38,144 nucleotides of DNA, from assembly GCA_947460345.1 (NCBI GenBank), contig CANHGM010000026.1, positions 1-38,144 on the forward strand. The letters run 5' to 3'. The notes beneath the pieces are model-generated. The model saw nothing but the letters and a program-made list of their open reading frames with translations, ran no database searches and had not been told where the DNA came from. The position numbers and the translations under genes were made by a program. Positions 1 through 38,144 of this stretch are shown one piece after another. Source of the stretch: Bacteroidota bacterium (GTDB lineage: Bacteria > Bacteroidota > Bacteroidia > UKL13-3). Every line of letters begins with the position of its first letter. Position 1 is the first letter of the stretch.

Positions 1-19
1 ACACAAAAATAATAAAAAT

Positions 20-62
20 AGGTTAAAAACCTACAACCTTGTAGGAACGGGTTACAAACCCG
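20..62. repeat. Three adjacent short hairpins (candidate palindromic intergenic repeat)
   Basis: Three inverted repeats lie almost end to end: AGGTT-AAA-AACCT (20-32), CCTACAA-CC-TTGTAGG (30-45, sharing three bases with the first) and CGGGTT-ACA-AACCCG (48-62). The block is more GC-rich than its surroundings. It lies just downstream of the minus-strand lipoprotein gene that ends at 113. Read on the minus strand it finishes in a T-rich run, so it could end transcription. The compact multi-hairpin form resembles interspersed REP-like elements, but copy number cannot be judged from one window. Confidence 0.5.
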
Positions 63-112
63 CTCTGTTTATAAATAAGCTATAGTTTGTTATTTAAATA
101 ATTTAACTGGCT

Positions 113-565
113 TTACATCGGGCATTCACCTGTCCAAGTCCCGGTATTGTATTTACCAGCTTGGTCGTATGCCGCTACACTAAACCAAAGTCTGTAATAG
201 CTTCCGCCATTTTTATCTTTAGCAAATTCAGCTGAAGGCAAACCATAAACTGCATCCCAAGTGATGGTTTTACCGCTGATAAGACCTTTGTATAGCCCAG
301 CTGAAGGAGAACCTCTGTGCTCGCACATATATACCCTATTGCTAGGTTCACCGGGTATATTGCCAATAGCCAAGTCAGTCATGTAACCATTGGGCGAACC
401 AAACCTATTCCAAATACCTCTTGGGCTACTGCTACTGTTATTGGTTGAAGAGCTACCGCCTCCAGCTGCTTTGGTTTTGAGTATTTCAAAATCATCCATG
501 CTACTCTTTTTACAAGCAAATAGCATCACTGTGCACATAAAGCCAAATAATAAAATCTTTTTCAT
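113..565 (-). CDS. Small putative lipoprotein of unknown function
   Basis: This encodes a 150-residue protein. The N-terminus is a lipoprotein signal: a Lys-rich start, a hydrophobic stretch and a lipobox LFAC with the lipidated Cys at about residue 18, so it should be membrane-anchored and face the periplasm or surface. A flexible Gly/Ser/Asn-rich linker (about residues 35-48) follows, then a compact domain rich in Gly, Trp and Tyr with two Cys (in MCEH and near the C-terminus in GECPM) that could form a disulfide. I do not recognise the domain. The start lies only 22 bases past the stop of the upstream minus-strand gene (588-1697), so the two are probably co-transcribed. No function is proposed. 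Confidence 0.75.
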   Translation of the reverse strand: MKKILLFGFMCTVMLFACKKSSMDDFEILKTKAAGGGSSSTNNSSSSPRGIWNRFGSPNGYMTDLAIGNIPGEPSNRVYMCEHRGSPSAGLYKGLISGKTITWDAVYGLPSAEFAKDKNGGSYYRLWFSVAAYDQAGKYNTGTWTGECPM

Positions 566-587
566 ATTTATATAAATTTATATTTTT

Positions 588-1697
588 TTAAAATCCTAAA
601 GCAATCCCAAAGTTACCTATATAACCACCCTTTATGGCAAAGTATTGATCGAAACCAAAGCCAATAGTACGTTTACTATACCCTTTTTGTTTGTTTCCAA
701 ATCCTATTTGAATATACTCAGCTAGATGCCAACCTACTGTAGTAAATCCAACGGTAGTAGCAGCTTTTTCAGCTATTCCTTGGTTATAATTTAGAAACGT
801 ACCACCTGAAAATTTAAATTCAGCCACTTTTAAATTATATACTATATATTGATTTAAGGTTACATAAAATTTCCTTAAAGTCATATACTCAGTAAATGAA
901 GAGTTAGGGTTGGTTGGGTCGCTTCTCCATCCATAATCCATTCCACTAAAAAAACTAAAATCTATAGAGCCACCTTTATCTAAAACATTTAAATTTTTTG
1001 GTAGTTTCTTAGCGAAATTACTTTTTTGATATCCTATATGTATATATGGGCAACCGGAAGAACCATAGGTTGGGTCAACAAACTTAAAGCCTCCAACAGT
1101 TATATAAGTTCTTGAAGGTTTTGGATATATACGTGATGAATCTTTAGGTGAGCTTTCTGGTTTTTTATACGATGGATTTTTAAAAACTAACCCAGGCATA
1201 TTCGTAGGTTTTTTTACTTCATTATTTGGAGTTTCATCTGCTTTAGTCACAGACAAATCAATTTGTATTTTCAATGAAAACATAGTTTTATTTGAGGCAG
1301 CATCCACCAAACTCCACATATATATTTTCTCTCCATCCTTTTTTAAGTAAGCTGCTTTTATTGGCTTATCTTTCACAATAATTAATTCTTCACCATTAAC
1401 CAACTGATAGTTTTGGGCAGAGATTTCAGAATTTATTTTTAAGAAAAAACCTCTTTCAGTAAATGTATAAGTAAGTTCTTTAGGGGTTGCTAAAAATTCA
1501 AGCCTATTCGCATTTTTCTTATATTTCATTACTAAACCATCCACTTTGTCAAAAGCAAAACCTTTATTTGAAAGCGTATCATCTAAGTTGGCCAAATCAG
1601 TAAACAATAATTTTCTGACTTCAGAAAAAGATTGAAAATCTTGAGAGAAAACTGTATTAGAAAATATAATACAAAAAAGTATAGGTATAAATTTCAT
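588..1697 (-). CDS. Secreted hypothetical protein, possibly outer-membrane associated
   Basis: A 369-residue protein with a clear Sec signal peptide (MKFIPILFCIIFSNTVFSQ, probable cleavage after the Ser-Gln region near residue 19). A mixed alpha/beta N-terminal half (to about residue 165) is followed by a Lys/Pro/Ser-rich linker (about 165-195). The C-terminal part (about 195-369) is rich in Gly, Phe and Tyr alternations and ends in a Gly-Phe-rich stretch finishing in Phe, as expected for outer-membrane or surface beta structure. No enzyme motif is visible and I do not recognise a family. It leads a probable two-gene transcript with the lipoprotein at 113-565. The 458 bases upstream hold a gene relic rather than an intact gene. 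Confidence 0.75.
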   Translation of the reverse strand: MKFIPILFCIIFSNTVFSQDFQSFSEVRKLLFTDLANLDDTLSNKGFAFDKVDGLVMKYKKNANRLEFLATPKELTYTFTERGFFLKINSEISAQNYQLVNGEELIIVKDKPIKAAYLKKDGEKIYMWSLVDAASNKTMFSLKIQIDLSVTKADETPNNEVKKPTNMPGLVFKNPSYKKPESSPKDSSRIYPKPSRTYITVGGFKFVDPTYGSSGCPYIHIGYQKSNFAKKLPKNLNVLDKGGSIDFSFFSGMDYGWRSDPTNPNSSFTEYMTLRKFYVTLNQYIVYNLKVAEFKFSGGTFLNYNQGIAEKAATTVGFTTVGWHLAEYIQIGFGNKQKGYSKRTIGFGFDQYFAIKGGYIGNFGIALGF

Positions 1698-2155
1698 TTA
1701 TATAGGATTTTGATTTAGTTGATCTAGATACAAAAGCCTCGCCTACAAGGAGGATGATATAAATGAATCAAGCAAACATAGTGATATAGTGTGACTTTGC
1801 AAAGAAATAATTTTAAATATATGAAGATTAGGTATTAATAAATTTATTCCAACTCTTTTCTTTTGAAGTTCGTCATTAACTTGCAACATAAATCAGATTT
1901 TCTCGTTCAAAGTATTTTAACATATATGAATTATTAACTATTTATGGCGACCCAAACTACTTTAAATATCATCGTTCTATCTAAGTATTTAATCAAAACA
2001 ATGGGGATCCATTTGCTGAACCAACCTTAATTTACTCCAATATTACGGGTGGAATTGGTATTTTTTCAGCCTATATTCAAAAAAGGAACTTGGTGAAATT
2101 GTAACAATAAATTGAACTTTTTGACATTAATTTGCATCACTAATTAATTATATAT
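1698..2155. other. Gene-poor interval between 588-1697 and 2156-2584
   Basis: Apart from the DUF4249-like relic (1892-2104) I see no intact gene here. An AAGGAGG stretch near 1747-1753 is followed by a short ATG frame of eight codons that stops at once, so it is probably meaningless. The segment just before 2156 is AT-rich and should hold the promoter of the lipocalin-like lipoprotein; TTAATTTG around 2129-2136 is close to, but not an exact match for, TAnnTTTG. Confidence 0.5.
1892..2104 (+). pseudogene. C-terminal relic of a DUF4249-like protein
   Basis: One frame of this otherwise gene-free stretch reads YGDPNYFKYHRSI, then a TAA stop (1982-1984), then VFNQNNGDPFAEP and TLIYSNITGGIGIFSAY, ending in TAA at 2102-2104. 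The pattern 'N-G-D/N-P-F-A-E-P ... I/V-Y-S-N-I ... G-G/N-G-I/L-G-I-F' is what I associate with the C-terminus of DUF4249 proteins, Bacteroidota lipoproteins usually encoded next to TonB-dependent receptors. There is no start, no N-terminal two thirds, one internal stop, and a further in-frame stop at 1889-1891. I see no receptor gene beside it. The family assignment is from memory of the motif. Confidence 0.6.
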
Positions 2156-2584
2156 ATGAAAAAAACATCGCTTTACATTCTAGTTTTAATTGTTGCTTTA
2201 AGCTTTTCAGCTTGTAACAAAAGTGTTACTAGCCGTTTGCCTGGAACTTGGACCGTAACCAACCAAACTATTAAGACTGTTCAAACCATTGCTGGTGTTG
2301 AACAAACTTCGAATACATCAGGACCTGGAGGTACCTATACTTTTAAAAGTGATGGCACAGGAACAACTACCAATACTTCATCAGTTACTGAATCTTTTAC
2401 TTGGAAAGCAACTGACAACTCAATAACTTTTACAGATGCTGATGGAAGTTATACTGTAACAGTCGTAACCAATGATAAAAAAGCACAGAAATGGTCATTT
2501 GATTATACTCAAAATTTAACAGTTCCACCTATAGGACAGATTTTACAAAAAGTATCTGGAACTTTAGAACTAGCTAAACAATAA
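2156..2584 (+). CDS. Lipocalin-like lipoprotein
   Basis: A 142-residue protein with a lipoprotein signal (MKKTSLYILVLIVALSFSAC, Cys about residue 20). The mature part starts with a Leu-Pro-Gly-Thr-Trp motif followed by alternating Thr/Val strands, a 'TYTFKSDGTGT' segment and a 'FTWKATDNSITFTD' segment. This is the layout of the small lipocalin-like domains (G-x-W near the start, 'F..DGT' hairpin) found in many Bacteroidota lipoproteins. A ligand cannot be inferred. It is a single gene, ended by a strong bidirectional hairpin at 2603-2641 shared with the converging OmpA-like gene. The start is an ATG directly after an AT-alternating run, with no Shine-Dalgarno sequence. Confidence 0.75.
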   Translation: MKKTSLYILVLIVALSFSACNKSVTSRLPGTWTVTNQTIKTVQTIAGVEQTSNTSGPGGTYTFKSDGTGTTTNTSSVTESFTWKATDNSITFTDADGSYTVTVVTNDKKAQKWSFDYTQNLTVPPIGQILQKVSGTLELAKQ

Positions 2585-2602
2585 TTTTCAAGCTCACTAT
2601 AT

Positions 2603-2641
2603 AAAAAAATCCCGCTTCTGTAATAGAAACGGGATTTTTTT
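2603..2641. terminator. Bidirectional intrinsic terminator
   Basis: An A-run plus TCCCG pairs with CGGGA plus a T-run (about 12 bp counting A-T pairs; the CTTC/GAAA bases inside can extend the stem) around a short loop. It has a T-tract on both strands and sits between converging genes 2156-2584 (+) and 2663-3688 (-), so it probably terminates both. Confidence 0.85.
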
Positions 2642-2662
2642 TATAAATATGATTTTATCTAA

Positions 2663-3688
2663 TTAGTTTTTTTCTAATAACTTCATCAATTTGTCTAAGT
2701 TAGGAGAAAGAATAATTTCTGTTCTTCTGTTTTTCTTTCTTGCTTCTGCATTTTTGCTTGGATCCAAAGGAAGGTACTCACTTCTACCTGAAGATATAAT
2801 TCTTTTGGGGTCTATTTTACCTTCACCTGATAAAATTCTAACAATACTGTTGGCTCTTAAAACGCTCAAATCCCAATTGTCTTTGATTTGAACACCGTTC
2901 ATAGGCACATCATCTGTATGGCCTTCAACTAAAATATTGATATCTGGTTGTTGTGACAAAATAGAAGCCAATTTAACGATTGCTTCTTTACCTTTTTTGT
3001 CAACTACCGTACTTCCAGAAGCAAATAATAATTGTTCAGACAAAGACACGTATACTTTCCCATCTTTTATATTCACTTCTAATCCTGCATCTTTAAACCC
3101 TAACAAGGCTTGAGTAAGGTTATTTTTAAGAGCATTCACTGCTGAGTCTTTGGCATTAATCACTTGTTGCAATTCGTTTACTTTAGCTTCTCTGCTCACT
3201 AAGTCAGTTTGCAATTGTTGCATTTTTTGTTCTCTATTTTTTAAATCTTTTTGCAAGCCCGTCAATTCATCTTTCAATTTGTTTAAGGAAGCTTCTTTTA
3301 TATCAAGCTCAGCTTGGGTGGCATTTTTCTTTTTCTCCATATCACGTAGGTCACCGTTAAACTTATCATTCTCGTTTTGGTTATATTTTAACAATCTTTC
3401 GTAGGTATCTGAAAGGTCTTTATATAACACTTTGGTTTTATCGTGAATGGTATGTATTTCAATACTATCTAACCTGGCTTTTTCAAGTTGCATTTCGCTC
3501 ACCTTGTTTTGAATCTTGCATATAGAGTCACTTATATGGGTGTTTTTTAAATCTTCTTTGCATGAAGTTTTATCATTTTCACAATTCGTATATTTTTCTT
3601 GCAACTCCTCATATTTTCTAGCGGGAACGCAGGCAACCATTATTGACAATAATATGACAATGCTTTGTAATTTAAAATGCTTCTTCAT
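2663..3688 (-). CDS. OmpA-family lipoprotein with long coiled coil
   Basis: A 341-residue protein. The signal ends in lipobox MVAC (Cys about residue 20). A long Lys/Glu/Gln/Leu-rich region with heptad character (about 25-200) is a probable coiled coil. The C-terminus (about 205-330) is an OmpA/Pal/MotB-type peptidoglycan-binding domain: 'LFASGSTVVDKKG', 'VEGHTDDVP', 'NWDLSVLRA', a 'RIISSGRSEY' segment and 'NRRTEIIL'. It should anchor the outer membrane to peptidoglycan across a long spacer. It is divergent from the exbB-exbD-exbD-tonB operon (3898 onward), which makes a functional link with that proton-driven complex plausible, as in Tol-Pal, but the sequence does not prove one. Family call firm; precise role open. 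Confidence 0.92.
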   Translation of the reverse strand: MKKHFKLQSIVILLSIMVACVPARKYEELQEKYTNCENDKTSCKEDLKNTHISDSICKIQNKVSEMQLEKARLDSIEIHTIHDKTKVLYKDLSDTYERLLKYNQNENDKFNGDLRDMEKKKNATQAELDIKEASLNKLKDELTGLQKDLKNREQKMQQLQTDLVSREAKVNELQQVINAKDSAVNALKNNLTQALLGFKDAGLEVNIKDGKVYVSLSEQLLFASGSTVVDKKGKEAIVKLASILSQQPDINILVEGHTDDVPMNGVQIKDNWDLSVLRANSIVRILSGEGKIDPKRIISSGRSEYLPLDPSKNAEARKKNRRTEIILSPNLDKLMKLLEKN

Positions 3689-3761
3689 CGTTTGATAGTT
3701 AATTCACCACGAATGTAGGCATATATATACTAAGAAATTTTTAAAACAATAAACAAATCAA

Positions 3762-3769
3762 CAAAGCTA
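3762..3769 (-). promoter_or_regulatory. Candidate -7 box for the OmpA-like gene
   Basis: The minus strand reads TAGCTTTG, an exact match to the Bacteroidota -7 pattern TAnnTTTG, about 75 bases before the start of the 2663-3688 gene. The nearest CAAA (minus-strand TTTG) at 3784-3787 leaves only 14 bases of spacing, shorter than usual, so the -33 part is unconvincing. Confidence 0.35.
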
Positions 3770-3815
3770 TTTTAAGAGTGTAACAAAAACTTAACACTAT
3801 TTATCATTAAAAACG

Positions 3816-3846
3816 TTTGAATTAATGATTCAACTGCTTATTTTTG
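3816..3846 (+). promoter_or_regulatory. Bacteroidota-type promoter of the exbB operon
   Basis: TTTG (3816-3819), exactly 19 bases, then TATTTTTG (3839-3846), matching TTTG-N19-TAnnTTTG. The predicted transcript start, about 6 bases downstream, gives a leader of roughly 45 bases before the ATG at 3898. Confidence 0.65.
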
Positions 3847-3897
3847 CAATCCTTTAAAATAAAATAATATAAAATTTACAACAAACATCAAATTAAT

Positions 3898-4713
3898 ATG
3901 AAACAAAATCAGTCATCGTCAAACTTCTCTGCAATATTTGCTTGGGTAGTTATTGCATTATCATTCGTAGTTGCTATTTGCATTTATGTATTTGTATTAG
4001 GTAGCCCATCAAACTTTGTCAATGGAGACCTAAACAACCATCCTGTAGATACTGGAGTTGAAAAATGGTTTGGAACTGTACACAAAGGAGGAGTAATTGT
4101 ACCTATGCTATTAGGACTTTTAATTATAGTACTTACATTCACTTTTGAGCGTATAATCACTATTGTAAAAGCAGCTGGAAGTGGTTCTGTTTCTAATTTT
4201 ACTCGCAGCATCAAAACAAAATTAGATGCCAATCAAATAGATGAAGCGATCACTATGTGTGACAATCAAAAAGGCTCAGTGGCTAATGTCATGCGTGCTG
4301 GTTTGACAAAATACAAAGAAATGTCTGCTGATGCACATTTACCTAAAGACCAAAAAGTAATAGCAATTCAAAAAGAAGTGGAAGAAGCAACCAGTTTAGA
4401 ATTACCAATGTTAGAGAAAAACTTAGTAGTGTTATCTACTATCTCTTCAATTGCAACCTTAATGGGACTATTAGGAACGGTAATAGGTATGATTAAAGCG
4501 TTTGCGGCACTTGCAAACTCAGGAGCACCAGATGCAACAGCACTTTCTACAGGTATATCTGAGGCACTTATCAATACTGCATTAGGTATCGGTACTTCTG
4601 CTTTAGCCATTATCATGTATAATGTGTTCACTACTCAAATAGACAAATTAACTTATGGTATTGATGAGAGTGGATATACCATCACTCAAACATTTGCTGC
4701 TAAACATAGCTAA
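3898..4713 (+). CDS. exbB: MotA/TolQ/ExbB proton channel family protein
   Basis: A 271-residue inner-membrane protein. Four hydrophobic segments lie at about residues 12-34, 66-88, 177-200 and 222-243; the first is the extra N-terminal helix common in Bacteroidota ExbB proteins. The conserved core 'LEKNLVVLSTISSIATLMGLLGTVIGMI', 'AFAALANSGAPD' and 'LSTGISEALINTALG' is the TolQ/ExbB signature region. With the two ExbD proteins it should form the proton-conducting motor that energises TonB. It is first in an operon of four (exbB, exbD, exbD, tonB) with gaps of 37, 26 and 47 bases. A good promoter precedes it at 3816-3846. ExbB is chosen over TolQ because a tonB gene follows. Confidence 0.93.
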   Translation: MKQNQSSSNFSAIFAWVVIALSFVVAICIYVFVLGSPSNFVNGDLNNHPVDTGVEKWFGTVHKGGVIVPMLLGLLIIVLTFTFERIITIVKAAGSGSVSNFTRSIKTKLDANQIDEAITMCDNQKGSVANVMRAGLTKYKEMSADAHLPKDQKVIAIQKEVEEATSLELPMLEKNLVVLSTISSIATLMGLLGTVIGMIKAFAALANSGAPDATALSTGISEALINTALGIGTSALAIIMYNVFTTQIDKLTYGIDESGYTITQTFAAKHS

Positions 4714-4750
4714 TAAGTATTTTTTTTAACATATATAATATTTAAAATAA

Positions 4751-5353
4751 ATGCCTAAAGTAAAGATACCCCGCAAAAGCACCTTCGTTGATATGACGGC
4801 CATGGTAGACATGGGCTTTCTATTGGTTACTTTCTTTATGTTGGCAACAAAATTCAGACCTGACGAGCCGGTACAAGTAGTGATACCTTCATCTACTTAT
4901 AGTACACCGCTTGATAAAGACGTTATCATTATCACAGTAGATAAAGATGGCAAAGTGTTTTTAGGAATGGATAATATTGATCAAAAGAAAGACCTAGTAG
5001 AACGCGTATTGAAAGGTGCCCATGGTATAAGTTTAACGCCTGAGCAAATAAACTTATTCTCATTACAAGCCAGTTTTGGAGTAGCTATAAAAGACATTCC
5101 TGCTTGGCTTGATATGAAACCAGACGAAATGAAAAAACAAAATGGTATACCTTGCGATAGTACAGGTGGAGAATTATTTGAATGGATATACAACGCCAGA
5201 AAAGTAAATGGCAAAGCCCGTATAGCTATAAAAGCTGACGGCGACGCCAAATTCCCTGCTATCAAAAATATCATCAATGTGTTGGCTAATGAAAAAACCA
5301 ATGCTTTTAAATTTAATCTAATCACCTCGCTTGAAGAAAGCAGAATGAAATAA
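4751..5353 (+). CDS. exbD: ExbD/TolR family protein, first copy
   Basis: A 200-residue single-span protein. The N-terminus has 'STFVDMTAMVDMGFLLVTFFMLATKF', the ExbD/TolR membrane helix carrying the conserved Asp (VDM) that takes part in proton translocation. A periplasmic domain follows, with 'VIITVDKDGKVFLG' and a C-terminal 'ARIAIKADGDAKFPAIKNIINVL' segment typical of the family. It is longer than E. coli ExbD (about 140 residues) owing to an insertion of about 60 residues in the middle (roughly 80-140), which contains a Cys and an amphipathic stretch. Second gene of the exbB operon, 37 bases after exbB. Confidence 0.92.
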   Translation: MPKVKIPRKSTFVDMTAMVDMGFLLVTFFMLATKFRPDEPVQVVIPSSTYSTPLDKDVIIITVDKDGKVFLGMDNIDQKKDLVERVLKGAHGISLTPEQINLFSLQASFGVAIKDIPAWLDMKPDEMKKQNGIPCDSTGGELFEWIYNARKVNGKARIAIKADGDAKFPAIKNIINVLANEKTNAFKFNLITSLEESRMK

Positions 5354-5379
5354 TAACCGCTAATTAAAGAAATAAAAAA

Positions 5380-5940
5380 ATGGCAGATTTAGATACCTCG
5401 TCCAGTGGCGGGGGTAAACATAAAGGCGGGAAAGTTAGAGGAAAAAAACTTTCAACCCGTATTGATATGACCCCCATGGTAGACTTAGCATTCTTGCTAG
5501 TTACCTTTTTTATGTTAGCAACCTCCCTCAGCAAGCCTGCAGCTATGCCTGTGACTATGCCTGATACAAAACAAGATGGTACACCACCAAACTTAGCTGC
5601 AAAATCAAAAGTACTTACTTTGATATTAGGCAAAGATGATAAAATATTTTATTATAGAAAATCTCTTGAAGACAATCCTGAAGTGGGTGAAACTACTTTT
5701 GGTGAAGCCAATATCAGAAAAGTTTTGTTAGAAAAGAAAGAAGAAATTACCAATGATGTAGTGGCAACTTTAGATAGACAAGACCCTATTATCTTAGTAA
5801 AACCTATGCGAGATTCAAAATACAAAAATTTAGTGGATGTATTTGATGAATTTAATATCACTGATTTAAAGAGATTTGTGATGGTACCTGTAGATGAAAA
5901 AGATATAGAATATTTAAATTCTAAAGGTTTATTGAAATAG
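5380..5940 (+). CDS. exbD: ExbD/TolR family protein, second copy
   Basis: A 186-residue protein. A Gly/Lys/Ser-rich cytoplasmic tail (about 1-25) precedes 'STRIDMTPMVDLAFLLVTFFML', the ExbD transmembrane helix with the conserved proton-site Asp. The periplasmic part has 'KVLTLILGKDDKIFYY' and, near the end, 'PIILVKPMRDSKYKNLVDVFDEF', the usual ExbD/TolR C-terminal fold. It differs clearly from the first copy outside the membrane helix, so the two probably fill separate places in the complex rather than being a recent duplication. Third gene of the operon; gaps are 26 bases before and 47 bases after. Confidence 0.92.
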   Translation: MADLDTSSSGGGKHKGGKVRGKKLSTRIDMTPMVDLAFLLVTFFMLATSLSKPAAMPVTMPDTKQDGTPPNLAAKSKVLTLILGKDDKIFYYRKSLEDNPEVGETTFGEANIRKVLLEKKEEITNDVVATLDRQDPIILVKPMRDSKYKNLVDVFDEFNITDLKRFVMVPVDEKDIEYLNSKGLLK

Positions 5941-5987
5941 TCGTTTACTATTATAAAAGATACCACATCAAACTAAAAAAGATTAAT

Positions 5988-6776
5988 ATGGAAATCGATA
6001 AAAATATAAACAGTCAAAATACCAAAGATTGGCTCGATATCTTATTTCAATACAGAAATAAGGCTTATGGTGCATATGTTTTAAGAAAAGAATATGTAAA
6101 AACCTTAACAAAAAGCCAATTGTTTACCTTAGCTATTTTGCTATTGGTATTTGGAGGCTCATATGCTGGAAAACTATTTAGCAAAGCCATTGAGGAGAAA
6201 AAAGTAAAAAAGAATGTAGATGTAGTGATGCAAGCTCCACCTCCACTAGAGAATGAGCCTGAGCCACCACCTCCACCAAAATTGCCTGATCAAATTAAGG
6301 TAGAAAAATTTACACCACCTGAAATTGTTGAAGACAATGAGGTACGTAAAGAAGATGAAGTAAAACCACCTGATGAAATCAAAGGTAATGTGGGTACAGT
6401 TGAAGTAGAAGGAACCATTGATGCACCTCCAGTTGATGCAGGTCCAGGAGAAATAGAAGTAGACCAGAACAAAGTTTACAATATGGCTGAGATAACCAAA
6501 CAAGCAGAATATGCTGGTTTGGGAGCGTTCTTAGAAAAAAACTTAGAGTATCCTGATTATGAAAGAGACGCTGAAATACAAGGAACAGTAAAAATTGGAT
6601 TCACAATTGAAAAAGATGGTTCCATTTCAAATGTTAGGGTTGTAAAATCAGTGAGCCAAGGTTTAGATGACGAAGCCTTGAGAGTAGTAAAAATGATGCC
6701 TCGTTGGACACCTGCTGAATACAATGGAGCTAAAGTTCGTTTGAACTTTGTGTTGCCTATAGTATTTACATTGTAA
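5988..6776 (+). CDS. tonB: TonB family energy-transducing protein, operon copy
   Basis: A 262-residue protein. A cytoplasmic N-terminus of about 43 residues carries 'DWLDILFQYRNKAYGAYVLR', shared with the paralogue at 6987. One transmembrane helix (about 44-61) follows, then a Pro/Glu-rich periplasmic linker (about 75-150), and a TonB C-terminal domain (about 183-262): 'YPDYERDAEIQGTVKIGFTI', 'EKDGSISNVRVVKSVSQGLDDEA' and 'PRWTPAEYNGAKVRLNFVLPI'. It transmits ExbB/ExbD motor energy to outer-membrane TonB-dependent receptors. Last gene of the operon, closed by a strong terminator at 6796-6830. No receptor gene is in the window. Confidence 0.93.
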   Translation: MEIDKNINSQNTKDWLDILFQYRNKAYGAYVLRKEYVKTLTKSQLFTLAILLLVFGGSYAGKLFSKAIEEKKVKKNVDVVMQAPPPLENEPEPPPPPKLPDQIKVEKFTPPEIVEDNEVRKEDEVKPPDEIKGNVGTVEVEGTIDAPPVDAGPGEIEVDQNKVYNMAEITKQAEYAGLGAFLEKNLEYPDYERDAEIQGTVKIGFTIEKDGSISNVRVVKSVSQGLDDEALRVVKMMPRWTPAEYNGAKVRLNFVLPIVFTL

Positions 6777-6795
6777 AATTATATAATTCTTCTTT

Positions 6796-6830
6796 AAAAG
6801 CCTGTTATGCCTAGCATAGCAGGCTTTTTT
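6796..6830 (+). terminator. Intrinsic terminator after exbB-exbD-exbD-tonB
   Basis: AAAAGCCTGTTATGC, loop CTA, then GCATAGCAGGCTTTT: a 15-bp stem with a single T-G wobble followed by a T-run. It separates the four-gene operon from the second tonB gene, which must have its own promoter. Confidence 0.88.
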
Positions 6831-6986
6831 ATTTATATATATGTTCTTTAAAAATGCTTAATGAGTGTTAGGTATTGTCAGCCTTATATCATAATATATA
6901 TATATGCTTATTTTTCGAAATAAATAGCTGAATGGGTCGTTTACTTTTTTATATAATCAACTATATAACTTAAAATAACAAACATC

Positions 6987-7772
6987 ATGAAAACCCAAAA
7001 CGACCCAAAAATCTCTAGCAGCAGTGATTGGCTAGACATTTTATTTCAACACAGAAACAAAGCATACGGAGCCTATGCTATGAGAAAAGAGTATGTAAAA
7101 ACACTCATCCGCAGTCAATCTATTACTTTATTATTATTATTACTGGTATTTGGTGGAGCCTATGCTGGTAAAGGTGAAAAAACAATTTCTACCAAACCCA
7201 AACCTGACTCAACCATAGTTGTTATAGAAACTTTTAAAGACAAACCAGAAGAAGAGGAAGTATTGCAACCACAAACCCAAGAAGCACAACCACAAGCAGC
7301 CTTCAATCAGTATACACCTCCAGAAATTGTAGATGACATTAAAGTAGACAATACCAATGATTTAAGAGATGCTTCAGAGTTGACTGCTAATATTGGAAGA
7401 ACGAACCAAATTGGTGAAGATTCTAATAATATAATGCCGCCTGATGGTGGTGGCCATGAAGTTATAGAAGGCAATGAATTATATAGTACAGTAGAAGTAA
7501 CCAAAATGGCTGCATTTGATGGGTTGGGTGAGTTCTTAAACAAAAATTTAGAAGACCCACAAGCAGATATATATGGGTTGGTAAAAGTAGGATTTACTGT
7601 TGAGAAAGATGGTTCAATATCTAATATTCAAATTGTAAAATCTGTTAGCCAAGAACTAGATGATGAAGCAATAAGAGTGGTTAAAATAATGCCACAATGG
7701 ACACCTGCAGAATACAATGGTGCCAAAGTGAGATTAAGATTTGTATTGCCAATTGAATTCTCTTCTAAATAA
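6987..7772 (+). CDS. tonB: TonB family protein, second (paralogous) copy
   Basis: A 261-residue paralogue of the protein at 5988-6776. It keeps the cytoplasmic motif 'DWLDILFQHRNKAYGAYAMR', one transmembrane helix (about 44-62, Leu-rich) and a TonB C-terminal domain (about 185-261: 'GLVKVGFTVEKDGSISNIQIVKS', 'PQWTPAEYNGAKVRLRFVLPI'). The two copies are nearly identical at both ends. The linker differs: this copy is Gln/Glu-rich (about 75-115) and less proline-rich. It is flanked by terminators on both sides (6796-6830 and 7788-7819), so it is a one-gene unit. The tandem duplication with a divergent linker suggests service of a different set of receptors or conditions. Confidence 0.92.
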   Translation: MKTQNDPKISSSSDWLDILFQHRNKAYGAYAMRKEYVKTLIRSQSITLLLLLLVFGGAYAGKGEKTISTKPKPDSTIVVIETFKDKPEEEEVLQPQTQEAQPQAAFNQYTPPEIVDDIKVDNTNDLRDASELTANIGRTNQIGEDSNNIMPPDGGGHEVIEGNELYSTVEVTKMAAFDGLGEFLNKNLEDPQADIYGLVKVGFTVEKDGSISNIQIVKSVSQELDDEAIRVVKIMPQWTPAEYNGAKVRLRFVLPIEFSSK

Positions 7773-7787
7773 TTATATATATATGTC

Positions 7788-7819
7788 AACCCTGCAACCA
7801 AAAATTGCAGGGTTTTTTA
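7788..7819 (+). terminator. Intrinsic terminator after second tonB
   Basis: AACCCTGCAA, loop of seven bases, TTGCAGGGTT, then a T-run: a perfect 10-bp stem 15 bases past the tonB stop. The stem shows that the htrA gene downstream cannot start as early as 7805, where its frame first opens. Confidence 0.88.
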
Positions 7820-7849
7820 TTGACATTTTTTTTTAAATATGTATATTTG
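7819..7849 (+). promoter_or_regulatory. Bacteroidota-type promoter of the HtrA protease gene
   Basis: ATTG (7819-7822, three of four matches to TTTG), 19 bases, then TATATTTG (7842-7849), an exact TAnnTTTG. The predicted leader of about 21 bases leads to the ATG at 7877. The promoter overlaps the end of the preceding terminator's T-tract. Confidence 0.55.
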
Positions 7850-7876
7850 AACAAAAATTTTAAATTAATTAATCTT

Positions 7877-9316
7877 ATGAAAAAAATCATCATCACCTCA
7901 GCTATTGTAGGCATTGTATCAGGTATATGTGGTGCTTTTATTTTTCAAAAAGCAGCTACATCTAATTCCAGTATTAGCTTCGTACAAGAAGCAACTCATT
8001 CAAACGAACCATTTAGACAAGCAAGTTATCATGGCGTTGCTGTTCCTAGTTTTACAGATGCTTCTAAAAAAGCAACACCAGCCGTAGTATATATAAAAAC
8101 TATTACACAAAACAAGCAGCAACAAGGCAATGCTTTTGACTTTTGGAATTTTGATTTTTTTGGGCAAAGAGGTCCTTCTAGTAGTTCAGGTTCAGGTGTA
8201 ATAATAAGTGACGATGGGTATATAGTTACTAATAACCATGTGGTTGAAGATGCTGATGATATTGAAGTAATATTAAATAACCAAAAGAGATCATTTAAAG
8301 CTAAAATTATAGGCCGTGATCCTTCAACTGATTTAGCCCTGTTAAAAATAGATGCTAAAGGTTTACCTAAAATTTCATTTGGTAGTAGTGATGGGATTTT
8401 AGTTGGAGATTGGGTGTTGGCGGTAGGCAATCCATTTAATTTAACTTCAACTGTTACTGCAGGTATAGTAAGTGCGAAAGGTAGAAATATTAATATAGTA
8501 AATAATTCATTTCCTATAGAATCATTTATTCAAACTGATGCAGCTATTAACCCAGGGAACAGTGGTGGAGCATTAGTTGATTTAATGGGTAATTTAGTAG
8601 GTATAAACACAGCTATTGCATCAAATACAGGTTCGTATAACGGATATGGGTTTGCCATACCCTCAAATATGGTTGCTAAAATTGTAAAAGACCTAATAGA
8701 ACATGGTGAAGTGCAAAGAGGATATACTGGTATGACTATGAAAGATATTACCAGTGAATTGGCAGAAAAATTAAATTTAACAGGAAATGCTGGAGTATAT
8801 GTGCAACAAGTGATGGAAGAAGGACCAGCTGACCAAGCAGGAATAGCTGCAGGAGATGTAATAACCAAAGTTGATGGAAAAACCATGGAAAGTTTAGCCA
8901 ACGTAGACGAACAAATAAGCTTGCATCGCCCAGGTGATTTAGTTAAAGTCACTTATGAAAGAAAAGGAAAAATAATAGAGTCAACTATTAAACTCATCAA
9001 CAAAGAAGGCAACACAGCCATACTTAAGAAATACACTTATAAGTCTAACAGTTTAGGTGCAGAACTTACACCAGTTTCAAAAACTGAAAAAGATCAATAT
9101 GGTATAGAACATGGAATTAAAATTACTGGTATTAAAGCCGGAAAACTTAGAAACATGGGATTTCAAGAAGGAAGCATCATCACTAGGTTTAACAACAAAG
9201 CTTATGACAAACCAGAAGAGTTGGAGAAAGTAATTAATGAAGCAAAAGGAAGTATCAGTATAGAAGGAGTAAACCCACAAGGGGGTAGATTTAATTATAA
9301 CTTCTTCGGATATTAA
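7877..9316 (+). CDS. degP: HtrA/DegP-family periplasmic serine protease
   Basis: A 479-residue protein from the chosen start. The frame is open back to 7805, but that lies inside the preceding terminator, and the ATG at 7877 opens a proper signal/anchor sequence (residues 1-22). A trypsin-like domain follows with the triad in the expected motifs: His121 in 'TNNHVVED', Asp152 in 'DPSTDLALLKI' and Ser229 in 'NPGNSGGALVD'. PDZ1 is at about 275-375 ('RGYTGMTMKDIT ... AGVYVQQVMEEGPADQAGI') and a shorter PDZ2 at about 390-479. It degrades or refolds misfolded envelope proteins. Single gene with its own promoter and a shared terminator at 9333-9366. HtrA/Deg family certain; DegP versus DegQ not resolvable. 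Confidence 0.93.
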   Translation: MKKIIITSAIVGIVSGICGAFIFQKAATSNSSISFVQEATHSNEPFRQASYHGVAVPSFTDASKKATPAVVYIKTITQNKQQQGNAFDFWNFDFFGQRGPSSSSGSGVIISDDGYIVTNNHVVEDADDIEVILNNQKRSFKAKIIGRDPSTDLALLKIDAKGLPKISFGSSDGILVGDWVLAVGNPFNLTSTVTAGIVSAKGRNINIVNNSFPIESFIQTDAAINPGNSGGALVDLMGNLVGINTAIASNTGSYNGYGFAIPSNMVAKIVKDLIEHGEVQRGYTGMTMKDITSELAEKLNLTGNAGVYVQQVMEEGPADQAGIAAGDVITKVDGKTMESLANVDEQISLHRPGDLVKVTYERKGKIIESTIKLINKEGNTAILKKYTYKSNSLGAELTPVSKTEKDQYGIEHGIKITGIKAGKLRNMGFQEGSIITRFNNKAYDKPEELEKVINEAKGSISIEGVNPQGGRFNYNFFGY

Positions 9317-9332
9317 CAGATATATAAAGCAT

Positions 9333-9366
9333 AAAAAAAGCAGCATTATTTGATGCTGCTTTTTTT
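9333..9366. terminator. Bidirectional terminator between htrA and glnN
   Basis: A seven-A run plus GCAGCAT pairs with ATGCTGC plus T-run around a six-base loop. With T-tracts on either strand and converging genes (ending 9316 and 9384), it probably serves both. Confidence 0.85.
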
Positions 9367-9383
9367 ATGTTTTTGAAGAGATT

Positions 9384-11567
9384 TTATTTTAAAAATAGAA
9401 TTTCTCTATATTTAGGTAAAGGCCATAACCCATCTTCAATGGCTAGCTCTAATTTGTCGCTATGGTATCTAATGGTATCAAAATAAGGTTTCACTTTATC
9501 GCAATATGCATTTGCACGTTGGTGCATATTTTCAATATTGTTTGCTAGTTTTCTTTCTTCGATCATTTGATCTACCGCTTGTTTTATTGTATTTATATGG
9601 TTTGAAATTTCAGTAACCATTTCAAGTTGAGTAGCATACATATCTTTTTTCAAACCTGCATTGATTAGCGTTGAAACATTTTGGCCTAACCTGGTTTGAT
9701 AAGAAACTGCAGCAGGTATAATTTGAGTAGTAGCCATCTCCCCTATTACCCTACTTTCTATTTGAATTTTCTTTACATAAGTTTCGAGCATAATTTCATG
9801 ACGAGCTTCTAATTCACGTTCAGTAAAAATGCCATTATTGACAAACAACTTTTTTGATTGTTTAGATATATAAGCATCTAGAGCATTAGGCGTTGTTTTT
9901 ACATTACTTAAACCTCTTTCTAAAGCTTCGGCAACCCATTCATCGCCATATCCATTACCTTCAAATAAGATTCTTTTACTAGATTTTAAATATTTTTTAA
10001 GAATGGTTACAATAGCTAATTTTTCGGGCTCTCCAGCTTTGATTAATTTATCTACTTCATCTTTGAATTGCAACAATTGATCAGCCATTATGGTGTTCAT
10101 CACAATCATAGCACTGGCACTGTTAGCACTACTACCTACTGCTCTAAATTCAAATTTATTACCAGTGAAAGCAAATGGCGATGTTCTGTTTCTATCTGTA
10201 TTATCAACTAAAATTTCAGGTATTTTTTTGATATTAATTTTATTATCACCTTCTTTTCTAGGGCGTCCTATTTGTGAGGTAACTTCTTTTTTAAATTCAT
10301 TCAATACTTTTGTTAATTGACTTCCTATGAATACAGACATGATAGCAGGAGGAGCTTCGTTGGCTCCCAATCTGTGGTCGTTTGCAGCAGAAGCAATAGA
10401 AGCTCTCATCAAATCAGCATGGTCATGAACAGCTTTAATCACATTGATAAAAAATGTAAGAAATTGCAAGTTGTTTTTAGGGGTATGACCTGGAGAAAGC
10501 AGATTCTCACCAGTATCAGTGGTGATGCTCCAGTTATTATGTTTACCAGAACCATTTACACCAGCAAAAGGTTTTTCGTGAAACAACACTCTTAGGTTAT
10601 GTTTTCTAGCAATTTTTTCCATTAAATCCATTAATAACTGATTGTGGTCAATGGCTAAATTTACTTCCTCATACATAGGAGCACATTCAAACTGACCAGG
10701 GGCAACTTCATTATGACGTGTTTTTAAAGGTATACCAAGTTTAATAGCTTCACATTCCATATCAACCATATAACTATGGATACGCTCAGGTATTGAACCA
10801 AAGTAATGGTCTTCTAATTGCTGACCTTTAGCAGGAGGATGACCCACTAAAGTTCTACCAGAAATCATTAAGTCTTGACGTGCATTAAAAAGTGCTTCAT
10901 CAACCAAAAAATATTCTTGTTCAATACCTAAAGAAGCAGTTGCTTTTTTAACATTTCTATCAAAATAGCTTTGGCAAACAGCCACAGTAGCTTCTTCTAA
11001 TTGATGAAGTGCTTTTAATAAAGGAGCTTTAAAATCTAACGCTTCACCTGTATAACTAACAAAAACTGTAGGAATGCATAAAGTTTTTCCACTTGGATAT
11101 TCCATAACAAAAGCAGGACTAGAAGGGTCCCAAGCAGTATATCCTCTGGCTTCAAATGTATTTCTTAGTCCACCATTAGGGAAAGAAGAAGCATCAGGTT
11201 CTTGTTGAACAAGTGCATTACCACTGAATTTTTCGATAGCTCTATCGCCTTCAGAAGGTTCAAAAAAAGCATCGTGTTTTTCAGCAGTGCTACCTGTAAG
11301 AGGCTGAAACCAGTGTGTGTAGTGAGTACAGCCCATTTCTAATGCCCATTGTTTCATACCTGCTGCTATTTGGTCAGCATGTATTCTGTCTAATGCAATA
11401 CCACGTCTAATTGATTTTTCAATTGCCTGATATGCCTCTTTTGCCAAATAAACCTTCATTTTTTCGTAACCAAATACGTTTTTTCCATAAAGTTCAGACA
11501 ATTTGCTAGGTGAAAAAATTTCTAGAGCTTGTCTGTTGTTTACCATTTTTAATGCTTCAAATCTCAT
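9384..11567 (-). CDS. glnN: Glutamine synthetase type III
   Basis: A 727-residue enzyme, the usual length for the GSIII family and far longer than GSI (about 470). It makes glutamine from glutamate, ammonia and ATP in the cytoplasm. Visible signatures: N-terminal 'FGYEKMKVYL' and 'THYTHWFQPLTGSTAEKHDAF' (the GSIII beta-grasp region), 'GIEQEYFLVDEALF' (metal-binding Glu residues), 'LKTRHNEVAPGQFECAP', the ATP/glutamate-site 'FAGVNGSGKHNNWSI', 'NDHRLGANEAPPAI' and 'DRNRTSPFAFTGNKFEFRAVGSS'. The C-terminal extension (about 590-727) is helical. Single gene with a -7-like box upstream at 11611-11618 and about 490 gene-poor bases behind it. No PII (glnB) or ammonium transporter gene is nearby. Confidence 0.96.
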   Translation of the reverse strand: MRFEALKMVNNRQALEIFSPSKLSELYGKNVFGYEKMKVYLAKEAYQAIEKSIRRGIALDRIHADQIAAGMKQWALEMGCTHYTHWFQPLTGSTAEKHDAFFEPSEGDRAIEKFSGNALVQQEPDASSFPNGGLRNTFEARGYTAWDPSSPAFVMEYPSGKTLCIPTVFVSYTGEALDFKAPLLKALHQLEEATVAVCQSYFDRNVKKATASLGIEQEYFLVDEALFNARQDLMISGRTLVGHPPAKGQQLEDHYFGSIPERIHSYMVDMECEAIKLGIPLKTRHNEVAPGQFECAPMYEEVNLAIDHNQLLMDLMEKIARKHNLRVLFHEKPFAGVNGSGKHNNWSITTDTGENLLSPGHTPKNNLQFLTFFINVIKAVHDHADLMRASIASAANDHRLGANEAPPAIMSVFIGSQLTKVLNEFKKEVTSQIGRPRKEGDNKINIKKIPEILVDNTDRNRTSPFAFTGNKFEFRAVGSSANSASAMIVMNTIMADQLLQFKDEVDKLIKAGEPEKLAIVTILKKYLKSSKRILFEGNGYGDEWVAEALERGLSNVKTTPNALDAYISKQSKKLFVNNGIFTERELEARHEIMLETYVKKIQIESRVIGEMATTQIIPAAVSYQTRLGQNVSTLINAGLKKDMYATQLEMVTEISNHINTIKQAVDQMIEERKLANNIENMHQRANAYCDKVKPYFDTIRYHSDKLELAIEDGLWPLPKYREILFLK

Positions 11568-11610
11568 ATTATTATTGTTTTATGATTTAAATAGATGTAA
11601 AATACAACAA

Positions 11611-11618
11611 CAAAAGTA
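11611..11618 (-). promoter_or_regulatory. Candidate -7 box for glnN
   Basis: The minus strand reads TACTTTTG, an exact TAnnTTTG, about 44 bases before the glnN start codon. No good TTTG lies at the expected spacing, so only the -7 half is supported. Confidence 0.4.
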
Positions 11619-11790
11619 ATAATTTAATTATTAATAAAACGGATTTTTTTAAAGATTTTTAAACAAAAAAATTAAATTAGAACAGCAATTTAAAAAAAAT
11701 TAATATGTAAATATCACATTACAATAAAATTTACTCGAAATTTAAAAAAATAACAAATTATACACAAATATAAATTTAACATTTAAAACT

Positions 11791-11937
11791 ATGAATATAA
11801 ATTCGTATCAAATATCTAAAATTATCGTTCTTTTATACATTATTTTAAACAATCAGGTTTATTTAGTGTATATTTTAACATTTAAAAAGCAAAATAAAAT
11901 ATTTTTAACGACAAACTTAAATAAAAACACAAAATGA
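11791..11937 (+). CDS. Possible 48-residue hydrophobic small protein
   Basis: ATG at 11791 opens a 48-codon frame ending in TGA at 11935-11937. The product has a hydrophobic central stretch (IVLLYIILNNQVYLVYIL) that could be one membrane helix, and a Lys-rich C-terminus. In DNA this AT-rich, stop codons should be frequent, so an open frame of this length is mildly unusual, but there is no homology cue, no Shine-Dalgarno and no clear promoter. It may be chance or part of a decayed gene. Confidence 0.15.
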   Translation: MNINSYQISKIIVLLYIILNNQVYLVYILTFKKQNKIFLTTNLNKNTK

Positions 11938-12059
11938 AGTCTAAAAATGAATTCAATCTGCTCAAAAGACATGCTATAGAATAACTTTAAATTAAATTAC
12001 AATAATTTTACAAATCAACTATTTTGCACTATGGATATAAATCTAGATTTAACTGTAAT

Positions 12060-12619
12060 ATGATAGGAGAAAAAATAACTATTTTTATTGTTGATGACCA
12101 TCAAATGTTAAGATGCAATCATTCAAAGCAATCTTAATATATTGCTAACAGATGTGCAGATACCTGAAGTGTCTGGGTTAGAGTTAACCAAGAGAATAAA
12201 GCAGAAAGTTCCACAATTGAAAGTATTGGTTTTAACCATGTTTTGTTACATGTCTATGATAAGTGATATGATATCAGCGGGAGTTTCTGACTATGTACTT
12301 AAAACACTGGTAAAGAAGAATTAAAAGAGGCATTGTTAAAAATATATGCAGGAGGACTTTTTATTAGTGATGAAGTTGCGGCTGAAATGATGAAAAACAT
12401 CACAAATCATCAAACAAATGATGAAAACAAAGCACATTTAACTGAAAGAGAGCTAGAGGTAGTAAAGTTAATTGCAGAAGATTATAATAATGCTAAGATA
12501 GCCGAACTACTATTTATCAGTGAAAGAACAGTAGAAACACACAGAAAAATATATTTAGAAAAACGGACACTCATATAGCATTAGGTCTTGTTGAATATGC
12601 TAAAGAGGGGATGATATAA
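12060..12619 (+). pseudogene. Broken NarL/FixJ-family (LuxR-type) response regulator
   Basis: Three frame pieces add up to a two-component response regulator. Piece one, from ATG 12060, reads IGEKITIFIVDDHQML, the receiver start with its acidic pair. An out-of-frame join (about 12108-12112) follows, skipping roughly 30 receiver residues. Piece two reads LLTDVQIPEVSGLELTKR with the phospho-acceptor Asp, up to 'SAGVSDYVLK'. A one-base loss at the A-run near 12300-12305 changes frame into 'GKEELKEALLKIYAGG ... LTERELEVVKLIAED ... ISERTVETHRK', the LuxR helix-turn-helix. A second one-base loss at the A-run near 12544-12549 leads to 'TDTHIALGLVEYAKEGMI' and TAA at 12617-12619. No histidine kinase gene is adjacent. 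Non-functional as drawn. Confidence 0.88.
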
Positions 12620-12624
12620 ACCAG

Positions 12625-12861
12625 CTATTGAAGTTCGGGATGTTGATCTTTTGCAGCAGATTTCAATATAATTTCAATACTACTTTCAGATGGTTCTAAT
12701 GATAACTCTGAAAGTTTAGCTAAAGTAGACGAGAGTTTCTCGTATTCTGATTTCAATTTTATATCAGACTTTAATGCTTTTAAAATTGCTTCCTTTTCTT
12801 TAGAAGATGATTCGTTGTAATAATAATTTAATAAATCTTCAAGTGTAAATATTGTTTCCAT
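12625..12861 (-). CDS. Small acidic protein downstream of the ECF sigma gene, anti-sigma-like
   Basis: A 78-residue helical, acidic protein, cytoplasmic by composition, with no signal or membrane helix. The start 'FTLEDLLNYYYNESSSKEKEAI' and the following 'SDIKLKSEYEKL' look like the N-terminal part of Bacteroidota anti-sigma factors, which begin with a 'L-x-x-Y-x-Y-N/G-E' helix, but the membrane and periplasmic parts are absent. It follows an ECF sigma gene on the same strand, separated by 140 bases that hold a strong terminator (12953-12992) and a candidate promoter of its own. A role in modulating that sigma factor is inference from sequence style and position. Confidence 0.7.
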   Translation of the reverse strand: METIFTLEDLLNYYYNESSSKEKEAILKALKSDIKLKSEYEKLSSTLAKLSELSLEPSESSIEIILKSAAKDQHPELQ

Positions 12862-12892
12862 GATTATCTTTATTTATAATACTGAATTAACG

Positions 12893-12924
12893 CAATATTA
12901 TTAATTAAAATTGTGACATTACAA
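12893..12924 (-). promoter_or_regulatory. Candidate promoter of the small anti-sigma-like gene
   Basis: On the minus strand TTG (12922-12924), 21 bases, then TAATATTG (12893-12900), one mismatch from TAnnTTTG. It lies past the sigma-gene terminator and would give a leader of about 26 bases. Confidence 0.35.
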
Positions 12925-12952
12925 TATTATTTAAATGTCTTTATAATTAAAA

Positions 12953-12992
12953 CGCTCATAAACAAACAAATAAATATGTTTGTTTATGAGCG
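12953..12992 (-). terminator. Strong hairpin terminator of the ECF sigma gene
   Basis: CGCTCATAAACAAACA (12953-12968) and TGTTTGTTTATGAGCG (12977-12992) form a perfect 16-bp stem with an 8-base loop. Read on the minus strand it starts 9 bases after the sigma-factor stop and is followed by TTTT. It is the longest perfect inverted repeat I noticed in the window. Confidence 0.8.
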
Positions 12993-13001
12993 AAATAAAT
13001 T

Positions 13002-13583
13002 TCATTGAACATTCATTTCTTGTTGAATAAGCATTTTCCTTAGGTTTAAAAGTGCGTAACGCATCCTACCTAAAGCTGTATTTACGCTCACTTGGGTTGC
13101 TTCAGCAATTTCTTTAAAACTCATATCACCATAATGTCTCATGATAATAACTTCTTGTTGAACAACAGGTAATAGCTTAATTAGGTTTCTAATATTGCTT
13201 TTATCCTCACGTTTAATAATAGAATCTTCAGCTGAATCTTGTTTTATAATCAGGTAACTAAAGATATCATTTCCTTCACTGTCAGTAATAGTGGGCTTGT
13301 TCTTTGCTTTTCGCAAATAGTCAATGCTCATGTTTCTGGCAATTCTAACAATCCAACGATTGAATCTACCATCATCAGAATACCTACAGTCTCTGATTTG
13401 ATTACAAGCTTTAATAAAGGTTTCTTGAAATATTTCTTCAGCTATATAACGGTCATTCACCACTGCGTAAATTGTACTAAAAACCTTGTTTTTGTGGCGA
13501 AGTAATAGAGTTTTAAAGCAACTGTCGTTGCCTGCGAGATAGCCCAATATGAGCTCATTGTCACTTAAAGAGGTTTTCTTCAT
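13002..13583 (-). CDS. ECF-type RNA polymerase sigma factor
   Basis: A 193-residue sigma-70 family protein of the extracytoplasmic-function class. Region 2 (about 20-90) contains 'LLLRHKNKVFSTIYAVV', 'AEEIFQETFIKA' and 'RFNRWIVRIARNMSIDYLRK', the core-binding and -10 recognition helices. Region 4 (about 130-185) has 'LPVVQQEVIIMRHYGDMSFKEIA' and 'VSVNTALGRMRYALLNLRK', the -35 recognition helix-turn-helix. The linker is loosely conserved. It redirects RNA polymerase to a dedicated gene set; the stimulus is unknown. No full-length membrane anti-sigma gene is nearby; only the 78-residue protein at 12625-12861 follows, beyond a strong terminator. The 298 bases upstream contain no gene. Confidence 0.94.
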   Translation of the reverse strand: MKKTSLSDNELILGYLAGNDSCFKTLLLRHKNKVFSTIYAVVNDRYIAEEIFQETFIKACNQIRDCRYSDDGRFNRWIVRIARNMSIDYLRKAKNKPTITDSEGNDIFSYLIIKQDSAEDSIIKREDKSNIRNLIKLLPVVQQEVIIMRHYGDMSFKEIAEATQVSVNTALGRMRYALLNLRKMLIQQEMNVQ

Positions 13584-13881
13584 GATAATAAAAAATTTAA
13601 TAAGAAGTGAAACTTAGAGATAAGTGTAGAGTTGGGCCTATAATGTTATATAATTAAATTGAAGCTAGAAGTTAAAAAAAATTAAATGTATATGTGCTTC
13701 AGATTATAAGGCTTGTTTTAATTGTTACTGCAAACGAACGTATTTTTTTTGAATAAACCAAATACTTTTTGCATTTAAGTATCAAAAAAAGAGAAATATT
13801 TTATATTTTGCTGATTAATAGGTTAATTTGTTTTGATTTTTTTTGGTTCGATACTTGTGTAGTTTGGTAAAAATTTAGTAA

Positions 13882-14307
13882 ATGAATACATTATTCAAAC
13901 ACATATTTATATTGATTTTTATTTTTCAATTTGTAATTACTGTAAATGGTCAAAGTAAGAACAATTTAAAAACAAGAGATACAATTAATATTTCAATCAA
14001 TAAAATTATCAAAACAAAAATTGATACGGGGCTAGCCACTTTTTATGGAAATATGTGGCATGGAAGACGCACTGCTAGTGGACTTCCATATCATAAAGAC
14101 AGTTTAACATGTGCACATAGAAACTACCCATTTGGTACAAAATTAAAAGTTACTAATTTAAAAAACGGAAAAACTGTTATTGTAAAAGTAACAGACAGAG
14201 GGCCGCATGTGAGGTATAGAATTATAGATTTATCAACAGCTGCAGCTAAGCAAATAAGTATGATAGCTGATGGAGTGGTAAAAGTTTCAGTAGAATTTAT
14301 TCCTTAA
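13882..14307 (+). CDS. RlpA-like double-psi beta-barrel protein
   Basis: A 141-residue secreted protein. A signal peptide (residues 1-24, ending VNGQ) and a short linker precede a double-psi beta-barrel (about 48-141): 'GLATFYGNMWHGRRTASGLPY', 'CAHRNYPFGTKLKVTNLKNGK', 'VKVTDRGPHV' and 'RIIDLSTAAAKQI'. His79 and Asp105 sit in the motifs (AHR, DRGP) that hold the catalytic residues of RlpA lytic transglycosylases, so it may cleave peptidoglycan glycan strands. Unlike enterobacterial RlpA it is not a lipoprotein and lacks the C-terminal SPOR domain that directs RlpA to septa. It is followed after 97 bases by the prc-like gene, which seems to have its own promoter. Confidence 0.88.
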   Translation: MNTLFKHIFILIFIFQFVITVNGQSKNNLKTRDTINISINKIIKTKIDTGLATFYGNMWHGRRTASGLPYHKDSLTCAHRNYPFGTKLKVTNLKNGKTVIVKVTDRGPHVRYRIIDLSTAAAKQISMIADGVVKVSVEFIP

Positions 14308-14365
14308 ACATATAACATTTTCAATAGCTATTTCGTTAAACACAAAAGAAAATACGAAAGTATAT

Positions 14366-14396
14366 TTTGAACTAAGCACAAACTAAAGTATAATTG
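14366..14396 (+). promoter_or_regulatory. Candidate promoter of the tail-specific protease gene
   Basis: TTTG (14366-14369), exactly 19 bases, then TATAATTG (14389-14396), one mismatch from TAnnTTTG. The ATG at 14405 is only 8 bases past the box, so the transcript would be leaderless or nearly so if this is the promoter. Confidence 0.45.
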
Positions 14397-14404
14397 CAAC
14401 AACT

Positions 14405-16414
14405 ATGATAAATACCTTATTAAAAGTAGGTTTATATATTAACTTATCTTTTTCAGCACCACAAGATTCTAGCATTCAATTAAAAAAATTGCAAGCTGAG
14501 GTGCAGCACCCTATGTCAGAGCAGTTGCTTGCAGATTTGCTTTCAAGATACCATTATCAAAAAGCAACTATTGATGACCAATTTTCAATTAAAGTATATA
14601 ATAAATATTTAAAGTTATTAGATTATAATAGGCTATATTTTTTAAAATCGGATATAAAACATTTTAATGAATATCAAACAAATTTAGATGATGAGTTATT
14701 GACTGGCAAGAGTGAAATTGGATTTGAAATATACAATACTTATTTAACGAGGTTATGGAATAGACTTGACTATGTAAACAAAGTATTAAAAGACACCTTT
14801 GATTTTACTAAAGACGAATACTATGCATATGATAGAGAAAACAGCAATTGGTTTGAGGACACAGATGAGCAAGACAGATATTGGAAACAACGTTTAAAAT
14901 ATGAGGCTTTATCATTAAAAACATCTGGCAAGAATGGTGTAGAGATAAATGAAACATTGAGAAAGCGTTATGAAAATTTCAGAAAGCAAATTTCTAAATC
15001 TAAAAACGAAGATGCATTTCAATCATATATGAATGCCTTTACTGGATGTATAGATCCACATACAGATTATTTTTCGCCAAGGAGTGCTGAAGATTTTAAA
15101 GTAAATATGAGTCAGAGTTTAGAGGGAATAGGTGCTACGCTCACTACTGAAAGTGACTATACAAAAGTAAGAGAATTAGTAAAAGGGGGGCCAGCAGATA
15201 GAAGCAAGAAAATAAAAGCAGGCGATAGAATTACAGCAGTGGGACAAGGACAAGATGGAAGTGAGATGGTAGATGTTATTGGGTGGAGAATAGATGATGT
15301 GGTATCACTTATCAGAGGAAAAAAAGACACCTATGTTAGACTTCAAATTATATCAGTGGATGCTGCTCCTGGAGATCCACAAAAAATTATCACCATACAA
15401 AGAGATAAAATAAAATTAGAGGAACAAAGAGCTAAAGGTGAAATTAAAAAATTTAAATCAGGTAAAAAAACATATAAAATTGGATATATAGATTTACCTA
15501 TATTTTATCAAGGTACAAGTTCAGATATTGATTCCATCATTACTAGGTTCAAAAAAGACAAAATGGACGCTTTGGTGATGGACTTAAGAGGAAACACGGG
15601 TGGATCATTGCAAGAGGCCATCTGGCTTACAGGAATGTTTATCAAAAGTGGTCCTGTAGTGCAAGTAAAACATGCCGCAGGAAATGTTGAAATAGACAAT
15701 GACCAAGATCCTAACATATCATGGAATGGCCCTATGGCAGTGATGGTAAACAGGGGTTCAGCTTCTGCTTCTGAAATTTTTGCAGCAGCATTACAAGACT
15801 ATGGCAGAGCTGTTATTATTGGAGATAGAACTTTTGGAAAAGGAACCGTGCAAAATGTGATTGATATGAATAATATGGGAGTAGCTTTTCCTAATAAAGC
15901 AGGGCAAGTTAAAATGACCATTGCAAAATTTTATAGAATTAATGGCGGTAGTACTCAACATAAAGGAGTAGTACCTGATATTAATTTCCCTACACTGTAT
16001 GATACTTTAGAATTTGGAGAAAGTTCAGACCCATATGCGTTAAAATATGACGAAGTACCTACAAGTATGTTTGAAAGAAACAACAAATTATTTTCTTCTA
16101 CTTTAAGTTACTTAAATACAAAGCATGACGAAAGAATGAAAACGAGCAAAGAGTATAGCTATTTGTTAGATGACGTTTTATATATGCAAAAGCAAAGAGA
16201 AGAAAAACTATTACCATTGAGTGAATCAGCTACCAAAACAAAGCAAAAACAAAGAGAAGATGAAGACAGAAAACGCTTGAATGAAAGAAGGATTGCTAAA
16301 GGTTTGCCTGCTTTAAATGCAGGAGAAAAAGCACCTGAAAACGAACCAAAACTTGATTTCTTATTAGACGAGACAGAACAAATATTGTCAGACTTAATAG
16401 AAATGTCGAAATAA
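14405..16414 (+). CDS. prc: Carboxy-terminal (tail-specific) processing protease, S41A family
   Basis: A 669-residue protease close to the length of E. coli Prc/Tsp (682). A short, weakly hydrophobic signal (about 1-18) is followed by a helical N-terminal domain (about 25-225), a PDZ domain (about 235-325: 'LEGIGATLTTESDYTKV', 'VKGGPADRSKKIKAGDRI') and the S41 catalytic domain (about 340-500). The Ser/Lys dyad fits exactly: Ser454 in 'NRGSASASEIF', Asp465 in 'LQDYGRA' and Lys479 in 'TFGKGTVQ', with the same spacing as the E. coli residues. A Lys/Glu-rich C-terminal domain (about 540-669) is the Prc-type extension. It trims or degrades envelope proteins from their C-termini. It converges with proS with 7 bases between stops. 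Confidence 0.95.
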   Translation: MINTLLKVGLYINLSFSAPQDSSIQLKKLQAEVQHPMSEQLLADLLSRYHYQKATIDDQFSIKVYNKYLKLLDYNRLYFLKSDIKHFNEYQTNLDDELLTGKSEIGFEIYNTYLTRLWNRLDYVNKVLKDTFDFTKDEYYAYDRENSNWFEDTDEQDRYWKQRLKYEALSLKTSGKNGVEINETLRKRYENFRKQISKSKNEDAFQSYMNAFTGCIDPHTDYFSPRSAEDFKVNMSQSLEGIGATLTTESDYTKVRELVKGGPADRSKKIKAGDRITAVGQGQDGSEMVDVIGWRIDDVVSLIRGKKDTYVRLQIISVDAAPGDPQKIITIQRDKIKLEEQRAKGEIKKFKSGKKTYKIGYIDLPIFYQGTSSDIDSIITRFKKDKMDALVMDLRGNTGGSLQEAIWLTGMFIKSGPVVQVKHAAGNVEIDNDQDPNISWNGPMAVMVNRGSASASEIFAAALQDYGRAVIIGDRTFGKGTVQNVIDMNNMGVAFPNKAGQVKMTIAKFYRINGGSTQHKGVVPDINFPTLYDTLEFGESSDPYALKYDEVPTSMFERNNKLFSSTLSYLNTKHDERMKTSKEYSYLLDDVLYMQKQREEKLLPLSESATKTKQKQREDEDRKRLNERRIAKGLPALNAGEKAPENEPKLDFLLDETEQILSDLIEMSK

Positions 16415-16421
16415 GTTTTTA

Positions 16422-17894
16422 TTAGTATGCTTTAGAAAAAACCACTCTTTGATTAGAGGGTTTTCCGGAAAGAATACATTTACCTTCTTCAAGTTTGTTT
16501 TCTAAAGGAATGCATCTGATTGTTGCTTTGGTTTTGTTTTTAATTTCTTGTTCTGTTTCAGGAGTTCCGTCCCAATGGGCCATTACAAATCCTTTTTCAA
16601 TATTTTGACAAAACTCTTCCCATGTATCAGCTACTGAAGTTTTTTCAGCTCTATAATCTATCGCTTTCTGATATAAGTTAATTTGAATTTGCTCTAACAG
16701 ATGTTGAACTTTATGATTTAGGTCGGTTAGGTTTACCACCATTTTTTCTTTAGTGTCTCTTCTAGCAACTTCAATTGTTCCATTTTCAATATCTCTTGGA
16801 CCAATGGCAAGTCTTACAGGAACACCTTTTAACTCCCATTCAGCAAATTTAAAACCTGGCTTTTGTGTGTCTCTATTATCAAACTTTACAGAAATTCCTA
16901 ATGCTTTCAATTGAGATATGATTGGGTTAACTGTTTCGGTAATTTTAGCTAAGTCCTCTTCGCTTCTAAAAATAGGAACAATTACAACTTGAATGGGAGC
17001 TAATTTCGGAGGAAGTACCAATCCATCATCATCGCTGTGAACCATAATAAGTGCCCCCATTAAACGCGTAGAAACTCCCCAGCTAGTAGCCCAAACATGT
17101 TCTAATTTATTCTCTTTGTTTAGGTATTTTACATCAAACGCTTTTGCAAAGTTTTGTCCTAAGAAATGAGAAGTACCCATTTGTAGTGCTTTACCATCTT
17201 GCATCATTCCTTCTATGCAATATGTATCATCAGCACCAGCAAACCTTTCATTTGCAGATTTTACACCTTTGATAACAGGAATAGCCAATATATTTTCAGC
17301 AAAGTCAGCATATACTTCGAGCATTTGTTTGGTTTCAGATACTGCTTCTTCTGAAGTTGCGTGGGCTGTGTGACCTTCTTGCCACAAAAACTCAGTAGTT
17401 CTTAAAAACAAACGTGTTCTCATCTCCCAACGAACTACATTGGCCCATTGGTTTAACAAAATAGGGAGGTCTCTATAACTTTTTATCCAACCCTTATATG
17501 TGTTCCAAATGATAGCTTCACTGGTAGGCCTCACAACCAGTTCTTCGGTTAGTTTAGCATCAGGGTCTACAATTAATTTACCTTTATTGTTGGGATCTGT
17601 TTTTAAACGGTAATGAGTAACTACAGCACATTCTTTTGCAAAACCTTCAGCATTTTTCTCTTCAGCTTCGAACAAGCTTTTAGGAATAAACAAAGGGAAG
17701 TATGCATTGCTATGACCAGTATCTTTAAAACGCTTGTCAAGTTCTTGTTGCATTTTCTCCCAAATGGCAAAACCATAAGGTTTAATAACCATACAACCTT
17801 TAACAGCTGCGTGCTCCGCTAAATCAGCATTCTCGACTATATAGTTATACCAACCAGAATAGTCTTCACTCCTTTTATATTTTTTTAATTCCAT
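16422..17894 (-). CDS. proS: Prolyl-tRNA synthetase, eukaryote/archaea-like short form
   Basis: A 490-residue class II synthetase charging tRNA-Pro. This is the type without the large editing insertion. Class II motifs: motif 1 around '[16 protein letters not shown]', motif 2 '[27 protein letters not shown]' and motif 3 near '[20 protein letters not shown]'. The anticodon-binding domain ('IQVVIVPIF', '[21 protein letters not shown]') and a C-terminal domain ending 'VFSKAY' follow. The C-terminal domain in archaeal forms binds zinc through four Cys. Here the matching sequence '[11 protein letters not shown] ... ATIRCIPLE ... [10 protein letters not shown]' keeps one of the expected Cys positions (GKC), so zinc is probably not bound. 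Divergent from the Asn/Tyr-rich lipoprotein at 17994. Confidence 0.96.
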
Positions 17895-17942
17895 GTAAAT
17901 TTAAAGTTGTATTGTGGAATAATATTTGTAATTTTACCTGTG

Positions 17943-17975
17943 CAAAATTAATCTTATATTTCTCCTCATTTGCAA
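17943..17975 (-). promoter_or_regulatory. Candidate promoter of proS
   Basis: On the minus strand TTG (17973-17975), 22 bases, then TAATTTTG (17943-17950), an exact TAnnTTTG. It implies a leader of about 43 bases. The spacing is slightly long. Confidence 0.4.
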
Positions 17976-17993
17976 TAAAATTAAATAAAAACC

Positions 17994-19091
17994 ATGAGGC
18001 AAATTATCCTTCCTATTTTTATTACAGTTTTTTTTACTTCTTGTGTAAGTTCAAAATTAACTAAGAGCAATACAAACGAAGTATATGCTAGCTCTGAAGA
18101 TATTTCTATAGAAAGTATTGACACAAAAAATCAAGAGCAAATTCAAGTAATAGTTACAGATCATTCAAAAAAGGGAATTAACGATTCGCTTGAGAATAGA
18201 AACTCAAATCAAATTAGATATTCAAACTCAAACAATTTAAATACTAATTATAATTGTTGCCATGGCAGTAACTACAATGGTTTCAACAATAATATATATG
18301 GATATCAATATATAAATGGTTATAATATAGGATGTGGATACAACCCATATGGATATAACAATTATGCGTATATGAATTATGGTTTTCCATATAACACAAA
18401 TTACACGTATATAGGTTGGCATAAACTGAGAAGTCCTAATACAACCCATCAAGCCAACAACAACATTGGGATAAAAAGAGTAAGAGGAAGTATTTCAAAT
18501 GACAACATAGGTATTACGAATCAAACATCAAAACGACCACAAGGGAGTTTGTCTGCGAACCAACAAAAACCAGAGCCAAAAAATCAGGTATATAATATTT
18601 CTACATTTAATGAAAAATCAACCAATATAGAAGCTCAAAAAATCATATATTCAAAACCAGATAATCATATTACCAAAGAAGAAGGATATTTAAATAATAA
18701 TTACAATCAATTTAGTATAGAGAAAAGCGTTGATTTAAATAAGCAGCAACCAGCGAGTAATTTTCCTGTTAATGGACAATACACACAACCCTCAAACTCA
18801 AATCAACCATATACTGACTTTCCAACTAAACAGATGCCAGTATACACTTCACCTAAAGCAGACCAAGTACCGACTTTTAATAACAGTAATAATAATAATA
18901 ACAATAGCTATCAGTATAATTACAACAGCAATCCAGCGAGTTCAAATCAAAACTACCAGAACAACTCACAACCTACCAGAATACAAAACAATACTTCACC
19001 TACGATCAATACTCCGACTCCAACACACAATCAAGGAGGAAATAATCAGGGAGGAACAGGCACAAACAGAAGTATGAGTAGACCAAGATAG
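17994..19091 (+). CDS. Asn/Tyr/Gln-rich low-complexity lipoprotein
   Basis: A 365-residue protein with a lipoprotein signal (FFTSC, Cys about residue 17). Nearly all the rest is low complexity. An Asn/Tyr/Gly-rich block (about 75-140) has repeated 'GYN', 'NYG' and 'PYG/PYN' units and a Cys pair (NCCHG). Later come Gln/Asn/Ser/Thr/Pro-rich stretches, a poly-Asn tract (about 296-304) and a basic 'RSMSRPR' C-terminus. There is no enzyme motif. The composition is prion-like, and such proteins may form disordered, sticky or fibrous surface material; this is inference. Codon use looks like its neighbours. The downstream outer-membrane protein gene starts only 13 bases after the stop, so they are probably co-expressed and may work together at the outer membrane. 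Confidence 0.82.
   Translation: MRQIILPIFITVFFTSCVSSKLTKSNTNEVYASSEDISIESIDTKNQEQIQVIVTDHSKKGINDSLENRNSNQIRYSNSNNLNTNYNCCHGSNYNGFNNNIYGYQYINGYNIGCGYNPYGYNNYAYMNYGFPYNTNYTYIGWHKLRSPNTTHQANNNIGIKRVRGSISNDNIGITNQTSKRPQGSLSANQQKPEPKNQVYNISTFNEKSTNIEAQKIIYSKPDNHITKEEGYLNNNYNQFSIEKSVDLNKQQPASNFPVNGQYTQPSNSNQPYTDFPTKQMPVYTSPKADQVPTFNNSNNNNNNSYQYNYNSNPASSNQNYQNNSQPTRIQNNTSPTINTPTPTHNQGGNNQGGTGTNRSMSRPR
18879..18908 (+). repeat. AAT/AAC trinucleotide tract coding for poly-Asn
   Basis: A short in-frame run of AAT and AAC codons (NNSNNNNNNS) inside the Asn-rich lipoprotein gene. As a trinucleotide tract, slippage would change length without breaking the frame. Confidence 0.6.
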
Positions 19092-19104
19092 TCAAATCAA
19101 AACT

Positions 19105-20643
19105 ATGAAAAAAACGATTTTATTTTTTTTAACATTTATTTATATACACAGTGGAGTTTATGCCCAACAAGCTGAAGATGCCTTAAAATACAGCACCATA
19201 GGTTTTGGTTCAACAGCAAGGTCAGCTGGTTTGGCAGGAGCCATAGGTGCAGTTGGTAATGATCCAGCATCTATTGGCTACAACCCTGCTGGGTTAGCTG
19301 TAAATAGACACCATGTATTTAATGTAACTTTATCAAATTACCATGTAGGAACTAATACTACATATATAAATGAGACCAATTTTAATTCGTGTAACAAAAT
19401 AACTTTACCATCAATTGGAATTATATTTTCAAAAATAAATTATAACAAGAAGAAGCCAGTAGTAGATGGATGGTGTCATTATAATTTGGGATTTACAATC
19501 AATAGGCTTTCAAATTATTATCAAAATTTTTTTTACAGCGGCACATCAGGCAAAAGCAGTATATCCGATGCTTTTGCTACTTTAGCAAACAAATATAAAG
19601 ATGATAAAAATTATATATTAACGGATGGTGGAAGTGCTGAGAATTTAGCATTACAAACAGGATTAATAGACAATTATCCTATATATGATTCGAGTTTAAA
19701 AACATTTGTAAATAATTATCAATCAAATTATCAAAAACAAAATTTTGTTATCGGCAAAGGTCCAAGGTTTACACAGAATGGTTCAGGAAACAATTCAGGA
19801 AGACTCACAGAAATGAATTTTGCTGGAGGAGCTAACTATAGCAATAAATTGTTTATTGGAGCTAGTTTGAGTGTAGGTTTGTTAAAGCAACAATCAGTAC
19901 TTATTCATTCAGAATCAGATTCAGCTAGTAATATCAATGATTTTAAAAGTTTAACTTATACTCAATGGGTGAACACAAAAGGAACTTCAGTTGGCTTTAA
20001 GTTAGGAATTATATATAGAGTTACAAATGCATTTAGAATTGGTTTTGCATATCACACACCACAAGTATTTAAAATGCATGATGAATATGGATATAAGTTA
20101 TCTGTAGTGAAAGATGGCAATATAAATTTAGATGCCAATACGGTTGACCCAGGATTTTACTATGACTATACTTATAAGCAGCCATCAAAAATAATAATGA
20201 GTATGGCCTATGTAAAAGACAAAGCAGGCTTATTATCATTTGATTTGGAAATACCTAATTATAATAAAGCTTTATTTAATGATAGTTTAAATACATTTAA
20301 AGATAGAAATAAATCCATAGCTACTAACTATGCAACAGGAGTTATATTTAGAAGTGGTGGTGAATTATATATTGACCAAATATTTTTAAGAGGAGGAGTA
20401 GCAATATATAGTAGTCCATTTTCAAATAAAGAATTCTATAAAGACGCTAATCAAGCTAAGCAGTTTTACACCCTTGGAATCGGATATCAAACTAAAAAAT
20501 ACAGTATTGATTTAGGATATATATATGGTGTATCAAAAAACTATTTCACACCTTATACCACTGAAAAATCAGACAGTTATTATTCGGCAATAAACAAGAG
20601 TGTTTCAAATCAAATACTATTAACATTCATTAATAGATTTTAA
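19105..20643 (+). CDS. PorV/FadL-like outer-membrane beta-barrel protein
   Basis: A 512-residue protein with a signal peptide (residues 1-20, ending VYAQ). The mature N-terminus 'ALKYSTIGFGSTARSAGLAGAIGAVGNDPASIGYNPAGLA' contains the 'A-R-x-x-G-x-x-G-A ... G-x-D-x-x-x-x-x-x-N-P-A-G-L' pattern of the FadL/OmpP1/PorV group. The remainder alternates aromatic and polar residues in beta strands and ends in Phe (INRF), a usual outer-membrane C-terminus. It may transport hydrophobic substrates or act as a PorV-like shuttle for secreted proteins; sequence alone does not decide. Co-transcribed with the Asn/Tyr-rich lipoprotein 13 bases upstream. Confidence 0.85.
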   Translation: MKKTILFFLTFIYIHSGVYAQQAEDALKYSTIGFGSTARSAGLAGAIGAVGNDPASIGYNPAGLAVNRHHVFNVTLSNYHVGTNTTYINETNFNSCNKITLPSIGIIFSKINYNKKKPVVDGWCHYNLGFTINRLSNYYQNFFYSGTSGKSSISDAFATLANKYKDDKNYILTDGGSAENLALQTGLIDNYPIYDSSLKTFVNNYQSNYQKQNFVIGKGPRFTQNGSGNNSGRLTEMNFAGGANYSNKLFIGASLSVGLLKQQSVLIHSESDSASNINDFKSLTYTQWVNTKGTSVGFKLGIIYRVTNAFRIGFAYHTPQVFKMHDEYGYKLSVVKDGNINLDANTVDPGFYYDYTYKQPSKIIMSMAYVKDKAGLLSFDLEIPNYNKALFNDSLNTFKDRNKSIATNYATGVIFRSGGELYIDQIFLRGGVAIYSSPFSNKEFYKDANQAKQFYTLGIGYQTKKYSIDLGYIYGVSKNYFTPYTTEKSDSYYSAINKSVSNQILLTFINRF

Positions 20644-20715
20644 TTTACACATTTTTGATTTTAAGGCTTTTAAAACATTAACTTTATTTTATTTTAACAT
20701 TCAGAATTTAATAAT

Positions 20716-20723
20716 TAGTTTTG
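20716..20723 (+). promoter_or_regulatory. Candidate -7 box of the vWA-like gene
   Basis: TAGTTTTG is an exact TAnnTTTG. At the expected -33 position there is only a T-run, so the -33 half is weak. The predicted transcript start near 20729 fits a start codon near 20752 much better than one at 20884. Confidence 0.4.
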
Positions 20724-20751
20724 CGTAATTAGGGTTTTTCCGTTTAAACAT

Positions 20752-22110
20752 ATCAACTATTTAACTGTCAGTCTATTACTTCTGACAACTTGTCTTGTAA
20801 AGGGGCAAACAGACACTTGTACCACTAAATTTACCCAGCAGCAACTACATCCAATAAAACTGAGTAAATCACCTATACATGAATTGGGTGAATACAAAGA
20901 GATTAAAAGATTTACGGCTAAACGCATACCTAATGCAGTAATTTTAGAGAATGGGTATGCTGAATATAAGATAAAAAATTGGTTAAGTTGGAAACCTAAT
21001 TACAATAAGATTGAGGTCACAGATGTTGAAGTTATATTTTCTAAATTTCCAATTAAAAAAGAACTTTGGTATATAAATCAGAGTAGGCTTTTACGTCAAC
21101 GTATTTCTGAACTTTTCAAACTCGACCCAAAGCTTAATTGCTCACAAATCAATTTTAAATTTTTATTGCAAACAGATTGTAAAAATGACTCGATGGCTAA
21201 GTCATTTTTTCATGGTATTGTTATTAAATATAGAGCAAGAGTAAATAAGACTAAAAAGAATATAGTGGTAAAAGACTCGATGGTAACGGTTCCATTTCAC
21301 AAACAGGTGGAAGCGTTTATTAAATCGCAAGGAGGATTAAATGATTCTACAGCTTATAAAATATTTGATAGGCATCCAGAATGGCGAAAATCTTTAGTGA
21401 TAATGGATTGGACCAGTAGTATGTATCCATATGGAGCTTCAGTGGTGCTATGGCATAGTTTGCATTACAACAAATCTGGTATTAAGTTTTATACTTTTTT
21501 TAATGATGGAGATAACAAGCCAGAATATGCTAAAAGCTTGGGTAATGCAGGAGGAATATATCATGCAAAAGCAGACAATTTAGATGAAGTGATAAAGCTG
21601 TTCAAATTTGTAATGTCTAAGGGCACAGGAGGCGATATAGCAGAGAATGACATGGAGGCTTTGATAAAAGGGATGCAGGAATATCCTGAATTTAATGAAG
21701 TGATATTGATTGCAGACAACAGTGCATGTATCAGAGATTTTGTGATGGTTGATAGTATACATGTACCTATAAAAGTGATTTTATGTGGCACTCAAAACGG
21801 CATCAATCCTGCTTATTTAAACTTGGCAGCCAAAACCAAAGGCAGTTTGCACACCATTGAAGAGGATATATATAGCATGCAAGAAATAGGAATAGGACAA
21901 GATCAGATAAAAATAGGTGGTATAGATTTTAGTAAAAATCAAGATGGGTTGTATGTGAGAACTGATGGAAAAAAAGAGGATGAGTGTATGAAGTTTTACT
22001 TAAAAGCACCAGAACCTAAGATAAAACCAAAACCAGAAGTCAAGCCTGTTAAGCCTGTTAAAGAAACTTTTTGGAATAAGTTTAGGAAGAAATTGGGAAA
22101 GGACAAATAA
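20752..22110 (+). CDS. Secreted von Willebrand factor A-like protein with non-AUG start
   Basis: From 20719 to 22110 the frame is open but has no ATG, GTG or TTG before the TTG at 20884. Codons 20752-20823 read as a signal peptide (NYLTVSLLLLTTCLVKGQ), so I place the start at ATC 20752, giving about 452 residues; a start at TTG 20884 would give 408 and discard the signal. The central part is vWA-like: a metal-site motif 'VIMDWTSSM' (DxTxS form, Asp codon at 21406), 'GTGGDIAEND' and 'EVILIADNSA'. The C-terminus is a Lys/Pro-rich tail. These proteins usually bind metal and partner proteins. An alternative is that a base error destroyed an ATG ('catATCaac'). Confidence 0.7.
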   Translation: MNYLTVSLLLLTTCLVKGQTDTCTTKFTQQQLHPIKLSKSPIHELGEYKEIKRFTAKRIPNAVILENGYAEYKIKNWLSWKPNYNKIEVTDVEVIFSKFPIKKELWYINQSRLLRQRISELFKLDPKLNCSQINFKFLLQTDCKNDSMAKSFFHGIVIKYRARVNKTKKNIVVKDSMVTVPFHKQVEAFIKSQGGLNDSTAYKIFDRHPEWRKSLVIMDWTSSMYPYGASVVLWHSLHYNKSGIKFYTFFNDGDNKPEYAKSLGNAGGIYHAKADNLDEVIKLFKFVMSKGTGGDIAENDMEALIKGMQEYPEFNEVILIADNSACIRDFVMVDSIHVPIKVILCGTQNGINPAYLNLAAKTKGSLHTIEEDIYSMQEIGIGQDQIKIGGIDFSKNQDGLYVRTDGKKEDECMKFYLKAPEPKIKPKPEVKPVKPVKETFWNKFRKKLGKDK

Positions 22111-22159
22111 ATAATTATTTGCAACTATTTGCGTTTAATATTGTCTTATATACACACAC

Positions 22160-22834
22160 ATGAAAGCAATTGATTTAATATCTACAGTAATAAAGCCATT
22201 GGTCATTGGTAACACTATTGAAGAAGCATTAGAAATGATGAATAGTTATAGTGTTTCACATCTACCAGTTTTGGATGATAGTAAAGTGGTTGGAATGGTG
22301 GCTTCAGAAGATATATATATGCAAGATTTATCAGCATTTATATCAGAGTATATGGAAAGTGGGGTAATTTATAGAATAGGTGAGCTAATGCATGAGTTTG
22401 AGATACTCAAATTTTTTAGTGAGACTGATTACACAACACTAGCAGTTATAAACGAAAAAGATGAATTTGTAGGGATAGTATCACAGAATGACTTGATAAA
22501 TGAAGTACAAACAAGATTGGCTAGGTTGATGCCCTTTAAAGGCGAAGGAGGTATTATTACGTTAGAGATGAAACGAATAGATTATCATTTGAGTGAGATT
22601 GCCAGAATTGTTGAATCAAATGACATGAAATTGGTTGAATTATATGTTGGGCAGCCGTTTGAAAACTCAGCTATGATAGAAGTAAACTTAAAAGTAGACA
22701 GACCTGATATACGTGGGTTATTAGCCACTTTTGAAAGATTTAATTACAATATTACTTCAACAGTTCTTAGCAGCACCGATTGGGCTGAAATGGAAGAGCG
22801 TTATAAAGCTTTTATCAAGTATTTAAACTTGTAA
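22160..22834 (+). CDS. CBS-domain pair protein with C-terminal ACT-like region
   Basis: A 224-residue cytoplasmic protein. CBS 1 (about 1-60) has 'VIGNTIEEALEMMNSYSVSHLPVLDDSKVVGMVASEDI'-type order. CBS 2 (about 65-125) contains 'FFSETDYTTLAVINEKDEFVGIVSQNDL'. Such pairs bind adenine nucleotides and act as energy sensors. The C-terminal part (about 140-215: 'IARIVESNDMKLVELYVG', 'MIEVNLKVDRPDIRGLLATFERF') has the beta-alpha-beta pattern of an ACT-like regulatory fold. There is no attached enzyme, so the partner is unknown. It follows the vWA-like gene by 49 bases and converges with sucA with 20 bases between stops, without an obvious terminator. Confidence 0.88.
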   Translation: MKAIDLISTVIKPLVIGNTIEEALEMMNSYSVSHLPVLDDSKVVGMVASEDIYMQDLSAFISEYMESGVIYRIGELMHEFEILKFFSETDYTTLAVINEKDEFVGIVSQNDLINEVQTRLARLMPFKGEGGIITLEMKRIDYHLSEIARIVESNDMKLVELYVGQPFENSAMIEVNLKVDRPDIRGLLATFERFNYNITSTVLSSTDWAEMEERYKAFIKYLNL

Positions 22835-22854
22835 AAAACCAATTTATTAAATGC

Positions 22855-25569
22855 TTACGAAAAAGCTGCATCAATCAAAGCAGCTTGCTCTAATGCATGT
22901 ACTTTAGAGAAACCTGTGGCTGGCGATGCTGATGAGTTTCGGCTGATGAGTTTCATTTTCCAATTTTCTTCTCTTCTAAGTAGGTAAGTCCAAGCACCTG
23001 CATTTTTAGGTTCTTCTTGTACCCACACATATTCAGCTTTGCTGTATTTTGCACAAACAGCATCCATTTGATTTTCAGGCATTGGATATAATTGTTCAAC
23101 TCTAACAATAGCAATATCCTTACGTTTATCTTCTTGTTGTTTTTGAAGCAATTCATAATAAATTTTACCAGAACAGAAGAGTACTTTTTTTACTTTTTTA
23201 GCATCTGTATATATGAAGCTATCATCTATCACTTCATTGAAACCACCTGTGGTAAAATCTTCAAGAGAGCTTACACAAACTGGATGACGAAGCAATGATT
23301 TTGGAGTCATTATTACCAAAGGAATTCTGAAGTCTCTGTGCATTTGTCGGCGAAGTAAATGAAACATACTAGCAGGTGAAGAAGGGTAACACACTTGCAT
23401 ATTATAATTAGCTGCCAATTGTAAAAATCTTTCTAATCTGGCAGATGAATGTTCAGGCCCTTGACCTTCGTAGCCATGAGGAAGGAGCATTACTAAACCA
23501 TTACCTGTTTTCCATTTAGCACCTGCAGAACTTATAAACTGATCGATGATGATTTGGGCACCATTGCCAAAATCTCCGAATTGAGCTTCCCAAAGTGTTA
23601 ATGTTTTGGGGGTTGTTAATGCATAGCCATATTCAAAACCAAGCACTGCATACTCGCTAAGCAAAGAATTATATATTTCGAATCTTGAATTATAACCTAA
23701 GTTAGCCAAAGGTATATATGCTTCTTCGCTATCTTCTCTTTTTATTACTGCATGTCTGTGGCTAAAAGTACCGCGTTCACAATCTTGACCACTCATTCTC
23801 ACATTAAAACCCTCAGCTTGCAAAGTGGCGTAAGCCATCAATTCGCCCATAGCCCAATCATAGCTATTTTTAGCAATCATAGTTTTTCTATCGGCAAAAA
23901 GTTTTTGAACTTTGGCAATAGGTTTAAAGTCAGACGGAATGTTTGTTATTTTCTCAGCTAGGTCTTTAAAAAGTTTTTTGGTAACCTTAGTATTCGGAGA
24001 AGTTTTATTAAAATCGGTTTCGTTAGGCAACCTAAAACCTTTCCAATAATCGTCTAAGAAATTTGTAACACGAGGTGTTTGAGCTTGTTTAGATTCTTCT
24101 AATCTTTCTTGAAGCATTTTTCTAAAATTTTGCTCCATTTCTTTAGCAAGAGAGGCTTCAATTTTGCCTTGCTCGCTTAGTTTTTGTTGGTATATTTCTC
24201 TAGGATTGGCGTGTTTTTCAATAGATTTATATAACAAAGGTTGGGTAAAGCGTGGTTCATCACCTTCGTTATGGCCATATTTTCTATAGCACAATAAATC
24301 TACATATACATCGGTATTGAATTTTTGGCGATAATTCATAGCCATTTCTACTGCATAAGCAACAGCTTCTACATCGTCACCATTCACATGAAACACAGGA
24401 CATAGCGTTACTTTTGCTACGTCAGTACAATAAGTAGAAGTACGACCATCAATATAATTTGTGGTAAATCCAATTTGATTGTTGATGACAATATGGATAG
24501 TTCCACCAGTTTTATAGGCTTTTAATCCACCCATTTGTTGCACTTCATATATAATACCTTGGCCTGCTATAGATGCATCGCCATGAATCAAAATAGAAGC
24601 TAATTTCTTTTCGTCATTGTTATATTGATAATCTTGCTTAGCTCTTGAAATACCTTCGACCACCGGATTTACCGCTTCAAGATGAGAAGGATTTGGAGAC
24701 AAGGTAAGTTTCACTTTTTTACCTGAAGGCGAAACTACTTCGCTGCTATACCCAAGGTGATATTTTACATCCCCTTCGAACAATGCATCAGTATATCCTT
24801 TGCCTTCAAACTCTTTAAAAATTTGGTCATAGGTTTTGCCCATTATATTGGCTAAAACATTTAGCCTTCCACGATGAGCCATTCCAATAACATATTCTTC
24901 TATTCCAAGTTCAGCACCTCTATTTATTACACCATCCATAGCTGCGATAAGAGTTTCGGCACCTTCTAAAGAAAATCTTTTTTGACCAACAAATTTGGTA
25001 TGTAAAAAATTCTCAAACACAACTGCTTGGTTAAGTTTGTATAGCAATTGTCTTTTTTCTTCAATACTAAAATTAGGTTGGTTTTTAGTACTTTCCATAT
25101 TTTGTTGAAGCCAAGCAATTTTTTCTGGGTCTCTAATGTATATATATTCAGCACCAATGCTTTCGCAATAAGTGGCTTCTAAAATTTGAATGATGCTTCT
25201 TAAAGTTGCAGGACCAACGCCTACTTCAACACCTGCATTAAAAACTTTGTCAAGATCAGAGGCTGTAAGTCCAAAATTTTCGATGGCAAGAGAAGGTGTA
25301 TATTTTCTTCTTTCCCTCACTGGGTTGGTTTTAGTAAAAAGATGTCCTCTGGTGCGATATCCTTTAATTAAATTTAGTACATTAATTTCTTTTAATACAT
25401 CTTCGCTAACTGCAAAGTCACCTCCGCTTCTTTGTTGGCCAAGTTCAAACCCTTCAAAAAATTTACGCCATCCAAAATCAACTGAATCAGGATTTAATTT
25501 ATAATCTTCATAAAGAGCATCAATATAAGTTACTTGAGCGTTTGACAGGTAGGTAGTATCTTTTGACAT
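22855..25569 (-). CDS. sucA: 2-oxoglutarate dehydrogenase E1 component
   Basis: A 904-residue thiamine-diphosphate enzyme of the citric acid cycle that decarboxylates 2-oxoglutarate and passes the succinyl group to E2. The N-terminal E2-binding motif 'YIDALYEDYKLNPDSVDFGWRKFF' (about 15-40) is present. The E1 domain (about 185-510) has 'MAHRGRLNVLANIMGK', 'NPSHLEAVNPVVEG' and the ThDP-Mg motif 'GDASIAGQG ... NNQIGFTTN'. The pyrimidine-binding domain (about 575-770) includes 'GQDCERGTFSHRHAV' and 'WEAQFGDFGNGAQIIIDQF'. The C-terminal region has 'RVEQLYPMPENQM'. Length matches the family. The sucB gene for E2 is not adjacent on either side. A TATATTTG box at 25593-25600 gives a plausible short leader. 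Confidence 0.97.
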   Translation of the reverse strand: MSKDTTYLSNAQVTYIDALYEDYKLNPDSVDFGWRKFFEGFELGQQRSGGDFAVSEDVLKEINVLNLIKGYRTRGHLFTKTNPVRERRKYTPSLAIENFGLTASDLDKVFNAGVEVGVGPATLRSIIQILEATYCESIGAEYIYIRDPEKIAWLQQNMESTKNQPNFSIEEKRQLLYKLNQAVVFENFLHTKFVGQKRFSLEGAETLIAAMDGVINRGAELGIEEYVIGMAHRGRLNVLANIMGKTYDQIFKEFEGKGYTDALFEGDVKYHLGYSSEVVSPSGKKVKLTLSPNPSHLEAVNPVVEGISRAKQDYQYNNDEKKLASILIHGDASIAGQGIIYEVQQMGGLKAYKTGGTIHIVINNQIGFTTNYIDGRTSTYCTDVAKVTLCPVFHVNGDDVEAVAYAVEMAMNYRQKFNTDVYVDLLCYRKYGHNEGDEPRFTQPLLYKSIEKHANPREIYQQKLSEQGKIEASLAKEMEQNFRKMLQERLEESKQAQTPRVTNFLDDYWKGFRLPNETDFNKTSPNTKVTKKLFKDLAEKITNIPSDFKPIAKVQKLFADRKTMIAKNSYDWAMGELMAYATLQAEGFNVRMSGQDCERGTFSHRHAVIKREDSEEAYIPLANLGYNSRFEIYNSLLSEYAVLGFEYGYALTTPKTLTLWEAQFGDFGNGAQIIIDQFISSAGAKWKTGNGLVMLLPHGYEGQGPEHSSARLERFLQLAANYNMQVCYPSSPASMFHLLRRQMHRDFRIPLVIMTPKSLLRHPVCVSSLEDFTTGGFNEVIDDSFIYTDAKKVKKVLFCSGKIYYELLQKQQEDKRKDIAIVRVEQLYPMPENQMDAVCAKYSKAEYVWVQEEPKNAGAWTYLLRREENWKMKLISRNSSASPATGFSKVHALEQAALIDAAFS

Positions 25570-25592
25570 TTTATTGCATTAAAAAAGTTGGG

Positions 25593-25600
25593 CAAATATA
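25593..25600 (-). promoter_or_regulatory. Candidate -7 box of sucA
   Basis: The minus strand reads TATATTTG, an exact TAnnTTTG, 23 bases before the sucA start codon. No clear TTTG lies at the usual spacing upstream. Confidence 0.45.
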
Positions 25601-25675
25601 ACCCTATTGCCTTAAACCCCATATATGAGCAATGAAAAAATAAGGGAATATTTACATAAAATTAGAGAAGGTAGA

Positions 25676-26809
25676 CTAGCTTATACAATCAGCAATTATA
25701 TCGATATCGCTAGCTTGCAAAGAGTGATACAAAGGCAATCTCAACAAACAATTAGTGAATTTTTCAGTATACGGGAGAGATACCTTTGGATGATGGGCCA
25801 AAAAAAACGGACTGTTATGAAGGCTTTGATAATGAGAACATGAATTGATGTGAGATTGTTTAAGTCTATGAGATATTTCTATTCTTTGATGAAGGTCACT
25901 ACAAACTATATAAAATATATGAGCATTGTGGGCAGCATATTGAGGTATAAATGGCAGATTAAAATCAGACTGAATAGAAGAATTTTCTAAAGCTGAATAA
26001 TACAAATTCCAAAGAAATAATCTATGATTATGAATTTGTTGAATCTCTTGTAATTGGGACCAAAGAAATGCAGCTACAATTTCAGCAGGCATGAAAGAAG
26101 ATCCCACATCCATCCATTGATATTTATCTATTTCATTTCTTAAAAACTGGGCACGATTGGTGCCTTTTTCATAGACAGTTTCAGCACGAGCGATGAATGA
26201 ATCTTCATTAATAACTAACATCCCCCCTTCTCCAGAAGAAATATTTTTAGTTTCATGGAAAGAAAAAGTAGCTAAATGGCCAAAAGAGCCAAGAGCTTTT
26301 CTGGAGCCATCTGCATATATATAATAACTATCAATAGCTTGGGCTGCATCTTCTATAACATATAAATTATGAGCAGAAGCAATATTCATTATAAGTTCCA
26401 TATCGCATGCTATACCTGCATAGTGAACAACCACAATGGCTTTAGTTTTAGAAGTAATTAACGATTCAATTTGATGGGTATCTATATTGGGATTAAGCTT
26501 GTTAGAATCAGCAAAAACGACCTTTGCCCCTCTTAAAATAAACGCATTGGCAGAAGAAACAAATGTATAAGAAGGTAATATAATTTCGTCACCAGGTTTT
26601 ATATCAATAAGAATGGCAGCCATCTCTAAAGCATCGGTACAAGAAGTTGTTAAAAAACATTTCTTAAACCCAAAAGTATTACAAAAAAAATCTTGACATA
26701 AATGTGTGTACTTCCCATTTCCTGAAAGTCTTCCAGAGGATATCACTTCATTAATATATATAGATTCATTTCCTGTTAGAAAAGGTTTGTTAAATGGAAT
26801 TGGATGCAT
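25676..26809 (-). CDS. wecE: WecE/RffA-like PLP-dependent sugar aminotransferase (DegT/DnrJ/EryC1 family)
   Basis: A 377-residue protein of the same length and layout as E. coli WecE, which transfers an amino group to dTDP-4-keto-6-deoxy-glucose to give dTDP-Fuc4N. Diagnostic segments: 'SSGRLSGNGKYTHLCQ', 'LTTSCTDALEMAAILIDIKPGDEIILPSYTF' (split over about 53-83), 'HYAGIACDM', 'VIEDAAQAID' with Asp154 contacting the PLP ring nitrogen, 'FSFHETKNIS' with Lys188 as the PLP Schiff-base residue, and 'EKGTNRAQF'. No other nucleotide-sugar gene surrounds it, so the end product (O-antigen, capsule or glycoprotein sugar) is unknown. Family certain; substrate inferred from similarity. Confidence 0.88.
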   Translation of the reverse strand: MHPIPFNKPFLTGNESIYINEVISSGRLSGNGKYTHLCQDFFCNTFGFKKCFLTTSCTDALEMAAILIDIKPGDEIILPSYTFVSSANAFILRGAKVVFADSNKLNPNIDTHQIESLITSKTKAIVVVHYAGIACDMELIMNIASAHNLYVIEDAAQAIDSYYIYADGSRKALGSFGHLATFSFHETKNISSGEGGMLVINEDSFIARAETVYEKGTNRAQFLRNEIDKYQWMDVGSSFMPAEIVAAFLWSQLQEIQQIHNHRLFLWNLYYSALENSSIQSDFNLPFIPQYAAHNAHIFYIVCSDLHQRIEISHRLKQSHINSCSHYQSLHNSPFFLAHHPKVSLPYTEKFTNCLLRLPLYHSLQASDIDIIADCIS

Positions 26810-27041
26810 ATATATATTAGTGATTGATTTTGACTAAGTTTTTTTTATAAACTACTGATAATTTTGCGAAGATAAGATAACTTTATAAAAAGTTAGAAAA
26901 TTAGGTGATTTATTGATTACTTATATAATATAGTTTATACATATTGGAAATATGAAGCTATAAAAAGTGTGAATTTAATTAACTAGAAATTAATATAGAA
27001 ACAATAAATACGAAATCTAATAAGCATTTTTTTGCATATAA

Positions 27042-28004
27042 ATGAATCAAAATAAATTACTTAAATTTATAATGCTAATTATTGTATTAAATAGTTGTAA
27101 GCGAACTACGCCAAATGATACAAACGTAAGCAACAACCAGCCTTTAGCTGTAGCTTCAAAAACGTTGGTGGGGCCACTATTAGAATGTAAAGTTTATAAA
27201 CTTTTTAATGGATATTCAAGCAGCGATGACTTTGAAGCAAGTGGGGTATTTGCCAAAGACGGAGAATTCAATTTAGTATTTGATAATAGATACAAAATTG
27301 GTAAAATCAACAAAGCATTGATTCAAAATAGTAGTTTGAATATATTTATAGGGAGCGGATCTGGGAGTTCGAATTTTGAAGGAATAACATTTGACCCATA
27401 TAATACCCCAAATTGGTATGTGGTTGAAGAAAGCGTAAAAAACGGCAATGTTGCATATAATCCTAGAATAAGAGAATATGATAAAACTCTTAACTATCAA
27501 AGCAGTCAATGGTGTGATTATAATTTTAATTCGACAAATAACAACAAGGCTTTTGAAGGAGTTGCTTATGTAAGAAGGAACAACCAGGATTATATATTGA
27601 GTATAGTTGAAGGGACTGGGAAAATTGTAGTTAACCAGCAAAATGGCAACATATGGAAAGTAATTACAGAATTTAGTTTACCTGTAACTTTTAAAGATTA
27701 TTCAGATATAGCTATATTTGGAAATAAATTAGCTGTCACTAGCCAAGAAGACGCACAAATATGGATAGGAAATCTTCATCAAACACTTTGGACATATACA
27801 GGATCTTGGACTGTATATGATTTTCCTAAAGGCGATAAAAATGGAACTGTTGGTGCAGGGAACCTAACACTTTATGGCAATATAGAAGGTGTTTCATTTA
27901 TAAACGATAGTACCATTGTTACTTGTTCTGACAAAGCATCTAGTTCTCAACCTAGTTATCAAAATTATAAAGACCAATCAGTACAAATTTTCAGAATCAG
28001 ATAG
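27042..28004 (+). CDS. Putative beta-propeller lipoprotein (SdiA-regulated / phytase-like type)
   Basis: A 320-residue lipoprotein (lipobox LNSC, Cys about residue 19). The mature part has repeated motifs: 'FEASGVFAKDGEFNLVFDN', 'FEGITFDPYNTPNWYVVEES', 'NNKAFEGVAYVRRNNQDYILSIVEG', 'FKDYSDIAIFGNKLAVTSQED' and 'NIEGVSFINDSTIVTCSDK'. The recurring 'F/I-E-G-[IV]-[TAS]-[FY]' units followed by 'D..Y.V.E' are what I expect from SdiA-regulated or esterase-like-phytase beta-propellers. It probably faces the periplasm or surface; enzymatic activity is not established. A second, shorter propeller of similar style is at 31414-32121. The 232-base intergenic region upstream is divergent from wecE. Confidence 0.7.
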   Translation: MNQNKLLKFIMLIIVLNSCKRTTPNDTNVSNNQPLAVASKTLVGPLLECKVYKLFNGYSSSDDFEASGVFAKDGEFNLVFDNRYKIGKINKALIQNSSLNIFIGSGSGSSNFEGITFDPYNTPNWYVVEESVKNGNVAYNPRIREYDKTLNYQSSQWCDYNFNSTNNNKAFEGVAYVRRNNQDYILSIVEGTGKIVVNQQNGNIWKVITEFSLPVTFKDYSDIAIFGNKLAVTSQEDAQIWIGNLHQTLWTYTGSWTVYDFPKGDKNGTVGAGNLTLYGNIEGVSFINDSTIVTCSDKASSSQPSYQNYKDQSVQIFRIR

Positions 28005-28110
28005 TTAATTTTCAACATTAACTCTTACGATGCTTAATGAAAAGCAAACAATTATATAATATTAAAAAGGTATTAAATTCATATAATATTGCATAACCAT
28101 ATTACATGCT

Positions 28111-28755
28111 ATGATAAAAAACTATTTAGAAAATCCATTTACAAAATTAGATTTAAGCGATAAGCAAGTATATAATTTTATTGCTGAACATATTGTACTT
28201 TTAGAGCAAGCAAATATTAACAATAATTATTCAGAAATTATTGAAGAAACAAAGTTGAATCTTGAGAAATTTACTGAATGTATAAACAAACCCAAAGTTA
28301 AAAACAAAGACAAAAAAAGTATTGAGGAGTTACATTCAAATATACATAAATTCATAAAACACTTATCAAAAGAAATAAAAGCTGTTCTAAAACAAAATGT
28401 TGATTTAACTAAAGATTTTGAATTAAAAGACAAAAATAAAACAAATAAGAACAACATCAATCTTACAATTGATTATTTAAAAAGAATAGAAAAAAACATT
28501 GTAAAACATGAGACTTTATTTGAAAAACAAACTTTTTTATCTCTTAAAGAGTTATTAGTCAATATAAAAACTTGGGAGAAAGCTGAACAGAAAAAAGTTG
28601 AAAAAAAGTTATACTACAAAACTTTCAAAATTGAACTTTTACAGCTAATGTATTTAAACTTGTTGAAATTGATTTTACACAATATTAACAACATAGAAGA
28701 TGTAAATTTGTTATATCCAAGTGCGTTTTTGAATGGGAACAAAAAGTTAAAATAA
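28111..28755 (+). CDS. Lys-rich helical protein of unknown function
   Basis: A 214-residue protein without a signal peptide. Composition is Lys/Asn/Leu/Ile/Glu-rich with strongly helical periodicity, and charged Lys/Glu stretches (about 50-80 and 105-165) suggest coiled-coil or helical-bundle structure. I do not recognise a family and see no catalytic motif. The fairly high AT content fits the poly-Lys/Asn coding. It follows the propeller lipoprotein by 106 bases and converges with the glycosyltransferase gene with 10 bases between stops. It could be a lineage-specific orphan. Confidence 0.65.
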   Translation: MIKNYLENPFTKLDLSDKQVYNFIAEHIVLLEQANINNNYSEIIEETKLNLEKFTECINKPKVKNKDKKSIEELHSNIHKFIKHLSKEIKAVLKQNVDLTKDFELKDKNKTNKNNINLTIDYLKRIEKNIVKHETLFEKQTFLSLKELLVNIKTWEKAEQKKVEKKLYYKTFKIELLQLMYLNLLKLILHNINNIEDVNLLYPSAFLNGNKKLK

Positions 28756-28765
28756 CACATTAAGA

Positions 28766-29815
28766 TTAATACTTCCATATGTAACTATTTTCATTGTAAA
28801 TATAATTACTATATTTATTAAAATTATGAATTGTGGCTAATTTAATTGCATCATCAACAATAGATTCCGTTTCATTTAAAAAAGAAACATCAATTACATT
28901 CCCATATTCGAGCCAGCCTCTTACACGATTATAAAAGTTCCGATTGATTTTGGCTACCACAGTTACCCCCATTTTTTTCATAGAAATGGCATTGCACAAT
29001 TGTTCATACTGTCCTAAAATAGGAATGCTCATCACTTTTTTATTTAGGTACATTGCTTCGGCAGGCCCTTCAAAACCGCCACCGGTTATTAACCCAGAAG
29101 AGCTAGCTAAGCTTTTTAGAAAAAGATTATTTTCAATAGGCAATACTTTTATATGATTTACTTTATAAGGAGTTTTGCAATATTTAGAAAATATATGCCA
29201 TTCAAAATCACTTATATTCAGAAAATGTTTCATCAGAAAATCATCATGATAAGCAGGTAAATAAACAGATATATGATTTTTTTCAGTAACATCTAGATTT
29301 CTAACTTCAGTTCTAATGATTGGTTTTTTGATAAAGGTATCATATTCATTAAAATGTAAACCAATAGCATCAGAAGACGGAGCGTAATTTTTAAAAATAA
29401 GTTCAGGTATAGCTTGCTTTTCTTGTGGACGAGGAGTTAATTTACTTAAAAAAGCAGATTGGTGGCTCATGGCAATACAAGGTTTGTTTCTGATTTTGCA
29501 AGCCCAAGCAGATAAGGGTTCAAAATCATTTAATACTACATCATAATCATATACAGGAAAAGTGAGAATGTCTTTTAAAAAATGAATAGGTTTTAGTTGC
29601 TTTACTGACTTTATATAGTCGATACTGCCTTGTTTGCCATTGACAAAGCTCAATCCATGTTTTTTATATTTAATGATATAAGGCAAAGAAACATCAGCAT
29701 TGTTACCACTTACTAACAAATCTACTTCGCCATGTTGTAGCAAGTGAGGAATTATTTCGCGAGCTCTGCTCAGATGACCGTTACCCGTAGCTTGAATAGC
29801 ATATAAAATTTTCAT
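28766..29815 (-). CDS. Glycosyltransferase, GT-B fold (Glyco_trans_1_3 / MurG-like)
   Basis: A 349-residue protein. The N-terminus 'MKILYAIQATGNGHLSRAREI' is the Gly-rich first loop of a GT-B nucleotide-sugar glycosyltransferase ('G-x-G-H-x-x-R'). The C-terminal half has 'ASSSGLITGGGFEGPAEAMYLNKKVMSIPILGQYEQLCNA', the donor-site pattern of this family (GGG-x-x-x-x-E-A, then P-x-x-x-Q-x-x-N). No transmembrane segment. It probably makes a glycolipid or envelope glycan; the acceptor is unknown. Its gene directly follows the metallophosphoesterase gene (29818-30657) with 2 bases between stop and start, so the two form an operon and are likely to act in one envelope-lipid pathway. Confidence 0.85.
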   Translation of the reverse strand: MKILYAIQATGNGHLSRAREIIPHLLQHGEVDLLVSGNNADVSLPYIIKYKKHGLSFVNGKQGSIDYIKSVKQLKPIHFLKDILTFPVYDYDVVLNDFEPLSAWACKIRNKPCIAMSHQSAFLSKLTPRPQEKQAIPELIFKNYAPSSDAIGLHFNEYDTFIKKPIIRTEVRNLDVTEKNHISVYLPAYHDDFLMKHFLNISDFEWHIFSKYCKTPYKVNHIKVLPIENNLFLKSLASSSGLITGGGFEGPAEAMYLNKKVMSIPILGQYEQLCNAISMKKMGVTVVAKINRNFYNRVRGWLEYGNVIDVSFLNETESIVDDAIKLATIHNFNKYSNYIYNENSYIWKY

Positions 29816-29817
29816 AT

Positions 29818-30657
29818 CTAACTTGGATATATAATTGATTGAAATAAACTTTCGAAACTTGGAGCCATAGACTCTATTTCTTCCAATTCTTTAACAACAT
29901 TCAATTCATTAAATTTATACAAATCCCATTTACCATTGTTCCATTCTAGGGCAGTTAGATTTTCGACCCAATCGCCACTGTTTAAATAGGTAACGTTATC
30001 TGTTTTCTTAATAATTGGTTGATGAATATGGCCACAAATCACATATTCGTAATTACGTTCTTTAGCTATGCTGATTGCAGTTTCTTCAAAATCAGAAATA
30101 AAGCTCACAGCACCTTTCACTCCATTTTTAATTTTTTGACTTAGTGAAATTTTTCCTTTACCTAGCTTTTTAGAAATATAGTTAACAATGCTATTTATCA
30201 CTATTAAAGTATCGTAGCCTTTAGCTCCTAGTTTGGCTAGCCATTTCGAATGTTTCATGGTTACATCAAATACATCCCCATGGAAAAACCAAGCTTTTTT
30301 ACCATCAAGTTCTAAAACAAGTTTGTTAGCCAAATGCAAGTTGCCAAGAGAAGTATCACAAAATTTTCGAAGTGTTTCGTCGTGGTTACCGGTTAGATAA
30401 TATATAGTAGTTCCATCGGCCATCATTTGAAGTATTCTTTTAAAAACCTTGGTATGGCTAGTAGGCCAATACCTTTTACTATATTGCCAAAAATCTATAA
30501 TATCTCCGTTTAGTACAAGAGTTTTAGGGTGTATACTTTTTAAGTATTGATTGAGTTCTGAAGCATGACAACCATAGGTGCCTAAATGCACATCAGAAAT
30601 AACCACCAAATCTAAGAGTCTTTTGTTTGAATGCATGACCTTTGTTTGGACACGCAA
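29818..30657 (-). CDS. Metallophosphoesterase, UDP-2,3-diacylglucosamine diphosphatase-like
   Basis: A 279-residue calcineurin-like phosphoesterase with all five metal-site motifs: 'SDVHLGTYG' (about 20), 'LNGDIIDFW' (about 50), 'GNHDE' (about 93), 'FFHGDVFD' (about 128) and 'CGHIHQP' (about 205). The layout matches the COG2908 / LpxH-like group, often annotated as UDP-2,3-diacylglucosamine hydrolase in lipid A synthesis. Classical LpxH has Gly-Asn-Arg-Asp where this has Gly-Asn-His-Asp, so the lipid A role is likely but not certain. It contains an insertion (about 140-195) that is Lys/Gly/Ser-rich. First gene of an operon with the glycosyltransferase. Confidence 0.85.
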   Translation of the reverse strand: MRVQTKVMHSNKRLLDLVVISDVHLGTYGCHASELNQYLKSIHPKTLVLNGDIIDFWQYSKRYWPTSHTKVFKRILQMMADGTTIYYLTGNHDETLRKFCDTSLGNLHLANKLVLELDGKKAWFFHGDVFDVTMKHSKWLAKLGAKGYDTLIVINSIVNYISKKLGKGKISLSQKIKNGVKGAVSFISDFEETAISIAKERNYEYVICGHIHQPIIKKTDNVTYLNSGDWVENLTALEWNNGKWDLYKFNELNVVKELEEIESMAPSFESLFQSIIYPS

Positions 30658-30827
30658 ATTGAATATGTCATTTTAACTTAGTGTAATCAAATAGAAGTAA
30701 TATACTTAAGTTTAGGTTAACTTAATGTATATTTAGATTTTTAGATTCAATAGAAACACAACTAAAAATTACAATTCCGCAATTATATGGAAACACAACC
30801 TTAACATTAGACTGTGTATTTTGTAAA

Positions 30828-31406
30828 ATGAAATATATTTTTTATATACTTATTTTTATTGCTATTGCAAGCTGTACAAAATTTAGAGATTTGCCATCAA
30901 ACTCTAAAGTAATTATAGCACCAGATACTTTAAGTTATGGTTCATTATTAATCAATGAATATACCCCTAAAAGCAAAGTAGATACTAATGAGTTTGGCAT
31001 TTTAGGAAAATGGTTTGAACTATACAATCCAGGCACCAAAAACATTGAAATAGATACCAATTTTTATTTTACTGACACACTTGCTTGGCCTGACAAATTC
31101 CATGTAACCAAGACAGATATAAAACAAATAGTTCCTGCAAAAGGATTCTTGGTAGTTTGGTCAGATAACTGTGATACAATAAATGGAGGAAAACTAATTC
31201 ATACCAATTTCAGTTTAAACTCTGCAGGAGGAGGCATAGGTATATATATTAAAAATGCTCAAAGAAATTTTGTTGCCATAGATACACTAAACTATCCTGA
31301 CTATAGCTTACTACCTAAAGGTACGCCAATAGGCAGATTCCCTGATGGTACTGTGGGATTTAAACAACTTTCATTGAGAACACCTGGAGCTAAAAATCAA
31401 TTATAA
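30828..31406 (+). CDS. Lamin-tail-domain lipoprotein
   Basis: A 192-residue lipoprotein (lipobox IASC, Cys about residue 16). Almost the whole mature part is a lamin-tail (LTD) domain: 'LLINEYTPKS', 'GKWFELYNPGTKNIEIDTNFYFTD', 'IVPAKGFLVVWSDN', 'IHTNFSLNSAGGGIGIY', 'DTLNYPDYSLLPKG', 'IGRFPDGT' and the closing 'TPGAKN'. LTDs are Ig-like surface modules, often joined to secreted nucleases, phosphatases or structural proteins in Bacteroidota; here the domain stands alone. First of three tightly packed genes: the next start is 7 bases after its stop. No catalytic residues seen. Confidence 0.88.
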   Translation: MKYIFYILIFIAIASCTKFRDLPSNSKVIIAPDTLSYGSLLINEYTPKSKVDTNEFGILGKWFELYNPGTKNIEIDTNFYFTDTLAWPDKFHVTKTDIKQIVPAKGFLVVWSDNCDTINGGKLIHTNFSLNSAGGGIGIYIKNAQRNFVAIDTLNYPDYSLLPKGTPIGRFPDGTVGFKQLSLRTPGAKNQL

Positions 31407-31413
31407 TATTATT

Positions 31414-32121
31414 TTGAAATTTACAATAACCATAATTAGTTTAGTACTTGTTTCATTTACTAGTACTACCTATTTAAAATCAATAAAAAAATATAAGTTA
31501 AAAATTGAAGAGCCTTCTGATATATCTCTATCAACAGATGGCAAATCATTTTATATTGTAAGTGATAAAGGGAGCTTATATAAAACAGATTTAGAAGGCA
31601 AAACAATCACCAAATCAAACCTAGTTGGAACTGACTTTGAAGCTGTTTTTGCTAAAGATAACAAAGTATATGTTGTTGATGAAAGATACAGAAAAATATA
31701 TACTTTAAATGAGAATACATTAACTCAAGAGTCTGCAAAAACTATCCCATATAGTGGGGCTAGAAACAGTGCTTATGAAGGAATTTGTTGGAATAAAGCA
31801 AAAAAAAGATTTGTGTTGGCAATTGAGAAAAGTCCTGTGATGTTGTATGAATTAGATGAGAATTTAAACGTGGTCAACGAGATTGATTTTAAATCTATTA
31901 CTGATATCTCATCAATTACATATGCAGATGGATTTTTATGGATTTTAAGTGAAGAAGACCATTGCCTTGTAAAAGCAGATGCCAATACATATCAACCAAT
32001 AAAAAAATACAATATAAATATAGTTGGAGCAGAAGGGGTAGCATTTGACAACAACAAACAATTGTATATTACAAGTGACGGTATGGGATTAATTTATAAA
32101 TACAACACAATTAATGAGTAA
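31414..32121 (+). CDS. SdiA-regulated-type beta-propeller protein, TTG start
   Basis: A 235-residue secreted protein starting at TTG, the only start that gives a signal peptide (KFTITIISLVLVSFTST). The mature part has 'IEEPSDISLSTDGKSFYIVSDKGSLYKTD', 'DFEAVFAKDNKVYVVDE', 'AYEGICWNKAKKRFVLAIEKS', 'DISSITYADGFLWILSEED' and 'GAEGVAFDNNKQLYITSDG'. These match the 'S-D-I/E-G-[IV]' blade pattern of the SdiA-regulated family (PF06977 as I recall it). Function of the family is poorly known. It is 7 bases after the LTD lipoprotein, and its last 8 bases overlap the start of the porin gene, so translation of the three is probably coupled. Confidence 0.82.
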   Translation: MKFTITIISLVLVSFTSTTYLKSIKKYKLKIEEPSDISLSTDGKSFYIVSDKGSLYKTDLEGKTITKSNLVGTDFEAVFAKDNKVYVVDERYRKIYTLNENTLTQESAKTIPYSGARNSAYEGICWNKAKKRFVLAIEKSPVMLYELDENLNVVNEIDFKSITDISSITYADGFLWILSEEDHCLVKADANTYQPIKKYNINIVGAEGVAFDNNKQLYITSDGMGLIYKYNTINE

Positions 32122-33292
32122 AATATATACCATCTTTGGACTGTTCTTTATACTGTTAGCTTCTAAAGTAACTGGGCAGTTTACTATTACCGGTCCAAAA
32201 AATAGCATAGAAATTTCAGGTTTGATTTCATTTGATTATAATTATAGATTTCTGTCAAATCCTGGTAACGAACCGGACTATAAGAAAAATAAATTTGAGC
32301 TTGGTAATGCCCGTTTTAAAATAGAAGGGAGAACAGGTTTGCACTATGAATATAATTTACAATTAGACCTTTCTCGATTGGGATACACCGATGTTGTAGG
32401 AGAGTTCCCGGCATTGCTTGATGCAAGTTTTATATATAAAAGTAAATTAGTAGATATTGCAGGCGGTTATCAAAAAGTACCATATTCAAGAAGTTCGTTG
32501 GTGCCATTTCAATATCAACCTATGTGGCAAAGAGCCGAAATATCTAGGGGCTATATGTTTTCGAGAAGAGATGTAGGAGTAACTTTATCAAAAGAAATGT
32601 GGAATGATAGAATTGCTTTATATGCAGGAGCTTATTCAGGCCAAGGTGAATATATAATGACTTCAATTACCGAAGGAGACAATGATAAAAATGGAACATT
32701 AGAATATATAGCTAGAGCTGAAGTAAACTATCCATATAAAATTAAATACAGAGATGTATATGATACACACCATTCATCTATTCCTTCGATAAGTTTGGGT
32801 GTAAATGGCAGGTATGTAAATAGAACAAAATCGTTACCCTATGGTACTACAGATTTTGACGTTAAACTTATATCAGGGAAAAAGACTACTTATGGATTAG
32901 ACTTAGCAACCCAATACAAAGGGTTTTCAGGATTATTTGAAATCCATCAAATGAAGATAGAACCAACAGACCCAACTGATATAACAAATTTCTTATTAAG
33001 CAAACAAACTACTTACTTTTATGCAGGTGGAACAGTAGTGCAATTGGCATATTATAGCAAAAAATTAAAATCAGGAATATTGGCTAGATATGATGAATTG
33101 ATACCAAATGATTTAAGAAGTTCAACCTATAAAGTTCAAAACATTTCATTATGTTATAATCTTTTATTGAATGGATATAAATCTATGCTAAGAGTTCAAT
33201 ATTGGTATAGAATAAACAATGACATACAAAGCAGTATTCCACAAAAATTTAAAGATGACCAAATTAGAATTGGTTGGCAATATTCTTTTTAA
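32114..33292 (+). CDS. Phosphate-selective-porin-like (OprP/OprO type) outer-membrane protein
   Basis: A 392-residue protein with a signal peptide (residues 1-21, ending VTGQ). The barrel-like mature part has 'SIEISGLISFDYNYRF', 'FELGNARFKIEGRTGLHYEYNLQLDLSR', 'DASFIYKSKLVDIAGGYQKVPYSR', 'SRRDVGVTLSKE' and a closing strand 'QIRIGWQYSF' ending in Phe. The 'F-x-x-x-x-A-R-x-x-x-x-G ... Y-x-x-x-x-x-D' and 'G-x-x-K-x-P-F/Y-S' patterns match the phosphate-selective porin O/P family. Substrate is not proven by sequence. Overlaps the preceding gene by 8 bases and is the last of the LTD-propeller-porin cluster. A short AT-rich inverted repeat lies 66 bases downstream (33359-33377); I see no firm terminator. 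Confidence 0.83.
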   Translation: MSKIYTIFGLFFILLASKVTGQFTITGPKNSIEISGLISFDYNYRFLSNPGNEPDYKKNKFELGNARFKIEGRTGLHYEYNLQLDLSRLGYTDVVGEFPALLDASFIYKSKLVDIAGGYQKVPYSRSSLVPFQYQPMWQRAEISRGYMFSRRDVGVTLSKEMWNDRIALYAGAYSGQGEYIMTSITEGDNDKNGTLEYIARAEVNYPYKIKYRDVYDTHHSSIPSISLGVNGRYVNRTKSLPYGTTDFDVKLISGKKTTYGLDLATQYKGFSGLFEIHQMKIEPTDPTDITNFLLSKQTTYFYAGGTVVQLAYYSKKLKSGILARYDELIPNDLRSSTYKVQNISLCYNLLLNGYKSMLRVQYWYRINNDIQSSIPQKFKDDQIRIGWQYSF

Positions 33293-33358
33293 TAAAACGC
33301 TTTTATAATTCATATTTTATTTGGGTTTATTCAACAATAAAACTACAACAAACTAAGG

Positions 33359-33377
33359 ATTTCTTAATATAAGAAAT
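33359..33377. repeat. Short inverted repeat before the giant surface-protein gene
   Basis: ATTTCTT-AATAT-AAGAAAT, a 7-bp stem with a 5-base loop between the porin gene and the ATG at 33415. It could be a weak terminator or operator; the lack of a T-run after it makes termination doubtful. Confidence 0.3.
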
Positions 33378-33414
33378 TTAATCTTGCTACATATTTAAAT
33401 ATATATATATACAC

Positions 33415-36400
33415 ATGAAACAAAAATTCTATTTTGTAAGGCTCGTCACAGCATTTATATTGCTGTTACTTGTAGCCGAAGGCCGTTCACAAGGCTACTT
33501 AAGAGATGACTCCGTAACCACTTACACTTCTGGAGTAGTGCTTACTGAATTTTCTGGTTTTGGAAATCCCGCATTTGATTTTAATGGCGATGGATCAATA
33601 AGTTCAACAACAGATGAATACATTGAATGGACTAATACTGCAAATGTTGCCATTAATATAGGTGGTTGGAAATTTGATGACGGATCAGCCTTAGGTCATA
33701 CCGTTCCGTCTAATACTATATTAGGACCAGGCAAAAAAGTAATTATGTTTATGAATACCACATCAGTGCCTTCAAGTTTCAATGGAGGTTTTGGTAATTA
33801 TGTATGTGCAACCGGAAATGCAAGCAATGGGATTAACAATAGTGGAGACGCTATTGGAGTAGCTAACGCATCTGGAAGATACACTTATATACTATGGAAA
33901 ACAGCAGCTGGTACATATGGAACTATAAATGCTTTTATCACTTCAGGAAATAGTTTAGGTGCTAATATAGTTCCACAAGTTGTAATAGCTACTTATACTG
34001 GAGCTGTTTTATGCAATGGAGCTGGAGGCTTATCAAACCATTCAGCTTTAACTGGAACTTATAATTGGAGTAATAGCTCAAATACAGTAACCAACCCAAC
34101 AGGAACACCGGGTAGACATACAGATGGCTATTCCATTGAAACACCTGCTCCTATCTCGGCTCCGGCTATTACATTCGGAACAATTACAGCAAACACAATT
34201 CCTATATCTGCTTTAACCAATACACAAAAAGGACATAGAAGAATTATTGTTATTAAATCTGGGTCTGCTGTTACATTTACACCATTAGACAGTGTTACAT
34301 ATACAGGAATCAGTACAAATTTTAATACAGCAACAGACCAAGGAAGTGGAAACAAAATAGTGATGGATGATACTACAACTGTTTCGCCAATAACAGTAAC
34401 AGGTTTAAGTCCGAGTACTACTTATCATTTTGCAGTATATGAGTATAATGGCAATGCACCATCAAGAGACCGTAATTATCGCACAGCTTCAGGTGTTGCT
34501 ATTAACAATACTTCAACTTCAGCTTCTTCTTCACCTACAGTAAATTTATCAGTAAGTGCTACATCAGGAACAGAAGCAGCAACAACAGTTATAACCGTAA
34601 CTGCAACAGCTTCATCTGCTGTAGCTTCAAGTGAGACAGTAGATATTGGTGTTTCAGGAACAGGAATTACATCAGGTGACTATACATTGAGTAATACACA
34701 AATAACTATTACAAGCGGAAATACAGTAGGAACTGTAACTTTTACCGTTAAAAACGATACGTTAGGAGAAGGAAGTGAGACAGCCATTTTAGCAATCAGC
34801 AATCCTTCATCAGGCTTAACATTAGGTTCCACAGTTCAAAAAAATATATCAATAACAGACAATGAACCATCATTATCTATTAGTTTTTCAGCAGGATCGG
34901 CAACTGAAGGCGGGTCAGTTATTAGTGTTTTTGGAACTTTAACTGATACTATATTAACTTCTATACAAAGTGCTAATTTGGCAATAAGCGGAACAGGTGT
35001 TACAGTTGGTGATTATAGCTTAAGTAAATCAACTTTTTCATTTGATAGGGGCGACGTTTCAGATACTATATTTTTAACAGTAACTGATGACAATGTTCGT
35101 GAGTCAGCTGAAACTTTTATTCATACAATTTCAGCATTAAGTTCAAGAATTTGGGCAAGCAGCACTTCTGCAAATTTATTAGTGAATGACAATGATGATG
35201 CTATATCAATTACTGCATTAAACACTTCTTTACCAGCAGATACTTTTGACAATGTAATAGCTTCACCAAGTAGCCAAATGTATAGAGGTTGGTACTTTAA
35301 AGAAAATGGTAGTAATGCAAACACAAGTTATGATACCACCAGTGGCGTTTCAACCACAGGTAATATGTTTAGTTTAGGAAGTGCATTATCACAAGAAAGA
35401 GCATTAGGATCTTTAAACTCTAGTGCGTTAGATACAACTTATTTTGGAGCAAAATATATAAACAACTCAGGAAGTAATTTAAATACTTTAATCATTTCTT
35501 ATGTAGGAGAAATGTGGAGATATCAAGGCTCTGCAGATAAGTTAGATTTTCAATACAGTTTAAATGCGACTTCAGTTTCAGATGCTTTAGCTACATGGAC
35601 AGATGCAAATGCATTAGACTTTTCTAACCCAAATACTACTTCTGGCAGATTGGATGGAAATAGCCCAGCAAATAGAACTACTTTCACCAATATAGCAGTA
35701 GCTTTAACAAACAGTGTTGCCAATGGCAATTCAATTTGGGTTCGTTTTAGAGATGTAGATATCCCAGGAAGTGATGCTATATTAGGAGTTGACAGTTTTG
35801 TTTTAAAAGCAAAAAATGCTGTTACAGTTGTATATTATTCAAACGCTTCTGGAGATTTAAATCAAACTGCCACTTGGGGAATAAACACAGATGGTAGTGG
35901 AGCGAATCCAACAAACTTTACAGATGATGACCAAATATTTGTAATACAAAACAATACCAATGCAACCATTGCAGCCAATTGGACTGTATCTGGAATTAAT
36001 TCAAAAGTAGTATGTGGAGATAGTTCAAATGCAATCACATTTACTGTTCCTTCATCTTTTGTATTCAATGGAACTGTTGATGTTAAATACAATGCTACTT
36101 TAAAACTTCAAAACACTACATTGCCTTCATTTGGCGTATTAGAATCAGGTTCAACAGTAGAATATAACCAAGCATCTAATGTGACTGTGCTTAATTCTGC
36201 CAACTATAGCAATCTAACGTTATCTGGTGCTGGAACAAAAGCTATTAGTGCTGGAACTACAGTAGTTGGCAACAATATCAACTTGAATAATGCTAGCATT
36301 AGTTTTAGTGGTGTTACAACGATGACTTTAGGTGGTAACTTCACTGTTACTGGTACTTTAACTCAATCAGATACCACACAAACTTGGGGTATTACAACAG

Positions 36401-38144
36401 TAGGTAATGGTAACCAAACTATAAGTGGAAATAACAACAAATTATATATCTTCAGATTGGTTTCTACTAAAACTGCTGGAAGCCTAAGCTTTAGCAATGC
36501 TGTTGTAAGAATGACTGAAGACTATCGTTTGAACTTTACTAGTACTGCAACTTTCAATGATGGTGGAAATGAATTGTGGTGTGGTGATGACTTCCAAGCA
36601 GATGGATTATCTTCTGCATATACTTTAACAGGAACTGTAGTGATGCGTCAAAATGCTGCCACTGCAAACTTTGAACAAAATACAGCAGGAGGAACTATAG
36701 TAGCTCAATTGAACAATATCGTTTGGAACACTAGCGGTGCAGGTTCAGGTAGTTTTGGTGGTTCTAGCCCAGTATATATAAATGGAAACATGACCATCAC
36801 TAATGTTAACTCAGGATTAATAGCTTTAGGTTCAAACAAATATTTTGTAAAAGGAAATTGGATAAATAACAGAACAACAGATGTTATAACAGAGGCAACT
36901 TCTAAAGTTTATTTTGTTGGAACATCTGCTCAAACCATTACATCAGCTTTTTCAAATGGTGAAATTTTTAACGATATCATTATAGACAATACCAATGGTG
37001 TAAATACGGCTACAAGAGTTACTGCAAATGATTCATTAATACTAACTAATGGACAATTAAATACAAGCTCAATTGTCATTATACCTTCAACTGGATTTGT
37101 ATCTCGCACCAATGGTTGGGTTAATGGCCAATTGCGTAAAAACTTCGCAACTGGAGTAAGTGTTGCTAATATATATGAAATTGGAGATGCATCAGCATAT
37201 ACTCCAGTAAATATTACTTTGAATAATGTAACCGTAAATGGAAACTTAACCATAGGAGCAAATCAAACTAACATTTCAGGAACTTTATATGCTAGCGTAT
37301 GTGTTGACACCAACAAAACATTAGACCGTCTTTGGACATTAGCTAAAACAGGAGGGTTAACTTTTGCAAACTATAATGGAACATTTACCTATACAGGAAA
37401 TGATACTGCCAATGGTGGAGCATCAAGCCAACTTCTTCAAGCATATATATACGATGGCGTAACAGTTGAAAGATCAACTATGGGAGCATTAACAAATACT
37501 TCATTCACAATCACATCAGATACTTTAACTGGGACTTTATATATAGGTGAAAACAGAAACATCACAGCTTCATTCACTAAATCAACCTCAACCCCATGTT
37601 TGTCAGGCAACGTAACACTTACTTATACAGGTAGTGGCGTAGGTTCTTCTAACTACTCATGGTCTTTATCAGGTGCTTCAATAGTTTCAGGTTCAGGCAG
37701 TGGACCCTATACCATCAATTGGGCTTCCATAGGTGTTAAGCCATTGTCGTTAACTGTTACAGGTTTAGGATGTGCTTCTTCTACTTCATATGATACTGTT
37801 ACCGTATTTGCTAATGGATGGGTAGGTTCAGTAGATACACTTTGGACTAGAGCTGCTAACTGGTGTAGTGGAACTGTTCCAACATCGGCATCAAATATTG
37901 TTATTCCAGCTGGTTTAACTAATTATCCGACAGTACATGCTTCAGCTAATTGTGGAGATTTAACTATAGCTTCAGGTGCAAGTCTTAAAATAGTTAGTGG
38001 TGGTAACCTAACGGTAAATGGAGCCTTTGCTAATACAGGAACATTTAACCATATCGGGGGCTATTTAAATTTAGCAGCAACTACTAATATTCCAGTGGGT
38101 AACTATTTTGCTTTAAGACTTAACAGTGCTTCAGCGGCTACTTA
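33415..38144 (+). CDS. Giant multidomain surface protein, partial at the window edge
   Basis: An uninterrupted frame of 1576 codons running off the window; I read it through and found no stop. Signal peptide about 1-27 (ending GRSQG). A lamin-tail domain (about 38-240: 'VVLTEFSGFGNPAFDFNGDG', 'YIEWTNTANVAINIGGWKF', 'GPGKKVIMFMN') is followed by an Fn3-like domain (about 244-362, 'LSPSTTYHFAVYEYNG'). Two Calx-beta-like domains (about 374-485 and 486-595) each end in a 'D-N-[ED]/D-N-D' motif. A jelly-roll-like segment (about 600-800) and long Asn/Thr/Gly-rich beta repeats (about 800-1400, 'NLTLSGAGTKAI', 'GNFTVTGTL') come next. A 'W-x-x-x-x-N-W-x-x-G-x-V-P' module (about 1470 on) follows. Low Lys/Cys content and this architecture are typical of type IX-secreted adhesins or surface enzymes. 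The C-terminal sorting domain would lie outside the window. Confidence 0.93.
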   Translation, partial: MKQKFYFVRLVTAFILLLLVAEGRSQGYLRDDSVTTYTSGVVLTEFSGFGNPAFDFNGDGSISSTTDEYIEWTNTANVAINIGGWKFDDGSALGHTVPSNTILGPGKKVIMFMNTTSVPSSFNGGFGNYVCATGNASNGINNSGDAIGVANASGRYTYILWKTAAGTYGTINAFITSGNSLGANIVPQVVIATYTGAVLCNGAGGLSNHSALTGTYNWSNSSNTVTNPTGTPGRHTDGYSIETPAPISAPAITFGTITANTIPISALTNTQKGHRRIIVIKSGSAVTFTPLDSVTYTGISTNFNTATDQGSGNKIVMDDTTTVSPITVTGLSPSTTYHFAVYEYNGNAPSRDRNYRTASGVAINNTSTSASSSPTVNLSVSATSGTEAATTVITVTATASSAVASSETVDIGVSGTGITSGDYTLSNTQITITSGNTVGTVTFTVKNDTLGEGSETAILAISNPSSGLTLGSTVQKNISITDNEPSLSISFSAGSATEGGSVISVFGTLTDTILTSIQSANLAISGTGVTVGDYSLSKSTFSFDRGDVSDTIFLTVTDDNVRESAETFIHTISALSSRIWASSTSANLLVNDNDDAISITALNTSLPADTFDNVIASPSSQMYRGWYFKENGSNANTSYDTTSGVSTTGNMFSLGSALSQERALGSLNSSALDTTYFGAKYINNSGSNLNTLIISYVGEMWRYQGSADKLDFQYSLNATSVSDALATWTDANALDFSNPNTTSGRLDGNSPANRTTFTNIAVALTNSVANGNSIWVRFRDVDIPGSDAILGVDSFVLKAKNAVTVVYYSNASGDLNQTATWGINTDGSGANPTNFTDDDQIFVIQNNTNATIAANWTVSGINSKVVCGDSSNAITFTVPSSFVFNGTVDVKYNATLKLQNTTLPSFGVLESGSTVEYNQASNVTVLNSANYSNLTLSGAGTKAISAGTTVVGNNINLNNASISFSGVTTMTLGGNFTVTGTLTQSDTTQTWGITTVGNGNQTISGNNNKLYIFRLVSTKTAGSLSFSNAVVRMTEDYRLNFTSTATFNDGGNELWCGDDFQADGLSSAYTLTGTVVMRQNAATANFEQNTAGGTIVAQLNNIVWNTSGAGSGSFGGSSPVYINGNMTITNVNSGLIALGSNKYFVKGNWINNRTTDVITEATSKVYFVGTSAQTITSAFSNGEIFNDIIIDNTNGVNTATRVTANDSLILTNGQLNTSSIVIIPSTGFVSRTNGWVNGQLRKNFATGVSVANIYEIGDASAYTPVNITLNNVTVNGNLTIGANQTNISGTLYASVCVDTNKTLDRLWTLAKTGGLTFANYNGTFTYTGNDTANGGASSQLLQAYIYDGVTVERSTMGALTNTSFTITSDTLTGTLYIGENRNITASFTKSTSTPCLSGNVTLTYTGSGVGSSNYSWSLSGASIVSGSGSGPYTINWASIGVKPLSLTVTGLGCASSTSYDTVTVFANGWVGSVDTLWTRAANWCSGTVPTSASNIVIPAGLTNYPTVHASANCGDLTIASGASLKIVSGGNLTVNGAFANTGTFNHIGGYLNLAATTNIPVGNYFALRLNSASAAT

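Follow-up and report, generated by a model that had tools for sequence, protein, structure and literature searches.

A conserved lamin-tail lipoprotein, propeller and porin cassette of Bacteroidota with a possible role in phosphorus acquisition

Near the end of a 38,144-nucleotide stretch of Bacteroidota DNA (the window, which is one whole contig, C26), genes for a stand-alone lamin-tail (LTD) lipoprotein, an SdiA-regulated-type beta-propeller and a porin follow one another on the same strand. A first-pass annotation took them, with a giant LTD gene downstream, as a possible surface system for binding and importing phosphorylated or anionic nutrients. Do the three genes form a genuine unit, and what might that unit handle? 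To our knowledge, bacterial LTD proteins have no settled role and the propeller YjiK has no established function; a literature search on YjiK found nothing on its function. All three families are poorly understood, and a compact, strongly co-occurring cassette offers a testable partner and pathway for LTD and YjiK proteins.

A compact cassette conserved across ten families

An ORF check of the window recovered the four open frames at the coordinates of the first-pass annotation (Table 1). The packing it had described was confirmed, with 7 bp between the LTD and propeller genes and -8 bp (an overlap) between the propeller and porin genes; the start codon of the propeller gene is TTG. This tight packing is not chance, because the same genes occur in the same order in about 20 loci from 10 families.

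Table 1. Features of the cassette and its surroundings in the window (Pfam cut-offs: LTD 34.3, SdiA-regulated 21, Porin_O_P 20.9, Phytase-like 27.6 bits)
Feature	Coordinates	Strand	Evidence
Glycosyltransferase PF13528 (MJ1255 type), neighbour, paired with plcP-like gene	28766..29815	-	Pfam 105 bits
PlcP-type metallophosphoesterase, neighbour; annotated elsewhere as UDP-2,3-diacylglucosamine diphosphatase	29818..30657	-	43% to P. aeruginosa homologue, 36% to S. meliloti homologue
Divergent promoter region, plcP-like gene versus cassette, TTAAC repeats	30658..30827	.	TTAAGTTTAGGTTAACT, 11/12 matches to TTAACW-N5-TTAACW
Stand-alone LTD (lamin-tail) lipoprotein, 192 aa, AIAS/C-TKFRD, cassette gene 1	30828..31406	+	Pfam LTD 36.6 bits; lipobox Cys invariant, 18 homologues
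SdiA-regulated/YjiK-type five-bladed beta-propeller, 235 aa, Sec-type signal, no lipobox, no T9SS tail	31414..32121	+	Pfam SdiA-regulated 78.3 bits
Porin_O_P-family outer-membrane porin, 392 aa, Arg-rich loop 122-154	32114..33292	+	Pfam 32.7 bits
Giant LTD + Calx-beta protein, accessory, only in this family, incomplete at contig end	33415..38142	+	46% over 1592 aa to 2097-aa T9SS protein in G004

In a profile search, the porin clade was found in 19 of 395 genomes of the class (about 5%), from 10 families, and was sharply set apart, with scores of 237-569 bits in these genomes against 87 for the next best. A cassette-clade LTD lipoprotein (at least 182 bits) adjoins the porin in 16 of the 19, and none was found away from the porin in the 395 genomes; two of the three exceptions are contig-end losses, and G211 truly lacks the gene. 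The propeller adjoins the porin in 15 of 18 testable genomes, being missing beside it in one genus (G046, G089 and G125) and present in two copies in G140 and G363. With few exceptions the genes run LTD, propeller, porin, at spacings of -19 to +38 bp (15 loci).

These profile-based counts are partly circular because cassette members supplied the profiles; single-sequence searches avoid this. Among 58 relatives, such searches located the propeller solely in the cassettes of three genomes; the porin turned up in five, and the best LTD-lipoprotein matches adjoined it. A named genome collection held ten porin loci, at which the LTD lipoprotein adjoined in 10/10 and the propeller in 7/10; all ten are labelled MAG or uncultured, and several carry lake or pond names. 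Four control porins of the same family had no adjoining LTD lipoprotein of the cassette clade and no propeller, and a search of plasmids for relatives of the cassette porin found none. Mirror-tree correlations were 0.75 for porin-LTD, 0.58 for porin-propeller and only 0.24 for propeller-LTD; the first two values fit joint inheritance, and species relatedness alone could also give them.

The triplet, whose existence outside this strain the first-pass annotation had left to be checked, is conserved across 10 families with near-perfect co-occurrence and is not peculiar to this strain. The cassette is real and conserved. It is apparently undescribed so far; a literature search for papers that pair LTD proteins with SdiA-regulated proteins or with porins in Bacteroidetes found none.

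At the start of one contig (G016:C137, L019:93-1096), the cassette-clade porin is split over two frames, either a broken copy or a sequencing error. In G118 (L078:5961-8628), a propeller gene with no cassette porin directly follows, and overlaps at its end, a gene for a putative porin of a different family, Porin_10; the same propeller clade therefore partners a second porin family.

Location and folds of the three proteins

The lipoprotein consists of one LTD domain and a lipobox cysteine, which is invariant in 18 homologues, as is an arginine at +5. The residues after the cysteine mostly follow CxKDRx[F/I/V], and in the window protein read CTKFRD. In Bacteroidota, surface lipoproteins are marked for export by C-x-K-(D/E)2 or by a stretch of acidic residues that follows the cysteine (PMC5080379); both are absent from the window lipoprotein, and its homologues have CxKDR instead, a misfit to the surface location first assigned to it. 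The propeller, which had been called secreted, does have a signal peptide, and it ends with its last blade and has no T9SS sorting tail. These two features make a surface location doubtful, and both proteins are hence predicted most likely to face the periplasm.

The CxKDRx[F/I/V] stretch directly after the lipid anchor (30876-30893 in the window) is a striking motif common to the LTD lipoproteins, and may serve as a signal for sorting or docking. A related stand-alone LTD lipoprotein (L081:8724-10755) adjoins DUF4956 and a protein with a VTC domain (polyphosphate polymerase type), and a sister propeller lies near a VTC domain protein/DUF4956 pair in L086.

The propeller exceeds the cut-off of the Phytase-like profile (PF13449; 34.6 vs 27.6 bits), and the SdiA-regulated profile fits it far better (78.3 bits). 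Its model (pLDDT 92) has five blades and, among solved folds, comes equally close to plant-type glutaminyl cyclases and to YjiK, at Z 24-26 (25.1 for YjiK 3QQZ). Sequence comparison found similarity to YjiK (E 2.8e-17) only, and none to the glutaminyl cyclases. No phytase is among the fold matches listed, though the propeller may still be related to phytases. Conservation extends to about a dozen acidic positions, mostly where blades begin, from which we infer that the conserved acidic residues ring the central channel. A further propeller at 27042-28004, which had been linked to the system, is a lipoprotein with weak Phytase-like similarity (21.7 bits, below the cut-off). It was rejected as a part of the system: it belongs to a different family (19 bits vs 323), and no homologue of it lies near other cassette copies.

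The description of the porin as OprP-like held up. Its match to Porin_O_P (PF07396) is above the cut-off (32.7 vs 20.9 bits, profile positions 23-154 of 370), and for its model (pLDDT 84) the best Foldseek matches are OprO 4RJW and 4RJX (E 7.5e-14, TM 0.60); by profile, 4RJX matches at E 0.0068. Within loop 122-154, R140, R151 and R152 are present in 21/21 homologues, and the loop is net-positive in 18/21, which fits any anion; the charge does not fix the ligand. Pit-linked porins of the Porin_O_P family have the same general layout as the cassette porin.

Neighbouring genes and promoter repeats

The plcP-like gene and then the glycosyltransferase gene run divergently from the cassette, 170 bp off. 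The plcP-like protein matches a P. aeruginosa homologue (43% over 245 aa) with a glycosyltransferase next to it, and an S. meliloti homologue (36%) near an AHL synthase gene; by gene context, we take these to be PA3219-PA3218 and the characterised PlcP, respectively. PlcP with a glycosyltransferase acts in membrane lipid remodelling under phosphorus stress (PMC8528852, PMC4796936). A homologue of the window glycosyltransferase is also found near the cassette in L021/L060, and in L079 and L080 a related LTD lipoprotein leads an operon with plcP-like and then glycosyltransferase genes, followed in L079 by a Porin_O_P–DUF47–Pit set. At sister locus L087, DUF47, Pit, Porin_O_P, LTD lipoprotein and propeller genes lie in this order on one strand. 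Elsewhere, a Na/Pi cotransporter is 3 kb from the cassette (L073), secreted DUF5689-PLD genes lie ahead of the cassette in L066 and L067 and divergently from it in L024, and an Endonuclease_NS and a metallophosphoesterase are nearby in L021. No phosphorus gene could be recognised in the vicinity of more than half of the cassette loci. In F. johnsoniae, phosphate depletion induces PlcP and two LTD-containing nucleases, and does not induce OprP (PMC8115612). The genome of the window has a second, separate Porin_O_P directly beside Pit (C44), so the cassette porin may carry something else.

The Pit of L087 (L087:12464-14305) has a C-terminal match to a LuxR/GerE-type helix-turn-helix, an odd fusion.

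The direct repeat TTAACW-N5-TTAACW presumably resembles the Bacillus PhoP box. It reached a shuffle p of 0.05 in 8 of 17 regions before the cassette against 12 of 112 other gaps (Mann-Whitney p 6e-5), in a comparison where some loci had been seen beforehand, some came from one genus and the control gaps came from the same loci; as a Pho-like signal, this enrichment is suggestive only. The first-pass annotation had proposed looking for Pho-box-like motifs before 30828 and 33415: before 30828, the best match (TTAAGTTTAGGTTAACT) agrees at 11/12 positions and is weak (shuffle p 0.04-0.06), and before 33415, the start of the giant gene, there is no outstanding Pho-like repeat. In the gap between Pit and the other Porin_O_P of the same genome, the match is perfect. 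Genome-wide, there were 8 matches, one of them before the Pit-linked porin, versus 19 for the reversed control; because the matches are fewer than in the control, a genome-wide Pho box is not claimed here. The degenerate two-repeat pattern of E. coli-type Pho boxes gave raw counts of 0 on the + strand of the window and seven on the - strand, all of the latter outside the locus. A repeat, TTAACTTARTGTA, at 30673 and 30717 was discarded as not unusual for the window once mismatches are allowed. The phosphate idea of the first-pass annotation thus finds circumstantial support in the plcP-like/glycosyltransferase pair, the Pit/DUF47 genes of L087, the nuclease/phosphodiesterase genes and the Pho-box-like repeat.

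The giant gene (Calx-beta 40.9 bits in two stretches, LTD 37.5 bits) is truncated at the contig end, since the window is one whole contig. Its G004 relative (2097 aa) is intact and has a T9SS sorting tail; it lies beside the cassette, divergent from it, and is the sole G004 homologue of comparable score. The family is rare, with two copies in the genome of the window (C26 and C8) and one in G004, and adjacency to the cassette is common to the window and G004 only. The LTD domain that had drawn attention to this neighbour is present, but the idea of the gene as a core part of the cassette is not supported; with 28 LTD matches in the genome, a second such protein beside the first says little by itself. 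Elsewhere, T9SS-tail proteins, often with LTD, adjoin the cassette (L064, L066, L067 and L069), the L068 neighbour has LTD and no detected T9SS tail, and the L017 and L070 neighbours have a Reelin-subrepeat match. We treat the giant and the other secreted neighbours as variable accessories.

The window giant and its C8 paralogue (G000:C8:1428-4745) are 51% identical, with open frames of about 1590-1610 aa; the former stops at the contig end (38142) and the latter appears to reach the contig start. The assembly therefore probably broke at a repeat common to the two genes.

Proposed function, alternatives and known systems

We tentatively propose, at somewhat less than an even chance, that the cassette is a periplasm-facing, porin-based outer-membrane unit for phosphorus acquisition, for which we infer ligand, direction, complex formation and Pho control. 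This proposal draws on the co-occurrence of the genes, the phosphorus neighbours, the Pho-like repeat, the OprO-like fold, the net-positive loop and the acidic propeller positions. The low Porin_O_P score of the porin (32.7 bits) and propeller folds nearest to cyclases and YjiK, not phytases, count against it, as do the separate Pit-linked Porin_O_P, the many loci with no phosphorus gene close by, the weakness of the repeat at the window and its lack of genome-wide excess, and the uninduced OprP of F. johnsoniae. The porin, with its long inward loop and conserved arginines, would pass phosphate or small phosphorylated anions through the outer membrane. In the periplasm, the acidic ring of the propeller may hold Ca2+ or another cation, and the propeller would capture or hydrolyse the phospho-anion, while the LTD lipoprotein, with its anchor in the outer membrane and its body on the periplasmic side, could tether it to the porin exit. 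Free phosphate would then be imported by Pit, encoded elsewhere (C44), and cell-surface T9SS LTD proteins, plus nucleases or phosphodiesterases where present, may feed the cassette.

If phosphorus is the substrate, the cassette would be a porin-based route beside the SusCD-like phosphate systems of Bacteroidota, and would give LTD lipoproteins and SdiA-regulated (YjiK) propellers a first physiological role. Phosphorus is often growth-limiting in lakes and ponds. That the cassette is an undescribed phosphorus-scavenging system of freshwater Bacteroidota, with a porin instead of a TonB-dependent SusCD and with the acidic-ring propeller and LTD lipoprotein joined in a periplasmic complex that receives what leaves the porin, we regard as rather unlikely.

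The same parts could import another anion, such as an organic acid, sulfate or an oxyanion, with the phosphorus neighbours incidental. Most copies do lack phosphorus genes nearby, the genome already has a Pit-linked Porin_O_P, and the sole NCBIfam match of the porin, at 15.8 of 150 bits and thus far below the cut-off, is ExtI, which we take to be a Porin_O_P relative from selenite/tellurite operons. We nevertheless consider this unlikely, given that the sister-locus Pit/DUF47, the plcP-like/glycosyltransferase and the nuclease/phosphodiesterase genes point to phosphorus, and that no recurring neighbour indicates another anion. Alternatively, the cassette could be an envelope assembly or adhesion module, in which the propeller and LTD protein would act as scaffold or chaperone for T9SS surface proteins and the porin as structural partner or plug. 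T9SS-tail proteins, several with LTD, are counted beside the porin in L017, L064, L066, L067, L068 and L069, and the giant adjoins the cassette in the window and G004. These secreted neighbours differ between loci, however, whereas the porin is constant, and no T9SS machinery genes were recognised beside them, which makes such a module quite improbable. That the propeller is a glutaminyl-cyclase-type enzyme modifying exported proteins, in a cassette for protein maturation, is very improbable: its closest solved folds are such cyclases, tied with YjiK, but its sequence resembles YjiK alone and a porin partnership fits poorly.

Turning to known systems, the proposed phosphorus-acquisition cassette shares with the PUS/PusCD of Flavobacterium an outer-membrane transporter with a lipoprotein and phosphoesterases nearby, and the PUS regulon includes LTD nucleases (PMC8115612). 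PUS are TonB-dependent SusCD pairs with no porin and no SdiA-type propeller named, whereas the barrel here is a Porin_O_P and the lipoprotein an LTD protein, which places the cassette outside PUS/SusCD. The genes at 28766-30657 have the arrangement of the PlcP-Agt lipid-remodelling pair and a plcP-like sequence; they differ in that the glycosyltransferase is of the PF13528 (MJ1255) type, and the pair is a neighbour outside the cassette. With E. coli YjiK and the SdiA-regulated family (PF06977), the cassette has in common the propeller family and its conserved acidic positions, but we know of no LTD or porin partner of YjiK to report. The phosphate- and polyphosphate-selective OprP/OprO of Pseudomonas (PF07396) share the family, the best solved fold (OprO) and a long Arg-containing inward loop with the cassette porin, which differs in its identity of about 14% and in its near-constant LTD lipoprotein and propeller partners. 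Finally, the Porin_O_P–Pit(–DUF47) loci of Bacteroidota, such as C44 of the same genome and L079, have the porin family and Pho-like TTAAC repeats before the porin in common with the window cassette, which has no Pit/DUF47 and is a second locus in its genome; in sister locus L087, Pit and Porin_O_P stand together with LTD and propeller genes.
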